From: an uncultured Schlesneria sp.
Lineage (GTDB): Bacteria > Planctomycetota > Planctomycetia > Planctomycetales > Planctomycetaceae
Direction: 5' to 3'
Assembly: GCA_903834925.1 (NCBI GenBank)
Contig: CAILLA010000039.1
Location: 1 to 64,000 of the forward strand
DNA: 64,000 nucleotides
Made by a program: the position numbers and the translations under genes. Below the pieces are notes generated by a model. It did no database searches. It was not told the DNA's origin and saw only the letters and a list, made by a program, of their open reading frames with translations. Positions within the stretch are counted from its first letter, which is position 1. Each line of letters opens with the position of its first letter. Shown piece after piece: positions 1 to 64,000 of the stretch.

Positions 1-70
1 AAGTATTGTCAGGGGTTGTAATTCATTTTTCGGCGTGGCCAGTTGGCCATCTCAATGAGGAGTCTCAACC

Positions 71-1447
71 GTGGAAAGCATCGAATCGAACAGCGGCGTA
101 TCTCGCCGCGATCTTCTCAAAGCAACCGGCACTGTTGCCGCAGCATCGGCGCTCGCTGGTGTTATGATCCCTAAGCACGTTTATGCAGGCGAAACCAATA
201 CGATTCAGGTCGCTCTGATCGGAGCCGGCGGACGTGGTACTGGAGCTGCCGAAAACGCTCTGTCGACGAAGCTCGGTCCAGTCAAGTTGACCGCAATGGC
301 TGACGTCTTCCCCGAAAAACTGAAGGGAAGCTTTGATTCGCTGAAGGGCAAATTCAAAGAGATGGTCGATGTCCCCGAAGAACGCAAGTTCATTGGATTC
401 GACGCCTACAAGCCCGCCATGGATTCTCTCAAGAAGGGCGACGTCGTCATCCTGACAACCCCTGTCGCGTTTCGCTGGGTCCATTTCAAGTACGCCATCG
501 ATCGTGGCCTCAACGTCTTCATGGAAAAGCCAACCACCGTCGATGGACCCAGCACAAGAAAAATGCTGGCACTGTACGAAGAGTCTGTCAAGAAGAACTT
601 GAAGGTCGGCGTCGGCCTCATGTGCCGGCATTGTGAAGGACGCGGCGAGCTGTTCAAGCGGATCAAGGATGGTGAACTCGGCGAATTGAACATGCTGCGA
701 GCTTACCGAGTTACTGGTCCGACCGGATCGGCTTTCGTCGGCAAGAACCAAGGCAAGCTCAGCGAGTTGATGTACCAGATCCAGAACTTCCATGGATTCC
801 TGTGGGCGAGCGGTGGTGGATTCAGCGACTTCCTGATCCACAACATCGACGAATGCTGCTGGATGAAAGACGCTTGGCCTGTCGAAGCCAAAGGATATGG
901 CGGACGTCATTTCCGAGGCGATTACATTGATCAGAACTTCGACACGTACTCGGTCGAGTACACCTTTGCGGACGGTGCCAAACTGTTCCTCGAAGGTCGT
1001 GGTATGATCAACTGTGCCAACGAATTCGCCAGCTATTGCCACGGCAGCAAGGGTTCCGCCGTGATTTCGCAAGCCGGTCACGCTCCTTCGAAGGCTCGAA
1101 TCTTCAAAGGACAAAAGATGACAGAAGACCAGGTCGTCTGGCGTTGCAAAGATCCCGAACCAAATCCCTATCAGTTGGAATGGGATCACATCATGCACGC
1201 GATCCGTCAGGACACGCCGTACAACGAAGCCAAGCGAGGAGCGGAAGCGAGCCTTGTTACTTCGATGGGTCGCATGGCCTGCCATACCGGCCGCGTAATC
1301 ACTTACGACGAAATCCTGAACTCGGAACACGAGTTCGCACCAAACGTCGACAAGCTGACCCTTGACGGCCCTGCTCCATTGCTGGCCAATGCAGAAGGTA
1401 AATACCCAATTCCTGCACCAGGAATCAAAACAACCCGCGAATATTAA
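71..1447 (+). CDS. Tat-exported Gfo/Idh/MocA family oxidoreductase
   Basis: A predicted NAD(P)-dependent sugar or polyol dehydrogenase of the Gfo/Idh/MocA family, 458 aa. The N-terminus carries a twin-arginine signal (SRRDLLK, residues 11-17) followed by an Ala-rich stretch, so the enzyme is probably exported folded with its cofactor. A Rossmann nucleotide site (GAGGRG, residues 51-56) follows, and the family EKP motif lies at 152-154. The start is a GTG preceded by an AGGAG-like site about 8 bases upstream; no ATG fits better. A strong hairpin lies just downstream. Exported members of this family are numerous in planctomycetes. The substrate cannot be told from sequence; the family is certain, the sugar specificity is not. 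Confidence 0.9.
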   Translation: MESIESNSGVSRRDLLKATGTVAAASALAGVMIPKHVYAGETNTIQVALIGAGGRGTGAAENALSTKLGPVKLTAMADVFPEKLKGSFDSLKGKFKEMVDVPEERKFIGFDAYKPAMDSLKKGDVVILTTPVAFRWVHFKYAIDRGLNVFMEKPTTVDGPSTRKMLALYEESVKKNLKVGVGLMCRHCEGRGELFKRIKDGELGELNMLRAYRVTGPTGSAFVGKNQGKLSELMYQIQNFHGFLWASGGGFSDFLIHNIDECCWMKDAWPVEAKGYGGRHFRGDYIDQNFDTYSVEYTFADGAKLFLEGRGMINCANEFASYCHGSKGSAVISQAGHAPSKARIFKGQKMTEDQVVWRCKDPEPNPYQLEWDHIMHAIRQDTPYNEAKRGAEASLVTSMGRMACHTGRVITYDEILNSEHEFAPNVDKLTLDGPAPLLANAEGKYPIPAPGIKTTREY

Positions 1448-1474
1448 TCGTTGGTTCGACGCTTAGACTTTCAG

Positions 1475-1508
1475 CCGGCTCGTTGGAAAGTGTTTTCCAA
1501 CGAGCCGG
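1475..1508 (+). terminator. Rho-independent terminator after the oxidoreductase
   Basis: A perfect 15-bp stem (1475-1489 with 1494-1508) closes a GTGT loop and is followed by TTTGT. It begins 28 bases after the stop codon of the oxidoreductase gene. Confidence 0.85.
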
Positions 1509-1592
1509 TTTGTCATTACCGAAGATACCCGCCAAAAGGCGCAGCGTTTGATTAGCACGGGGAACAGCGCGAAAGCATTTGAGCGGACACCA

Positions 1593-1726
1593 AACGATCA
1601 GCCTATTCTAAACCCGACGTTCGACGCTCATCAACCTGCAGTGCTGGCTGACGGCACTTTGCCCCCAATCACCGCGCGAACGATCATCCGATTCTAAGCC
1701 CGTCATCCGACGCGCATCAACCGGCT
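1593..1726. repeat. Imperfect direct repeat at the 3' end of the DUF1501 gene
   Basis: Two copies of roughly 47 bases (1593-1639 and 1679-1726) share the order AACGATCA, ATTCTAA, CCCG and CATCAACC. The second copy contains the stop codon of the DUF1501 gene; the first lies 86 bases further downstream of that gene. This looks like a partial tandem duplication of the gene's 3' end, or two copies of an intergenic repeat. Confidence 0.6.
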
Positions 1727-3198
1727 GCGCCGGTCTTGAGGATCTCGGTTACGACTCGGCCGCTTACGTCGGTCAATCGAAAATCTCGACCGTTATAACG
1801 ATAGGTCAACTCTTCGTGTCTCAGGCCCATCTGATTAAGAATCGTGGCATGCAGGTCATTGACGCTGACTCGATCAATTAATGCCTTATGGCCGATCTCG
1901 TCGGTTTCGCCGAAAATTGTGCCACCTTTTACTCCGCCCCCGGCGAACCAAGTGGTGAAGGCGTGGGGGTTATGATCCCGGCCTGTTCCCCCTTTTTGGA
2001 CCAGCGGCAGCCGGCCAAACTCACCGCCCCAGATCACGAGTGTTTCGTCGAGCATTCCTCTTTCGGCCAAATCGGTCAGTAGAGCCGCGATCGGCTGATC
2101 GGTTTCGGCAGCGAAACCCGTATGATTTCCAGCAATATTGGCGTGGCCGTCCCAGCTTCGTTCGTTCTCCATGCCGCCTGAATAGATCTGCACAAACCGA
2201 ACACCTCGTTCAACCAGCCGGCGAGCGGTCAGGCACTGTTTCGAAAAATGAGCGCATTTCGGATTGTCCAGACCGTACAGTTTTTGGGTCGACTCCGATT
2301 CTCTCGTCAGATCCAATGCTTCGGGAGCCGCCATTTGCATCCGATATGCCAGTTCAAACGATTCAATCCGAGCAGCAAGTTCGGTCTCAGCCGAATGCCT
2401 ATCAAGGTGTTGTCGATTGAGGCTTCCCAAGAGATCCAGTTGAGACCGCTGTTGAGAGTCGGTCATCTCGTTCGCCCGTTTCAAGTTTTCAATGGGATCA
2501 CCCTGCGGCTTCAATGCTGTTCCCTGGAAAACACTTGGCAAGAACCCTGCACCCCAGTTCTGAGCATGCCCCTTGGGGATGCCTCGTCCGAGTGTGTCAT
2601 ACATCACCACGAACGCAGGGAGGTTTTGACTTTCGCTGCCAAGCCCGTAAGTCACCCACGACCCGACACAAGGGAACCCCTGGCGAGCAAATCCCGTATT
2701 GATTTTGAATAAGGCGGGAGAATGATTGTTTGAATCCGTCCAACAGGAATAAACAAATGCCATTCGGTCGACATGGCGAGACAGCTGTGGGAAGATTTCA
2801 CTGACCCACGCCCCGCATTCGCCATGTTGAGCGAACTTGAACGGCGACTTCATTAGCGGCCCACCCTGGCCGGCAAAGAAGCCTGTTGTCTGGTCAAACC
2901 CCGCCAATTCCTTTCCATCCCGCTTTTCAAGCTCGGGCTTATAGTCCCACGTATCGACTTGCGATGGCCCGCCATTCATGAACAGCCAAATCACGGACTT
3001 GGCCTTCCCAGCAAAATGCCCTGGCCTGGACGCAAGTGGATTGATCCCTAGACCCGTCGCCGCATTCGCGAGCCGTCCGTCCTGAGCCAACAGTCCGGCC
3101 AGTGCCAATGAACCAAACCCATTCCCAGCCCGCTGTAGAAACTGACGCCGGGACGAAAACACTGGGGCCGGGTTGGCAAAAAATGGAGTGGTGATCAT
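1717..3198 (-). CDS. DUF1501 family secreted protein
   Basis: A DUF1501 protein (sulfatase-fold family of unknown activity, greatly expanded in planctomycetes), 493 aa from the chosen start. A twin-arginine signal (SSRRQFLQ, near residues 15-22) implies Tat export. Family-typical segments are visible: WLFMNGGPSQVDTWDYKP near the N-terminus, YSGGMENERSWDGH in the middle and WGGEFGRLP with GTGRDHNP towards the end. The ATG at 3198 is preferred to an upstream GTG at 3246 because AAGG stands 7 bases before it. In planctomycetes these genes often neighbour DUF1549/DUF1553 cytochrome-like genes, but none is adjacent here. Family assignment is firm; function is unknown. Confidence 0.9.
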   Translation of the reverse strand: MITTPFFANPAPVFSSRRQFLQRAGNGFGSLALAGLLAQDGRLANAATGLGINPLASRPGHFAGKAKSVIWLFMNGGPSQVDTWDYKPELEKRDGKELAGFDQTTGFFAGQGGPLMKSPFKFAQHGECGAWVSEIFPQLSRHVDRMAFVYSCWTDSNNHSPALFKINTGFARQGFPCVGSWVTYGLGSESQNLPAFVVMYDTLGRGIPKGHAQNWGAGFLPSVFQGTALKPQGDPIENLKRANEMTDSQQRSQLDLLGSLNRQHLDRHSAETELAARIESFELAYRMQMAAPEALDLTRESESTQKLYGLDNPKCAHFSKQCLTARRLVERGVRFVQIYSGGMENERSWDGHANIAGNHTGFAAETDQPIAALLTDLAERGMLDETLVIWGGEFGRLPLVQKGGTGRDHNPHAFTTWFAGGGVKGGTIFGETDEIGHKALIDRVSVNDLHATILNQMGLRHEELTYRYNGRDFRLTDVSGRVVTEILKTGAAG

Positions 3199-3327
3199 AT
3201 TCGGCCTTACGGAATCGACGGTTGAAAGAGATTGCCTGTTCGACACTGTTGATCATACCGGGAACGGCATTACTTTCGTAACATTAATCAAAAGAGACCA
3301 AGAAATCCTTTGTGTTGAGCCTGGGCG

Positions 3328-4017
3328 ATGATGAAATTTTACTATCGTTGGAAATTCACAGTTCTGCTGATCGTTATTCTTCTGCTGAACATCACTCGAG
3401 TGTTGACCGTCGATGACTACGAGGATCAGTTCATCGTAGATTTCCTGGGCGCAGCGTTACTTGCCACTGCCACGATCTCGTTATGTGTTAACAAGCATTC
3501 ACGCGTCGTCGCGCTGTTATTGGGAATTCCAGCGGTCGTTTTGTCTCTCGCTCGAAATCTGGTTTCCGATCATTGGCAACATGCGGTTCTGATTGGCGGA
3601 CGAGTTGCAACACTGCTGTTTCTCGCATTTATTATTGGCATGATTTTGCAAACCTTACTGACACAGGAAAAGGCCACCGTTGATCATATTTCCGGTGCCT
3701 TCTGTGGATACGTTTTGATCGGCGTCCTGTTTGCCGAAGCATTTTGCTTACTGGAGGTCGTCGTCCCCAATTCCTATCGCTGGGAAGGTATCACGCGCAG
3801 TGATGGGGACGATTCGTTTCAACTCTGGCTGATGCTCGAATATTTCAGCTTTACAACACTGACAACGCTAGGTTTCGGAGACGTGGTTCCGATGACGCCG
3901 GCAGCACGATTTCTCGCGATCTGGGAGGTGATTTCCGGTCAGTTTTATCTCGCCGTTCTCGTTGCTGGCCTGGTCAATCTTCGAGGAGCACAAGAGCCGA
4001 CAAACTCCGAAGAATGA
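3328..4017 (+). CDS. Potassium-channel-like ion channel protein
   Basis: An inner-membrane protein of 229 aa with about five hydrophobic segments (roughly 10-24, 38-54, 60-75, 87-111 and 123-145), then a pore loop and a final helix (about 192-215). The pore loop carries TLGFGD (residues 180-185), the selectivity-filter signature of the two-pore-domain ion-channel family (Ion_trans_2), in which GFGD replaces the commoner GYGD. No cytosolic ligand-binding domain is present, so gating is not evident. The start could be either of two tandem ATG codons (3328 or 3331). The gene is divergent from the DUF1501 gene and ends at a bidirectional terminator. Confidence 0.85.
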   Translation: MMKFYYRWKFTVLLIVILLLNITRVLTVDDYEDQFIVDFLGAALLATATISLCVNKHSRVVALLLGIPAVVLSLARNLVSDHWQHAVLIGGRVATLLFLAFIIGMILQTLLTQEKATVDHISGAFCGYVLIGVLFAEAFCLLEVVVPNSYRWEGITRSDGDDSFQLWLMLEYFSFTTLTTLGFGDVVPMTPAARFLAIWEVISGQFYLAVLVAGLVNLRGAQEPTNSEE

Positions 4018-4020
4018 TAA

Positions 4021-4056
4021 AAAAGTCCTTGCGAATGTTGGTTCGCAGGGACTTTT
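4021..4056. terminator. Bidirectional terminator between convergent genes
   Basis: A 15-bp stem with one G-U pair (4021-4035 with 4042-4056) has a six-base loop, with A-run and T-run flanks suitable for both strands. It sits between the channel gene and the convergent Ala-rich repeat gene. Confidence 0.85.
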
Positions 4057-4116
4057 AATTCTTATTCGTAAGATTCGTGGTCAAGAAATCTTCTGTCTTG
4101 CCACAAGTTTTTAACG

Positions 4117-5520
4117 CTATTTCGAAGAATCTTGATCAGTGGTGGCCACGTCTTGTGATTCGGGCTTTGGCAGAAGGATCAGCACCCATTTTTCTGTTTT
4201 TCCGTTTTTGTGAATCAGGGCTGGTGCTTCGCCACTGGTGAGATTGCTGAGTCCCGCCTCAATGAAGAAATTCTTATTGTTGCCCACTGTCCAAGCGGCT
4301 CGCTGGGTTTCTTTGTCGACGGAACCATGAATGGGCAGCGCGTGATCTGAGACAAGATCAGTGTAGTTCCCTTGAATAATTCCTTCTTTGTTAATCGCCA
4401 GTTGCACGGCCAGTTGTGCGTGTTGCTCTTCGTTTCTGACCAGTGCGTAAACTCCGAGTGGAATCCAGTGGTCATGAGGCGATGTCTTCGAGTTCTGACC
4501 AATCATCGCCAGATCGGCCGCTTGCTGGCTGAAAGCACCTGCGGTCCCGACGTTCTGGCCATCAACGATCACGTCCCCGTTCAGAAGAGTGACGTTGTCT
4601 CCGTACCCGTACGAGACGGGATTGTTGCCATAACTACAATGAGCTGCGATACCGGCCATGTTCGTCGCATTCCACGCTGCACCAGCTGGCCAGTTTGTGG
4701 CAGTCCATGCTTCGGGATGATCGTTATGCCACTGCTGGTTATAGAGGTTCGGGTGATCGTAAGAATCTCGGACTGCTGAGTACCCGGCGGCGGCCCCGAC
4801 GGCACCGGAACCGGCAGGTTGATTGTGATTGGCAGCTGCGGCTCCGATGGCAGCTCCTTGAGCGCCAGTAACGGCGGGCTGATTTCGATTGGCGGCTGCA
4901 GCCCCCAACGCGGCACCGGTGGCACCCGATACTTGTGGATTATTTCGGTTTGCGGCAGCAGCACCGACTGCGGCTCCTTCAGCGCCGGAAGCAGCAGGCT
5001 TATTCCGATTGGCAGCCGCAGCCCCGGCAGCGACACCCTCTGCACCAGTTGCCGCAGGCTTATTCCGATTTGCGGCAGCAGCACCGGCGGCAGCCCCCTC
5101 GGCACCGGACGCCGCTGGCTTGTTCTTATTCGCTGCCGCAGCACCCGCTGCAGCCCCTTCCGCTCCCGATGCACCGGACTTGTTCTTATTGGCCGCTGCG
5201 GCTCCGGCGGCAGCCCCTTCAGCACCCGAAGGTTGAGATGATTTATGTTTCTGTTCTGCTTCGGCATGCTGGGCCTGGTTAGGCGTAGACTTCTTACCAG
5301 GACCTTCTGACCATTCTCCGCCAGGAGGTTTGTTGCCACCCTTATTTTCATTCGCCGATTTTTCGCCTCCCTTATGAGGTTCGGCTCCCTTGCCTTGTTT
5401 TTCGCCGGGTTTTTCCTGCTTTTCTTTCTCGCCGCCCTTACCGCGCTGCTGGCCAAATGCCAGCGGGACCGTAAGACACAACGCAATTGCCACCACCATG
5501 CTGACGAGCTGCCGTTTCAT
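4117..5520 (-). CDS. Secreted Ala/Gly-rich repeat protein, mu-protocadherin-like annotation class
   Basis: A secreted protein of 467 aa of unknown function. Residues 1-23 form a signal peptide (cleavage after AFG). Residues 24-97 are highly charged (Lys, Glu, Gly). Residues 98 to about 246 hold about seven and a half tandem 20-residue repeats of the form GAEGAAAGAAAANKNKPAA. A folded C-terminal region follows with HPEAW, YGYGDNV and a segment containing KTEKWVLILLPKP. Similar architecture is seen in planctomycete proteins labelled mu-protocadherin-like cell-surface proteins, though that label has little functional meaning. The Ala-rich repeats may form an extended spacer. The function of the C-terminal region is not recognised. 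Confidence 0.75.
   Translation of the reverse strand: MKRQLVSMVVAIALCLTVPLAFGQQRGKGGEKEKQEKPGEKQGKGAEPHKGGEKSANENKGGNKPPGGEWSEGPGKKSTPNQAQHAEAEQKHKSSQPSGAEGAAAGAAAANKNKSGASGAEGAAAGAAAANKNKPAASGAEGAAAGAAAANRNKPAATGAEGVAAGAAAANRNKPAASGAEGAAVGAAAANRNNPQVSGATGAALGAAAANRNQPAVTGAQGAAIGAAAANHNQPAGSGAVGAAAGYSAVRDSYDHPNLYNQQWHNDHPEAWTATNWPAGAAWNATNMAGIAAHCSYGNNPVSYGYGDNVTLLNGDVIVDGQNVGTAGAFSQQAADLAMIGQNSKTSPHDHWIPLGVYALVRNEEQHAQLAVQLAINKEGIIQGNYTDLVSDHALPIHGSVDKETQRAAWTVGNNKNFFIEAGLSNLTSGEAPALIHKNGKTEKWVLILLPKPESQDVATTDQDSSK
4783..5229 (-). repeat. 60-bp coding tandem repeat
   Basis: Seven to eight 60-base units encode the 20-residue Ala/Gly repeats. Units at the N-terminal side of the protein are nearly identical in protein sequence (AANKNKP/AANRNKP); those towards the C-terminal side diverge (NRNNPQV, NRNQPAV, NHNQPAG). 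This suggests recent expansion at one end. Confidence 0.85.
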
Positions 5521-6029
5521 GATCGTTCATTTCGGAAAAGAGAATATCCGGCGTCACGAAAAATGTGACCCGACAAAGAGTAGACGGCAATTGTCGGTAA
5601 ACTACAAGTGATTTCATTCGGGAAATCAAGTTCCCATCTCAAGATGAGCTTCCGATGAATTGCTTCATCGTTCAGCCACATAGGCCATATTGAATCAGTT
5701 CTGCGTCGATCGACGGACTCCGCTTTCACACTCACCAAGGTCGCTTCAATTGGATTGTTTCCTAAGCTTTTCAGACTCATGGAATGTTTGGCGCCGTTCA
5801 ATCGAAGTTAGTCGATGACGTACCGAGATGTCGTTGGTGTGTTCATAAGCTCAAAACGATTTGGTTTTTGATTTGCATGAGATTTTTTCTTTTAAATCTT
5901 GCAAACCGGAAGTGTATCGATTGTTCACTCTTCGTGACTTTTACTTTTTTGCGTGCGTACGCAATTCGGTCACGATCGGTATGCGACTTTTCATTCGCAA
6001 ACGAGAATCTTATTGAGGGGAGTGTCGGT
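5521..6029. other. Intergenic region, divergent promoters presumed
   Basis: No credible gene is seen. The stretch is T-rich near 5860-5950 and holds a palindromic site, TTGCGT-GCGT-ACGCAA (5949-5964), 66 bases before the lectin gene. That site could be an operator. No clear -35/-10 pair could be assigned by eye. Confidence 0.4.
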
Positions 6030-6686
6030 ATGAAATTGTTTTTGAAGGGTCTTTTTTTGAACGTCGTTTTATTCGCCGGATTTTCTACGGTATCGGGATC
6101 AACGATTGAGGGGCCGATCTACGATTCAATCAGTAACGTAAATCTATACGTAGTTTCCAGCGGATCATGGAACCAAGCGGAATCTCAGGCCGTGGCGCTT
6201 GGCGGCCATCTCGTGACCATTCATAGTGCTGCTGAGAATCAATTCATCGTCAACAACGTGTTAGTTAACTTCGCCGGAAGTGGCGGTCCAAATCTTTCTG
6301 ACGTTCCACTTTGGATTGGGTTATACGATCCGACGGGTGCCGGAAGCAATGACGGTAGCAGTTCTGGTCATGCCGCAAATTTTGTGTGGGCTGATGGTTC
6401 AACGTCAACATACAGAAATTGGAATTCCGGCGAACCGAATAATGCCGGTGGCACCGAGTACTATGCAAACATCAACTGGCATTACTCCGTCAGTAGTTCC
6501 GAAACCGTTGGGACATGGAACGATACGCCACTGGGTGGAAGTTCCGGTTATGGCGGCAATTCAAATGGCACCTATTACGGAATTGCTGCGGTCCCCGTGC
6601 CCGAGCCGTCCTCTTTCGCACTTCTCGGGCTCGGCATCGCCGGGTTCGCGTTGCAAGCTTATCGTCGACGGAATGCGACCGTGTGA
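6030..6686 (+). CDS. C-type-lectin-like PEP-CTERM protein
   Basis: A 218-aa secreted protein with a signal peptide (1-23), a C-type-lectin-like domain (about 38-186) and a PEP-CTERM sorting tail. The lectin fold is indicated by WNQAESQA followed by GGHLVTI (59-64), WIGL (95-98), GEPNN (134-138) and WND (163-165). The tail has PEP at 191-193, a hydrophobic helix (196-209) and a basic end (RRR 212-214), which is the substrate signature for exosortase-type processing. The ATG at 6030 is chosen because GAGGGGAG lies just upstream and the signal peptide begins there; an in-frame upstream extension to 5784 has no such support. No exosortase gene is in the window. Confidence 0.88.
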   Translation: MKLFLKGLFLNVVLFAGFSTVSGSTIEGPIYDSISNVNLYVVSSGSWNQAESQAVALGGHLVTIHSAAENQFIVNNVLVNFAGSGGPNLSDVPLWIGLYDPTGAGSNDGSSSGHAANFVWADGSTSTYRNWNSGEPNNAGGTEYYANINWHYSVSSSETVGTWNDTPLGGSSGYGGNSNGTYYGIAAVPVPEPSSFALLGLGIAGFALQAYRRRNATV

Positions 6687-6723
6687 ACTTTCGTCAGGTG
6701 ATCTGATGGCGTGATTTTTTGCT

Positions 6724-6765
6724 AAAAAAAGGCCGGCTTCAGGAAACTGATGCCGGCCTTTTTTT
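6724..6765 (+). terminator. Rho-independent terminator after the lectin gene
   Basis: The stem GGCCGGC/GCCGGCC (6731-6737 with 6752-6758) continues inward as TCAG/CTGA around a GAAA tetraloop. It is flanked by seven A and seven T, so it can work in both directions. From here to 7004 I see nothing else. Confidence 0.9.
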
Positions 6766-7004
6766 GTTTTGTAAACATACGCAACGGCATCACCATTGAA
6801 CACGGCATGCCCAGCAGTCATTTTGGAAAAAATTGACGTTTGTACGTAACGGAATTTTAAAGATATCACCTTGAACCGAAGTCCTTGTTTTCCCGACTTG
6901 GTCTTTCAGTCCCTGAAACGTCCGTGGTAGAACGTGGCTTCGATTGGGGTACGAGTTCGATGCTCCTTCTCATCAATGTGTAATTTTCTCAAACTGGATC
7001 TGGA

Positions 7005-7820
7005 ATGGAACTGAGCGGTCGTGTTGTTCTCGTGACCGGTGGTGCGAACGGAATTGGTCGCGCTTTGTGCCAGCGAATTGCACGGGAACAACCTCGTGGA
7101 ATCGTGATCGCGGATCGCGATCTGGCAAACGCCGAATTGGTTGCTCGGGAAATCGGTGCCACAGCGGTTGTCTGTGACGTCAGTTGTGAGGCGGATATCC
7201 AATCGGTGGTCCAGCAGACCCGCGACTTATTCGAGCGAATCGATGTTGTCATCTCGAACGCGGGTGTGACGATCAAAGGGGGATTCGAAGCGCCGGACGA
7301 AGACTGGAATCGACTGTGGCAGATCAACGTGATGGCTCATGTTTATCTTTCACGGGCGACGGTTCCTGCGCTGATTGAACAGGGGGGCGGGACGTTTGTG
7401 ATCACGGCTTCCGCAGCGGGATTGTTGACCGAAATTGGTTCGGCCGCTTATTCCGTGACCAAGCATGGTGCGGTTGCCTTTGCTGAATGGCTTTCCGTCC
7501 ATTATCGCAATCGTGGCCTCAACGTCGCTTGCCTTTGCCCGGCCGGCGTCGCCACCGACTTTCTGGACATGGAAGACCCGATCCACCAGTTCCTGCACTT
7601 CATGTCGGTCACGCCGGAACATGTTGCGGAGTGCGTGATTGAGGTACTCAGGAACGAAACGTTTCTGGTCTTGCCGCAGCCCGACGTCAAGGAATTCTTT
7701 CAATTCAAGACGCAGAACTACGATCAATGGCTTCACAACTTCGCACACGTTCATACGCGAATTCAAAAACGGTTGGCACGACGGGCTGTGCCTGACGCAA
7801 AGTCGTCAGAAACTCTCTGA
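7005..7820 (+). CDS. SDR family NAD(P)-dependent oxidoreductase
   Basis: A classical short-chain dehydrogenase/reductase of 271 aa. It has the cofactor motif TGGANGIG (11-18), NAG (85-87) and the catalytic Tyr149 and Lys153 in YSVTK, with Ser136 in place. Length and motifs are those of a complete, active enzyme; the substrate is unknown. Its last 15 bases overlap the 3' end of the convergent aldehyde:ferredoxin oxidoreductase gene. A role with that enzyme in aldehyde or alcohol metabolism is possible but only positional. Confidence 0.92.
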   Translation: MELSGRVVLVTGGANGIGRALCQRIAREQPRGIVIADRDLANAELVAREIGATAVVCDVSCEADIQSVVQQTRDLFERIDVVISNAGVTIKGGFEAPDEDWNRLWQINVMAHVYLSRATVPALIEQGGGTFVITASAAGLLTEIGSAAYSVTKHGAVAFAEWLSVHYRNRGLNVACLCPAGVATDFLDMEDPIHQFLHFMSVTPEHVAECVIEVLRNETFLVLPQPDVKEFFQFKTQNYDQWLHNFAHVHTRIQKRLARRAVPDAKSSETL

Positions 7821-9596
7821 GTGCATGTCTGCCTGCGAGAGCCAGCCTTCGGGACTCCAGCCTCGGGCCTGGTTATAGGCAGAAATCAAGTCGTTCAGAC
7901 GTTCGAGTGAGAGATGACCTCGCAAATCATCGGCGGCCGATTTCTGCAACATTCGGCTGGGCAACGTATCTTCCGCAGGGGTCCATCCGGCGAGGATATT
8001 GAATCGCTTTTTGGCAGTGACAATCCGGCGTGCCGTTTCACGAAGTTCACTTGCGGTGACATCCCAGCCGGTTACGAATCGTAAAATCTCGGCAGATTCA
8101 GCGAAGAAATTAGTGAAAACTCCTCGCAGGAATTTACATAAGATCAGTGAGTCCATCAGGGCCGCTTTGTCTTCGGTTTCCACCGCGAGTGGTGCCGATT
8201 CGGGGCCGACGTGTTTTCGATCGACCGCCTCGGAAAAATCAACTTCGTAGGCACCCGACCGGTTATGGTCGGCACCGCGAGTTCCAACAGCAAAGCCAAG
8301 TGCCATCATTTGCAATCCACGCGGATCATAACCGGGAAGTTCCAAACCCTTTACCTGTGGAGCGAAGGCGATCGAGTCATGGCCGATACGATGTGCCATT
8401 CGGCGACTCCCTTCAGCGAGAAGAGGACCAATCCCATTGCCGCTGATGACCGAATCCAAAGCCTTGAGTAATGACTGTCCGTTGCCGAACTGTAGCCAGG
8501 GTTCGTCGAGAAGTTTGCGTTGGACACATTCCATGGCGAACGCGATCGTTCCACCAGCGCTGATTGTATCAAGTCCCCATTCATCGCATCGCCGCGACGC
8601 TTCGAGGACGATCTCGGGATCGTCAATACCGCACAGCGGTCCGAATGCAAACAGGTTTTCATATTCTAAACGAACTGAACCTCGGCCATTTTTCATGCTG
8701 TAAAGATGTTCGCAGCCAATCGTGCAGGCGACACAAGAGGCTCGTGCTCGGTCACGAGCGACACTCAGTTCCTCCGGAGAAATTGCAATCGCTCCGGCGA
8801 AACTTCCCTCTTGAAAATTACGAGTCGGCAGCACATTTAATCGATTGAAAGTCAGCAAATTCGAGGCCGTACCCAATTCACGATATTTCGCTGTCGCCGG
8901 TCCGAACGATTTTTCGGACAACTGCTTGGCTAATCCCACCAGCGCTGCTGGATCAGACCATTGCGGCCGGTGCGAGCCGCGTACGGCGATCGCCTTGATA
9001 TTTTTTGAACCAAGTATCGCGCCGCTACCGCCGCGTCCTGCGTGTCTGCCGTCGTGTGAGATTGTTGCGTAGAGGACCTGCATTTCACCCGCCTGACCAA
9101 TGGTGGCGGTCTGAAAATCTGCACCCAGGCGATTTCGCAAATGTTCCTGCGTGGCCTGGTTCGAAAGGCCCCAGCAGTCACCGGCGGGTTCCAGTCGAAC
9201 GTGATCGTCATCAATGACCAGGATCGACGGCTGCTGTGCTTGACCGACGATCACGATGGCATCGTGTCCCGCTTTTTTACCGGCCAATGCAAAGCCACTG
9301 CTGGCGAGTGAGTCATTAATTCGGTTTGTTAAAGGGCTTTTACTGACCACGGCAAACTTCGCAGAAGTCGTGAGCGGGCTACCGACCAACGGACTGAAGA
9401 CGAATGCGATCGGTGCCATTGGCGACAGTGGATCAGCTTCGGCGGCCCGTTCATGCAGCAGAATGGCGACGCCCAGTCCGCTGCCACCAAGATACTGACG
9501 AAGGATTTGGGGTTCGAGGGGAGTCCTTGTTGATGTTCCATCAGACACATCGATTCGCAGATAACAGCCGTGATAACCGGGAACTTCGCGTCGCAT
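7806..9596 (-). CDS. Aldehyde:ferredoxin oxidoreductase family protein (tungsten/molybdenum bis-pterin enzyme)
   Basis: A 596-aa member of the aldehyde:ferredoxin oxidoreductase (AOR) family, which oxidises aldehydes to carboxylic acids at a tungsten or molybdenum bis-pterin centre and passes electrons to ferredoxin. Length fits the family. The N-terminal domain has YLGGSGLG (35-42) and GRGGSGAILGSKN (187-199), both usual in AOR. The [4Fe-4S] ligands are visible as C288, C291 and C295 (CxxCxxxC) and a later Cys in LILCKFL. No signal peptide is present, so it is cytoplasmic. A MoaD-like gene lies 111 bases upstream on the same strand, as seen for other AOR genes, and probably supplies cofactor sulfur chemistry. 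The substrate is unknown. Confidence 0.92.
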   Translation of the reverse strand: MRREVPGYHGCYLRIDVSDGTSTRTPLEPQILRQYLGGSGLGVAILLHERAAEADPLSPMAPIAFVFSPLVGSPLTTSAKFAVVSKSPLTNRINDSLASSGFALAGKKAGHDAIVIVGQAQQPSILVIDDDHVRLEPAGDCWGLSNQATQEHLRNRLGADFQTATIGQAGEMQVLYATISHDGRHAGRGGSGAILGSKNIKAIAVRGSHRPQWSDPAALVGLAKQLSEKSFGPATAKYRELGTASNLLTFNRLNVLPTRNFQEGSFAGAIAISPEELSVARDRARASCVACTIGCEHLYSMKNGRGSVRLEYENLFAFGPLCGIDDPEIVLEASRRCDEWGLDTISAGGTIAFAMECVQRKLLDEPWLQFGNGQSLLKALDSVISGNGIGPLLAEGSRRMAHRIGHDSIAFAPQVKGLELPGYDPRGLQMMALGFAVGTRGADHNRSGAYEVDFSEAVDRKHVGPESAPLAVETEDKAALMDSLILCKFLRGVFTNFFAESAEILRFVTGWDVTASELRETARRIVTAKKRFNILAGWTPAEDTLPSRMLQKSAADDLRGHLSLERLNDLISAYNQARGWSPEGWLSQADMHSESF

Positions 9597-9677
9597 GTGA
9601 ATTTCTAACGTTTGAACGAATGTCAGGCTGGACGCATTACCGTTTAGCGTCCGCCATCCAATGAGTGGCGATCGCTT

Positions 9678-9696
9678 CCGACGCTAACAGCGTCGG
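9678..9696. repeat. Short perfect hairpin between moaD-like and AOR genes
   Basis: An 8-bp perfect inverted repeat, CCGACGCT-AAC-AGCGTCGG, lies between the two minus-strand genes. Flanking it are two similar 20-base pieces, each ending in CATCCAATGAG (near 9655-9665 and 9718-9728). A similar hairpin core (CGACGC/GCGTCG) recurs near 33746, so this may be a dispersed intergenic motif rather than a terminator; no T-run follows. Confidence 0.55.
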
Positions 9697-9707
9697 CCAC
9701 GTGACGC

Positions 9708-9977
9708 TTAGCCCCCGGCATCCAATGAGAGTATCAGAACCGAGTCACCTTCGCGCAGCAATGTGTCGGGTTCTGTCACGAACCGATTGCCGGACAGATT
9801 GGCTGTAAAACCCGGTTTCAAGTGACGACCATCAATACAACTGGTCGCGAGTTCGGGGAACCGGGCCGCTAAATCGCTGAGGACGTCACCGAGATCGTGA
9901 CCAATTGCCACAGTTTGAGCGACGCCAGCACGGGCACGCGGGATTCCGAACAGTTCGACTTTCACGGACACCGGCAT
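9708..9977 (-). CDS. MoaD/ThiS family sulfur-carrier protein
   Basis: An 89-aa ubiquitin-fold sulfur carrier. Its last residues are LDAGG: the C-terminal Gly-Gly is the site of adenylation and thiocarboxylation in MoaD, the small subunit of molybdopterin synthase. The body shows typical MoaD features (KVELFGIPRARAG near the start, LREGDSVLILSL before the tail). Placement directly upstream of the AOR gene on the same strand suggests a dedicated carrier for the tungsto/molybdopterin cofactor of that enzyme. No moaE partner is adjacent. Confidence 0.85.
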   Translation of the reverse strand: MPVSVKVELFGIPRARAGVAQTVAIGHDLGDVLSDLAARFPELATSCIDGRHLKPGFTANLSGNRFVTEPDTLLREGDSVLILSLDAGG

Positions 9978-10621
9978 ACGCCACCCCCAAAGGGTCGTTC
10001 TGATGTTTTGCCGATTTTCTGGGATGTTAACCGAGGTGCTTCAGATCTCCAATATGGATTGTATAAGCCGAAGCGTTAATGTTCCGGACGTTACAAACAA
10101 ATTGGCACCGCTGTCATCAAGACTTAACGTTCAGATTGTGTGCCACTGCATCGGAGTCTTCGGAGACGCAGTGTCTTCCTCCTTATCAGCCAATTAAAGA
10201 GCACTGGATGACCGAAGACGGTCATCCAGTGGCATCCGAATCTTTAGGGCTTTGACAACGCACTGACACTCATCTCAACAAACACCGATCGTTAGCTGCC
10301 CCAAAACCTCTTTTTTGTGGCATTGTCTGCCGAAGTTGCACGGTTCTCAATGAATTCGACCATTGACGGAGAAAATTCCCGAATGAGACGTATTGACCCA
10401 ATTCCGCAAGATGAACTATCAATCGCGCCCTGTCACAGCCTCGATTGACTTTGATTGTTGTTTTAGCCCTTCAAAACGGACTTCCAGCCCATATGGCTGG
10501 AGTCAACCAAACCGCGAATTGTCCAGTAAACGGCCGGGTCGCATTTCGCCCACGGCTCATCCAGTTGTCGGAACGAGTTCGACGCGCCTCGAAAATGCCA
10601 GACCCGGAGGAGGAAGTTATC
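9978..10621. other. Intergenic region with dispersed repeat
   Basis: No gene is supported. The interval holds the MITE-like repeat at 10105-10263, and further on the leader of the secretin-like gene. An open frame from 10445 continues into that gene, but the better start is the TTG at 10622. Confidence 0.5.
10105..10263 (+). repeat. MITE-like dispersed repeat, copy A (degenerate left end)
   Basis: About 159 bases, closely similar in reverse complement to the element at 26381-26534. Shared blocks include TGTGCCACTGCATCGGAGTCTTC, split by small changes, then GACCGAAGACGGTCATCCAGTGG, CCGAATCTTTAG and the right terminus TTGACAACGCAC. The left terminus has diverged and the right flank is TG rather than TA, so this is probably the older copy. 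It has no coding capacity. Confidence 0.8.
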
Positions 10622-13600
10622 TTGGGTAGGATCATCGGACTGATCGGTTGCACTATGTTGGTTATCGCAGGATTGCGATTGACCAACCTTCAGCACGTTG
10701 AGACCACCACACTTAAGGGTGGCGAGGATCGCGGGGGTCGTCAGGCAAAACTGACGCCTCGTGAACACTACAAGCGAGGTAAAGAGCTTTACCTTCGAGG
10801 TAAGTACTTCGATGCACTTCCTCATCTGGAGGAAGCATCACTGGCGACCACCGGGCTATCCGCCTCGGAACGTCGTCAGACCGAAGACTGCCTCAATCGG
10901 GCTCGTCTCAAGGTCCAGGGTGTCGCCGATCAGAACGACCCCTCCGACAATAAGTCGGTTGTCCGGGCTCAATCGGATTCCTGGGAAACCGATTCGCCAA
11001 AGGTCAAGGATGCGACGAACGACGACGCACGGGACCGAGTCGAACAACTGATGATCCAGGCGAACGCCGCTTACAAGTTCGGCGATAAGGCGGAAGCGGC
11101 GAAGCTGGCAACGCTCGCTAATAAGCTGGCAAAGTCTGCTAAGCTCAAATTTGCCAAGGATCAGATGTCACCAGGCGAGTTCCTCGCCAAATTGACACCT
11201 GTCAAACTGGATGTTTCTCCCAAATCGAATTCCGCTGCTGACAGTGCAACCGATTGGGCTAATAGCGATCCCGCACCGTCGTCAGGCGTCAAACAAGCGG
11301 CATCGAAGGGTGCAAGTCGTTCTGACATTCGACAGACGGCCTCACGTAATGACACCGATGACTTCGCCGATTCCATCGCCAGTGAAGAAAGTTCACCACG
11401 TCAAGAATCTGGCAGCAGTAACCGTCGGGTGAGTACAACGAAAGAACTTGCGGTCAAGTTGATAGCTCAGGCTCGCGAAGACATCAAGGCTGGCCGACTT
11501 GAAGACGCCAAACGACGAGCGTTAGAGGCGGATCAGCTCGACGCAGCCTACGAAATTATCGAAGACCGACCAGAATTGCTGCTGGCAGACATTGATCGTC
11601 GTCAAAACACGACGACCATCGCTCGCAACTCGGGATCAAAATCCTCGAACACGACCGCCGGAAAAGCGAAGCGTGGCAAGGATTCGGATGGTGGCCAGGA
11701 ACAAGCTTCTGACAATGCCGATTCCGCCCAAAAGCAACAGGCATTGAAGTTGATCGAACAGGCACGCAAGGCAATGGAAGCTGGCGATCTCGAAACCGCT
11801 CAAGCGAAGGCAGAACAGGCCGAGCGACTCAACGTCGTTTACAAATTGTTTGAGGACATGCCGGACGTCGTGCTGAACGAAGTTGCAGCCCGTCGTGCTT
11901 CTCAAAATCTTGCACGCAAAGACAGCAAGGTCGTTCCTGTCCGATCAACAGAGGATGCGCCACAAGCCAAAGCTCTGTTATCCAAGGCAAGAGCTGCATT
12001 GAAAGAAGGCCGCGTTGACGAGGCGAAGGAACTCGCAATGAAGGCCAACGAATTGAAAGTCGCATTTAGTTTGTTTGAAGACACGCCGGAAATCGTGCTC
12101 GCGGATATCGAGCGAGCTGGCAATGGTGCAGGTCGCCGAACGATGGATAAGTCGCTGTCGGCAGAAAAGGAAGTTGATGGTCTGGCCAAGCAGACCGAAG
12201 CGATCAAGTTGCTTCGAGATGCTCGCAAGTTGATGAAAGAAGGGCGATTTGAAGAAGCTCGAGCGAAAGCCCTGGAAGTCGATGCGATGGAAGTTGCACT
12301 TCCGGTGACGGCCGACAGCCCTGAACTTCTTTTGACCGACCTGAACAAGACGATTTCTGCTCAGAACATCGCTTCAAAAGGCAAGAGACAACCATCCGGA
12401 AGCGTCAACACCGCCAATGTCGTCGAACGTCCAATGGACGACGAGAGTCGACTCGCCGCACGAAGCGGTCACCGAGGTAATCTGGTCGGTGCGAGTGGAA
12501 CAGAAGAAGTTGTTGATAACGAAGAGACCCCTGAAATCGCTCAGGCAGGACTTTCCGCAAGTGACCTTTACACAAAGGGAATGGCGGAACTGAAAAAGGG
12601 TAAACGAGATCTGGCTTACCAGGCGTTCAAGGCAGCCTTCGATTCCGGTGAGCGACTTGATCCCGTCCGCAATCAACGACTCAATGATTACCTGCGTGAC
12701 CTGGCTCCACGAGCCAATCGAAGTGGCGTCCAAATGGCCAGTGATCAGGCGGAACGACTTTCCGATCCGACGCCAATGGATGCTGCTCAGCAGGAACAAC
12801 TCGTCAAATTCGAGCGAGTTCGGGCCGAGGTTTTGAATTCGGTCTTCAAGGCCGAGCGATTGAAAGAATCCGATCCTGAAAAGGCTCTGGAACTGATCGA
12901 TCAAACGATGGCAAAGGTTGAAAACGCCGAGCTTTCGACGGAAGCGGCTGCTCCACTGATGAAGCAACTCAACCGCACGAGAAGCGTTTTGCGGACCGAG
13001 ATCGAACAGAAGGCACCCAACATTGCCTTGAACGCTGAAAACAAACGCGTGAAGGACCAGATCGAAAAGGAAATCAAGGCCGCTGTTCGAATCGACCAGG
13101 ATATGGTCAAGCTCGTCGAAGAGTACAATGAACTCTACAAGCAACAACGATATGCAGAAGCCGTTGTTGTCGCCAAGAAGGCGAAAGAGTTGAATCCGAA
13201 AGATCCGACCGTCGTGGTGATGGTGATCAAGGGACAACTCGCTCTCCAGAACAAGTTCAACGAAGACCTGAAGAACGATAAAGAAGAGACTCGGCTGAGA
13301 GTCGGTAACGACACTGAGCGAAGTCTTGTGCATGACTTGAGCGATGATCATCCAATGTCGTTCGACAAGAAGATGTGGGAGAACGTCAGCAAACGCAAAG
13401 GCAAGTACGGCGCGGATAATCGCAAGAAGAGCGACGAAGAAATCCAGATCGAAAAGAGCTTGCAACGAAAGATTTCGCTGCACGAAGACAATGTGCCGCT
13501 TGTTGATGTCATCCGCAAAATCAAGGCGGTCGCCGATATCAACATCGTATTCGACGAAGCAGGTCTCGAAGAAGAAGGGGTCAGTTCCAACACGGCGATC

Positions 13601-15562
13601 TCAATCGATGTTGATAGCATCACGGTCAAGAGTGCTCTGAACCTGATTCTGCAACGCTTCCAGTTGGCCTATATGGTTGATAACGAAGTCTTGAAGATCA
13701 CAAACCATGTGCGTCAACGTGGCGAAATGGTCAACGCAATCTATAACGTTGCGGATCTGGTTGTCACGATTCCGAACTTTGGTACGGATTCTTCGGGCGC
13801 TTCACCGCGAATCGGTAGTGTTCCTGGACCAGGCCAGGGTTTCGGTAGTCAGGCCTTCCTGAATAATGGCATCGGCGGACAAGCCTTCGCACAGGTCGGA
13901 CCGAATTCAAACGGCTTTAACATTCCGGGCGAACAGGAATCCCGTTTGAACGGTGCCCGACGTAGCACGGACTTCACCGAACTCACGAATCTGATTACGT
14001 CGACAATTGCTCCAGATACCTGGGAACAGGCTGGGGGACAAGCGAGGGTACAATCGTTTGAAACGACATTGAGTCTGGTTATCCGCCAGACGCAAAAGAC
14101 CCACGAAGAAATCGCAGATTTGCTTGCTCAACTTCGCCGTCTGCAAGACCTGCAAGTCACGATCGAAGTCCGGTTCATCACCGTGGCGGACCGATTCTTC
14201 GAACGAATTGGAGTTGACTTCAACTTCGATATCAAGCCAACCGTTGGATACCCCAAGGTTGACAATGGTCTTCTGCCAATCCTTCCATTCGGCTCAGTAC
14301 TCGTTCCACAAGCAGGCCAGAACTCAATTAGCCAGTCGGGTAGTCAGAACGGTGGTGGCCAGAACGGTGGTGGTCAGAACGGTGGTGGTCAGAACGGTGG
14401 TGGCCAGAACGGTGGCGGTCAGAACGGCGGTCAGCAGGGTCAACAGGGTCAACAGGGGCAAAACACAACGTCAAACTCGTTATTCCAACCGCCACCAACT
14501 CAGAGTTTGATTAATAATCCGGCAAGTAACACAATCGTGGGATTGAAGTCTCCGACCAGCTTTACGCCAGACCTCACGATTCCGTTCCAACAGGGGTCAT
14601 TCGACGTCGGGGTTCCAACATTCGGTGGTTACAATCCGACTGCCGGTGTTCAGACAGGTATCGCGATCCTGAGTGACCTTGAAGCGTTCTTCTTCATCTC
14701 AGCCGCTCAAGGGGATTCACGATCGAACTTGCTGTTCGCTCCGAAAGTCACCACGTTCAACGGGATCCCGGCGACCGTGAGCGACAACCGAACTCGTCCG
14801 TTCGTAACCAGTCTCGTTCCGACCGTCGGCTTTGCAGCGGTGGGTTACACGCCGATCATCACGAACGTTCCTGAAGGTATTACGCTGACCGCAACGCCGG
14901 TTGTGTCGGCAGATCGTCGATTCGTCCGGTTGACACTGATTCCAATCTTCCGAAGTATCACCGACGTCTTCTCGTTCACCGCAGTGGGTGGCTCGGGTGC
15001 TGGCGGTCAGCAGGGTGGTGGTCAACAAGGTGGCCAGGGTGGCTTCGGCGGTGGTGGTGGTCAAGGTGGCGGTGGCTTCGGTGGCGGTGGTGGTGGTCAA
15101 GGCGGCGGTGGCCAGTTCGGTATCGGCGGTGGACTGGGAAGCATGCAACTGATGCAGACTCTGTTTACACAAGGCGGTGGTGGTTTTGGTGGCGGCGGCG
15201 GCGGCGGCTTTGGCGGCGGCCAGGGTGGCCAAGGCGGTCAGCAGGGTGGCCAGCAAGGGCAACAGGGCGGCGGCGGTGGCGGAGCGGCGATTACCGTCCA
15301 GCAACCTGTTGTGGAGACAATCACCGTCCAGACAACAGTCAGCGTCCCTGACGGCGGCAGTGTGCTGTTGGGTGGTGTTAAACGACTTAAGGAAGGCCGC
15401 ACGATGGCGGGCGTGCCAATCTTGAACAAGATTCCTTACGTCAGCCGATTGTTCCGAAACAGCGGTGTTGGCCGTGAAACAGAAAGCCTGATGATGATGG
15501 TGACGCCACGAATCATCATCCAGGAAGAAGAGGAAGAATTGCTCGGTATCCCACGGAACTAG
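10622..15562 (+). CDS. Giant secretin-domain protein with helical-repeat N-terminal region
   Basis: A predicted outer-membrane secretin-like protein of 1,646 aa, more than twice the usual GspD/PilQ length. A hydrophobic N-terminal anchor or signal (residues 2-20) is followed by a TPR-like segment (about 45-80) and at least five related helical modules starting near residues 137, 272, 370, 446 and 525 (pattern A.KLI.QAR..MEAG..E.A...A). An STN/N-domain-like region lies at about 950-1030. The secretin core (about 1150-1640) ends with [11 protein letters not shown], then [15 protein letters not shown] and MMMVTPRII, all typical of secretins. Two Gly/Gln-rich inserts interrupt the core. The TTG at 10622 is chosen because GGAGGAGG stands about 8 bases before it. 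ATG 10595 is the alternative. No other secretion gene is adjacent. Confidence 0.88.
14345..14431 (+). repeat. 15-bp coding minisatellite in the secretin gene
   Basis: About six units of 15 bases (CAGAACGGTGGTGGC and close variants) encode a GGGQN repeat. A second, less regular Gly/Gln-rich tract lies at about 15001-15290. Both sit in the secretin core and are likely surface loops prone to length change. Confidence 0.9.
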
Positions 15563-15670
15563 CTTCCGTGGTACTGAAAACGCAGGTCATCCGATAGTGA
15601 ACAGGATGATCTGCAAACGAGCACTACGAACAAAAAGGTACCCCCCCGAGGCTCTGTCGCAAGTCCTCGG

Positions 15671-15710
15671 CCGCCGCGATCCTACCGGGCTGGATCGCGG
15701 CGGTTTTTTT
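15671..15710 (+). terminator. Rho-independent terminator after the secretin gene
   Basis: A perfect 12-bp stem, CCGCCGCGATCC with GGATCGCGGCGG (15671-15682 with 15692-15703), a nine-base loop and a run of seven T. Confidence 0.93.
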
Positions 15711-15809
15711 CTTTGAGGTTCGCTTTGTTCCGGTCTTTCATTATCCTGACAGGAAGTTTCCGAAAACTATCATCGTGTTTTCATTGCACATCAAATCAGC
15801 GAGTCAGAC

Positions 15810-17012
15810 ATGCCGTCCCAATCAGCGTCACCCCGCCTGACCTCCCTGGATCAGTTTCGCGGTTACACGATGTTCGGGATGTTGCTCGTAAATTTTCTGG
15901 GTAGTTATTCGATCTGCCCTCGGATCCTGAGGCATACAAACGACTATTGCAGTTATGCCGACACGATCATGCCCCAGTTCCTGTTCGCTGCCGGGTTCGC
16001 GATGCGACTTAGTCTGGGTAAACGGCTTGACTCGGGCGGCAAGATGCCGTGGGGACGAGCGGTCCGACGGATCTTAGGTTTGGCTCTGATTGCAATTGTC
16101 TGGTACACGATTTGTGATTTTACGAGCATCGTCGGCAAGTTCCAAAAGAGACCGGCTCTCGAAGTCTTGGGTGACTTATTCAAACGAGATTATTTCCAGA
16201 CTCTTCTGCATATTGCCGCGACGTCGCTATGGATTCTTCCCGTCGTGAAGGCTTCTTGGCGAATCCGCATCGTCTATGCAATTGTATCGGGACTATTGCA
16301 TTGCGGCATTTCATGGTGGTTCAATTTCGAATGGGTCCATCAAAATCCTAGTGGCATTGATGGTGGTCCGTTCGGATTTCTTACCTGGTCAATCCCTGCA
16401 CTCTGCGGAACTTTAGCATGTGATGCGGTGAAGGAGTCAGGCACGCAGGCGGCATATCGAATTGCCTTGAGCGGAACAGTCGTGATGCTGGTTGGTTGGC
16501 TGATGTCGATGGGCACCGTCCTTTACAACGTAAGACCTGATGACCCAGTCGCTGCCAGAGATTCGGTAAGCCCCGCCAACGCAAAACTCGCACGTGACCC
16601 GGTGATACCAACGCTTGATCGATTGCGTGGTTGGGATGGAACGATTGTTGAGCCGCCCTTTGTCCCTCCACCCGATTCAAACCATCGCAAGTGGAATTAC
16701 TGGATGATGAGCCAGAGAACGGCGAACCTTTCCTATCCGACATTTGCCGCAGGGGTTTCGCTCGTCATCTACGCTTTTTGTCTTTGGATCTGCGATGGTA
16801 GAGGGTTGAACTTGGGACTCTTCAGAACGCTCGGGACAAACTCACTCGCGGCATATCTTCTTCACTCCGTCGCAGGCTGGATTATTTCACCCTACTTTCC
16901 CGCAAAATCGAGTTCTGTCGGATGGGCGATGCTCGGTTTCGGATGCTTCACACTATTTGTTTATGGATTCTGCCGTCTGCTGGAACGACGCAGTTGGTAC
17001 ATTCGAGTTTGA
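15810..17012 (+). CDS. Polytopic membrane protein of the DUF5009 / HGSNAT-like acyltransferase family
   Basis: A 400-aa inner-membrane protein with about ten hydrophobic segments. The N-terminus has LTSLDQFRGYTMFGMLLVN, the hallmark of the family that includes heparan-alpha-glucosaminide N-acetyltransferase-like proteins (DUF5009/DUF1624). These move an acyl group across the membrane onto a sugar. Members are common in planctomycetes and Bacteroidetes beside polysaccharide genes. The gene is 30 bases upstream of a serine hydrolase on the same strand, so the two may be cotranscribed. The acceptor is unknown, and the acyltransferase activity is a family inference. Confidence 0.82.
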   Translation: MPSQSASPRLTSLDQFRGYTMFGMLLVNFLGSYSICPRILRHTNDYCSYADTIMPQFLFAAGFAMRLSLGKRLDSGGKMPWGRAVRRILGLALIAIVWYTICDFTSIVGKFQKRPALEVLGDLFKRDYFQTLLHIAATSLWILPVVKASWRIRIVYAIVSGLLHCGISWWFNFEWVHQNPSGIDGGPFGFLTWSIPALCGTLACDAVKESGTQAAYRIALSGTVVMLVGWLMSMGTVLYNVRPDDPVAARDSVSPANAKLARDPVIPTLDRLRGWDGTIVEPPFVPPPDSNHRKWNYWMMSQRTANLSYPTFAAGVSLVIYAFCLWICDGRGLNLGLFRTLGTNSLAAYLLHSVAGWIISPYFPAKSSSVGWAMLGFGCFTLFVYGFCRLLERRSWYIRV

Positions 17013-17042
17013 CTTCGCTGGTCAATTAAAAAGAGCATCACC

Positions 17043-18269
17043 ATGCCAATTTCCAATTTGCAAAAATGCGTCACTATTCATTTGTTGCTGATTGTGACCG
17101 GATGGGTCGAGCCTAAGTCCTGGGCTGCCGAGTTTGACCACGAAAAACTCGATCAATTACGCCCTGCCATGCAAAAGTATATCGACAATAATACCGTTGC
17201 CGGAGTTGTGGCGGCGGTCGGTTCCCGAGAAGGAATCGTCGTCTCAGAAGCGATTGGCAGACTCAATCGTGAGCAAAAACTTGCGATGCCAATCGATGCC
17301 ACCTTTCGTATCGCATCGATGACCAAGCCAATCACCGCGATTGCGATCATGATGCTGGCCGATGAGGGTCGGTTGTCTGTTGATGACCCGGTCGAAAAGT
17401 ATTTGCCCGAATTCAAGGGCCAACTTTTGTTCGAATCGAAAGAAGGCGACAAGATCGTGCTGAAAAAACCGGCTCGCGCGATCCAAATTCGGGACTTGCT
17501 CACACACACCTCAGGGCTTCCGGGCGGGTTTCCGATTGGGATCTCGGACCTTTATTTTCGTCGGAATTTGACGCTCGGTGAAGCGGTGGCGATCAGCTCG
17601 CAGCGGCCGCTGGAATTTGAGCCTGGCACGAAATGGTCCTATTGTAATGCGGGAATCGATACTCTTGGTCGAATTGTCGAAGTCGTGTCTGAAATGTCTT
17701 TTGAGCAATTTCTCGAAAAGCGATTGTTCCTTCCCTTAGGAATGTTCGATACGACGTTCTATCCCAACTACGAACAACTTCAACGGCTGGCGGCACTTTA
17801 TGAAAGCAAAGATGGCGAGCTGAAACCGACGGGATTCCAGTTACTTGGTCCGACAAAAAATGCCAGGCATCCAATTCCCGCCGGTGGACTTTATTCGACG
17901 GTCCATGACTTAGGACATCTCTATCGAATGATGTTAGCGCGAGGTGCCATCGGCGAACTGAGATTACTGTCGGAAAAGAGCGTCGATGAAATGACCAGAA
18001 TCCAAATTGGCGATCTTTCAGGGGGTTTTACGCCCGGTGTTTCGATGGGATTTGGCTGGCAAGTTACACGTAAGCCGGAAGGGGTTCACTCAATGATGTC
18101 GGCTGGTTCGTTCGGTCACGGAGGGGCATTTGGAACACAAGGCTGGATTGACCCGGTTCAAGACTTCTTCGTTATTCTGTTAATTCAACGAACGGGAATG
18201 CCAAATGCCGATGCATCAGACATCCGACGCGACCTGCAACAAGTCGCAGTTGATGCGTTAAAGAAATAA
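17043..18269 (+). CDS. Exported serine hydrolase (class C beta-lactamase family)
   Basis: A 408-aa member of the beta-lactamase/transpeptidase-like family (Pfam Beta-lactamase). Residues 1-29 form a signal peptide (cleavage after SWAA). The nucleophile motif SMTK is at 92-95 and the YCN motif at 200-202; an HGG motif in FGHGGAFGTQG near the C-terminus takes the third-motif position. All catalytic elements are present, so it is probably an active periplasmic esterase, carboxypeptidase or peptidase. Planctomycetes hold many such proteins, so antibiotic resistance should not be inferred. Confidence 0.9.
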   Translation: MPISNLQKCVTIHLLLIVTGWVEPKSWAAEFDHEKLDQLRPAMQKYIDNNTVAGVVAAVGSREGIVVSEAIGRLNREQKLAMPIDATFRIASMTKPITAIAIMMLADEGRLSVDDPVEKYLPEFKGQLLFESKEGDKIVLKKPARAIQIRDLLTHTSGLPGGFPIGISDLYFRRNLTLGEAVAISSQRPLEFEPGTKWSYCNAGIDTLGRIVEVVSEMSFEQFLEKRLFLPLGMFDTTFYPNYEQLQRLAALYESKDGELKPTGFQLLGPTKNARHPIPAGGLYSTVHDLGHLYRMMLARGAIGELRLLSEKSVDEMTRIQIGDLSGGFTPGVSMGFGWQVTRKPEGVHSMMSAGSFGHGGAFGTQGWIDPVQDFFVILLIQRTGMPNADASDIRRDLQQVAVDALKK

Positions 18270-18308
18270 TCGGAAACAGGAATTGGAAAAGGAACCTGCC
18301 GACATTGT

Positions 18309-19709
18309 CTAACCGCCAATAATCAAAGCCTGATAGGCACCGTCGCCCGGCTCGCCCGGTATGAATTGCTCTTCTTCGACGAGTCTGGCATCGGGAAAAT
18401 ACTTCAAAACCTGTCGAACGATCTGTTCGTTTTCCGCAGCTTCAATACTACAGGTTGAATAAACCAATCTTCCGCCAGCTGCCAATCGCTCCAGTGCTCT
18501 GCCGAGAAGATTGGCTTGAACATTTTTCAGCTCTTCAATCCCGTCTGGCGTGATTCGCCAACGGGCCTCGGGCCGCTTACCCAGGACGCCCGTGTTCGAA
18601 CAGGGGACATCCACCAGAATTGCATCGAAAGGACCAGCGGGGAGACGAAACCCTGGTTCATCGACCAGTTGTGTCCGAATGATGTCGACACCTAGTCGGT
18701 CAGCATTTTCGTCGACGATTTCAAGTCGATCGGAACGAATGTCGGTCGCAACAATCTCTCCATGGTTTTGCATGATTGCCGCAAGATGACAGGTCTTACC
18801 CCCTGGAGCAGCACAGACATCCCAGACCCGCTGGCCCGGCTGGGGCGATAGTCGCCTGGCGGCACAACTGGCAGAGTAATCCTGTACGACAAACCAACCC
18901 TCTTTGTAACCTGCTAATTGATCGACTCGTGAAACATCTTCCACGACGATGGAATCCGTATCAGACAATGGATTTGCGACAACCCCTGTGGATTGAAACG
19001 CATTAAGCACTTGATCAAACGAAGAGCGGATGGAATTCGCTCGTATCATCAGGGGTGGTGTCGCATTGAACCAACCGCAAATTCGGATCAGTTCTGTTGG
19101 CGCAAACCGTTTCGTCCATCGTTCCATCAGCCACAGCGGCATGCTGTAGGCACTGGCAACGTATGCGGGAAGATCCGAAGACGGCTCAAAAAAAACGGGC
19201 TTGGTGAGTTTTCGATGGCGATTATTTCCAACTGGGACGGCCGATGCAGACGGTTCGCTGATGAATTCCTCAGTCGCCATCCGCGTGGCCCCGCGTAACA
19301 CGCCGTTCACAAAGCCGCTCCAGCGCATCCGTCCAGCCCGCTTGCAAAGCTCGACGGTCTCATGGACTGCCGCATGCGCAGGGATTCCGTCGAGAATCAT
19401 GATCTGGTAGATCCCCAGCCGAAGGATCGTCCACAAGGCAACTTCGACCTGGTCAGAGGGTCTTGCAACTAGCGTTCGTAAAATGGCATCGAGCGTTGCC
19501 TGGCGTCGGACGACACCGCAGGCGAGTTCGGTCGCGAGCGCACGTTCGACAGAGGGAAGTCCCGATTCCCGAAACACGCGATCAAGAAGATCGCTGACCC
19601 ACATGCCGCTAACGCGGTGCTCTTCCAGTACGCGTAACGCGGCTTCACGAGCGGTTCGGATTGAAAGCGAAAGTGGTTCGTCGGATATCGGCGGTTGCGA
19701 ATTGTGCAT
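18309..19709 (-). CDS. rsmB: 16S rRNA (cytosine-967-C5)-methyltransferase RsmB
   Basis: An RsmB/Sun homologue of 466 aa that methylates a cytosine of 16S rRNA with S-adenosylmethionine. The N-terminal NusB-like RNA-binding domain spans about 20-150, a linker with the N1 region follows, and the Rossmann methyltransferase domain occupies about 215-466. The SAM site DVCAAPGGK is at 297-305. The two cysteines of the m5C mechanism are C370 in DVPCSNTG and C420 in STCSIEAAEN. The start ATG at 19709 follows CAGGAGAAACT. The gene converges with the serine hydrolase gene, with only 39 bases between. Usual neighbours (fmt, def) are absent. Confidence 0.93.
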   Translation of the reverse strand: MHNSQPPISDEPLSLSIRTAREAALRVLEEHRVSGMWVSDLLDRVFRESGLPSVERALATELACGVVRRQATLDAILRTLVARPSDQVEVALWTILRLGIYQIMILDGIPAHAAVHETVELCKRAGRMRWSGFVNGVLRGATRMATEEFISEPSASAVPVGNNRHRKLTKPVFFEPSSDLPAYVASAYSMPLWLMERWTKRFAPTELIRICGWFNATPPLMIRANSIRSSFDQVLNAFQSTGVVANPLSDTDSIVVEDVSRVDQLAGYKEGWFVVQDYSASCAARRLSPQPGQRVWDVCAAPGGKTCHLAAIMQNHGEIVATDIRSDRLEIVDENADRLGVDIIRTQLVDEPGFRLPAGPFDAILVDVPCSNTGVLGKRPEARWRITPDGIEELKNVQANLLGRALERLAAGGRLVYSTCSIEAAENEQIVRQVLKYFPDARLVEEEQFIPGEPGDGAYQALIIGG

Positions 19710-19882
19710 AGTTTCTCCTGTTAAGCCGCGAGAGCATGACAGCGTCGACGCAAAAAGTCCAAGATTCCGACAGAAAGCCTGTCAGTGTCCCATTCGTTCG
19801 TTGTTTCTGATATACTATGGCCTTCGGTGACAAGAATGTCGCTATGACGGATTGCGACGGCGCACAAAGCGAAAGGAAACCT

Positions 19883-20152
19883 ATGGCAAAGCAATGGTTA
19901 AAGCGATTAACCGTAGAGCAGGCGGAAGCAGACAATTCGGGTGAAACCGGCAGCAATGTCGTTCCTTTCGGTGTAAAAAACTCAGAATGGGTCCGATTAG
20001 TTTCAAAAATTCGTGATGGCGACCAGTTGTACGCCTATCGAGAATCGCCTCCACGACATAGCCGGGCGTTCAAAAACGCAATCCCCTCCGAAGGTGTTGC
20101 TCTCGTTCGCGATGGCGATGTCGTGGCACAAGTCGCCACTCGAGGTCGTTAG
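19883..20152 (+). CDS. Small hypothetical protein upstream of fhcA
   Basis: An 89-aa protein that I do not recognise. It has no signal peptide or membrane segment. The C-terminal half reads as a compact domain with GDQLYAYRE, GVALVRDGDVVAQ and ATRGR. The ATG at 19883 is chosen because AAAGGAAA lies 6-9 bases upstream; an in-frame ATG at 19817 lacks such a site. Only 18 bases separate it from fhcA, so the two are probably cotranscribed. Confidence 0.65.
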   Translation: MAKQWLKRLTVEQAEADNSGETGSNVVPFGVKNSEWVRLVSKIRDGDQLYAYRESPPRHSRAFKNAIPSEGVALVRDGDVVAQVATRGR

Positions 20153-20170
20153 GTATGCCGTTGAGCTGAA

Positions 20171-21838
20171 ATGGCCACGCTTCTCATTAGAAATGGCACC
20201 GTTTACGACCCGGCTCATGCCATTTCCGGTGCCTGTCGAGATATTTGGGTCGTAGACGGGACGATCGACGCTGCTCCTGTCGATTCCACCGTTCGAGCGG
20301 ATCGAGTGATTGATGCTTCCGGGCTTGTCGTCATGCCCGGCGGCATCGACATGCACTGTCACATTGCGGGTCCAAAGGTCAACGCGGCGAGAAAAATGCT
20401 CCCTGAAGACAGGCGGCATGCAAAACCGATGCTGCGGACCGAAATCACCCGTTCGGGAACGATCGGCAGCGTACCAAGCACATTCACGACGGGATACCTC
20501 TACGCCGGAATGGGCTATACAACGGCATTCGATGCCGCGATCCCACCATTGACGGCTCGGCATGCCCATGAAGAGTTTCATGATACGCCGATGATTGACA
20601 AAGGATTTCTCGTCCTGGCGGGAAACAATCATTTTGTCATGCAACGGATCAAAGAAGATGAACCGAAGCTCGTTCAGGCCTATCTTGGATGGCTGATGCA
20701 TGCGACCAAAGGGTACGGTATCAAGATCGTCAATCCGGGCGGCGTCGAGAACTGGAAGTGCCGAGCGAATGGAAACGTGAAGACTCTTGACGACATTGTC
20801 CACGGATTCGATATCACGCCGCGAGATATCTTGCGATCCGTGGCAACTGCGGTCGATGAACTTGGTCTTCCCCATCCCGTTCATATCCACGGCAATAATC
20901 TTGGTCTTCCCGGAAATTCTTGGACAACACTGGAAACGATGAAGGCATTGGAAGGTCACCGGGGCCATTTAACTCATATTCAGTTTCACAGCTACGGGGG
21001 AGACCCCGATGATCAGTCAACGTTTCGGTCAGACGTTCCTCGACTCGCTGATTACATTAACCAGCATTCGAATCTGACGATCGACGTCGGTCAGGTGATG
21101 TTTGGACCAACAATTTCCATGACCGGGGACGGGCCGCTTGGTTATTACCTGCATCGGGTGATGGGTGGCAAGTGGTTTAGCGGGGATATCGAACAGGAGG
21201 CCGGCTGTGGTATTGTCCCCATCACTTATAAAGAAAAAAGCTTTGTCCACGCTTTGCAGTGGGCGGTTGGGCTTGAGTGGTATTTATTAATCGAAGACCC
21301 GTGGAAAGTTGCCATGAGCACCGATCATCCCAATGGTGCTTCGTTCCTGGCTTATCCTCAGATCATCGCACTGTTAATGGACCGATCACGACGTGAGGAA
21401 GCCATTGCACGGCTGCCTGCCCGAGTCCGTGAGACCACAGTTCTTAGCCAACTGACACGCGAATACACTCTGGACGAAATCGCGATTATTACGCGAGCCG
21501 CACCTGCCAGAATGCTTGGTCTCACCCGTAAAGGTCACCTTGGCTCCGGTGCCGATGCGGATATCACGATTTATACCCCGGATCAAGACATCGAACGGAT
21601 GTTCGAATTGCCTCGCTTTGTCATCAAGGCCGGGAAAATCCTGATTGAACAAGGCGAAATTCGCCGGACGATCGAAGGGGTCACTCTGCAAACCGCTCCA
21701 GATTACGATGACGCGGTGATCCCTTCAATCCGCAAATGGTTTGAAGCAAGTTACACGGTCCAATATCGAAATTACATCGTTGAAGATCACGAGGTCGGGC
21801 CGACGGTGGTGGAACCGTCGACCTTCAACCAAAAGTAA
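20171..21838 (+). CDS. fhcA: Formyltransferase/hydrolase complex subunit A (formylmethanofuran dehydrogenase subunit A homologue)
   Basis: A 555-aa amidohydrolase-superfamily protein matching FwdA/FhcA. In bacteria with the tetrahydromethanopterin C1 pathway, FhcA is the hydrolase subunit of the complex that transfers the formyl group from formyl-H4MPT and releases formate during formaldehyde oxidation. The metal-binding HCH motif is at residues 62-64, and IKIVNPGGVENWK carries the region of the carboxylated lysine. Length is that of the family. Planctomycetes are known for H4MPT-linked C1 genes, usually spread around the genome. The partner genes fhcB, fhcC and fhcD are not in this window. 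Confidence 0.9.
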   Translation: MATLLIRNGTVYDPAHAISGACRDIWVVDGTIDAAPVDSTVRADRVIDASGLVVMPGGIDMHCHIAGPKVNAARKMLPEDRRHAKPMLRTEITRSGTIGSVPSTFTTGYLYAGMGYTTAFDAAIPPLTARHAHEEFHDTPMIDKGFLVLAGNNHFVMQRIKEDEPKLVQAYLGWLMHATKGYGIKIVNPGGVENWKCRANGNVKTLDDIVHGFDITPRDILRSVATAVDELGLPHPVHIHGNNLGLPGNSWTTLETMKALEGHRGHLTHIQFHSYGGDPDDQSTFRSDVPRLADYINQHSNLTIDVGQVMFGPTISMTGDGPLGYYLHRVMGGKWFSGDIEQEAGCGIVPITYKEKSFVHALQWAVGLEWYLLIEDPWKVAMSTDHPNGASFLAYPQIIALLMDRSRREEAIARLPARVRETTVLSQLTREYTLDEIAIITRAAPARMLGLTRKGHLGSGADADITIYTPDQDIERMFELPRFVIKAGKILIEQGEIRRTIEGVTLQTAPDYDDAVIPSIRKWFEASYTVQYRNYIVEDHEVGPTVVEPSTFNQK

Positions 21839-21864
21839 CGGGTATCAATACGGCATCCAAGACT

Positions 21865-23316
21865 TCAAAACTCAATTTGATACTTCTCGGTCATCGATCG
21901 ACGAACCGACACAAGACCGTCTTCGATCTGCTTCCATTCCGAAAACCGTACTTGTTTCGACCTTTGATTTTCCTCGGCGTCAACCGCACCGTCTCTCAAT
22001 CCAATCACCGACTGTTGCCAATCACCTCCGAAAGGACCAAAACCGCCGCCGAAGTTTTGTGCTCCAGCAGACTGTTGCTGCTGTCGGGTTCCCGCCTGGA
22101 TTTTGCTCATTCGATGCGTTTGCGCCTGATACCGAAGGGAACCGCTAACGTTCGCCCCAAAGTTGAGCAACGCCGGATCGACGTTCAGCATTGGCAGGTC
22201 GTCAATCTTTCGCGCGTATCGTTCGAAATGTAATGCATGATTGTCTCGTTCCTTTTTCAGCGTCGTCCGCAAATCATTGAGCAGCACCTGCACGGATTTG
22301 CAATAACTCAGCGACGTTCTTGCCATGCGATCATTCGCCGTCGATGCACTTTGAGAATTGGAAGAACTCGCCGAAATCGCTTGAGTAATCGACGGAGGTT
22401 CGAGTATCGAGAGCATTTCGCGGGCTTCACCCTGTGAAACACCGCCGGTGCCAGTGACCCGACTGCCGTTGATGGTCCATTTCCACCCTTGGATATCTTC
22501 GGACGCAGCACCCACGCGATTCATCACTGCGGCCACCAATTTCTCAAGGACTGGCTTTAGCACGGTGGCGTCTTTGCCAAATTCGAGTATCGCCGTCCCT
22601 TTCCGTTCGGTATCAACGGCAATAGCGATGGTGATCCCCTTGACGGTTTCGAGGACCTCCGCCGCACTCTTTGAAGCAGAGTCGGAACTGAACCAACCGG
22701 TTGATTTCAATTCCTGTCTGATTTCCTCTGCGGAAAAGTTGTCTTGCAAATCGATTGCCAGAAGGAACTGAGCAGAATTCTCTTTAGAATTCATAGCTGA
22801 TCGCAAATAGGGCGAAAGTCGGTTTCCTCCCAACGTCGGGCCATTCTTTAACCACCGGGACATGATCTGGCGGCTGGAAGATTCACTGACCAGCCAACTT
22901 CCATCACCCGCATCAACCACGTAGCCGTCGTTCCCGAATTGCGTGCTTGGTTTTCCTGCAAAGGTGCTGATAGGCATCCAAGCCGACAATTTTTCTAAGG
23001 TCAATTGAGCATCAGGGACAACCACCGAATATTTTCGAAGTGATTTCAAATTGTCAGAAAGTTCCAGTTCGGCTCCGACCAGGATTTGTTTCGTGCCCGG
23101 CGGAATGAAGGATTCCTGTTGGATAAAGGACTCTGTTGCCTTCTTGATCCAGCCCTCTTTTCGGGCGAGAGGGGTCTGATAAACCTCTGCCACATTGATC
23201 CGAGCAACTGCGTTAACTTCCGCTGGCAGCCATGCCAGTGGATCTGCAGCGACCCCTTCAACAGTCAGCCATCCGAGAAGAGCGACTGACATCAATAACC
23301 GGAAAACTCGCATCAT
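21865..23316 (-). CDS. Exported hypothetical protein
   Basis: A 483-aa protein not assigned to a named family. Residues 1-22 form a signal peptide (MMRVFRLLMS..., cleavage after GVAA). The mature part begins with a compact domain (DPLAWLPAEVNAVARINV) of a type common in planctomycete periplasmic proteins; a Gln/Gly-rich stretch (TRQQQQSAGAQNFGGG) lies near the C-terminus. The start is one of two tandem ATG codons (23316 or 23313) after CGAGGAACA; an upstream in-frame TTG has less support. The gene converges with fhcA, leaving 26 bases between. No catalytic motif is evident. Confidence 0.75.
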   Translation of the reverse strand: MMRVFRLLMSVALLGWLTVEGVAADPLAWLPAEVNAVARINVAEVYQTPLARKEGWIKKATESFIQQESFIPPGTKQILVGAELELSDNLKSLRKYSVVVPDAQLTLEKLSAWMPISTFAGKPSTQFGNDGYVVDAGDGSWLVSESSSRQIMSRWLKNGPTLGGNRLSPYLRSAMNSKENSAQFLLAIDLQDNFSAEEIRQELKSTGWFSSDSASKSAAEVLETVKGITIAIAVDTERKGTAILEFGKDATVLKPVLEKLVAAVMNRVGAASEDIQGWKWTINGSRVTGTGGVSQGEAREMLSILEPPSITQAISASSSNSQSASTANDRMARTSLSYCKSVQVLLNDLRTTLKKERDNHALHFERYARKIDDLPMLNVDPALLNFGANVSGSLRYQAQTHRMSKIQAGTRQQQQSAGAQNFGGGFGPFGGDWQQSVIGLRDGAVDAEENQRSKQVRFSEWKQIEDGLVSVRRSMTEKYQIEF

Positions 23317-23509
23317 TGTTCCTCGATGAACAAGGTGGGGCAATCAGCAGAAATCATTGATCTGAACGGCACAAAAGCATGACAGTTCCGCAATTGTTAT
23401 GCAATCAAAACGAATTGGGGGTTGTGTTCGGTCGGGAGAGATACGCAAAATGGGAAGTATGTTCGTGACGTACCGGTAAGTGAATTCTGTTTGAGTAGAA
23501 AGTCTTGTT

Positions 23510-24301
23510 ATGATGCGAAAGTTTGTTAATTTTACGAGTACTCTCGTTGTGGTACTCAGCATCGTTGCTGCCACACAGGTTGCCAATGCCCAGTTTTTTG
23601 CAGGCTCTTCCTGCTGTGGTCAATCTGGTTACTCTAGTTACACGCCATCAAGCAGTTATGGCTACGGGTATGCTCCATCGAGTGGTTGTTACGGAGGCGG
23701 ATCAATCGTTAGTTCTTCGGGGTGTTCGGGAGCGTATGGCAGTTACGGCAGACCCGTTAACTACGATACTTATGGGATCCCAGCTTGTAACACGGGTTGC
23801 TACGGGACAAGTAGCTATTCCAGCACAGGTTGCGGCCTATTTGGACATCGACTTTTCGCCCGAAGCAGTTATTCAAGCTATGCGATGGGATACCCCAGTT
23901 GTGCCCCTTATTCCGGCTGTTCCACCTATGGTGGTTATGCCGTGAGCAGCGGTTGTGGTTACGGATGTGCCAGCGGAGGACTTCTTGGCTGCCGACACCG
24001 CGCTCGTTGCGGAACTCCTCGAACCTCGTCCTGCTGCCTGTTATCAAACAACTATAGCTATATTGGGACTACAGCGGCTTGCTGCACTCCGATGCCAAAC
24101 ATTTCCAGCTGCATGTCATGTGGGGGTTACACGGCTCAACCGGAATACTCGACGTCAGCACCTGTTGTCTTGAGTCCCACTCCTTCCCCAACAACCGTCA
24201 CAAAACCAACACCTGAAGCTGAAAAGGCAGCACCGAATCCAGCACCACCTGAAGAACCAAAGTCAGACACAACGGCCCCTGCACCGACGCCTGGTACATA
24301 A
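23510..24301 (+). CDS. Secreted Ser/Gly/Tyr/Cys-rich protein
   Basis: A 263-aa secreted protein of unknown function. A signal peptide (1-27, cleavage after ANA) is followed by a low-complexity region rich in Ser, Gly, Tyr and Cys (SSCCGQSGYSSY, then repeated SSGC and YGSYG patterns) to about residue 210, and a Pro/Thr/Glu tail. Cysteines often come singly after Gly or Ser and could form many disulfides, as in cell-wall or matrix proteins of planctomycetes, which are known to have Cys-rich proteinaceous envelopes. That link is inference. The gene has its own promoter region and ends before two hairpins. Confidence 0.75.
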   Translation: MMRKFVNFTSTLVVVLSIVAATQVANAQFFAGSSCCGQSGYSSYTPSSSYGYGYAPSSGCYGGGSIVSSSGCSGAYGSYGRPVNYDTYGIPACNTGCYGTSSYSSTGCGLFGHRLFARSSYSSYAMGYPSCAPYSGCSTYGGYAVSSGCGYGCASGGLLGCRHRARCGTPRTSSCCLLSNNYSYIGTTAACCTPMPNISSCMSCGGYTAQPEYSTSAPVVLSPTPSPTTVTKPTPEAEKAAPNPAPPEEPKSDTTAPAPTPGT

Positions 24302-24330
24302 GCCGCCAGTCGATTTTCTCTGGGAAAATG

Positions 24331-24367
24331 AAAGTGATCGAGTGGAAAATACCCGCTCGATCACTTT
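24331..24367. terminator. Hairpin downstream of the Cys-rich protein gene
   Basis: A 12-bp perfect stem, AAAGTGATCGAG with CTCGATCACTTT (24331-24342 with 24356-24367). Only a short T-run follows, so termination is likely but less certain than at 24473. Confidence 0.6.
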
Positions 24368-24472
24368 AGGGTTTGATGTTGAGACCAGCTATGATCGAAG
24401 ACGCATTTCACAGACCGCATTGATTTGTCCCGTCGAAGACAACACAACTTTGGTTCGCTGAAACAGGTTTTA

Positions 24473-24509
24473 AAAGAGCTGGCAGGAGTACAAATCCTGC
24501 CAGCTCTTT
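24473..24509. terminator. Bidirectional terminator between the Cys-rich gene and the sulfatase
   Basis: A perfect 15-bp stem (24473-24487 with 24495-24509) with loop GTACAAA; the A/T-rich ends suit termination on both strands. It lies between convergent genes. Confidence 0.88.
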
Positions 24510-24533
24510 CTTATATTCCAATCAATCGCGTTT

Positions 24534-26333
24534 CTATTTGCTTTGGCCTTCCGACAATTTCTGCAGCACTTCATCGACATTAAAACTGGCTGCTTTCTGT
24601 CGCTGAGGGAATTCCTTAAATGTCATCAGGAACTTTCCAACACCTTCCTGGACCGGAACCAGAAGGAAGGCATGATCCATCAACCAGTCGTAATACGTGT
24701 TGGAGGTAATGTCCGCCCGTTCGTACGGGTCTGAACGAAGATTAAAGATTTTTGGGACACGTAACGCCGTAAAGGGCTCTGCCCAGACTCTTAGCGTTCC
24801 CGTTGCTCGTTGTTCCATAAAGACAAACTTCCAATTGTCATACCTCAAGCCTGTCAATTGCTGGTCGTCATTGCAATAAATGAACGACTCTCGCGGGCTT
24901 TTGTCAGCTTTACCAGTGAGGTAAGGAACTAGATTGTATCCATCAAGATGGACTTTAAAGGTTGTTTCGCCAATTTTATGACCGGTCAGCAATTTCTGAG
25001 TGATATCATCACTTCCTGCGATCGCCAAAATTGTTGGTAACCAATCATGATGGCCCACAATCTGGTTGGAAACGCTTCCTGACTTGATCTTGCCGGGCCA
25101 GCGGACCATGCAAGGAACACGATAAGCACCTTCCCAGTTCGAGTTTTTTTCATTCCGAAACGGGGTCATCGCGCTGTCTGGCCAGCTATTCAAGTGCGGC
25201 CCGTTATCTGTGCTGTACATCACAAACGTGTTGTCCGCAACACCGGCATCGTCCAGTCCCTTCAGGACGGTACCGACGTTTTTGTCATGATCGATCATGG
25301 CGTCGGCATATTCGCTCAGCCAACGACCTGACTGTCCCTTGCTCTCTGCCTTCACATGAGTGCGGAAATGCATATGAGTGAAGTTTACCCAGACGAAGAA
25401 CGGCTTGTCTGCCTTGGCCTGACGTTTAATGAAGTCAACAGACCGGTCTGCGACATCGTCGTCGATCGTCTCCATTCTCTTCTTTGTCAGCGGACCCGTA
25501 TCTTTGATGATCTGCTTGCCGACCTTACCGAATCGTGGTTCGTCAGTCGGGTCATCCTTGTCCGACGCCTTGCAGTCTAATACGCCACGCGGGCCATATC
25601 GTGCCCGGAACGCGGGATCTTTCGGGTAGTCAGGAAGTTCAGGCTCTTCTTCGGCGTTCAGGTGGTAAAGATTTCCATAGAATTCGTCGAAACCATGAAC
25701 CGTTGGCAGGAATTCATTGCGATCACCAAGATGGTTCTTGCCGAACTGACCGCTGACGTAACCAAGCGGCTTCAGAAGCTCTGCAATCGTCGGGTCTTCT
25801 TTGCGCAGGCCGAGGGTCGCTCCTGGCAGACCGACTTTTGTAAGGCCCGTCCTCAGACCGTGCTGCCCCGTAATAAATGACGCACGCCCGGCAGTGCAAC
25901 TTTGCTCAGCATAATAGTCGGTAAAGATCATCCCTTCTTTAGCGACACGATCGATGTTGGGAGTCCGATATCCCATCAGACCCATGGTATAGGCGCTGAT
26001 GTTCGACTGACCAATATCATCACCCCAGATGATGCAGATATTTGGCTTCTTGCCCGATTGAGCCAGTGATGCCGCAACCAGTTGATTATGGCTAAGAATT
26101 GCTAGTTGATCAGCACGGCTTAACCCTTCCGAACAACAGGCAGGAGCTGCGTTAGCAGAAGTCGGAGCGGGGAGCTCGACACCATGAGTTTTGGCAACTT
26201 CTGGCTTTGGCGCTGCACTGGACGAAGAGGCGGCTTTGGCGGGCAGATGAAAATCCGCTGTTGCAGCGCCGTAACCGACAAGGGCACCAATTGCCATCGT
26301 CAGGATTGATGATGACAGTAACCGTTTCGACAT
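24534..26333 (-). CDS. Type I sulfatase (arylsulfatase family), paralogue 1
   Basis: A 599-aa formylglycine-dependent sulfatase that would hydrolyse sulfate esters. The active-site motif is CTAGR with Cys146 as the residue converted to formylglycine. The metal-ligand Asp pair is at 105-106 (WGDDIG), and other family motifs (FGKNHLGD, STDNGPH) follow. The N-terminus is a single hydrophobic segment (8-24) without a clear cleavage site. An unusual region with Cys66-Cys67 and SRADQLAILSHNQLVAASL, shared with the sulfatase at 44789, precedes the catalytic domain. AGGAG precedes the ATG. The neighbouring FGE gene on the same strand likely matures it. The substrate is unknown. Confidence 0.93.
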   Translation of the reverse strand: MSKRLLSSSILTMAIGALVGYGAATADFHLPAKAASSSSAAPKPEVAKTHGVELPAPTSANAAPACCSEGLSRADQLAILSHNQLVAASLAQSGKKPNICIIWGDDIGQSNISAYTMGLMGYRTPNIDRVAKEGMIFTDYYAEQSCTAGRASFITGQHGLRTGLTKVGLPGATLGLRKEDPTIAELLKPLGYVSGQFGKNHLGDRNEFLPTVHGFDEFYGNLYHLNAEEEPELPDYPKDPAFRARYGPRGVLDCKASDKDDPTDEPRFGKVGKQIIKDTGPLTKKRMETIDDDVADRSVDFIKRQAKADKPFFVWVNFTHMHFRTHVKAESKGQSGRWLSEYADAMIDHDKNVGTVLKGLDDAGVADNTFVMYSTDNGPHLNSWPDSAMTPFRNEKNSNWEGAYRVPCMVRWPGKIKSGSVSNQIVGHHDWLPTILAIAGSDDITQKLLTGHKIGETTFKVHLDGYNLVPYLTGKADKSPRESFIYCNDDQQLTGLRYDNWKFVFMEQRATGTLRVWAEPFTALRVPKIFNLRSDPYERADITSNTYYDWLMDHAFLLVPVQEGVGKFLMTFKEFPQRQKAASFNVDEVLQKLSEGQSK

Positions 26334-26380
26334 GAAACTCTCCTAACAGGGGACCAAAAAACCGACGCGGAATCGGGCTA

Positions 26381-26534
26381 GTGCGTTGTCAACGCTAAAG
26401 ATTCGGGTGCCACTGGATGACCGTCTTCGGTCACCCAGTGCTCTTTGATTGCCTCGATAATAGGGAAGACACTGCGTCGGAGAAGACTCCGATGCAGTGG
26501 CACACAACCCGAACTTTAAGTCTTGACAACGCAC
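26381..26534 (-). repeat. MITE-like dispersed repeat, copy B, TA-flanked
   Basis: A 154-base non-coding element with perfect 12-bp terminal inverted repeats (GTGCGTTGTCAA) and further sub-terminal similarity (TAAAG, TTCGGGT, GCCACTG). It contains internal hairpins (GACCG/CGGTC and GAAGACACTGC region). A TA dinucleotide flanks each end (26379-26380 and 26535-26536), the pattern left by Tc1/mariner/IS630-type transposition. It separates the sulfatase from the FGE gene. Copy A in the opposite orientation is at 10105-10263. Confidence 0.85.
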
Positions 26535-26560
26535 TAGCTGCATTTCGTGTTTATCTTTTT

Positions 26561-27733
26561 TCAATCGGATAAAACGCATCGAAAACCGACATGGGAAATG
26601 CCCGTGTCTGGAGTCCCACCGTGCCGGGCACTGGGACGGTATCGTGAACAATAATCGTCGTTACATAAGAATGAACCGCCCCGTTGACTTCGCTGAGTCG
26701 TATACGGGCGAAGTGGATCGCTACTTGCAGACGGGCCCGACGGGTTGACGGTGACCTCGCCCGGACCGAGCCGTTTATAGATGTCGCGGTCATACCAGTC
26801 GGAACACCATTCCCAGACATTTCCAGCCATATCGTATAGGCCATATCCATTTGGCGGATAGGACTTGACGGGTGCAGTCCGCACAAAGCCATCCTGGGCC
26901 GTATTCCGATAAGGGAAATTGCCAGTCCAGAGATTGGCTTGAGGCTTCGTCAGGCTTGGTGGTTCTTCACCCCAGGAAAAATCCTTTCGGTCCAAACCGC
27001 CACGAGCGGCGAATTCCCATTCCGCTTCCGTGGGAAGTCGCTTTCCCGCCCATTTCGCATACGCAACGGCATCGTCCCACGAGACGTGGACCACGGGATG
27101 TTGCTCTTTTCCCTTCAGGTCGCTTCCAGGTCCCTCGGGATGTCGCCAACTGGCTCCGGGCGTCCACACCCACCACTGACTGAAGTCATTTAAAGGAACA
27201 GGGCGATCGGTCGGAGTGAATACCAAGGAACCGGGGACGAGACTTTCCGGCGGAGGTGGTGGGGTCCCCGGCGGAGACTGTGACATGATTTCTTCAAGAG
27301 TCGGAGCACGCTCGGCCGTCGTCACAAACTTCGTCGCTTCGACGAACCGACGAAATTCGGCGTTTGTGACTTCTGTCACATCAATAAAAAAGCCATCGAT
27401 ACGGACTTGATGAGCTGGTTTTTCATCGGGCCATGCGTCTTTCGAATCCGTGCCCATCCAGAATTCTCCGCCTGGCACCCAAACCATTCCCTCTGGAGCA
27501 GGCCTTGGAGCTGACTTCGGTTCTTGTGGCTTGGTTGGCGAAGATTTTTCCGAACGCTTTTCCTGAACTTTTTCGATCGAAGCGCTCGAATGTTCTGTCG
27601 AACTCGGTAAGGCAACTTTGCGATCGCGGTTAAAACGTGTCACAAAAAATGAGAAACCAAACGCGGCAAGCAGTATCAACGTCAACTGTAACTGAGGCCA
27701 CCAACGATTTTCTGTGCCAGAACTCTTGATCAT
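26561..27733 (-). CDS. Formylglycine-generating enzyme family protein (sulfatase maturase)
   Basis: A 390-aa SUMF1/FGE-family protein. Residues 14-30 form an N-terminal membrane anchor; a charged linker follows to about 80; the FGE-sulfatase domain fills the rest, starting with GMVWVPGGEFWMG. Both cysteines of the copper-dependent aerobic FGE are present, C357 and C362 in GGSFLCNDDYC, followed by RYRPSAR and VGFRC. It is therefore probably an active maturase that converts the Cys of CxAxR to formylglycine, acting outside the cytoplasmic membrane. Many related family members lack these cysteines, so their presence matters. Its sulfatase neighbour lies 228 bases downstream, beyond the MITE-like element. 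Confidence 0.92.
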   Translation of the reverse strand: MIKSSGTENRWWPQLQLTLILLAAFGFSFFVTRFNRDRKVALPSSTEHSSASIEKVQEKRSEKSSPTKPQEPKSAPRPAPEGMVWVPGGEFWMGTDSKDAWPDEKPAHQVRIDGFFIDVTEVTNAEFRRFVEATKFVTTAERAPTLEEIMSQSPPGTPPPPPESLVPGSLVFTPTDRPVPLNDFSQWWVWTPGASWRHPEGPGSDLKGKEQHPVVHVSWDDAVAYAKWAGKRLPTEAEWEFAARGGLDRKDFSWGEEPPSLTKPQANLWTGNFPYRNTAQDGFVRTAPVKSYPPNGYGLYDMAGNVWEWCSDWYDRDIYKRLGPGEVTVNPSGPSASSDPLRPYTTQRSQRGGSFLCNDDYCSRYRPSARHGGTPDTGISHVGFRCVLSD

Positions 27734-27936
27734 AGGATTCGAACCAGTGCATCTTAAGGATGTTTGGTTCGCACGTTACCACCTCCCCACCTCGTTTTCC
27801 AGCAACAAGAATGATTGGAAGATCCTCATCGGAATTCTTCATGACCGATCCTTGTTCCACAGGAATTCGACAAAAATTTCAATTCTCAAAAGAATTTGAG
27901 AAAGATTTCAAGCATGGCGGCAACTATTCTTTCACC

Positions 27937-28494
27937 ATGAATGATCGGATTCGAGCATCGAGCCAGGGAGGAGGCGAGCCAGGATGGTCCGCCCGGTTGA
28001 TGCTTCATGCTCGCTGGTTGCGAGCAGTGATCGTTGCCAGATCGGGAGATGTCGCTGCCATCGACGAGATTTTTCAAGAAGTAGCACTGGCAGTGACAAA
28101 GCAAAAGGAGGATCTTCCCGAAGATCGGGTCGCTCCCTGGTTGTATCGTATCGCTGTACGACAGGCATTGCTGCACCGCCGACGACTGGGGCGGCGGAAA
28201 CGAATCCAACGTGATTACAGTTTGCGACGATCATCCGAATCCGAGTCCTCGCTGGACCCGCTCGTTTGGTTGCTCAGTGATGAACGTCAACAACTGGTTC
28301 GACGAGCGATTCAACGTCTGCATGCGAAAGACGCTGAACTTTTGATGCTCAAATATTCCGAAAGCTGGAGTTACCACGAATTGGCCAGGCACCTGGGGGT
28401 TAGCCACAGCGCGGTGGAAACGCGACTTCATCGGGCGCGACAGCGATTGCGTGCAGAGCTGGTCGCGTTGGAAGTTGTTGAGGTACAATCATGA
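27937..28494 (+). CDS. ECF-family RNA polymerase sigma factor
   Basis: An extracytoplasmic-function sigma factor of 185 aa. Region 2 runs from about residue 18 (ARLMLHARWLRAV, DEIFQEVAL, APWLYRIAVRQA) and region 4 from about 115, with the helix-turn-helix ELARHLGVSHSAVETRLHRARQRLR. The ATG at 27937 places region 2 at the usual distance from the N-terminus. An in-frame ATG at 27841 and the track's longer frame are possible, and no start has a good ribosome site. The stop codon overlaps the start of the next gene (ATGA), which encodes a membrane protein of anti-sigma type. It is divergent from the FGE gene. Confidence 0.9.
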   Translation: MNDRIRASSQGGGEPGWSARLMLHARWLRAVIVARSGDVAAIDEIFQEVALAVTKQKEDLPEDRVAPWLYRIAVRQALLHRRRLGRRKRIQRDYSLRRSSESESSLDPLVWLLSDERQQLVRRAIQRLHAKDAELLMLKYSESWSYHELARHLGVSHSAVETRLHRARQRLRAELVALEVVEVQS

Positions 28495-29309
28495 ACGAAT
28501 TTGAAATGATATCAACGATTCAGTTGGACCGTCTGGTCGATGGTGAGTTATCTGAATCCGAACGGCGCGAGATCCTTGCCTCACTTGAGCGTGAAGTCTG
28601 TAGTGAAACGTGCGGTTGGCGACGCCTTGCGCTGGCATTTGTTGAAGCCCAATCGCTTCATCAAGATTTGCGACGATTGGCAGTTGATGTCCCGGCACGT
28701 TTCAACGTCTCTCGGCAGGTCGAGGATTCTGCCTCTGGCCCCAGTTCAGAAGCAATCAAGCCGACAGGGATCAACGATCGATTGCTTTTCGCAAATCTGT
28801 CCGGAAACAACAAGAAACGAAATTTGGCAGTTGCTGCCTGGCAATTGGCGACATTGGCGACCTGTTGTCTGATTGCATTTAACTTTGGGCGCGAATCGGG
28901 CATTCGGCCTGGAGATATCGCAATCACCCAACCGCAGGTTGAACCAATGTCACACTCTCACATCGAATCGCCGACGCAGCAGACAAATGATGAAACGCTG
29001 GTAGCAGCGAATGCAACTTCGCCTGTGGAATCCCATGAGTCGTTAAGGTTGGTTCTAGAAGATTTCGAGGGCGCGCCAACTCAGTCGGTCGATATTCCGG
29101 TGGTCAGCGACTCGAACATCGACCCCGTCGCGTTCTTTGATGCACCGCCGTCGGTACCATTGGTTGTTCGACAAGCCCTGCTTCGACAAGGGCGGGTCGT
29201 CCACGAACAGCGTCAACTGCTAGAGATCGAACTGTCCGATGGTCGTCGAGGGGTGCTACCCGTCAGTGATGTTACTGTGGTCGACGCTGGAACCGATGTG
29301 TTTCAATAG
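28491..29309 (+). CDS. Probable membrane-bound anti-sigma factor
   Basis: A 272-aa single-pass membrane protein. The cytoplasmic N-terminal part starts like an anti-sigma factor (LDRLVDGELSESERREIL, residues 12-29) but lacks a clear HxxxCxxC zinc motif. A membrane segment lies at about 112-133, and a periplasmic domain of about 135 residues follows. The start ATG overlaps the sigma factor stop by 4 bases, a strong sign of translational coupling and of partnership with that sigma factor. The anti-sigma role is inferred from position and topology. Confidence 0.8.
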   Translation: MNEFEMISTIQLDRLVDGELSESERREILASLEREVCSETCGWRRLALAFVEAQSLHQDLRRLAVDVPARFNVSRQVEDSASGPSSEAIKPTGINDRLLFANLSGNNKKRNLAVAAWQLATLATCCLIAFNFGRESGIRPGDIAITQPQVEPMSHSHIESPTQQTNDETLVAANATSPVESHESLRLVLEDFEGAPTQSVDIPVVSDSNIDPVAFFDAPPSVPLVVRQALLRQGRVVHEQRQLLEIELSDGRRGVLPVSDVTVVDAGTDVFQ

Positions 29310-29337
29310 GCGTTTCTTTTTGGAAAGGATCAATCCG

Positions 29338-30846
29338 ATGAATTGTCGAAAAACATGGATGGGAATTGCAGCGGCCGTCTGCTGTTGGAGCGGGTCGGTG
29401 TGTAATGCACAGATCGACGTGCCGAATTTAACAGCCAACTTTAGTGTTTTAGAATTAGGCGTTGAATCTACTGCGACTGACGAAGTTTTGGTAGCTGCAG
29501 TCAACGTGGAGCAACCGAAGTATTGGATTGGCCTGTTGTGCATCGAGTTGAGTGACGCATTACGAGCACAGTTAAATCTCGAAGCGAACGTCGGTTTGCT
29601 GGTTGATGCCGTCACAGATGACAGCCCCGCCAAAAAACAGGGACTGGAACGAAATGATATTTTATTGAGTGCGCGACTTGCCGCAGAGCCGCCGGAAAAA
29701 TTGAGCCGGAAGTTTTCGCAGGTGGAGGACCTCGTCAAAATTATCCAGGAGGCTGAATCGAAACCACTGCAGTTTGAAGTTCTCCGCCGGGGAGTGCGGA
29801 AGACGATCGAGGTGACTCCGGTCGAACGCTCCACGCAGGGACAGCTTCCGCTTGGAAGGATTTTGAGTGATGACACGGGGCGAGAGATTCATGTATTGAC
29901 TCCAAACACGAACGATTTCCGGATGTTTATTGCGGGGCCGATGTTTGAATCGGCGCGGAAATCGCCTCCCCTGCCTGATGGGGTCTCGATGGAATTCCAT
30001 CAAGTCGTTGGTGAGAGTGAGAAAATCACCGTGAAGAAAGGTGATCAAAAGTGGGAAACGACTGTTGAAGAAGTGGCGAAACTTCCAGAAGAAATACGGG
30101 CTGTCGTCCTGCAACAATTGTTGGCCCGGCGATCCGGCACCGTTCCTCCGATCTCCGTTTTTCCTCCGACGTTCACAGGACATCCTGTGCCACCTATCGC
30201 TCCTGCAGTACCGGGGGCTCATGCGCAGCCACCAGCGTTGACAAACGGTTCCCTACGTGTTGTGACCGTGAACGAAGTGGCGGGGCATGGCGAAGCGGCA
30301 AAGCCCGTGTCTGTTGCACGAGTCGTATTTTCGTCAACGACAAACCTGCCCGAAAATGTCACGGTGTCGATCGTTCGCAAGGGGACAGAACCGGCACAGA
30401 TCACAGTGAAGAAGGACGACAAGTCTTGGGAGGTGACGGATAAGGAATTGAACAAGCTTCCCGAAGATGTGCGAAAGCTTGTGGAACCGATGATCACCAA
30501 TCAAATGAAATCCGCACGCGTTGAATATTCGCCACATACTTTTACGCAAAAGAAATCTGGGGCCTCCAATGATGCCAACGCCAGTGGAACAGTCGTCATC
30601 AGCACCGATTCGAACGTGGTCGGTCCCAAGGTTGCCGAAACTCAACGTTTACGCACGTTCGTAAGTCAACAAAATCCGCTTGACCGAGACCCGGAACTAG
30701 TCACCAGGTTGCTTACGCGTCAGGCGGCCCTCGAAAAGCAGGTCCAGGAACTTAATGACAAGCTGAAGTCACTAAACGAACTGAAGTTACTCAACGAAAA
30801 AATCGAAAAACTTCAACAATCGCTGGATAAAGTCTTGCCGAAATAA
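29338..30846 (+). CDS. Exported PDZ-domain protein with duplicated module and C-terminal coiled coil
   Basis: A 502-aa exported protein (signal peptide 1-24, cleavage after CNA). A PDZ domain covers about 62-165 (YWIGLLCIE, VGLLVDAVTDDSPA, GLERNDILL). No protease domain is present. Two related modules follow, each with ITVKK.D..WE and KLPE(E/D)(I/V)R (near 225-265 and 355-395). The last 45 residues form a coiled coil (LEKQVQELNDKL...). The ATG at 29338 follows AAGGAT. It is third in the sigma/anti-sigma operon, 28 bases after the anti-sigma gene. It may bind peptides or C-termini and relay an envelope signal, which is inference. Confidence 0.85.
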   Translation: MNCRKTWMGIAAAVCCWSGSVCNAQIDVPNLTANFSVLELGVESTATDEVLVAAVNVEQPKYWIGLLCIELSDALRAQLNLEANVGLLVDAVTDDSPAKKQGLERNDILLSARLAAEPPEKLSRKFSQVEDLVKIIQEAESKPLQFEVLRRGVRKTIEVTPVERSTQGQLPLGRILSDDTGREIHVLTPNTNDFRMFIAGPMFESARKSPPLPDGVSMEFHQVVGESEKITVKKGDQKWETTVEEVAKLPEEIRAVVLQQLLARRSGTVPPISVFPPTFTGHPVPPIAPAVPGAHAQPPALTNGSLRVVTVNEVAGHGEAAKPVSVARVVFSSTTNLPENVTVSIVRKGTEPAQITVKKDDKSWEVTDKELNKLPEDVRKLVEPMITNQMKSARVEYSPHTFTQKKSGASNDANASGTVVISTDSNVVGPKVAETQRLRTFVSQQNPLDRDPELVTRLLTRQAALEKQVQELNDKLKSLNELKLLNEKIEKLQQSLDKVLPK

Positions 30847-31028
30847 TCGAGCGGAAACTTTGAGCTGCGAAAAATCAGACTGATACAATGCGCGATGTTG
30901 ATATTCAAAGCAGAGGATGAAAGAAGAGAATTCGCGGGATGCGTTCCTTTGGAACAAGGGCGTACTTTTTGTTGCGAGCGGAGACCTTGACCTTGGATGA
31001 GATTCGACCGACTTCGAGATCAACTCCG

Positions 31029-31631
31029 CTATCGCAATGTCGAAGTTAAGCGGAATCTCCGAAGGGTCAGAAGTGCGATGACCAGAAGCACGACGGGAAT
31101 CCAGAAGGGTGGTCCAAACACGGCGGTTGCCTGAATCATCAAAAATGCAAAAATTGACTGCACTGCCCAATAAATACATCGATGTTTTGGCCACGAAAGG
31201 TCTTGCCACCATAAAAAGGTATCAGTCAGCCATAGTAACAAAAACGCCTCGTTGACGTACAAGCCGAAACCAGCGTTCCATCCGGTCATTTCGGCTGTTC
31301 TTTTCGCGGTCGCTTCGAAGGCGGCGGCGTGGCGCCAATTGTGGATAAAGTGAAATGCGGCGATAACGTGTAACAGAAAAACGACGCAGCCGACGGACCA
31401 AAAGATGCGAGCTCTCTTTTGTGAATCTGTCCACTCCTTGGAGCTTGTATCACACAAGAGTCTTGCGATGTAACACGCGACGGCGATTCGGGCTGTCCAT
31501 CGAACGAGTAATTCTCCGCCCATGTTCGTACGCCTGATATCGCTGTCTGAAACGGTTCCTTCTTCAACATTTCCGGGTCCGGCTTGTGCCGGTCTTCCAG
31601 GGATTTCCGCATGTTGCTCAATGGCTTTCAA
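31029..31631 (-). CDS. Hypothetical integral membrane protein
   Basis: A 200-aa protein with four to five hydrophobic segments in its C-terminal two thirds (about 45-60, 78-96, 125-140, 150-170 and 174-190). I do not recognise the family. The start is uncertain: a TTG at 31631 overlaps the CRTAC1 gene by 14 bases and would couple translation, while an ATG at 31523 gives 164 aa and still keeps all membrane segments. Between this gene and the PDZ gene (30847-31028) I see nothing. Confidence 0.65.
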   Translation of the reverse strand: MKAIEQHAEIPGRPAQAGPGNVEEGTVSDSDIRRTNMGGELLVRWTARIAVACYIARLLCDTSSKEWTDSQKRARIFWSVGCVVFLLHVIAAFHFIHNWRHAAAFEATAKRTAEMTGWNAGFGLYVNEAFLLLWLTDTFLWWQDLSWPKHRCIYWAVQSIFAFLMIQATAVFGPPFWIPVVLLVIALLTLRRFRLTSTLR

Positions 31632-33519
31632 GCGTTACACGAACAAGGCTTTTTCCTTGAATGGCGACGTAGTAGCCTGCGGTTACGTGAGGCCAACTGT
31701 CAATTTGTCCGTCGGCCCACGTGATTTCCAGCTGCTCAAATTCGGCCAGATCATTTAATCCCAAATGAATCTCTTCCGCCGAAGTCGACAAAAAACTGCC
31801 CCCTCCAGCAAGGTCACGCTTCAGGATCGGTGTGACTCCGATCGCCGTAATACGCGTTCCGATGCCACTGCGGGGTGACCGATCTCGGCCAACCGGTTTG
31901 ATGATGACGCTGGTGCCGGATGCGGGTGTTTCGTTGAGCAGGATCACTGAAGGGTCGAGTTGCTGAGCAAGGACGACATCAAGATCACCGTCTCGATCCA
32001 GATCGCCGACCGCCAGCCCTCGTCCGACCCAGGTCGATTTGAAGTAGGGGCCTGCATCAGCCGCAATATCGGTGAAACGACCATTGCGATCGTTGCGAAA
32101 CAGATGAGGATGCATCCGGTAAGGTTCATCCTTCGACCAGGGACGATCTTCAATATGGCCTGTCGAAACGAACAGGTCGAGCCAGCCATCGTGGTCGATA
32201 TCAAGGAATTCATTTCCCCACGCCAACGTATTGCGACTCGGTGGCCCCAGGCGGGAAGGGGATGACATGTCGACAAAGCCAACCCCGTTTAAGTTGCGGA
32301 AGAGCGTATTCGGTTCCAGATAGAAATTCGTAATGTGTAAGTCGAGCCAGCCATCTCGATCATAATCACCATGCCCGATTCCCATCGCGGCGGTCGCTTT
32401 CCCGTCACCGTTAAGAGCAACACCATATTCAATGCCGCGTTCTTCGAACTGTGGAAGCACAAGATCGGTACCGGAAATCGTCTTTTGTTCGCGTTTGCGC
32501 GTCTCATTGACATAGAGAAAACAGGGCGTTGTGTCGTTGGCAACGAAAACATCAATCATTCCGTCACCCGTGAAATCCGTCGCAAGCACACCTTGTGCTC
32601 GACCATCACGGCCGTTGATTCCCGCCTCTGAAGTAACATCAATGAACCCTCCCTGCCCGTCGTTGACGAACAAGAAATCGTCTTGTGGCGTGAACAGAAT
32701 CGGCGAGCAGGATTTGGTTCCTGTTGGGCTGAGCGGTTCTTTACAGATCAAGGGTGGATCATCAGGAGCATCCGCATAAGTCCCGACAAACAGATCGATG
32801 TAGCCGTCGCCGTTAAAGTCAGACCACGCAGAACTGGTGCTCCACTTATTCACGGACGAGTGCGACAAAGCGGTGATCTCGACAAATGTACCGTCGCCAT
32901 TATTTTGCCAAAGTGATGACGGGCCATAGGCGGTCAAATACAAATCGGGAAATCCATCTTCATTGAAGTCCGCCACGGCGCAACCCGTGTAATAACCGTG
33001 TGCGACGACACCGGCGTTGATCGTGACGCGTTCAACGTGACCGGTATTTCGAAAAAGCTCGTTCGAATACTCGGTCGTTTTTTCTCGCAATGGAAGACGG
33101 CATCCCTGTGTGAGAAAGAGATCGAGTCGACCATCGCGATCAAAATCGATCAGCGCAGCACCTCCACCGAGCAATTCCTGAATCAAGTTATCGCCCCGCA
33201 TGTCGTCAAATCGAGTGAACTTCAGTCCCCATTCAACGGTGGCGTCACGAAAGTGAAATTTGGTTCCCGAGTCGATCGGTTTGACGACCTTCCTCGGCTC
33301 CGGCTGCTGAACGGTCTTTTCGGATGATTTAACGGGCTCGTTTTTCTTTGGTTGAGTGACCGGTGCGGTGTTGGGTGCTGCAGGTTGGCAACCGATGAAA
33401 ACGAGCAACGTGCATAATACGGTGTTGCGGCAACTCAAACGTCTGGTGACGACGCAAGAATGCCTTCGAAGACGCAGTGTTATTTGATTGCAACGGTGTT
33501 CGAAATGATCATCGATCAT
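31618..33519 (-). CDS. CRTAC1 family FG-GAP/VCBS and ASPIC-UnbV protein
   Basis: A 633-aa secreted beta-propeller protein. A long basic N-region precedes a hydrophobic stretch ending in FIGC (about residue 44), a probable lipoprotein signal. Several FG-GAP/VCBS repeats follow, each with a DxDxDG calcium-type loop (DFDRDGRLD, DFNEDGFPD, DFNGDGYID, DYDRDGWLD, DIDHDGWLD, DLDRDGDLD). The C-terminal ASPIC/UnbV domain has HLGL and ITWADG. In planctomycetes these genes commonly stand beside TPR genes, as here (the TPR gene at 33814 lies upstream on the same strand). Function is unknown; carbohydrate or protein binding is likely. A TTG at 33531 is an alternative start. Confidence 0.9.
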   Translation of the reverse strand: MIDDHFEHRCNQITLRLRRHSCVVTRRLSCRNTVLCTLLVFIGCQPAAPNTAPVTQPKKNEPVKSSEKTVQQPEPRKVVKPIDSGTKFHFRDATVEWGLKFTRFDDMRGDNLIQELLGGGAALIDFDRDGRLDLFLTQGCRLPLREKTTEYSNELFRNTGHVERVTINAGVVAHGYYTGCAVADFNEDGFPDLYLTAYGPSSLWQNNGDGTFVEITALSHSSVNKWSTSSAWSDFNGDGYIDLFVGTYADAPDDPPLICKEPLSPTGTKSCSPILFTPQDDFLFVNDGQGGFIDVTSEAGINGRDGRAQGVLATDFTGDGMIDVFVANDTTPCFLYVNETRKREQKTISGTDLVLPQFEERGIEYGVALNGDGKATAAMGIGHGDYDRDGWLDLHITNFYLEPNTLFRNLNGVGFVDMSSPSRLGPPSRNTLAWGNEFLDIDHDGWLDLFVSTGHIEDRPWSKDEPYRMHPHLFRNDRNGRFTDIAADAGPYFKSTWVGRGLAVGDLDRDGDLDVVLAQQLDPSVILLNETPASGTSVIIKPVGRDRSPRSGIGTRITAIGVTPILKRDLAGGGSFLSTSAEEIHLGLNDLAEFEQLEITWADGQIDSWPHVTAGYYVAIQGKSLVRVTLESH

Positions 33520-33640
33520 CGAAGGTTCCAATATATTGTTTTATGGGAGGTCGAGGCTGGCCTGATGAAACGACCCGAAGATCAGTTGTTTACGTTGCCG
33601 GGGATGATACGATTTTGTTGAAACGGAAAGCCGCAAAAAT

Positions 33641-33808
33641 TGGTGGCACTGGTGACTGCTTTGATCCGCCAGTGTCTTCTCTTTCATCGCTGGAAAGCAA
33701 GAGTATTGGCGAGCAAAAACGCATGCCAGTGGCACAAAGACAAGCCGACGCTGGAGGCGTCGCCCACGACAAAAGCACAGGCGAGTGAAGACACGCGCCA
33801 GTGGCACC
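33641..33808. repeat. Dispersed GCCAGTGGCAC-type intergenic repeat cluster
   Basis: The 294-base gap between the CRTAC1 and TPR genes holds GTGGCACTGG (33643), CCAGTGTCTTC (33670), GCCAGTGGCAC (33725), a CGACGC/GCGTCG hairpin (33746-33762) and GCCAGTGGCAC again (33797). The GCCACTGG/CCAGTGGC core also occurs inside both MITE-like elements, so these pieces look like relics of the same or a related repeat family. No gene is supported. Confidence 0.6.
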
Positions 33809-33813
33809 CCGCG

Positions 33814-35070
33814 TCAGTGTTTATCCGTGGCGGATAGTCGCGATTGAAAAAGCTCACATGCTGCTTGAACTTTCGGGTTATCCGGTGCCAGCTTACTGAC
33901 GAATTTCGCGAGCAATAACCCCTCGTTGTCAAAGCCGAATTCCTCGCAAAGCTCGATCACCGACAAATATGATTCCGGGTCATCGGCACGTCGAAAAATC
34001 TTTCCGAGATTATTCTGGATTCGTCCAATTCCGGCGGTCATTTTCAGGATCTGTTTTCGCCTGGCCTCGTCTTTGATTGCAGAAATTGCGGAAAGCAGCC
34101 CAGACCAACCCTCAGTGCTCGTTCGGTCTTGTTTCAACAATAGCTCAAATGCGGCGATCCCTTGTTCGAGTTGTCCGTTTTGAACGGCGTACCTTCCGCG
34201 CAGTGCGAGAAGCAGCCAGGGATCGTCGTCAGCTTGCGGTGGCAAAGATTCCAAGCGTCGGGACAATTCATCGGGGTCACCAGTGTCGTTCAAGCAGGCA
34301 ATGAGTGCAGACATCGCCCACAAGTCATCGGGATGCTGTTGAACAACGGCTTCCAGGATCTCTCGCGCTTCGCCCAGCTTTCCTTGTCCTATCCGATATC
34401 GCCCCAACGCGACGTTGATTTTCGCATCATTCGGATCGGCGGCATGAAATTCTTCGAGCCATCTCGTAGCGTCAGGTCCGTTCCATCGCAGGTGGCTGGG
34501 GAAACAAAACGCTATGGTTTCAAAGTCATCGGCCTCGTCACGTGCGATGACTCCCGTCAAAAGTCGTTGCCGTTCCTCAAATCGAAGTTCGACTTCGAGG
34601 ATGTGACGCAGTCGTTGACGCGCATCGACCAGAAATCGAGGTTCGATTTGAGGAGAAGCCTCGTCAGCGGCGATCAATTCTCTGAACTGTTGTTCTGCCT
34701 CAGCGGCCCGATGGAGGGTTAAAAGAGTTCGCCCTTGCTGGTATCTTGCCATACGACCGTATTGAGGGTGCGAGGTGGGGATCTCAGCAAAACACAGTAC
34801 GGCATCGGCCAGACGATCCCGAGTCAGGTACCACTCGGCCAGCCACGACAAATGGTCGAGTCGGTTACCTTTTCGATTATACCTTAACTCAAACATTTCA
34901 CGGGCGTGTTCAATGTCGCGGGATGTCACAACGTCCGGAAATTGAACGTTTTCAGAAGGCTGATCCCAGGACGACCTGATCGTCACGACTCCCAGCACCA
35001 AAAGGCTCAAGATCAAGGCCGATAGCCAGATATGGCGCGGCTGCGAAAATATTTTCCGCTTGGTTGCCAA
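33814..35070 (-). CDS. Membrane-anchored tetratricopeptide repeat protein
   Basis: A 418-aa protein with an N-terminal membrane anchor (about 14-31) and a long helical-repeat region. Several TPR-like units are visible (LADAVLCFAEIPTSHPQYG, ALGRYRIGQGKLGEAREILEAV, LEQGIAAFELLLKQDRTSTEG). The start is TTG at 35070, supported by AAAGGA about 9 bases upstream; no ATG precedes the membrane anchor. It lies upstream of the CRTAC1 gene on the same strand, a pairing frequent in planctomycetes that suggests a joint but unknown extracytoplasmic role. Confidence 0.82.
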   Translation of the reverse strand: MATKRKIFSQPRHIWLSALILSLLVLGVVTIRSSWDQPSENVQFPDVVTSRDIEHAREMFELRYNRKGNRLDHLSWLAEWYLTRDRLADAVLCFAEIPTSHPQYGRMARYQQGRTLLTLHRAAEAEQQFRELIAADEASPQIEPRFLVDARQRLRHILEVELRFEERQRLLTGVIARDEADDFETIAFCFPSHLRWNGPDATRWLEEFHAADPNDAKINVALGRYRIGQGKLGEAREILEAVVQQHPDDLWAMSALIACLNDTGDPDELSRRLESLPPQADDDPWLLLALRGRYAVQNGQLEQGIAAFELLLKQDRTSTEGWSGLLSAISAIKDEARRKQILKMTAGIGRIQNNLGKIFRRADDPESYLSVIELCEEFGFDNEGLLLAKFVSKLAPDNPKVQAACELFQSRLSATDKH

Positions 35071-35489
35071 GTTTTCAATCCTTTTTTGGCGCGGCTTTCG
35101 ACACTGGAGGCATCGGAAATGGGGATTAATGATAAGTCGCGAAATTTCGAATTGGCGAGGAATTCATCTTCGATTAATATTCAATCGAAAATTCTCCTCT
35201 TTTAAGAATCCATGAATAAATTTGCTTGACATTCATCCGATATCATAGGAGTATTGGTGGCTATTCGCCAATCTAAGGTCCGTAGCTTTGCTTGACATGG
35301 CCGTGCATCTGTTTTTTGGTGAATATTTCTCTCGTTAAATCTGATTTTCATGAGTTTGGAGAACCGTAATCTAGTTTGAGGTACGGTGCGTTGTTCGCGC
35401 CGGCTGCATTCTCATCCCATTGGAATTTCGCGGAATTGTATTTCCGCAATTGTTGTGAGTGTTTTTGTTTCTATTTTTGGAGATCAAGT
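35071..35489. other. AT-rich intergenic region before the DUF1559 gene
   Basis: No gene is seen. The divergent promoters of the TPR and DUF1559 genes must lie here. A perfect 7-bp hairpin, TTCGATT/AATCGAA, is at 35169-35189, and two TTGACA-like hexamers occur near 35226 and 35291, neither with a convincing -10 box at the right distance. The region before 35490 is unusually T-rich. Confidence 0.4.
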
Positions 35490-36524
35490 ATGAGTCAAAC
35501 GAAGCTTTATCGTGCTAAAGCGCGGGCATTTACGCTGATTGAATTGCTGGTCGTGATTGCGATCATCGCGGTTCTGATTGCGTTGCTGCTGCCAGCAGTT
35601 CAACAGGCTCGTGAAGCCGCACGCAGAACGTCCTGCAAGAACGCCTTCAAACAGGTCGGTCTGGCGTTACACAACTACCACGACAACTTCAAGATTTTTC
35701 CACCCGGTATGATCTGGCGCGACAACACCAACGTTTACACAAACAACTTCAATGATGGAAACAACGCTCAACAAACCAATGCATTGAACATGGGTCCCAG
35801 CTGGCTCGTAATGATGCTACCTTACATCGATCAGGCTCCGCTGTATAACAATTTCAACGCGAATCTTTCCGTCTGCGATCCGTCGAACCAGATAGTCGTC
35901 GGCGCTAACCTCCCCATCTTCTGGTGCGCTAGCGACTTCTACTCAAGTTCCCAAAATCAAGCAACGTTTGGTGGACGAAATTGGGCACGGGGAAATTACG
36001 GTGCGAGCTCGGGAACGAACGCGAGTGCAACAACTTTCTGGAGGTCGGTCGACCCATCGCAAAGAGGATTGTTCGGTCCCAATAGCACTTCATCAATCGC
36101 TGCGGTCCAGGACGGAACATCAAATACAGTCGCTTCATGGGAAATTCGATCAGGAATGTCCCAGTGGGATCCACGCGGTACATGGGCGAACGGACGCACC
36201 GGCGGCGGGATGCTTATCGCCTGTGTCCAAGGTAACCCAAGTAGTTCGATCACAGGCGATTGTTACGGGATCAACGAAGGGAACCACTCAAACGGCGATG
36301 ACGTCTGGTCGGTCAACAACTATCAGACCAACGCCACAATTGCCGCCGGTATGGGTGGTTTTTCAGGTGGTGATGGACAGTCTGGGCCAAAGAGCCTTCA
36401 CACAGGTGGGGTCCATGCTCTGATGACTGACGGAGCCGTTCGATTCGTCAATCAAAGTATTGACCGCAGCATCCATATTGGAATGACCACAATTGGTGGG
36501 TCTGAAAACTTTGGCGATTTCTAA
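35490..36524 (+). CDS. DUF1559 prepilin-like protein
   Basis: A 344-aa type IV pilin-like protein of the DUF1559 (SBP_bac_10) family, which is vastly expanded in planctomycetes. The N-terminal methylation and cleavage motif is [22 protein letters not shown] (here split: FTLIELLVV, then a hydrophobic helix to about residue 36), followed by [11 protein letters not shown] and NYHD. The C-terminal H-x9-DG motif is present ([12 protein letters not shown]). The ATG at 35490 follows GGAGA by about 6 bases and starts right before the prepilin leader; the upstream in-frame extension is not credible. Probably processed by prepilin peptidase and surface-exposed. Confidence 0.92.
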
Positions 36525-36600
36525 TCGAACCTGAAATTGAGCAAATTTTCTCCCTCAGTTTGCAACGTCCCGCCGCGAACGGGCGAAACTTTCTGAAATC

Positions 36601-36630
36601 GGCGGCACCTGCGACTAGGTGCCGCCTTTT
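36601..36630 (+). terminator. Terminator or attenuator after the DUF1559 gene
   Basis: A perfect 10-bp stem, GGCGGCACCT with AGGTGCCGCC, loop GCGACT, followed by TTTT. It stands between the DUF1559 gene and the small lipoprotein gene, and could reduce read-through rather than abolish it. Confidence 0.8.
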
Positions 36631-36662
36631 GTTCGTTACACTACATCTCGGAGCTTCTTGTG

Positions 36663-36878
36663 ATGATCTCGCTTGGAAAAACGATTCTCGTTCTCTCGGT
36701 TTGCGCAATGTTCATTGGCTGTGGTCGTTCAGAGCCACCTCGAGTCTTTAAAGAGTCGGCTGCCGAAAAGGCAAAACTGGAAGCTGATCATGCAGAAGTC
36801 GTTAAGACGGGGAAATATCCAGGTACCGGAACGGGTACGCAATCGACGGGGAAACCAACGCCCCGCGCCGCACACTGA
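36663..36878 (+). CDS. Small lipoprotein
   Basis: A 71-aa putative lipoprotein. A signal sequence ends in a lipobox-like FIGC at about residue 20, followed by a charged mature part (EKAKLEADHAEVVKTGKYPG) and a Gly/Thr-rich tail. Small lipoproteins of this type often follow DUF1559 genes in planctomycetes. A GTG at 36660 directly before the ATG is an alternative start. Confidence 0.75.
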   Translation: MISLGKTILVLSVCAMFIGCGRSEPPRVFKESAAEKAKLEADHAEVVKTGKYPGTGTGTQSTGKPTPRAAH

Positions 36879-36908
36879 CTATGCTACATGCTAAGGCGCA
36901 ATTGACAG

Positions 36909-36949
36909 CGCGGTCGTTACCGATAAACGGTGACGACCGCGTTTTTTTT
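36909..36949 (+). terminator. Rho-independent terminator after the lipoprotein gene
   Basis: The stem CGCGGTCGT/ACGACCGCG is extended inward by TACC/GGTG around GATAAAC, and is followed by eight T. From here to accD (36950-37187) I see nothing further besides presumed promoter sequence. Confidence 0.92.
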
Positions 36950-37187
36950 CCGGCGGGTTCGCGGGTGACTTAGTCCGCAACGTCGAGAAAATTCTTAAAG
37001 AATTGGCCATTCGAGGCGAGTTCCTATAGAATCGACACCGTTCATGAGCGTTTCAAAAACGTCGAAACTCGGGTGTATCGATCGAAATACACAGAGTGAA
37101 TTCCTTCCGATTATGAGTTTTTGCTGCACCCATTTCACGTTAACGCATTTCAAACAACGGGTTTTGATTTAAGAGGCCTTGGCAAGA

Positions 37188-38060
37188 ATGGAATCATCGC
37201 GGATGACTTCAGATCCTCCTCCACAGCAACGAGGTTTCGATAACGGCGAGACGCCGCGTAAAAAGCGAGGCGTCCCGGAAGGACTTTGGATTCAATGCGA
37301 ATCGTGCAAAAGCACGGTCTATCGAAAACAAGTCGAACAGAATTTGTACCTTTGTCCCGACTGCGGCCACCATTTTATCGTTCCCGGTCGCGTTCGGATT
37401 CAACAACTGCTGGATGAAGACAGTTTTGAAGAATGGTTCGACAACCTGACTTCAAAAGATCCACTGGGGTTCGTGGATTCGAAGCCCTACAAAGATCGAC
37501 TGGTCGCAGAACAAAAGAAAACGGGATTGAAAGACGCCTGTATTGCGGGTCGAGGATACATGCGAGGTCGGCCTCTTGTTTTCGCTTTGACCGATTCTTC
37601 GTTTATCATGGGTAGCATGGGGTCCGTTGTTGGTGAGATGTTGACTCGCTCGGTTGAAGAAGCAACAAGACTGAAATTACCTCTCGTCATTGTCAGTGGG
37701 TCAGGTGGAGGTGCTCGTATGCATGAAGGGATTCTTTCCTTGATGCAGATGGGAAAGGTCAGCGCCGCGCTCGGACGATACCAATCTTCTGGTGGATTGT
37801 TCATCTCGGTTCTGACAAATCCCACGATGGGTGGGGTTGCCGCGAGTTTCGCTTCGCTCGGCGATATTACATTGGCCGAGCCCAAAGCGCTCGTCGGATT
37901 CGCTGGACCTCGTGTCGTCCGCGCCACGTGCAAGATCGCCCTCCCCGCTGGTTTTCAAACCAGCGAGTTTCTTCTCGAACATGGATTTGTTGATCGGATC
38001 GTCGCTCGTCCAGAATTGCGAACGGAAATCTCTCGATTGATCGACTATTGCGGCGTGTGA
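37188..38060 (+). CDS. accD: Acetyl-CoA carboxylase carboxyltransferase subunit beta
   Basis: AccD, 290 aa, the beta subunit of the carboxyltransferase that moves the carboxyl group from biotin to acetyl-CoA to make malonyl-CoA for fatty-acid synthesis. The N-terminal zinc ribbon is intact (C37, C40, C56, C59). The crotonase-fold core shows [32 protein letters not shown] (in part) and GFAGPRV, all typical of AccD. The ATG at 37188 is chosen with AAGAGG upstream; a TTG at 37179 and ATG at 37203 are alternatives. accA and folC are not adjacent. Confidence 0.95.
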
Positions 38061-38131
38061 CAAACAACCTGAAGATCAAAGCAGTGGCGAAGCCCAAGTG
38101 GCGTTGGGTTTGAATTGGAGCAGGCAATTCG

Positions 38132-39013
38132 ATGCTGAAATTTCTGAAATCGCTGTTCAAGCGAAAGCCGAAGATTAACAAGGTCGACATCGAATCGCGG
38201 TTTCAGTTGGTCAGTCGAGTCGGCCAGGGAAGCATGTCCAAAGTCTGGCGAGCCGTCGATCGGCGGCTCGAAAAAACAGTTGCGCTCAAGGTTCTTGATT
38301 TTGAGAAAACGAAGCGTCTTGAATCTCGTTTCGCCCACATGAAATCAAAAAAGCCATCTGAGGGCGAGATTGCCATCAAGTTAAAGCACCCGCACATTGT
38401 CGAGACTTACGAGTATGGGATCACAACGAAGGACGAACAATTCCTGGTCATGGAATTTGTCGAGGGGATGTCGCTTTCGTATTTGATTGATGTGCAAAAC
38501 GATGTCATGAAAAAAAACCGGCTTCGGATCATCGTCGAGCTAGGCGAGGCCATCGAGTATTTCCACCGACAGAACTGGATCCATCGAGATATCTGCCCGC
38601 GGAATGTGATTGTTGACCAAAAGCTTTCGACCAAACTCATCGATTTTGGGCTTGTTGTGCCGAATATTGCCGAATATCAGGCACCGGGAAATCGAACCGG
38701 GACGGCGACGTATATGGCCCCGGAACTAATCAAACGGCAAAAAACGGATCAGCGAATCGACATCTTTGCGTACGCTGTGACGTGTTTCGAGATGTATACG
38801 AAAGAGCTTCCCTGGCCTGGCGGCGAGACGCTTGAGGCTGTTGTGCAACACATCAACCTTCCACCCAAGGAACTGCGTAAACTCGTCCCCGATATCGATC
38901 CAATTGTTGCCAAAACAATCATGCGCGGATTGGCCTTACAGCCTCAAGACCGTTGGCTAACCATGGGCCAGATGTTGCAACCGCTGCGCGAATCACTTCA
39001 CAAGTCGAAATGA
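38132..39013 (+). CDS. Cytoplasmic serine/threonine protein kinase
   Basis: A 293-aa Hanks-type kinase consisting of little beyond the catalytic domain. The Gly-rich loop is GQGSMSKV (31-38), the ATP-binding lysine is K53, the catalytic loop is HRDICPRN (151-158) and the DFG motif is at 171-173, followed by GTATYMAPE. All catalytic residues are present. It has no membrane segment or sensory domain, unlike most planctomycete kinases, so it may act on soluble partners. It follows accD by 71 bases on the same strand; regulation of that enzyme is only a speculation from position. Confidence 0.92.
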   Translation: MLKFLKSLFKRKPKINKVDIESRFQLVSRVGQGSMSKVWRAVDRRLEKTVALKVLDFEKTKRLESRFAHMKSKKPSEGEIAIKLKHPHIVETYEYGITTKDEQFLVMEFVEGMSLSYLIDVQNDVMKKNRLRIIVELGEAIEYFHRQNWIHRDICPRNVIVDQKLSTKLIDFGLVVPNIAEYQAPGNRTGTATYMAPELIKRQKTDQRIDIFAYAVTCFEMYTKELPWPGGETLEAVVQHINLPPKELRKLVPDIDPIVAKTIMRGLALQPQDRWLTMGQMLQPLRESLHKSK

Positions 39014-39222
39014 ACGTGGAACAAAACCGGCCCGGTCGTTTGACATCTTTTATCTCCCTGATATTCTGCATCTGACCCAGACGGGAAAGTCGGAGAATTT
39101 TCTCCAGTCTGACATTGACTCCTCAGAGCCGTTCTATTGAGAGAACGTGAACTGAGGGGTGGGAAGCCGAAGGTCGGATCTCCCATGTTCAGGCACCCGT
39201 GCCAGTTTTGAAGGAGTTTTCT

Positions 39223-39648
39223 ATGAGTCGCGCACTTGGATTTGTCGCCGCAGCAGTCGTCCTGCTCACCTCGTTCTCGTCGGCTGAAGCCCGAAGCTGC
39301 TGCAAGCCAGCTCGCCCAGTTTGCTGCAAGCCAGCACGAGTTCACCATCACCATGCACGTTGCTGTGCAACACCAGCTCCTTGCAGCAGCTGTGCTGCTC
39401 CAGCTCCAAGCTGCTCAGCACCAGCTCCTTGCAGCACCTGCAACGCTCCAGTTGCAACCGGTTGCAGCTCATGTGGAACGACTGTCGTTTCCACCGGTAC
39501 GGTTGTTTCGGGTTGCCCAGGCGGCTGCAATGCCTCACCTGCACCTGTTGTCACCTCGGCAGCTCCAACCTATGCTGCTCCAGTCCAGAACGCTCCAGCA
39601 CCACCAGCTGAAGCTCCAAAGCCAGCCGAAGCTGTCGAAGCCAAGTAA
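39223..39648 (+). CDS. Small secreted Cys/Ala/Pro-rich protein
   Basis: A 141-aa secreted protein of unknown function. The signal peptide (1-24, cleavage after AEA) is followed by a Cys-dense region: SCCKPARPVCCKPARV, HHHH, CCATPAPCSSCAAPAPSC and CSSC. About 18 cysteines occur in 80 residues, then a Pro/Ala-rich tail. AAGGAG lies 7 bases before the ATG at 39223. Paired cysteines and the His run suggest metal binding or extensive disulfide linkage in the envelope; neither is proven. Confidence 0.8.
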   Translation: MSRALGFVAAAVVLLTSFSSAEARSCCKPARPVCCKPARVHHHHARCCATPAPCSSCAAPAPSCSAPAPCSTCNAPVATGCSSCGTTVVSTGTVVSGCPGGCNASPAPVVTSAAPTYAAPVQNAPAPPAEAPKPAEAVEAK

Positions 39649-39677
39649 TTGGTCTTCTGGTGTTTGGTTTGAATTTG

Positions 39678-39714
39678 AAAGGGTTCGTACTGCTTTTCAG
39701 TGCGGACCCTTTTT
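39678..39714 (+). terminator. Terminator after the Cys-rich gene
   Basis: A 15-bp stem with two G-U pairs (39678-39692 with 39698-39712), loop CTTTT, followed by T-rich sequence. Confidence 0.85.
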
Positions 39715-39806
39715 GTTTTCCGATGACCGGGCATATAAACGTTGGACAAACGGAGCTTTGCCAATCAACAAAGTTTCCGCATCACAGTAGTGTCGAAAGG
39801 TGACTG

Positions 39807-40574
39807 ATGCTCGAATTCGTTCAAACGGCGGAAGAAGCGGCACGGCGCGCAGGACACATTCTGCGTGCCTGGTCGTCAAAATTTACGGTTCGAGAAAAAA
39901 GTCGATCAAATCTCGTCACTGAGGCAGATGAAGCTTCACAGGCAGCGATTTTTGATTTCATTCACGGTCGATATCCAAGCCATGGATTTTGTGGTGAAGA
40001 AGGCCTGTCATACAATGAAACCGATTCCCCCTATCGCTGGGTGATTGACCCGCTTGACGGAACAACGAACTACGTCCACTCATTTCCGTACTACTGTGTC
40101 TCGATCGGATTGGAATGTCGCGGCGAGATGATTGTTGGTGCCGTTTTTGATCCGGTTCACGACGAGATGTTTTTGGCAGTACGCGGTCAAGGGGCCAGTT
40201 TAAATCGACGTCCATTGAAATGTTCAGGGGTCAACGAGCTGTCACAATCGCTCGTAATTGCCAGCCTTCCGGTGGCAACGAGCGCACACGAAAAAGCGGT
40301 GAGTCGGTTTCTGAAAGTTCTTCCCGTTGCTCAATCAGTCCAACGAACGGGCTCTGCCGCATTAAATCTGGCAAACGTGGCGGCTGGACGAGTGGAAGGT
40401 TTCTGGTCCACCAGCCTCAAACCCTGGGACATGGCAGCGGGAATCTTGCTTGTGGAAGAAGCAGGTGGCCGAATTTCGAAAATTGACGGATCACCATTTC
40501 GACTTGAAGAACCTGACTTGCTGGCAACAAACGGCTCTGACATTCACGAGCAATTGCTTCCGCTACTCGTTTGA
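39807..40574 (+). CDS. Inositol monophosphatase family protein
   Basis: A 255-aa member of the inositol-monophosphatase/CysQ/SuhB family, a lithium-sensitive metal-dependent phosphatase fold. The metal-binding residues are visible: GEEG (63-66), DPLDGTTN (81-88) and the C-terminal KPWDMAAGILLVEEAGG. Length and motifs indicate a complete active enzyme. The substrate might be inositol-1-phosphate, another sugar phosphate or PAP; sequence alone does not decide. Confidence 0.9.
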   Translation: MLEFVQTAEEAARRAGHILRAWSSKFTVREKSRSNLVTEADEASQAAIFDFIHGRYPSHGFCGEEGLSYNETDSPYRWVIDPLDGTTNYVHSFPYYCVSIGLECRGEMIVGAVFDPVHDEMFLAVRGQGASLNRRPLKCSGVNELSQSLVIASLPVATSAHEKAVSRFLKVLPVAQSVQRTGSAALNLANVAAGRVEGFWSTSLKPWDMAAGILLVEEAGGRISKIDGSPFRLEEPDLLATNGSDIHEQLLPLLV

Positions 40575-40606
40575 CAAGAACTGGAGATCTTGCGTTCAAA
40601 CAAGAA

Positions 40607-41020
40607 CTAAAGGATCCCTTCACCCCATTCTTCTTCCTCCACTTTGACTGTTTCGTCACTCGTCACCACAGTGTCTGGATTGAAATTTATCGGAGTTGTC
40701 GAGGGCTCAAGAACCAGCGTTTCGACGATCAGTTCGGTTTCTTGAGAAATCGCGGATTTTATGATCGTCGCTTCTGGGCGTGCGGGAGCTGGCGCGTTCG
40801 GCTCAATACCGAAGTCGATTGGATGGCGTTCCACGTCACTGGGTCGCTGTAAAGGTCGGGGAACCATCGTTCGTTCGCCAGAGATTTGCATCCACGCCCC
40901 TTCTTTGCAACCACAAAGCAAAGTTGTGACCTCGCCCGACAACTTGCGTTCGCATCCGCAAGCGGGACAGTGCCACGTTCGACGAACGTCTCCCGACAAT
41001 TTATATCCAGGTCCTCGCAT
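40607..41020 (-). CDS. Hypothetical zinc-ribbon protein
   Basis: A 137-aa cytoplasmic protein with a zinc-ribbon-like N-terminus (CPACGC near residue 18 and CGC near 36), a middle stretch with MVPRPLQRPSDVERHPIDFG, and an acidic C-terminus ending in EEEEWGEGIL. I do not recognise a named family. The gene converges with the phosphatase gene and is divergent from metG. Confidence 0.68.
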   Translation of the reverse strand: MRGPGYKLSGDVRRTWHCPACGCERKLSGEVTTLLCGCKEGAWMQISGERTMVPRPLQRPSDVERHPIDFGIEPNAPAPARPEATIIKSAISQETELIVETLVLEPSTTPINFNPDTVVTSDETVKVEEEEWGEGIL

Positions 41021-41280
41021 CCATACGCCTTTCCAGAATGTTTCATGAAATAAAGACGTAGTTCACTCGGCCAGTCACCAAATTGCAACCAATTTCAAAA
41101 AATCATGATCGGTGGACTCGTTTCTGTCAGTTCCGAGCACTCGTCGGAACGAAACGATTCGCGTTATCTCCTTTGCAGCGAAATTTTTCATATCGTGACG
41201 TAGACGCTACCCGTTGTTCGAACCTCGACTTAGAATCATGTGTCTACATCGCTGAATAACTTTCCTCGTGTGGGTTTGGA

Positions 41281-43359
41281 ATGACTGATCGACGAATTCT
41301 CGTTACGTCCGCTTTGCCGTATGCCAATGGTCACATTCACCTGGGGCATATGGTAGAATACATCCAGACCGATATCTGGGTCCGGTTTCAGAAGTTACGC
41401 GGACATCGCTGCATTTATATCTGTGCCGATGACACGCACGGCACCGCAATCATGATTCGTGCCCGTCAAGAAGGGCGAAGCGAAGAATCGTTGATCGCAG
41501 ATATGCGAGAATCGCATCTGCGAGATTTCACAGGCTTCGAAATTTCCTTCGACAACTACGGCAGTACGAACAGCGAGCAGACGCGCAAAATCTGCCACGC
41601 GGTCTGGGCTGCGTTGCGCAAATCCGGGCTGATTGTTGAGCATGATGTCACCCAGCTTTACGATCCCGTCGAAAAAACATTTCTCGCTGATCGCTTCGTC
41701 AAGGGAACCTGTCCAAATCCTGAATGTCACGCACCCGATCAGTACGGAGACAATTGTGAAAAATGCGGCTCGACTTACAGCCCCGCAGATCTGATTAACC
41801 CGGTCAGTACTCTTTCGGGGGCAACACCCGAGTTGCGGACAGCCAAGCATCTGTTCGTTGAGATTGAAAAACTGCATGGCTGGCTGACCGAATGGACTCA
41901 GTCGGGCGGACATCTTCAGACCGAGATAGCCAATTATCTGAAAGGCCACTTTCTTGTCGATCCGCTACGGAACTGGGACGTCTCACGACCTGCTCCGTAT
42001 TTCGGGTTTGAAATTCCGGATAGCCCCGGAAATTATTGGTACGTCTGGTTTGACGCTCCGATTGGCTACATTGGTTCAACAGCGGAATGGTGTGAACGAA
42101 ACGGGGAAAATCTCGACGACTGGTGGAAGAGTTCCAATACAGAGATTCATCATTTCATCGGCAAGGACATCACTTATTTTCACACGCTCTTCTGGCCAGC
42201 CATGTTGAAAACGGCGGGGCTGAGCCTGCCAGAAAAAGTTCACATTCACGGATTTCTGAACGTGAATGGCGAAAAGATGTCAAAGACGAGAGGGACTTTC
42301 ATCCAGGCTTCGACATACCTCGGTCATCACCTCGATCCGTCATACTTGCGATACTACTATGCATCGAAGCTCGGCAACCGCGTCGACGATCTCGACCTGA
42401 ACCTGGAAGAATTCGTTAACAAAATCAATTCTGATCTGGTTGGCAAAGTCGTGAACCTCGCCAGCCGTACTGCACGTTTCGTCGAAGAAGCCGGTTTGTC
42501 GAAAGTCTATCCGGATGATGGCGGCCTGTTTGCCGAAGCTGCGGCTCAGTCAGATGCAATCGCGGCCGCATATGAAGCTTGCGACTTTAACGGCGCAATG
42601 CGAAACATCATGAGCCTTGCCGATAAGGCAAATCAATATGTCGAGCAGACCGCTCCCTGGACTCTTCGCAAAGTCGCCAGTAAGGCGGCCGAACTGCAAG
42701 ACGTTTGTACGGTGACGTTGAATCTGTTTCGACAGATCATTATCTACCTTTCGCCAGTACTGCCAAAACTCGCAAAACAAGTCGGCGAGTTATTTCAAAA
42801 GCCGATCTCTGATTGGAATGAATCCCAAACGCCGCTCGTGGGAACGCGCGTTTCCAAGTTCGAACACCTCATGAAGCGAGTTGAACTCGCACAGGTCCAA
42901 GCCATGATTGAAGCCGGTCAACAATCCGCCCCCGAAACCACCGCTCCCACGACGGACGCTGCGGCAGCGGCACCAGCGACTCCGTGGAACGATGGGCCGG
43001 AACCACTCGCCCATGAACCGCTGGTCGCAGAACATTGTTCAATCGACGATTTCACCAAGATCGATCTTCGAGTCGCCCGAGTTCTTGCGGCGAATGCCGT
43101 GGTCGGCGCTGACAAACTGCTGCAATTGACGCTCAGCATGGGAGGTGAAGGAACGCGGAACGTATTTGCCGGTATCAAGAGTGCTTACAAGCCGGAAGAC
43201 CTCGTCGGTCGGCTCGTTATTTTCTGCGCCAATCTTGCTCCGCGCAAGATGAAGTTTGGATTGAGCGAAGGGATGGTGCTTGCCGCCGGGGCCGGCGGAC
43301 AAGAGATTTACTTGCTCAATCCCGACAGCGGTGCCAAACCGGGTCAACGAGTCCACTGA
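41281..43359 (+). CDS. metG: Methionyl-tRNA synthetase
   Basis: MetRS, 692 aa, charges initiator and elongator tRNA-Met. The class I HIGH-like motif is in the N-terminal segment (NGHIHLGH, residues 15-22), the zinc knuckle has CPNPEC and CEKC, and the KMSKS loop is intact (GEKMSKTRG). An anticodon-binding helical domain follows. A linker rich in Ala, Thr and Pro leads to a C-terminal EMAP-II/Arc1p-like tRNA-binding domain ([36 protein letters not shown]-like APRKMKFG), which gives the long dimeric form. The start is ATG at 41281. tag follows after 9 bases, so the two are probably cotranscribed. Confidence 0.96.
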
Positions 43360-43368
43360 TGGCGTGAA

Positions 43369-43959
43369 ATGTCCAATCAACGTAAGAAGCCTGAATTGTT
43401 CCGTTGTCCCTGGGCCATTGGCGATCAGTATGTCGAGTACCACGATCATGAATGGGGCGTTCCCATTCATGATGATCGCCTGTTATTCGAGTTTCTGATT
43501 CTTGAAGGCGCACAGGCCGGCCTGAGCTGGATCACGATTCTCAAAAAACGCGAGAACTATCGAGAAGCATTCGATGGCTTCGATCCGAACGTCGTAGCCC
43601 GTTATGACGAAGCGAAACGAGTGGGCCTGATGGCGAATGCCGGCATTGTTCGCAACCGACTCAAAATCCAATCCGCGGTCGATAACGCGATTGCATTTTT
43701 GAAAGTCCAGCAAGAGTTCGGCAGCTTCGATCAATTCATCTGGGGATTTGTCGACGGTAGACAACGTCACAACACCTGGCAAACAATCGGTGATGTACCC
43801 GCTCGAACGGCTGAATCAGACGCGATGAGCAAGGAATTGAAACGACGCGGTTTCCGATTCGTCGGTTCGACAATTTGCTATTCATTTATGCAGGCAATCG
43901 GTATGGTCAACGACCACCTCGCGACTTGCTTTCGGCATTGTGAACTTCAGGTGGATTAG
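43369..43959 (+). CDS. tag: DNA-3-methyladenine glycosylase I
   Basis: Tag, 196 aa, removes 3-methyladenine from alkylated DNA in base-excision repair. It resembles E. coli Tag closely: RCPWA with Cys13, YHDHEWGVP, EGAQAGLSWITILKKRENYR, and the C-terminal MVNDHLATCFRHC. The zinc-site ligands (the N-terminal Cys, His of YHDHEWG, and His/Cys of NDHLATC) are all present. It starts 9 bases after metG. A second copy of its last 50 bases occurs beyond the toxin-antitoxin pair (44585-44635). Confidence 0.95.
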   Translation: MSNQRKKPELFRCPWAIGDQYVEYHDHEWGVPIHDDRLLFEFLILEGAQAGLSWITILKKRENYREAFDGFDPNVVARYDEAKRVGLMANAGIVRNRLKIQSAVDNAIAFLKVQQEFGSFDQFIWGFVDGRQRHNTWQTIGDVPARTAESDAMSKELKRRGFRFVGSTICYSFMQAIGMVNDHLATCFRHCELQVD

Positions 43960-43963
43960 TCGC
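43912..43963 (+). repeat. tag 3'-end direct repeat, copy 1 (in gene)
   Basis: The last ~48 bases of tag plus a few beyond the stop. The core GCTTTCGGCATTGTGAACTT and CAGGTGGATTAGTCGC match copy 2 at 44585-44635 with a handful of substitutions and one gap. The two copies bracket the toxin-antitoxin cassette. Confidence 0.8.
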
Positions 43964-44073
43964 ATTGTTGAAAGGTTTGTGCTCCGGTCGCACTCGCCAA
44001 AGTCTCACATGTCTGTAGAATGTCGTTGAGATTCGACAACGCCCCATTATGCGGGAAAACAAGGAACCATGCC

Positions 44074-44283
44074 ATGTCCGTCAGCACCGACGAAATCCTC
44101 ACTGCGGCCATTCAGCTTCCGGAGTCCGACCGCCTGACGATCGTCAGTCGACTGCTTGAAACGATGGGAGATGAAGAACATCTGCCAAGCATCGACGATA
44201 ACGATTTCATTGAGGAAATGCGTCGGCGCCGAGACGATTCCTCGGGTGCCATTCCCTGGTCGCAGTTGCGCGACGAGGATTGA
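44074..44283 (+). CDS. Addiction-module antitoxin component (TIGR02574-like)
   Basis: A 69-aa protein with the pattern of TIGR02574 addiction-module components: an N-terminal helix with ILTAAIQLPESDRLTIVSRLLETM, then an acidic-basic C-terminal half (EEMRRRRDDSSGAIPWSQLRDED) that would bind the toxin. The ATG at 44074 is chosen; a preceding in-frame ATG (44071 is out of frame) is not used, and an upstream frame from 44020 lacks a match to the family. The stop overlaps the toxin start. Confidence 0.85.
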   Translation: MSVSTDEILTAAIQLPESDRLTIVSRLLETMGDEEHLPSIDDNDFIEEMRRRRDDSSGAIPWSQLRDED

Positions 44284-44585
44284 TGGCGATGGAATCCGTT
44301 CGCTTTCATCGGTTAGCCGCTGAGGAGTATCGGTCAGCGCGGGACTGGTATCGGCAACGAGATATTTCGGTGGCCGGTCGGTTTTGCGCCGCCGTCGATT
44401 CTGCCGTGGATCGAATCATAGAGGACGCTGATTCTCATCCTGTGCTAATTGACGAAATTCGTTGGGTTCGCGTTCGGAAATTTCCCTATATTCTCGTCTT
44501 CGTCAGTGATCGCTCCGACAGTTTGTTGGTTATCGCGCTCGCTCACGCAAAACGTCGTCCTGGCTATTGGAAACGACGGCGGTGA
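44283..44585 (+). CDS. RelE/ParE family toxin
   Basis: A 100-aa toxin of the RelE/ParE superfamily. Typical features are FHRLAAEEYRSARDWY at the start, VRVRKFPYILVFV in the core and a basic C-terminus (HAKRRPGYWKRRR). The ATG overlaps the antitoxin stop (TGATG), so the pair is translationally coupled in antitoxin-first order. Whether it is a ribosome-dependent RNase or a gyrase poison cannot be told. The tag-derived repeat copy 2 begins exactly at its stop codon. Confidence 0.9.
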   Translation: MAMESVRFHRLAAEEYRSARDWYRQRDISVAGRFCAAVDSAVDRIIEDADSHPVLIDEIRWVRVRKFPYILVFVSDRSDSLLVIALAHAKRRPGYWKRRR

Positions 44586-44635
44586 ACCACCTGAAGCACG
44601 CTTTCGACATTGTGAACTTCAGATGAATCCGTCGC
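44585..44635 (+). repeat. tag 3'-end direct repeat, copy 2
   Basis: A second, diverged copy of the tag 3' end: in the same reading sense it would encode FRHCELQ, identical to the C-terminal residues of Tag. It begins at the last base of the toxin gene. It lies outside any gene. From here to 44788 I see nothing but presumed promoter sequence for the sulfatase. Confidence 0.8.
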
Positions 44636-44788
44636 GCCGCTGACTCGTAATCCGTCGATGTCACCTGTAAACTGCGAATCCATTCACAAAATCAGACGGG
44701 CTGAAATCAGCGTAAATTCAGATCTTCGCCTGACGTGATGTTCCCCTTCAATCAACTTTTCTTTGTACTCAATTAAGGAGAAAATCCC

Positions 44789-46561
44789 GTGTTCTCAAAC
44801 TGGTTGTCAAAATCTTTCATGACGATGGCGATGGGTGCCATCCTGGGATACGGAGCCGCGAATAATCCGTTTCAAAAGCCACAGGCACAGCCTGTCGTCG
44901 CTGAAGGCTCAACTTCTCAAGCGATTAAGACGGTTGAAATCGCCCCGCTGAAATCCGAACGCCCAAGCTGCTGCGTTGGAGATCTGAGCAAAGCCGATCA
45001 AGTGGCACTCGTGAGCCATAACCAGCTTGTCGCCGCTTCGCTGGCTCAAGCTGGCAAAAAGCCGAATATCGTTGTCATCTGGGGTGACGATATCGGTGTC
45101 CACAACATCAGCGCTTATAACCATGGTATCATGGGATATCGCACTCCAAACATCGATCGTATTGCGAAAGAAGGGGCGCTATTTACCGATTCGTACGCTC
45201 AACAGAGCTGTACCGCAGGACGAGCCTCATTTATTCTCGGACAGCATCCGTTCCGTACGGGATTGCTGACAATCGGAATGCCCGGCAGTCCACATGGTAT
45301 TCCTGACTGGACTCCGACAACCGCCGACCTGCTTAAGGAACAAGGTTACGCGACTGGCCAGTTTGGTAAGAATCATCTCGGCGATCAGGATAAGCACCTG
45401 CCAACGCTGCACGGTTTCGATGAATTCTTCGGAAACCTGTACCATCTGAATGCCGAAGAAGAGCCAGAAACGTATTACTATCCAAAAGACCCCGAATTCC
45501 GCAAGAAGTTCGGTCCACGCGGTGTGCTGCATTGTAAGGCTGACGGCAAAGGCGGACAGACGATCAAGGATACCGGTCCGCTGACCGTGAAGCGAATGGA
45601 AACCATCGACGAAGAAGTTCATGCCAACGCGATGGATTTCGTTGATCGAAATGTCAAGGAAAAGAAGCCTTTCTTCCTGTGGTACAACAGCACCCGCATG
45701 CACGTCTGGACGCATCTCAAGAAAGCGTCCGAAGGAAAAACCGGCATCGGACTTTATCCCGATGGCATGGTCGAACACGACGGCTTCGTCGGTGAAGTCC
45801 TGAAGAAACTTGACGACCTCGGTATCGCTGATAACACCATCGTGGTTTACGGTACCGATAACGGAGCGGAAACCGCATCATGGCCTGACGGTGGTATCAC
45901 GCCGTTCCACGGTGAAAAAGGAACAACCTGGGAAGGTGGCCTTCGCGTGCCGATGATCGTTCGCTGGCCTGGCGTGATCAAGCCAGGAACCGTCGTCAAC
46001 GAAATCTTCTCACAGGAAGACTGGATGCCGACCTTCCTGGCCGCTGCGGGAGAACCGAATATCGTTGAAAAACTGGCGCAAGGTTACAAGGCCAACGGTA
46101 AGACATTCAAAATTCACGCTGACGGTTACAATTTCCTTCCTTATTTCAAAGGCGAAACGAAGAAAGGTCCTCGCGAAGAGATTCTGTACTTCGGACAGGG
46201 TGGTGAGTTGAACGCAGTCCGCTGGAGAGACTGGAAAGTTAACTTCGCTGTTGTCGACGGAAATATTGCGACAGGAACACGCAAGGTGACTGGTTGGCCA
46301 TTGATCGTGAACCTGAAGGCTGACCCGTACGAAAAGATGCCGCTCGAATCCAGCATGTACATGAGATGGTACGGCGACAACATCTGGTTATTCGTTCCCG
46401 TTCAGGCTCAGGTCAAGAATTTCCTCATGACAATTCCTCAGTTCCCCTTCCAGCAAGGGAGCACTCTGAATGCCGCTGGGATTAACTATCAATCTCTGAA
46501 GGCCGCAGAAGCGCTGAAGCGTTTGAATGAAATCGAAACGCTCGGTGCTCCGGGTAATTGA
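44789..46561 (+). CDS. Type I sulfatase (arylsulfatase family), paralogue 2
   Basis: A 590-aa sulfatase closely related to the one at 24534-26333. The active-site Cys141 is in CTAGR, and the metal-ligand pair is at 100-101 (WGDDIG). FGKNHLGD and GTDNGAE follow. It has the same single N-terminal hydrophobic segment (about 10-24) and the same Cys-Cys motif (61-62) with SKADQVALVSHNQLVAASL before the catalytic domain. The start is GTG at 44789 with AAGGAG 8 bases upstream. It probably depends on the FGE encoded at 26561. A strong terminator follows. Confidence 0.93.
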   Translation: MFSNWLSKSFMTMAMGAILGYGAANNPFQKPQAQPVVAEGSTSQAIKTVEIAPLKSERPSCCVGDLSKADQVALVSHNQLVAASLAQAGKKPNIVVIWGDDIGVHNISAYNHGIMGYRTPNIDRIAKEGALFTDSYAQQSCTAGRASFILGQHPFRTGLLTIGMPGSPHGIPDWTPTTADLLKEQGYATGQFGKNHLGDQDKHLPTLHGFDEFFGNLYHLNAEEEPETYYYPKDPEFRKKFGPRGVLHCKADGKGGQTIKDTGPLTVKRMETIDEEVHANAMDFVDRNVKEKKPFFLWYNSTRMHVWTHLKKASEGKTGIGLYPDGMVEHDGFVGEVLKKLDDLGIADNTIVVYGTDNGAETASWPDGGITPFHGEKGTTWEGGLRVPMIVRWPGVIKPGTVVNEIFSQEDWMPTFLAAAGEPNIVEKLAQGYKANGKTFKIHADGYNFLPYFKGETKKGPREEILYFGQGGELNAVRWRDWKVNFAVVDGNIATGTRKVTGWPLIVNLKADPYEKMPLESSMYMRWYGDNIWLFVPVQAQVKNFLMTIPQFPFQQGSTLNAAGINYQSLKAAEALKRLNEIETLGAPGN

Positions 46562-46700
46562 CGTGTGATTGTTCGCGTGACTGACCGAGTGCCTGGCCCG
46601 GTTCGTCACGCGACACGGGGATGTCCCATATCGGGTTTCGTTTTGAGACGCCCCCGAAGTGAATGCGACGTTTGTCGCTCACGCGAAATCAGCAACACGC

Positions 46701-46743
46701 AACGAGGAGTGCCTCTGATAAAGACGGCACTCCTCGTTTTTTT
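46701..46743 (+). terminator. Rho-independent terminator after the sulfatase
   Basis: The stem AACGAGGAGTGCC with GGCACTCCTCGTT (46701-46713 with 46726-46738), 12-base loop, runs into seven T. It separates the sulfatase from the HAD/2H gene. Confidence 0.92.
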
Positions 46744-46768
46744 CAACCTTCTCATCCGGAGCCAACCC

Positions 46769-48379
46769 ATGAAAACGCTCTCGATTACAATCGTCGGACT
46801 ACTGTTCGCGGTGAGCGCGTTCGCCGCTGATCCACTGCCGACATGGAATGAAGGTACGGCCAAACGGTCGGTTATCAATTTCGTCGAAAAAGTGACTAAG
46901 GAAGGCTCGCCGGACTTCGTGCCTGCGGCAGAGCGTATCGCGACCTTTGACAATGACGGAACGCTCTGGTGCGAGAAGCCGCTTCCAGTGCAGCTGTTCT
47001 TCGCCCTCGACCGAGTCAAGGCGCTCGCACATCAACATCCGGAGTGGGAGGACAAGGAACCGTTCGCTTCTTTGCTCAAGCGTGATCTGAAAGCCGCCGC
47101 CACCGGTGGCGAACACGCGATCATGGAACTCCTCATGGCCACACACACGGGCATGACCACGGCGGAGTTCGAACAGATCGTGAAGGACTGGATCACGACC
47201 GCGAAGCATCCAACGACCGGCAAACGCTTCAGCGAAATGACCTACCAGCCGATGCTTGAAGTGCTGGCCTATCTGCGTGCGAACGGCTTCAAGAACTACA
47301 TCGTGTCGGGTGGCGGCATTGAGTTCATGCGCCCGTGGGCAGAAGCGGCGTACGGCATCCCACCCGAACAGGTCATCGGCAGTAGCGTGAAGACGAAGTT
47401 CGAGCTGCGCAACGGCCAGCCGGTCATCGTGCGTTTGCCGGAGTTGAATTTCATCGACGACAAGGGAGGCAAGCCCGTCGGCATCAATCAGCATATCGGC
47501 CGCCGACCGATCGCGGCGTTTGGCAACTCGGATGGCGATCTCCAGATGATGCAGTATGTCGGTGCCGGTAGCGGCAAACGATTCTGCCTCTACGTTCACC
47601 ATGACGATCCCCAGCGTGAATTCGCCTACGACCGCGCGGACCATCTCGCCAAACTCGACAAAGGTCTCGACGAATCCGCCATCAAGGGCTGGACCGTCGC
47701 CAGCATGAAGAATGACTGGAAGACTGTTTTCTCTGCCGCGCAGTCGGAGATCACCGCGATCGACATCTTGCTGAAGCCGGATGAGACGATGCTTAAGCAT
47801 TCCGCACTCAACAACGCTCGCCTGCTGACAGTCTTCCCGAAAGGCTTCCCCCTGGATGCGGAACACATGCCGCATATCACGATGCTGCAGTGTTTCGTCC
47901 GCACGGCAGATCTCGACAAAGTCTATGCCGCCGAGGAAAAAGTTCTCGCCGCCGCCAATGTGAACGCGATGAAGCTCGAGGCGTTCAAGTTCTACTATGC
48001 TCCGGGCGGCCCACTGGGTGTCGCAGGCATTTGCGCGAAGCCAACGCCGGACATCGTCAAGTTGCAGGCAGAAATCATAGCTGCCGCGAAGCCGTTCATG
48101 GTCAATGCCGGCCCGATCGGTGCTTTCGCTGCCCCGCACAACGATCCCGCCACGGACGAGGCCCTCATCAACTATGTTTCGACATTCGTGCCGAAAATGT
48201 CGGGCGAAAACTTCAATCCGCACGTCAGCACCGGCGTCGCTCCGAAAGAATACCTCGATATGATGCTCGCCGAGCCATTTGAGAAGTTCATCTCCTCTCC
48301 AGCAGGTGCGGCGGTTTATCAACTGGGGCCTTACGGCACTGCCGCAAGGAAACTCAAAGAATGGGATTTGAAGCGTTGA
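46769..48379 (+). CDS. Exported HAD-superfamily hydrolase fused to a 2H (2'-5' RNA ligase-like) phosphoesterase domain
   Basis: A 536-aa exported protein (signal peptide 1-20, ending AFA-A). Residues 50-320 are a HAD-superfamily phosphatase related to phosphoserine phosphatase: motif I is DNDGT (61-65), motif II a Ser-Gly segment (IVSGGG, 178-183) and motif IV GNSDGD (252-257). Residues 328-536 read as a 2H phosphoesterase domain with H369-I-T371 and H485-V-S487, the two HxT/S motifs that form the active site of LigT/2'-5' RNA ligase-like enzymes. The base composition looks richer in GC than its neighbours. The ATG at 46769 begins the signal peptide; the upstream in-frame extension crosses the terminator. 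The substrate is unknown. The 2H call rests on motifs and should be tested by profile search. Confidence 0.8.
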   Translation: MKTLSITIVGLLFAVSAFAADPLPTWNEGTAKRSVINFVEKVTKEGSPDFVPAAERIATFDNDGTLWCEKPLPVQLFFALDRVKALAHQHPEWEDKEPFASLLKRDLKAAATGGEHAIMELLMATHTGMTTAEFEQIVKDWITTAKHPTTGKRFSEMTYQPMLEVLAYLRANGFKNYIVSGGGIEFMRPWAEAAYGIPPEQVIGSSVKTKFELRNGQPVIVRLPELNFIDDKGGKPVGINQHIGRRPIAAFGNSDGDLQMMQYVGAGSGKRFCLYVHHDDPQREFAYDRADHLAKLDKGLDESAIKGWTVASMKNDWKTVFSAAQSEITAIDILLKPDETMLKHSALNNARLLTVFPKGFPLDAEHMPHITMLQCFVRTADLDKVYAAEEKVLAAANVNAMKLEAFKFYYAPGGPLGVAGICAKPTPDIVKLQAEIIAAAKPFMVNAGPIGAFAAPHNDPATDEALINYVSTFVPKMSGENFNPHVSTGVAPKEYLDMMLAEPFEKFISSPAGAAVYQLGPYGTAARKLKEWDLKR

Positions 48380-48579
48380 GGCACCATGACCAGAATCGTC
48401 TTAATACCTTGAAAAATTCGTTCGCTTCGAAAGCAGGAGTTTTCGGGCGTAATCGCCATCATCCTGCCGCTTGGTTCGGTGAATGAGTTGGATGGTTCGG
48501 AACCTGTTCCCATTACGCCTGATCGTGTTAAGCCGTTTTGAGGCGTCACCGACACCGACATCGCCGAAAGGAAACCTAT

Positions 48580-48984
48580 ATGAGCAGACGCTTTTTCAGC
48601 CGCACCGTTCAGCCTTTTTTTCTGTTCACAGGCGCAGGAACAGCGTTGGTTGGGCTTTATGCCGTCTTGCCCTCTTGGGCCATGCCCAATGTGGCCAGAT
48701 TGCCATACATGCAAGAGTACACGATTATCATCCAGCATTAGGGAATCATGGTAGGGCTGATGGGCGTTGCCACGATGCTTGCGGCGCTGGTTCCACAATG
48801 GCGGGTTCCGATCGTGCTCTACAGCGCCCTGGAAAAATCGTTCATGGTCTGGCTCGTACTTTCGAACGTCCAGAACTCTTTCGCAAATGGATTCTGGATT
48901 CCCTTCGTGCTTGATTCCACGGTTGTAATTTACACGATCGGTTATTTCGCGGTCTGTGGATTTCGTCCGTCATCGACAGACTGA
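48580..48984 (+). pseudogene. Small membrane protein gene interrupted by an in-frame amber codon
   Basis: An ATG at 48580 (after AAAGGAAA) opens a frame that reads MSRRFFSRTVQPFFLF to ...EYTIIIQH, then meets TAG at 48739-48741, and continues in the same frame as GIMVGLMGVATMLAAL to 48984. Read through, it makes a single 134-aa protein with about four membrane segments. A Trp (TGG) at the stop position would restore QHWGIMVGL, so a TGG-to-TAG mutation is the simplest explanation. A restart at the ATG of 48748 is possible. The family is not named, though the organisation resembles small four-helix membrane proteins. Confidence 0.82.
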
Positions 48985-49013
48985 TGCCATCAGAAGAACA
49001 GCATAAGAGGCTA

Positions 49014-50435
49014 CTATAGTGTCAGGTTCGCCCGAATCCCGTACACGAACGAATCCTCAGCGATTCGGTTCATTCCGGGTTGGATAAACTGAATGTCCGG
49101 TGTGATATTCATCCACGGATTGATCTGGATGTTATAATACAGTTCCAGGCCGGACCCATCGGTCGGACCGAATACTGCCCGGGGGATGGGGCCGAATTGA
49201 TTGCTTGCACCGACATAGTACCAGCCAACACCGAACTTGTCCCCTTTCCCTTGTCGCACGGGACTATCACCACCGATACCGGCACTCAAAAAGTAGCGGA
49301 CCGGAGTCGGATTGCCATCGCTGATTGATGCTCGTCCGAATAACCCCCAGCCTTTGTTCTTAGTATTTGCGAACTGGACCAGGTATTGGTCGCAGCCATA
49401 GTAAAGCGTGTAGGAATTATTGAGGGTCGGCGATCCAGGCGTCGTTGGCTCAGGATAAACACCTGGCGGAGGCTCGTTAAAAGCCAGGTTGTCCAGTGGT
49501 TTGTGCTTCCAAATTCCACCGATGTGGTGTTCGCCCTTCATATCGAAGAAATTCGTATTCAAGCTGATCTCGGAGCCCATGATAATCCCTTTCGAGAAAA
49601 CATTGTTCACCGGCAGGCCTTGTTGCGTATAGTCTGAGGGGTCCCAGATGTATCCTTTAATCAAACCCCACTTTTGGGGTGAAACGAATCCTGCGGTATA
49701 TGAACTGTAGGGCAGTCCTAACAGAAACGAGGGGTTCGCGATCAGGGCCTGATTGATAAACTGGTTTGTTCCATCGCCTCCGGCAAATATGTCCTGGTCG
49801 GCCGCACCAAGGACGTCCTTCTTACCCGCAAAGACCACCAGGTTTTGAGAAAGTGGCTGCGTAAAAAGGAAGTTGGTGAGGTAAGGAATACCGGGGTTGT
49901 CTGGATTACTGGGTGGAAGTGCAGCCGGGAAGATTGTCGGGGCAAACGCTCCACTGTTCGCGCTGACGTTGGCGTATTGTCCGTACCAGTTCTCAGCACG
50001 GACCAGCAAAGTCCCTTTGGGCATTCCCCCGAATTTTTCGAGGTCCAAAAGCATGTCGTATTCGCCGCGACCGGTATATTTAAACGTGTTCCCCAGAGCG
50101 AGTGGAGGTGGTGGCGGAGTGTTAATCCCGCCGTCGATGCCGAAGGCAAATTGTGTGGAACGTCCTGCGAACGTGATCCCGGATTTCTGCAAACTTGACC
50201 TGAGTCCACCCCAGTCGCCCGTCAGTGTTGAGCGACTCCAGAAATCATCGTCAGAGTTCGCGATTGCTCCTGCGGTCCCCTCACCGGGGGAAAAGCCATA
50301 GCCCATCGCGTCATTGATCGTATTAGGAGTTTCGATCTGTTGCATCATGGGTTGCGCAAGAACGTACCCAGAAGGCGCACACAGTATGGCCACCAGCAGG
50401 CAATACATAAGAACTGATCTGATGTTAGTTCGCAT
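49014..50435 (-). CDS. OprB-family carbohydrate-selective porin 1
   Basis: A 473-aa outer-membrane porin of the OprB (carbohydrate-selective porin) family. A signal peptide (1-27, ending VLA) precedes the family-typical LTGDWGGLRSSLQKSGI (near 72-88). The C-terminal half has WGLFGRASISDG and the last strand ends in a hydrophobic residue (RANLTL), as in beta-barrels. It is one of three tandem paralogues on this strand, the most divergent of the three. The sugar or other solute passed is unknown. Confidence 0.9.
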   Translation of the reverse strand: MRTNIRSVLMYCLLVAILCAPSGYVLAQPMMQQIETPNTINDAMGYGFSPGEGTAGAIANSDDDFWSRSTLTGDWGGLRSSLQKSGITFAGRSTQFAFGIDGGINTPPPPPLALGNTFKYTGRGEYDMLLDLEKFGGMPKGTLLVRAENWYGQYANVSANSGAFAPTIFPAALPPSNPDNPGIPYLTNFLFTQPLSQNLVVFAGKKDVLGAADQDIFAGGDGTNQFINQALIANPSFLLGLPYSSYTAGFVSPQKWGLIKGYIWDPSDYTQQGLPVNNVFSKGIIMGSEISLNTNFFDMKGEHHIGGIWKHKPLDNLAFNEPPPGVYPEPTTPGSPTLNNSYTLYYGCDQYLVQFANTKNKGWGLFGRASISDGNPTPVRYFLSAGIGGDSPVRQGKGDKFGVGWYYVGASNQFGPIPRAVFGPTDGSGLELYYNIQINPWMNITPDIQFIQPGMNRIAEDSFVYGIRANLTL

Positions 50436-50695
50436 TCGTCACTCACCGATCCGTGGAATGAGTATTAATGTGAAAAGATCTTCCACTCAAAAGAGATCAA
50501 TCGACCTGTATGGCAAAAAAGTTTGTATGAAACCCAGAGAGAAGACATCGCCTCCGGGGCTCAAAATCTAATTCTTTGTTTATCTGATACGACCCACACA
50601 AGCTATTATCGCCAGGGACACCGGCAAGATGCAGATTCGGCAGGAACTGCGTTTTGAATTGGACATTGGATTCAACATTCAGAAACGCCGACGTT

Positions 50696-52135
50696 TCAGA
50701 AGTCGATCTTTGCCCGCACCCCAGCCACAAATGATGTGTCTGCACGTTGTTTGTAGGGATCAATCACCTGCACGTCAGGTGTGATATGGAACCACTGCGA
50801 AACGGCGATGTTATAAAACAGCTCGATACCCTCTTCGTTTTTCAGAGGCAATAAATCCGGAGCCGCGTTCTTGAGTACGTTGCTGACGGCCAGGTAGTAA
50901 TAGCCGATTCCAAATGTGTCTTGCACCCGACCTTGAATTGGACTGGAACCGCTGATCCCCAGCGTCGCAAAAAAGCGGTCTGGGTTAGGGTTGCCATCGG
51001 ATAATCCTAAGTCGCCAAACACACCCCAGACCTTTTTCGAGTCGTTCGGTGACACCCAAATTGCCTGGTCAAAATTGTAGGTCAGCGACCATGAACCCGT
51101 TGACTTAGGAAACAAATACCCTGGTCCGAGGATGGGGTCGTTATAAGGCGTTGGCTGAAGTTCCGAATATCTTCCCGTGCTGTAGGACCCGGCCACACCC
51201 TGGTGGCCCGGTCGGTCGAAGAACCGCGTTGGAATATTGAGTGCGGCTAAAATCGTCGCGCCGTTGCTGAATAGCGTGTCCAAACCGCTGACAGTCGGCG
51301 TATTGTTCGTGTCGATCACTGACACAGAAAAGATATGTTGATGATTCTGGTAATAAACGAATCCTGCCCCGTACGTAGAATAAGGGACCGTGCGACCATA
51401 CACGGGGTTAAACATCATTGAGGTATTTAAGAACCCGTTCAGTCCAGTCGCCTCCGTGAGCGGCTGAACAAACGTGTCGAACATGTTCAGTCGACCGCCG
51501 TAGACAAGCAAGTCTTCAGACAGATACTGTGACAATTTGAAGGCTGTTAATGCAGTAACAGTCCCCGTTGGTTGTGGAAACACCATCATCAGGTTCACCG
51601 GCAACAACGCACCAGTGAGAAGGTCAGCGGTTTGTCCGTAACGGGTTTCACCATGAAGTGAAACCGAAAACCCGCGCCACAGTCCTGCCTTCTCGCCATC
51701 GAGATTAAGGAAATAGTCGTTACGTCCGCCGTAACGAAATCCCTGCTGAAGCCCACCCGAGGCAACGCCTTGATAATACTGGGTCGTACTCGCGTCGAAG
51801 TTCACCCCGTTTTCGATCAGTTCTGATCGAGTGCCCAACCAGTCTCCTGTGAGCTTCGTTCGGTCAAAGCAACGCGGATCTGCCTGGCCTGAAGGCGACT
51901 GAATCGGGAGCGACTGCGCCGGTAAGGGTGTCAGGGTCGGTACGATCGCGTCCGGAGATCCAATGTAATTGACGCGCAGGAAATCCGGTGATCCGAGTGT
52001 TGCGGATTCCGATGGAGCCTGCTGGATCGACTCTCCATCGGGGACTTGAGCGGTCGCCACGAGAGCGAAGCAGGCGACAATTGCTGCAAGGCTCAGCGAT
52101 ATTGCGATCTGCGATATTCGAATCCGCGATCGCAT
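50696..52135 (-). CDS. OprB-family carbohydrate-selective porin 2
   Basis: A 479-aa OprB-type porin closely related to the next gene. It has a signal peptide, LTGDWLGTRSELIENGVNF, a run of beta-barrel strands and a C-terminal RAKIDF. The ATG at 52135 is chosen because AAGGGGA stands about 9 bases upstream; an in-frame start at 52273 would read through the inverted repeat element at 52223-52346 and is not credible. Between this gene and porin 1 lie 260 bases in which I see nothing defined. Confidence 0.9.
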   Translation of the reverse strand: MRSRIRISQIAISLSLAAIVACFALVATAQVPDGESIQQAPSESATLGSPDFLRVNYIGSPDAIVPTLTPLPAQSLPIQSPSGQADPRCFDRTKLTGDWLGTRSELIENGVNFDASTTQYYQGVASGGLQQGFRYGGRNDYFLNLDGEKAGLWRGFSVSLHGETRYGQTADLLTGALLPVNLMMVFPQPTGTVTALTAFKLSQYLSEDLLVYGGRLNMFDTFVQPLTEATGLNGFLNTSMMFNPVYGRTVPYSTYGAGFVYYQNHQHIFSVSVIDTNNTPTVSGLDTLFSNGATILAALNIPTRFFDRPGHQGVAGSYSTGRYSELQPTPYNDPILGPGYLFPKSTGSWSLTYNFDQAIWVSPNDSKKVWGVFGDLGLSDGNPNPDRFFATLGISGSSPIQGRVQDTFGIGYYYLAVSNVLKNAAPDLLPLKNEEGIELFYNIAVSQWFHITPDVQVIDPYKQRADTSFVAGVRAKIDF

Positions 52136-52222
52136 AGCGAAACGTCCCCTTATTGAAATCCCCGGCACCATTCTTATGCAAAGTCGTGAAGAGAGTTTTT
52201 CATCACGACCGCACACCAACGC

Positions 52223-52346
52223 AACCCCACCCCCTCTACGGGGGTGGTTACAGGGCTTTTGCACCAGGATCATCTGCTGAGACCAGGACTGATTTCAGCC
52301 ACTAGGGCAAAGGCCCGTTAACCACCCCCGCAGAGGGGGTGGGGTT
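52223..52346. repeat. Long imperfect inverted repeat between porin genes (MITE-like)
   Basis: Two 28-base arms (52223-52250 and 52319-52346) match in reverse complement at 27 of 28 positions. They run AACCCCACCCCC-TCTACGGG-GGTGGTTA and its partner, and pairing continues loosely inward for about 16 bases. The whole 124-base unit could form a long hairpin and lies between two minus-strand porin genes. No coding capacity or clear target duplication was found. Confidence 0.85.
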
Positions 52347-52387
52347 TCGTTTAGATTGGGTACGTGGTCTATTTCCTTCACGATCGA

Positions 52388-53839
52388 TCAGAAATCGATC
52401 TTCGCTCGTACGCCCGCCACAAATGCGTTGTCGACACGCTGCCGGAACGGGTCGAGTACCTGAAGATCAGGTGTCACATGGAACCACGGCGTGACTGCGT
52501 AGTTGTAGAACAGCTCAACCCCCTGCTCATTCTTCAACGGCAGCAATACTGGGTGGAGATCCTTCAAAGCGTTGGACACGTCAAGATAGTAATAGCCGGC
52601 TCCAAAAGTGTCTTGCGTTCGTCGTTGGAAAGGACTCGTTCCGCTCAGGCCGATGTTATAGAACGATCGAATGGGATTCGGATTTCCATCCGAAACTCCG
52701 ATGTTTCCGAACACCCCCCAAACCTTTTTCGGATCGGTGGGTGATACGTAAAGCGCCTGATCAAAATTGTAGTTGAGAGACCATGAGCTCGATTGAGTTG
52801 TCGTCTTGAGTCCTAATCCGGTGATAGGGTCTAAATACGGAGTCGGCTGAAGATCGGTGTAAGCTCCGTTACTGTAAGACCCAATCAGTCCCTGGTGGCC
52901 TGGAAGATTCAAAAATTTCGTAGGAATGTTTAACTGTCCAAGCAATGTGATGCCGTTGGCAAATAACGAGTCCTTGATTCCAATCGTGGTCGGGACGTTA
53001 TTGGTATCAAGAATGGCAACCGAAAGAATCGGCTCAAAGTTCTGTAAGACGGCGAATCCCGCTCCGTAGGTCGAGTAAGGTGCAGTGCGGGCCAGAATTG
53101 GAGGGAACATGAACGACGCATTCATAAATCCCGTGTTCTGAGTTGCACCTGTCAATGGTTGACTGAAGCTGTCGAGCAAGTTCAGTCGTCCACCGAAGAC
53201 CAGAAAGTTTTCCGATAGAAACTGGGTTACTTTGACGGCGGTCAAGCCTTCGACGGTCCCACCTGGTTGGGGAAGCAGCATCATCAGGTTGGCAGGCATT
53301 AACGCGCCTGTTTGCTGATTAATTGAATTCCCGTAGCGACTTTCCTCGTGCAAGGTAACAAACAAGCCCTTCCACAAGCCCGCCTTCTCTCCGTCAACAT
53401 TCAGGTACAGGTCATTGCGTCCACCGTACTGGAAGTTTTGATTAACTCCACCCGACGCGACACCCTGGTAATACTGTGTATTGCTGAAGTCGATCGTATA
53501 CCCGGCGTCCCTCAGATCATTACGTGTACCACCCCAACCGCCGGTCAATTTCGTTCGCGTCGATAGCGGACCGCCGAAAGGAGGTGCGGCTGGCGGCGCT
53601 GACGCCGCAGGCGCTGTAATCGGTACCATCTGCAAAGGCGTTAATGTCGGTACAATCGGCTGACTTCCCGCATTCGGTTGGGAGTCAAACAGGATTGGCG
53701 TCTGATTCGTCACCGAAGTTGGTGCCGGCGCGTCATCGTACGGCACCTGAGCAGACGCATTGATTGACAGACTTGTTGCGGCAATTCCAGCGAGTAGAAC
53801 ACGAACCGCACAACGCGAAAACCGAAAACCTAACGGCAT
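52388..53839 (-). CDS. OprB-family carbohydrate-selective porin 3
   Basis: A 483-aa OprB-type porin, the first gene of the tandem on this strand. A signal peptide (ending INASA) precedes LTGGWGGTRNDLRDAGYTIDF and barrel segments, ending RAKIDF like porin 2. GGAGG is 7 bases upstream of the ATG at 53839, which fixes the start. Porins 2 and 3 share long segments (YQGVASGG, GGRNDYFLN/GGRNDLYLN, LNGF/MNASFMF region), so they arose by a recent duplication. Confidence 0.9.
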   Translation of the reverse strand: MPLGFRFSRCAVRVLLAGIAATSLSINASAQVPYDDAPAPTSVTNQTPILFDSQPNAGSQPIVPTLTPLQMVPITAPAASAPPAAPPFGGPLSTRTKLTGGWGGTRNDLRDAGYTIDFSNTQYYQGVASGGVNQNFQYGGRNDLYLNVDGEKAGLWKGLFVTLHEESRYGNSINQQTGALMPANLMMLLPQPGGTVEGLTAVKVTQFLSENFLVFGGRLNLLDSFSQPLTGATQNTGFMNASFMFPPILARTAPYSTYGAGFAVLQNFEPILSVAILDTNNVPTTIGIKDSLFANGITLLGQLNIPTKFLNLPGHQGLIGSYSNGAYTDLQPTPYLDPITGLGLKTTTQSSSWSLNYNFDQALYVSPTDPKKVWGVFGNIGVSDGNPNPIRSFYNIGLSGTSPFQRRTQDTFGAGYYYLDVSNALKDLHPVLLPLKNEQGVELFYNYAVTPWFHVTPDLQVLDPFRQRVDNAFVAGVRAKIDF

Positions 53840-54458
53840 CTTGACGCCTCCCTGCTTTGTTGCCGATTTCGAGCGCATCGACACTTCACAACGCGAAATC
53901 GACCCTCAATGTTCGCGTATAACGCCATTTCGTATCGGGTCGGATCATGTCCCGACGTGAGAATGAGCGAGGGCACGAAGGGCTTACAGCCTCGGGATGT
54001 CTCCGGTCGATTTGATTATGCCGAATATACTGGTCGTTTGCAGGTCGCCATCGGTCAAACAAAGAAATTGGAGAGGCAAGAAATTTGCCAAGGATAACAC
54101 TTATGGGGACGGGTCGGAGAAGAATCACGTAATGTTCTTTTTGTCTTTAACAGCGTCAATCAATGTGATCCGTGGTTAAAAATCCAGAATGGCCCGCTTT
54201 TTTGTTTCCTGAATTCTGGATGATTCATTTGTGGATGAGCGAACCTGGGTTGAAAAGGCTTTCGAGTCTTTTTCAATTGGTCGCGGTGCTGGGTAAGATG
54301 CTTGCGCGTGGGCGAAATGTGTCGTGTTAGATATCGATGTCCAGGCGATGTTTTGCTGCACGGGCTGAAGCCCATGCTACGATTTTGGTTCGCAGTTTTT
54401 TCCTTCCAAAAATTAACGTACTTGAAACACTATGCAGGTTGTTGTTGGAGTCGTTTGA
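53840..54458. other. Intergenic region between divergent porin and ceramidase-like genes
   Basis: No gene is supported. A small perfect hairpin motif, GGGCTGAAGCCC (54362-54373) inside GCACGGGCTGAAGCCCATGC, is a common short dispersed motif in many genomes. The rest is moderately AT-rich and presumably holds two divergent promoters, which I could not pin down. Confidence 0.4.
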
Positions 54459-57400
54459 ATGATTCGAATTCTTCTTGCGCTTTCGATTGTGGCTGGGACC
54501 GTTCACTTTCCCGGTCGGCTGCCGATGGTTTTTGCCGTTGAGGGTCATACCGTTTATTCCGTGGGGGTCGCACAAATCGACATTACCCCGGATTACCCTG
54601 TCAGGCTCTCGGGGTTTGGATTTCGGCGAACTGAGTCCGAAGGAGTGACCCAGCCGATCTGGGCGAAGGCTCTGGCGATTTCTTTGGATAAGACCAGTCC
54701 GCCGGTGGTCTTGATTACTGCCGACAATCTGGGAATCCCAGCATCAATGTTTGATGAGGTTGCCAAACGATTGGCGAATCAAACGGGTCTGGAACGTTCA
54801 CGGCTGGCAATCAACTCGTCACATACACATACCGCGCCGATGTTGCGCGGCGTGGCACCGACTTTGTTCAGCGGACCAATTCCTGATGAACACTGGCAAC
54901 GAATCGATCAATATACCTCTGACCTGACGGACAAACTGACCTCCGTGGCAATCGCGGCATTGAACGATCGGGCACCGGCTCGACTGAGCTGGGGAATCGG
55001 GTCGGTGAAGTTCGCGATCAACCGGCGAACGAAGGGTGGCCCGGTTGATCATGACCTCCCTGTGTTGGTCGTTAAACGGATCGATGGTGTGATCCGAGCG
55101 ATCTGTGTGAACTACGCTTGTCATTGCGTAACCCTGTCGAATAACAAGATCAGTGGAGACTGGGCTGGATACGCTCAGGACCTGATTCAACGCGATTGTC
55201 CGTCCGCCATCGCGATGGTCTCGATCGGTTGTGGTGCCGACCAAAACCCTTCGTCAGGTGTTACCGGAGACAAGTCGGATATCGCTTTGCAACAAGGAGC
55301 CGCAATTGCTGCCGAAGTGAAACGAATACTTGGCGGATTCCTCTCACCGGTTCAGGGGGATATTTCGTCGAGCCTGAAACAGATCAAGCTTGATTTCGCC
55401 GAACCTCCGACAAAAACGGAATGGGAAGAAACGGCAAAACGGAACGATGCAAAAGGCTATCACGCTCGCGTACAGCTTGAACGACTGGCTCGCGGCGAAT
55501 CTCTCCAGGCGAACGTCAATTACCCGATCGCCACTTGGACGTTTGGCAATTCGCTGGCGATGGTTTTTCTGCCGGGCGAGGTTGTTGTTGATTATTCGCG
55601 ACGTTTGAAACGCGAACTCGATGGAGGGCGACTTTGGATCAATGCCTATGCCAATGATTCCCCCTGCTATATCCCTTCGGAACGAGTCCTCAAGGAGGGG
55701 GGCTACGAGGCACTCGATGCTATGTACTACTACGATCGACCTGGTGCCTTGAAAGCTGGTCTCGAAGACCAGATTATTGGTGCAGTGCATGAGTCGCTCG
55801 ATGCGAAGTTCGCGGCCCCGTTCGATTCCAACAAAACTTCGGGAACGTTGCCGAAGTCGCCTCAACAGTCACTCGCCTTGCTGCAGACGACGCCCAATTT
55901 AAGAGTCGATCTGGTTTGTGCGGAACCGTTGATTGCTGATCCCGTCGCCATCGATTTTGGTCGAGATGGCAGCTTGTGGGTGGCTGAGATGCATGATTAT
56001 CCTGATGGAATGCCGCAGGGTGATTCTGTCCCCAGCGAACAACACAAACCTGATGCGTTTGTTCCAGGTGGACGAATTCGTCTCGTGCGAGATTCTGATG
56101 GAGACGGTCAATTTGATCGATCGACGATCTTTCTCGATAACATCCCATTGCCAACCGGAGTCACCGTCTGGAAAAACGGCGTTCTTGTCTGTGCGGCACC
56201 GGATATCTTGTTTGCCGAAGACACAGACGGAGACGACAAAGCGGATGTTGTGAAAAAACTGTTTTCCGGTTTCGGCACGATGAATAATCAGGCTCGACTG
56301 AACAGCCTTTGTGATGGCATGGATGGTTGGGTCTACGGATCTTGTGGACTGTTTGGTGGGATGATCACCAGCTTTCAAGGGACCGCATTCCAACTCGGTG
56401 ATCGCGACTTTCGTATCAAGCCTGACACTGGTGAGATTGAAGCGGCGACGGGTCGAACTCAACAGGGGCGTGTTCGTGACAGCTATGGAAACTGGTTCGG
56501 TTGCGACAACATGAACCTCGCTTATCATTATCCGCTCGCCGAACATTATTTGAGACGAAACCCGCATGTCACAGCACCTGCGAGTCGAGTCAATCTGGCT
56601 CGAACGACCGACGCCGCTCGACTTTATCCGGCGAAGACCGACGCTCAGCGATTTGCACTCAGTGGACCTGCCGGCACGGTCACCGCCGCATGCGGAATCG
56701 GGGTCTATCGCGATTCAGCGCTCGGACCTGAATACCAGGATAATCTTTTCGTCTGCGAACCGGTGAATTTGCTGGTTCACCGCATGACACTGAAGCCACA
56801 AGGAAGCTCATTCATTGCAGTGCGTCCATCGAATGAAACCGAGACTGAGTTTCTTCGTTCGACCGACGGTTGGTTCCGACCAGTTCAAGCGGTGACCGGG
56901 CCTGACGGTAATCTATGGGTCGTCGACATGTACCGCTTCATTATCGAAGACCCTCGCTGGATACCGGAAGACGAACTGGCGCCACTCGACATCCGCGCGG
57001 GAAGCAAGCTCGGTCGGATTTATCGCGTCACCAACGCTTCTGACAAACGGCCGCCCGCGACCCGGATGGCAGTGATGAGTCGCGGCGACGGACCAGTAAA
57101 TCATGTTGATCCGAAATACTCCGTTTATCAGGACCTTGAAGTTCAGCGTTTGGAATCGATGGCCAAATCTGCAGCCAGTTCCATTCCAAAATCAACGCTT
57201 GATAAATGGCGCAAGGCATACATCGAAGCCGAGCGAGTGATCAGCTATCGAAAACTGGCTGCGACCGGTATGTTGGATACGAACGACATTCGTCACGCGA
57301 TGATCGACCGAGATCCGAGAATTCGTTCATTCGCGATTAGACTGGCCGAGCGATCTTCAGCCAGAATTCTGCTTCTTGACACGATCCTTTTTTTGGCGAC

Positions 57401-60128
57401 GGACGAAGACCAGAGTGTCCGACTTCAGGTCGCATGTTCTCTTGGCGAATTGGACGATCCACGGATCGGTTCGACGCTCGCAAAAATGGCACTAAAAGAT
57501 GCGAGTGACCCCTACGTCGTGGCGGCCGTTTTCAGCAGCGTGAACGGCAAGAATCTGCAAACATTTACAAAAACGTTGTTCGAAGATCTGGCCGGTCAAG
57601 AGCCGCCGCCGTCACTGATGGCTCCCTTCCTGGCCACGGCCGTTGGGTATTCGGACGACAAAGCGATCAAACGGGCCTTAGTCGCAGTTGCGGCTCAGGA
57701 TGGACAATTGCCCAAACCGTGGCAGCTTGACGCAATTTCAAATCTTGTTGAATCGCTCGCCAAAACGCAGACGCCGCGGCCGACAGAAACTGCAATTCAA
57801 ACGGTGATCGCGCGAACACAGGATCAGGCACGAGAAATTGCGGTCGGAGAAACGCTAGACGAAGCAGTTCGACTTGCGGCGATCAAACTGTTGGCACGAG
57901 ATGAATCGCGTCGGCAGGACGACATCAAAGTACTCGAACAATTGCTTTCCCCCGCGCATCCACCGAATGTCCAACTGGCAGCAGTTGATGCGTTCGAGCG
58001 GATTTCCCGTGACGACGTTCCTGGCATACTCTCTGCTCGATATCGCGAACTGTCGCCGACGGTTCAGCCTCGTGCAGTCGACGTCATATTGAGTCGAGAT
58101 GCGTGGTATCCGCTGTTGTTTGCCGAAATCGCACGCGGCGCGATTCCCCCTACTTCAATCACTGCGGCTCAGCGACAGGAACTGGTCGCACATCCCAACA
58201 AACAAATCCGCGACCGTGCGGCGGAGTTGCTTGCCACCACATACAACGCTGACCGCCACGCGGTGCTTCAGCAATACAGGGTGGCTCTCGATTTAAAGGG
58301 TGACGCCGAACGCGGGAAGGCGTTGTTCGCAAAGAGTTGTTCTCAATGCCACAGATTGGGAGATGTCGGATATGCTGTCGGGCCGAACCTGAGCATGGTT
58401 GTAAACAAGACGCCTTCGTTCTTGTTGCAAGAGATGTTGGACCCGAATCGTAATGTCGACACGCGGTACATTTCCTATGTTGCGGCCACGAAAGCAGGGC
58501 TGATTCGAACCGGAATCTTATCCAGCGAATCCTCGAACAGCGTGACTCTGCTGGCAGCCGAAGCAAAACAATTCCCTCTGCTTCGGACTGACATTGACGA
58601 ACTACGCGCAACCGGAAAATCGCTGATGCCGGAAGGGATGGAAAAGGATCTGTCACATCAAGCGGTTGCCGACGTGATTGCATTTTTGAAATCGTTACCC
58701 GCAACATCAAAAAGTTGCGACGGGAACAGCCCCGCCGTTGTGAAGCCGGTGGAGGGACGAGTTGTACTGCCTGCATCTGCAGCAGCGATTTTCGGTGACC
58801 AGATCACCTTCGAACGACCATTCGGAAACATTGGCTACTGGCACGGATTGCAGGATCACGTTGCCTGGACCGTCGAGCTGCCACAAGCTGCCGAATTTGA
58901 TATCTACCTGGAGGGTGCATGCGATACTGCGTCGGCGGGAAATCGATATCGACTTGAGATTGGTGAACAGTCATTGACCGGACGAATTGATTCGACTGGC
59001 GGCTGGGATAAATACCGTGCGTCAAAGATCGGGACCATTTCGTTAAAGGTGGGAACGCATCGTGTTGTTGTTCGTCCCGATAGCGAAGTCATTCGAGGGG
59101 CGTTAGTCGACTTGCGGGGTTTGCACTTAGTCCCTGCTGGAGAAGCATTCGCTCTGATGAAATCGAAGGCTCCTGCATCGGAGTTAAGTATCGACGAAAT
59201 TGCAGCTCAAATTCTGGATGACAAGCTTTCTGAAGACCAGCGACAAGCCATCATCGCAAAACATCCTGAAGATCCTGCGGCGCTCGTTGAGAAGATGACG
59301 CGTGGCATGCCGAATGACCTGAAAGAAGAATATCGTCGAATCCCATGGATCTGGCGAGTCGCCATCGCTTGTGGAAAGCGCAACGATGCCAAACAGATCA
59401 CAGCGCTGTTAGACACGTCGCTTCCTCAGTTGGACCAGCCACTACGTGACTGGCAAGCGGTTGTGATCGGTGGAGGAATCATCAACGGCATCGGTCTGAA
59501 GGGGAGCTGGCCAAAGTCCCGGATGGGAGAAATTCTGAGTGATCAAGTCGATCTGGTAAAACGTTGGAAACATTTGTTGTTACTCGCGTCAAAAATGGCC
59601 GACGATGAAGCAGTGGCAACGGGAACTCGCTATGACGCATTGCGAATCATCGCACTCGATGATTGGACTCTTCGCCGGGACCAGCTGACGAAGTATCTTG
59701 CAAAAGGTATTCACGACGAGTTGCAAATGGGTGCGATTAGCGGCCTGAGTGATGTTGATTCGAAAGATGTACCTCAGCTACTGATTAACAATCTGGGTCA
59801 CTTTAACGACGAGAATCGTGGCCTGGCGGTGAATGCGTTGCTACGAACAAATGAACGTACCGAACGATTGCTGGATGCGGTCGCCGATAGCAAGATCTCG
59901 CCCAAACTCATTAATGCCGCTCAACGTAAACTACTTTTTGAATCGGTGGACCAGTCATCAGGGAACGGTCGAAAAGGATTCTGGCAGAATGACACATTTT
60001 TCGATTCGCGAAATGGAAATCGAGCAGCAACTTCCGCAGACCTTTGGTGTGATTCGAGAAGGGATCGAACGACAGCTGCATACCGGTTGCCAGCTCTATA
60101 TCTCCGTTCAAGGGAAAGTCGTCGCTGA
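54459..60128 (+). CDS. Ceramidase-like / PVC-type dehydrogenase / HEAT / cytochrome c fusion protein
   Basis: A 1,889-aa exported protein. After a signal peptide (1-27), residues about 30-470 resemble the neutral/alkaline non-lysosomal ceramidase N-terminal domain (VGVAQIDITPDYPVRLSGFG, NSSHTHTAPMLRG, NYACHCVTLSNN). Residues about 475-865 are the PVC-type membrane-bound dehydrogenase beta-propeller (VWVAEM-like LWVAEMHDYPDG, RIRLVRDSDGDGQFD). HEAT-like repeats follow (about 900-1270), then a cytochrome c domain with C1294-S-Q-C-H1298 and its distal Met region. A carbohydrate-binding-like domain (about 1440-1560) and a further repeat region complete it. The last 62 residues overlap the next gene in another frame and look artefactual (see finding). 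Confidence 0.88.
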   Translation: MIRILLALSIVAGTVHFPGRLPMVFAVEGHTVYSVGVAQIDITPDYPVRLSGFGFRRTESEGVTQPIWAKALAISLDKTSPPVVLITADNLGIPASMFDEVAKRLANQTGLERSRLAINSSHTHTAPMLRGVAPTLFSGPIPDEHWQRIDQYTSDLTDKLTSVAIAALNDRAPARLSWGIGSVKFAINRRTKGGPVDHDLPVLVVKRIDGVIRAICVNYACHCVTLSNNKISGDWAGYAQDLIQRDCPSAIAMVSIGCGADQNPSSGVTGDKSDIALQQGAAIAAEVKRILGGFLSPVQGDISSSLKQIKLDFAEPPTKTEWEETAKRNDAKGYHARVQLERLARGESLQANVNYPIATWTFGNSLAMVFLPGEVVVDYSRRLKRELDGGRLWINAYANDSPCYIPSERVLKEGGYEALDAMYYYDRPGALKAGLEDQIIGAVHESLDAKFAAPFDSNKTSGTLPKSPQQSLALLQTTPNLRVDLVCAEPLIADPVAIDFGRDGSLWVAEMHDYPDGMPQGDSVPSEQHKPDAFVPGGRIRLVRDSDGDGQFDRSTIFLDNIPLPTGVTVWKNGVLVCAAPDILFAEDTDGDDKADVVKKLFSGFGTMNNQARLNSLCDGMDGWVYGSCGLFGGMITSFQGTAFQLGDRDFRIKPDTGEIEAATGRTQQGRVRDSYGNWFGCDNMNLAYHYPLAEHYLRRNPHVTAPASRVNLARTTDAARLYPAKTDAQRFALSGPAGTVTAACGIGVYRDSALGPEYQDNLFVCEPVNLLVHRMTLKPQGSSFIAVRPSNETETEFLRSTDGWFRPVQAVTGPDGNLWVVDMYRFIIEDPRWIPEDELAPLDIRAGSKLGRIYRVTNASDKRPPATRMAVMSRGDGPVNHVDPKYSVYQDLEVQRLESMAKSAASSIPKSTLDKWRKAYIEAERVISYRKLAATGMLDTNDIRHAMIDRDPRIRSFAIRLAERSSARILLLDTILFLATDEDQSVRLQVACSLGELDDPRIGSTLAKMALKDASDPYVVAAVFSSVNGKNLQTFTKTLFEDLAGQEPPPSLMAPFLATAVGYSDDKAIKRALVAVAAQDGQLPKPWQLDAISNLVESLAKTQTPRPTETAIQTVIARTQDQAREIAVGETLDEAVRLAAIKLLARDESRRQDDIKVLEQLLSPAHPPNVQLAAVDAFERISRDDVPGILSARYRELSPTVQPRAVDVILSRDAWYPLLFAEIARGAIPPTSITAAQRQELVAHPNKQIRDRAAELLATTYNADRHAVLQQYRVALDLKGDAERGKALFAKSCSQCHRLGDVGYAVGPNLSMVVNKTPSFLLQEMLDPNRNVDTRYISYVAATKAGLIRTGILSSESSNSVTLLAAEAKQFPLLRTDIDELRATGKSLMPEGMEKDLSHQAVADVIAFLKSLPATSKSCDGNSPAVVKPVEGRVVLPASAAAIFGDQITFERPFGNIGYWHGLQDHVAWTVELPQAAEFDIYLEGACDTASAGNRYRLEIGEQSLTGRIDSTGGWDKYRASKIGTISLKVGTHRVVVRPDSEVIRGALVDLRGLHLVPAGEAFALMKSKAPASELSIDEIAAQILDDKLSEDQRQAIIAKHPEDPAALVEKMTRGMPNDLKEEYRRIPWIWRVAIACGKRNDAKQITALLDTSLPQLDQPLRDWQAVVIGGGIINGIGLKGSWPKSRMGEILSDQVDLVKRWKHLLLLASKMADDEAVATGTRYDALRIIALDDWTLRRDQLTKYLAKGIHDELQMGAISGLSDVDSKDVPQLLINNLGHFNDENRGLAVNALLRTNERTERLLDAVADSKISPKLINAAQRKLLFESVDQSSGNGRKGFWQNDTFFDSRNGNRAATSADLWCDSRRDRTTAAYRLPALYLRSRESRR

Positions 60129-61116
60129 CTTTGGGATTGGCCAGGCATCTCCGGCGCATCCAATGACGTCTGAAACGCTGAATCTTTGGCTGTCATCCGG
60201 TAAGCCTTTGACGGCTGTGGCAATTTTACAGCAATGGGAACGAGGCCTCCTGCAACTGGACGATCCGATCTCAACGTTTATTCCAGAATTCAGTACGGGA
60301 GGAAAAGAACGAATCACGATCCGGCATTTGTTGACGCATACCGGTGGTTTTCGGAACGTCGAGACGGGATGGCCGCAGGTGACGTGGGACGAGACGATTA
60401 GCCGAATCTGTGCTGCGCCGATCGAGACAGATTGGGTTGTCGGAAGGACGGCCGGGTATCACACCACAACAAGCTGGTTCATCCTCGGAGAAATCCTCGC
60501 TCGACTGACGGGCCGGCCTTTCGCTGACGCTATGCGATTTGAACTCTTCGAACCAATGGGTCTCATCGACACATGGTCGGCATTGACGCCCGGTCAACAT
60601 GCGAACTTTTCAACACGGCTCGGCTGGATGTACGCTCGCGAACAGGGTGGATTGCAATTACTCGACTGGCACGAGTTGCCTCGTTGCCATTTAGCCTCAC
60701 CCGGTTCGAATACTCGTGGACCCATTCGTGAACTCGGTCGCTTTTATGAGATGCTTTTGAAAGAAGGAGAAACCTCACGAGGGCGAATTTTGACTCCCCA
60801 GACCGTCGCGGCGATGACGGCACGGCATCGTGTCGGAGTCTATGACTTGACGCTGGCTCACATCGTCGATTTTGGTCTTGGGGTGATCATCGATTCCAAT
60901 CACTATGGTGTGGAAACGGTCCCGTATGGATATGGAAAATATTGCTCACCGAGAACATTCGGGCATGGTGGAGCCCAGTCGTCGCAGGGATGGTGTGACC
61001 CCGAATCAGGACTTGTTGTCGCCAGCTTCTTCAACGGCCGTCCTGGGGAGGGCCAGCACGGTCGCAGATCGCGGAAATTGAATGAAGCAATTTGCGTCGA
61101 TCTGGGCTTTGCATAA
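59989..61116 (+). CDS. Serine hydrolase (beta-lactamase family)
   Basis: A 375-aa class C beta-lactamase-like serine hydrolase. The nucleophile motif is SSGK (69-72) and the second motif region reads YHTTTSWF; a C-terminal HGG (FGHGGAQSSQG) is in place of the third motif. No signal peptide is visible, unlike the hydrolase at 17043, so it may be cytoplasmic. The ATG at 59989 follows AAAAGG. The gene overlaps the 3' end of the ceramidase/dehydrogenase frame by 140 bases in a different frame, which is unusual. Substrate unknown. Confidence 0.85.
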   Translation: MTHFSIREMEIEQQLPQTFGVIREGIERQLHTGCQLYISVQGKVVADFGIGQASPAHPMTSETLNLWLSSGKPLTAVAILQQWERGLLQLDDPISTFIPEFSTGGKERITIRHLLTHTGGFRNVETGWPQVTWDETISRICAAPIETDWVVGRTAGYHTTTSWFILGEILARLTGRPFADAMRFELFEPMGLIDTWSALTPGQHANFSTRLGWMYAREQGGLQLLDWHELPRCHLASPGSNTRGPIRELGRFYEMLLKEGETSRGRILTPQTVAAMTARHRVGVYDLTLAHIVDFGLGVIIDSNHYGVETVPYGYGKYCSPRTFGHGGAQSSQGWCDPESGLVVASFFNGRPGEGQHGRRSRKLNEAICVDLGFA

Positions 61117-61586
61117 GTCAGAAGTCATTTGGAACAATACCACTTTCCATATTTTCGAAAAAAAGTGATTTTTTTATTGAATTGAGATCGGTGGCTAGAG
61201 GTCTCAGACGCTGATAAAATCAATCGAATTTGTTTTTACAAAATCGATTGTCCTTACAAAAAAGTGTATTAAGCGGAAACAACGAAGTTCTCGCTTAATC
61301 ACGCTCGAGTCCTATCATTTAACGTGTTCCGATTTGATTCATTTTCCCACATTCAAATTTTGAATTGAATGGAAGCGTCCGGATCGCTTAGCGTTATCCT
61401 TTGCTTCACAGAAAACTCACAGAATCATTTGCGTAACATTCACAGAGAATGAATAACTTAGGCGTATTCGCATGAACGTGACTTGGATGTTGAGTCACGT
61501 GATCTGCCGTAACTTTGGTGAACCCACCGAAGAGAAGAATGCTTTTAACAAGCCCTTATTGACAGAACAAATCGAGACGGACATCC
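61117..61586. other. AT-rich leader of the NusG-paralogue operon
   Basis: No gene is seen. Three hairpins are visible: CAATCGAATTTGT with ACAAAATCGATTG around TTTT (61221-61250), TTAAGCG/CGCTTAA (61269-61298) and ACGTGACT/AGTCACGT (61476-61500). Three spaced TCACAGA repeats lie near 61410-61450. A stretch this AT-rich just before a NusG paralogue may hold the promoter and RNA signals for processive antitermination; no ops (GGCGGTAG) element was found. Confidence 0.45.
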
Positions 61587-62150
61587 ATGCCGATACTTGC
61601 AGCCGAAGTTGATGTATTTCCGGAAGACTTGCTTTGCCGTGACGATTTTGGGAACGATGGCGAGTCTCAGTGGTGGGCAGTCTATACCAAATCTCGACAA
61701 GAAAAAGAGTTAATGCGAGCGTTAGTCGCAATGGAAATTCCGTTCTATTGCCCTGTTTTGCCTCATCGATTTCGATCACCGTCCGGGCGACTTCGAACGT
61801 CGCATCTTCCACTCTTCCCAAGTTATCTTTTCATGTACTCGAATGGGTACGACCGGCATCGGGCACTGAAAACAAATCTCATTTCGAAAACCATCGAAGT
61901 CAGTAACGGCCTGCAACTGGCTCGTGATCTGCGTCAAATTCAGCGGTTAACGCAAGCGGGACTAACGCTTTCGATCGAAGTGAATTTCCAGCCTGGGAGT
62001 AAAGTTCGGATCAAGTCTGGTCCGCTTTCCGGAGTGGAAGGGATCGTCGTAAAAAAACAGGGGGCGGAATTTCTTTTTGTCGCTGTTAATTTTTTACAGC
62101 AAGGAGCTTTGATCAGACTCGAAGGCGATCACGTTGTTCCCGTTATTTGA
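61587..62150 (+). CDS. NusG-family specialised transcription elongation/antitermination factor
   Basis: A 187-aa NusG paralogue of the RfaH/LoaP/UpxY type. The N-terminal NGN domain shows WWAVYTKSRQEKELMRAL (residues 30-47), PFYCPVLPHR and LFPSYLFMY; the C-terminal KOW domain shows FQPGSKVRIKSGPLSGVEGIVV. Such paralogues travel with one long operon and let RNA polymerase read through terminators in it. Here it stands first before a nucleotide-sugar epimerase and a nucleotidyltransferase, matching the usual polysaccharide operon position. The housekeeping NusG would be found beside rpl genes instead. Confidence 0.9.
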   Translation: MPILAAEVDVFPEDLLCRDDFGNDGESQWWAVYTKSRQEKELMRALVAMEIPFYCPVLPHRFRSPSGRLRTSHLPLFPSYLFMYSNGYDRHRALKTNLISKTIEVSNGLQLARDLRQIQRLTQAGLTLSIEVNFQPGSKVRIKSGPLSGVEGIVVKKQGAEFLFVAVNFLQQGALIRLEGDHVVPVI

Positions 62151-62294
62151 ATTGGTTGCGACGAGTGAAACAACGCTTTCCGAAAACTGGAATCAATCGA
62201 TCATTCGAAGACGATCATCGGTTTTTCTTTCATTCCACGAGATTGCGGTTGAAGCACATTGTCGGCAAACTCGACGATCACTGCGACCGAGGGT

Positions 62295-63344
62295 ATGATC
62301 GAAAATGGAATTCGCCAGATTCGGCATCTTGCGAGTAGCCAACAAACTTCATTTTTACCTAGCGACAGTCGAGGCGTCGAAATCAAAGTCATCGTTACTG
62401 GGGGAGCGGGTTTTATTGGAAGCCACATCGTGGATGCGCTGCTGGCTCGTGGGCATTCTCCGTTTGTCATCGACAACTTTTCATCGGGATCGCGACAGAA
62501 TCTTCCACCAGACGTCCCCATTTTCGATGTCGATATTCGCGACAGTGGAAAATTGTCGCAAGTTTTTGACGAGGTCAAACCAGACGCGGTCTCGCATCAG
62601 GCGGCGCAAGTTTCGGTCAGTCGCTCAATGCGCGAACCGATTCTGGATGCTGAAGTCAATATCATCGGTTTACTGAACGTCTTCGACCAATCTGCTCGGG
62701 TCGGCGTGCAGCGAATTGTCTTTGCGTCGTCGGGCGGCGTTTTGTACGGAGAAGTCTCAACTCCCGCGACCGAAGATTTTCCCAAACGGCCGATCTCTCC
62801 GTACGGAATCAGCAAATGGGTCGGCGAGCAGTATCTCGAATTCTATACAAGAGAACGCGGACTGCAGGGAGTGGCCCTTCGTTATTCGAATGTCTATGGT
62901 CCGCGGCAAAATCCGCACGGTGAAGCAGGTGTCGTCGCAATTTTCTGTACGTCCATGCTTGCGGGTGAGGTTGTCACAATCAACGGAGACGGGCGCTATA
63001 TTCGAGATTACGTCTACGGCCCTGACGTCGCAAAAGCCAATGTCATGGCTTTGGAAACTCCACTAAATCAGAGGTTTAATGCGATCAACATCGGAACGGG
63101 GATCGGAATCGACGTTAACGAGGTCGCAGAAAAGATTTCCAGGCTGGTACAGCTTGAGTTGCGGAAACAGGGGTGTTCACTTCAAATTCCCGGTTGCCAA
63201 CACGGAGTCCCCCGCCTGGGTGACTTACGCTCGAATCTGATTTCGCCGGTACAGGCGAATCACTTGCTTGGTTGGACTCCCGCAATGTCGTTTGACGAAG
63301 GATTGCGAGAAACAGTAAGCCAATTCGGATTGAAATCCGCATAG
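62295..63344 (+). CDS. NAD-dependent sugar-nucleotide epimerase/dehydratase
   Basis: A 349-aa extended-SDR enzyme of the GalE/WcaG type acting on UDP- or other nucleotide sugars. The NAD site is GGAGFIG (36-42), catalytic Tyr170 and Lys174 are in YGISK, and Ser145-Ser146 precede them. The first 30 residues before the Rossmann strand are unusual and the start is uncertain (ATG 62295 chosen; a TTG at 62259 is possible). It most resembles UDP-glucose 4-epimerases, but the exact sugar cannot be set from sequence. The next gene starts 5 bases after its stop. Confidence 0.88.
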   Translation: MIENGIRQIRHLASSQQTSFLPSDSRGVEIKVIVTGGAGFIGSHIVDALLARGHSPFVIDNFSSGSRQNLPPDVPIFDVDIRDSGKLSQVFDEVKPDAVSHQAAQVSVSRSMREPILDAEVNIIGLLNVFDQSARVGVQRIVFASSGGVLYGEVSTPATEDFPKRPISPYGISKWVGEQYLEFYTRERGLQGVALRYSNVYGPRQNPHGEAGVVAIFCTSMLAGEVVTINGDGRYIRDYVYGPDVAKANVMALETPLNQRFNAINIGTGIGIDVNEVAEKISRLVQLELRKQGCSLQIPGCQHGVPRLGDLRSNLISPVQANHLLGWTPAMSFDEGLRETVSQFGLKSA

Positions 63345-63349
63345 GACAG

Positions 63350-64000
63350 ATGATGCTTGACGCGAATTTATCCCATGTGATTAACGAAGCTGGACAGCAA
63401 CATCTCTTGCAGTTTTGGGACGAACTGACGGCGATGGAAAAGAAAAAATTTGCTGGACAACTCGCCGCTGTCGACTGGGACTTACTGACTGCTTTTAAGC
63501 GGGAAGCTCTGAAAAGTGAGAGCAATTTGGACGATTTTCGCCGAGTGACACCACCGGCACACGTCGTGAGAATTCCCAAGGATGACGCCAGTCGTCAGGT
63601 GTTAAAACAGGCACGCCAATTAGGTGAAACGACCATTTCTGCAGGCAAAATGGGCGTGGTTTTGCTGGCTGGTGGGCAGGGAACAAGACTCGGCTTTGAG
63701 CGTTCCAAAGGGTTGTTTCCGATCGCTCCCGTCACCGGAAAGTCATTACTCGAGATTCTGGCGTCACAAGTCGTTGCAGCTTCAAAACGATTCGGCCATT
63801 CCATTCCGTACTTCGTCATGACGAGTGAAGGGACTCACGAGGAAATCGAAGCCTTCTATCAAGAGAACTCTTACTTCGGACTCGACCCGAAAAACGTCTT
63901 CCTTTTTGAACAGGGATATGCGCCGTCGCTGGATTTACAAACTGGTCAGCTGCTTCTGGCGGACAAAGGATTGCTAAGCATGAATCCTGACGGCCATGGC
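63350..64000 (+). CDS. UDPGP-family sugar-1-phosphate nucleotidyltransferase (truncated by window end)
   Basis: The first 217 codons of a UTP-sugar-1-phosphate uridylyltransferase or UDP-N-acetylglucosamine pyrophosphorylase type enzyme; it has no stop in the window. The nucleotide-binding signature LLAGGQGTRLGFERSKG lies near residues 104-120, preceded by a helical N-terminal region (LQFWDELTAMEKKKF). It starts 5 bases after the epimerase stop, with GGACAG before the tandem ATG codons, so it is cotranscribed. It would feed the epimerase with UDP-sugar. Confidence 0.9.
   Translation, partial: MMLDANLSHVINEAGQQHLLQFWDELTAMEKKKFAGQLAAVDWDLLTAFKREALKSESNLDDFRRVTPPAHVVRIPKDDASRQVLKQARQLGETTISAGKMGVVLLAGGQGTRLGFERSKGLFPIAPVTGKSLLEILASQVVAASKRFGHSIPYFVMTSEGTHEEIEAFYQENSYFGLDPKNVFLFEQGYAPSLDLQTGQLLLADKGLLSMNPDGHG

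Follow-up and report, generated by a model that had tools for sequence, protein, structure and literature searches.

A candidate bifunctional phosphohydrolase joining HAD and 2H domains in an uncultured Schlesneria sp., and the recurrent pairing of its 2H family with phosphatases

The window analyzed in this study, a stretch of 64,000 nucleotides from an uncultured Schlesneria sp. (host genome 9.0 Mb), contains a gene that joins a HAD phosphatase to a 2H phosphoesterase (Table 1). We propose, with a probability of about 0.5, that its product is a bifunctional extracytoplasmic phosphohydrolase, in which diester cleavage by the 2H half is followed by phosphate removal by the HAD half. The protein would be exported out of the cytoplasm; its C-terminal 2H domain would hydrolyze a phosphodiester, most likely a cyclic phosphate (of a nucleoside or a sugar, for example), yielding a phosphomonoester, and its N-terminal HAD domain would then strip off the phosphate, leaving Pi and an alcohol fit for uptake. 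The computed basis comprises homology to HAD and 2H proteins, kept motifs, purifying selection, repeated pairing with phosphatases of two folds, and similarity across phyla; we infer export, catalysis, the order of the steps, and a cyclic substrate.

The earlier note on this DNA had described a single open frame joining the two domains, and this frame proved intact, with both folds standing and no linker separating the HAD half from the 2H half. A sequencing or assembly artefact was rejected because unbroken HAD-2H fusions recur across several genomes. The nearest relatives, from two MAGs labelled Schlesneria, are 87% (L027) and 86% (L028) identical, and they have the same gene order as the window: metG (named by eye in the window), methyladenine glycosylase, sulfatase, HAD-2H, and three OprB genes. 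The match to PDB entry 4ovy begins at residue 21, directly after the probable signal sequence. The signal peptide reported in the same note was retained as a signal-like stretch, and the extracytoplasmic location that had been read from it is kept as probable.

Table 1. Features of the window around the HAD-2H fusion gene
Feature	Position	Strand	Basis or remark
HAD-2H fusion gene	46769..48379	+	536 aa, single frame, without internal stop
Probable signal sequence, residues 1-20	46769..46828	+	By eye and hydropathy
HAD phosphatase domain, approx. residues 21-323	46829..47737	+	4ovy, PF12710, motif conservation
2H phosphoesterase domain, approx. residues 324-536	47738..48376	+	PF13563 family matches, Foldseek, ThpR alignment
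Sulfatase, C-T-A-G-R motif	44789..46561	+	PF00884, 163.7 bits; directly upstream of the fusion
Terminator-like hairpin and run of seven T	46701..46743	+	Ends approx. 25-30 nt before the fusion start codon
Three tandem OprB-type porin genes	49014..53884	-	Pfam; a part in the system is a guess

The closest PDB relative of the HAD half is 4ovy (E 5e-124, residues 21-324), a HAD hydrolase of the same family that is presumably of planctomycete origin. Its 310-residue chain consists of the HAD part only, and the 2H half of the fusion has no counterpart there; no paper was found for this code in the open-licence PMC literature. PF12710 matched residues 58-262 with 46.3 bits, above the cut-off of 27, whereas a search with PF08282 matched five other places in the genome and not the fusion gene. 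The DxDGT nucleophile motif (DNDGT, residues 61-65), the serine motif (SGGG, 180-183), and the acidic motif IV (GNSDGD, 252-257) were all identified, and D61/D63, S180, and N253/D257 are at least 90% conserved in a 16-row alignment that includes one row without a HAD. The earlier description of intact DNDGT, IVSGGG, and GNSDGD motifs therefore stands as to their presence but not for D255, which varies (GNSRGD in Pseudomonas), while N253, S254, G256, and D257 are conserved. In the window's family, HADs without a 2H module are commoner than the fusion, and a sulfatase adjoins such HADs in 7 of the 14 loci examined (13 of the 14 with only about 1.5 kb of flank). These results indicate that the HAD has a role independent of the 2H module, and because of the adjoining sulfatases, the sulfatase and the HAD may be an older pair to which the 2H module was added.

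The C-terminal half is assigned to the 2H phosphoesterases by PF13563 family matches, Foldseek, and alignment with ThpR. The two motifs already read at H369 and H485 were recovered as HIT (residues 369-371) and HVS (residues 485-487); both HxT/S motifs are kept in 31 of 31 complete 2H rows, and both histidines are invariant in 2H alignments of 19 and 15 rows. PF13563 matched the fusion with 20.6 bits over the whole protein and 23.8 bits over the C-terminal half alone, below the cut-off of 27, but it matched all 15 rows of 2H alignment A2 (E up to 1, best 4.3e-9); PF02834 (LigT) matched 6 of these 15 rows. A comparison of the 2H family with eight ThpR rows by hhalign aligned both histidine motifs (E 6.7e-5, probability 64%). 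The 2H half was also modelled with AlphaFold2 (mean pLDDT 59, pTM 0.62; pLDDT below 50 near H485), and the best Foldseek match of this model in the PDB was the cyclic phosphodiesterase of Arabidopsis (1jh6, E 6e-4, TM 0.41-0.48), the only match below 0.001. LigT came next, from E 0.008, and then Usb1 with E values of 0.07-0.11. A model of the whole fusion was set aside as poor (pLDDT 48.5).

Searches of the PDB by sequence returned no 2H chain, either with the 2H half (one match, E 1.4) or with the 2H profile, which matched six different sequences at E 10 or below; the strongest of these, a retron reverse transcriptase (0.056), was judged to be due to chance. The window's 2H half had no match in NCBIfam, where a single other row of the 2H alignment matched TIGR02258 (E 0.075). 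This ThpR/LigT family was found in 8 of the 12 genomes searched with it, the window's genome and two others of the genus giving no match. Additionally, none of 16 pattern matches in viral contigs was confirmed.

The partners of the 2H module were compared across 37 loci with 2H relatives, namely the window, 19 homologues, five of seven plasmid matches, 11 further loci, and L110; plasmid matches H5 and H6, the repeats L091 and L092, L098 (HAD only), the fragment L076, and the weak L083 were omitted. The module is fused to a HAD in 19 loci, among them a truncated sulfatase-HAD-2H chimera (L031) and two with an incomplete 2H (L094, L095), and to a PAP2 phosphatase in three (L035, L046, L089). In four others (L049, L050, L085, L090), the HAD has a gene of its own no more than 200 bp from the 2H gene, giving 26 of 37 loci in which the module is fused to, or at most 200 bp from, a HAD or PAP2. 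The HAD is more distant in two loci (2.1 kb upstream in L047, 3.2 kb downstream in L038), and no HAD or PAP2 was found within the stretch around the 2H gene in eight (L045, L048, L086, L087, L088, L096, L097, L110); L041, which a contig edge cuts short, was counted as undecidable. In L031 (Pseudomonas reinekei, 5149-6642), the start of a sulfatase continues in frame with the mid-part of a HAD and a whole 2H, a chimera of two adjacent genes created by a deletion. In L110 (6860-7483), the standalone 2H protein L109, a distant member of the family, has a leader with twin-arginine-like and lipobox-like features and has apparently lost the second HxT/S motif (by eye).

The PAP2-2H fusions belong to a MAG labelled Verrucomicrobia (L035), an Ensifer plasmid (L046), and a genome of the same phylum as the first (L089). 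KX6RP-PSGH-SRX5HX3D, the signature of class A acid phosphatases, is intact in the PAP2 domain of all three, and PF01569 matched L035, the only PAP2 fusion scanned, with 66.2 bits. The adjoining pairs of separate genes come from a Streptomyces plasmid (L049), a Rhodococcus plasmid (L050), the Pseudomonas genus of L033 (L085), and the class of L039, alphaproteobacterial by label (L090). The genes of L085 and L090 lie in the order sulfatase, HAD, 2H, each starting with a signal-like sequence by eye, and the HAD and 2H genes of L090 are about 10 bp apart; both loci likely represent the unfused form. Neither the HAD nor the 2H of L049 has a signal sequence, and L050 has a 2H without one and a HAD split over two frames. 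Export is therefore not universal in the family, since a signal sequence is missing from both of these actinobacterial 2H proteins and from the HAD of Streptomyces. A gene annotated as DUF1254 follows the HAD and 2H genes on the Rhodococcus plasmid (L050, 6691-8220).

The best explanation for why the 2H module is joined to phosphatases with two unrelated folds is a pathway in which one enzyme supplies the substrate of the other. The stepwise processing suggested in the earlier note, still a proposal, has gained genomic support from 2H modules fused to PAP2 or lying beside a separate HAD gene. Counting against the proposal are the eight loci with neither phosphatase in the stretch, the apparent motif loss in L109, the members without a signal sequence, the HADs that occur without a 2H module, and the broken copies within the genus.

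The surroundings of the gene bear on an alternative, which we regard as unlikely, that the sulfatase, the phosphatase, and the 2H protein together break down a single polymer or lipid bearing both sulfate and phosphate groups, with the 2H domain cutting a linear or cyclic diester in it and nucleotides being irrelevant. A same-strand sulfatase lies at most 1.5 kb upstream of the 2H module in 20 of 36 loci, although the genomes hold just 5-39 sulfatase matches each (8 genomes counted); several of these loci are orthologues counted repeatedly and so are not independent. The upstream sulfatase is present in 16 of the 22 fused loci, including the three PAP2 fusions, and absent from L110. A joint substrate would also suit L038 (807-10302), a one-direction run of genes for two sulfatases, a PF01663 phosphodiesterase, the 2H protein, metallo-beta-lactamase-fold, DUF1254/DUF1214, and choloylglycine-hydrolase-like proteins, and a HAD; here the PF01663 gene is directly upstream of a standalone 2H with a signal sequence. 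Nevertheless, the stretches surrounding the HAD/2H pairs of Streptomyces and Rhodococcus yielded no sulfatase, and in the window a strong hairpin (-30.3 kcal/mol, z -5.5, 86-nt stretch) separates the sulfatase from the fusion. Its stem is identical in four loci of the genus, a terminator scan did not report it, and it may end the sulfatase transcript or serve as an attenuator. Because it separates the two genes, their cotranscription should not be assumed in the window.

OprB genes adjoin the locus in L027 (three), L028 (three), and L045 (one), and their membership in the system of the fusion is a guess. Other genes of the window include a ParE-type toxin gene between the glycosylase and the sulfatase (44280-44585; PF05016 27.3 bits, cut-off 23) and a gene for an 1889-aa protein with a neutral ceramidase N-terminal domain, DUF7133, HEAT repeats, and cytochrome c (54459-60128).

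It is also conceivable, though improbable in our judgment, that the fusion serves joint export and dosage only, combining two general phosphorus-scavenging hydrolases that act on separate substrates with no sequential pathway. This would agree with the wide occurrence of the HAD alone, the eight 2H loci with neither phosphatase in the stretch, and the lack of a known HAD/2H domain interface, but in all 22 fused loci the 2H module is joined to either a HAD or a PAP2, and no other kind of partner was seen among them. A non-catalytic 2H half that binds a ligand and aims the phosphatase is highly improbable, since the apparent loss of a motif in L109 is set against both motifs in every complete row and the invariant histidines.

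The proposed sequential phosphohydrolase can be compared with known systems. LigT/ThpR and plant CPDase have the fold and the two HxT/S motifs in common with the 2H half of the fusion and are, as far as known, single-domain enzymes without a signal sequence. The 2H family differs in that it mostly has a signal sequence and is joined to phosphatases, and relative to ThpR from eight loci it is longer by about 30 residues ahead of the second motif. The catalytic domain of CpdB is a metallophosphoesterase, and the fusion differs in having no Pfam match to such a domain at E up to 1. An excerpt of a study on CpdB describes it as a 2',3'-cyclic phosphodiesterase and 3'-nucleotidase outside the cytoplasm with one catalytic and one binding domain (PMC7922932). 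The likeness concerns the job that we propose, from a cyclic phosphate through a monoester to Pi, and not the family. The fusion would perform such a CpdB-like job outside the cytoplasm by means of unrelated folds. A comparable arrangement is that of STS-1/STS-2 (UBASH3), which according to part of another article combine a phosphodiesterase domain (2H per the survey cited there) and a phosphatase in one polypeptide (PMC10252698); they differ in being signalling proteins that also contain UBA and SH3 domains, and their phosphatase is of the PGM type and neither a HAD nor a PAP2. No bacterial HAD-2H or PAP2-2H protein appeared in the titles and opening abstract lines of the listed open-licence PMC matches, and the founding 2H survey (Mazumder 2002) may mention one.

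As for the substrate, 2H enzymes hydrolyze 2',3'-cyclic phosphates to 2'-phosphates and open 2',3'-cyclic or 1'',2''-cyclic phosphates to monoesters, according to an excerpt of a further study (PMC5283653). Nucleoside 2',3'-cyclic phosphates are our first guess, a doubtful one; the substrate may instead be a cyclic phosphate of a sugar or polyol, or a diester within the molecule acted on by the neighbouring sulfatase.

The trees argue against a simple origin of the fusions. In a tree of 31 2H domains, which omits L041, L045, L094, L095, and L097 (incomplete or broken) and the later-found L110, a single clade was rejected for the three PAP2-fused domains (p-AU 1e-5), the 17 HAD-fused domains (p-AU 3e-4), and all fused domains (p-AU 1e-6); the groups were set by architecture and not by the trees, and the 2H tests were run after the tree had been seen. 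Similarly, a tree of 35 HADs rejected one clade of the 18 fused members (p-AU 1e-4). Long branches (L039, L047, L049, and L096 among others) make some placements unsure. Because a single clade of fusions is rejected, a lone fusion event that was then simply inherited does not fit, and repeated fusion, partner exchange, HAD loss, or gene conversion would all be compatible with the trees. The dN/dS ratios over seven fusion pairs are low in both halves (0.07-0.13 for HAD, 0.10-0.27 for 2H), and therefore both are maintained as protein in these pairs. Decay also occurs within the genus: at the orthologous locus L045 (5848-6634), a signal sequence leads straight into the 2H domain, the HAD is missing, and the 2H frame then breaks, and just the first 53 residues of the 2H are recognizable in L094.

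The distribution of the 2H module is patchy. It is fairly common in the window's genus, where 8 of 15 genomes (the window's own included) match its region at least partly. Outside the genus it is rare: it was matched in 1 of 392 genomes from the window's phylum (the window's own), 6 of 298 from the Pseudomonas genus, 3 of 288 from the phylum of L035 (one of these with an E value of just 6e-4), 2 of 385 from the class of L039, and 2 of 398 from the phylum of L042. The sets overlap partly, and each includes a centre genome picked for having the gene and, for Pseudomonas, a second. The fusion is 72-73% identical to its Pseudomonas counterparts over the full length and 75-76% in the 2H domain, against 55-56% for metG as a control; within the genus the order is reversed, with 93-95% for metG and 86-87% for the fusion. 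This pattern matches the prediction of transfer between phyla. MAG labels are possibly wrong, but by their titles neither the plasmid records nor the three named Pseudomonas genomes are MAGs. Together, the identity relative to metG and the patchy distribution point to horizontal transfer of the fusion gene between phyla, and they support the transfer hinted at in the earlier note more than the GC content on which it had relied. The gene does have a higher GC3 (0.72, with an overall GC of 0.577) than 11 other genes between 37 and 60 kb (0.46-0.60; upstream sulfatase 0.575), but its codon-usage cost is within their range, and composition alone is therefore weak evidence from which we do not argue transfer.

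We tentatively suggest, at clearly less than even odds, that the 2H module is a horizontally mobile add-on that enables ordinary exported phosphatases of two unrelated folds to consume cyclic phosphodiesters by themselves. This would be a hitherto undescribed route outside the cytoplasm that parallels CpdB and is embedded within sulfatase clusters. The repeated joining of this 2H family to phosphomonoesterases suggests a direct assay, in which the release of phosphate from a cyclic substrate would depend on both halves, and the exchange of HAD for PAP2 offers a natural control to show which of the halves determines specificity. If the proposal is true, the fusion would add a route by which environmental bacteria could obtain phosphate from products of RNA degradation or from cyclic phosphates of sugars.
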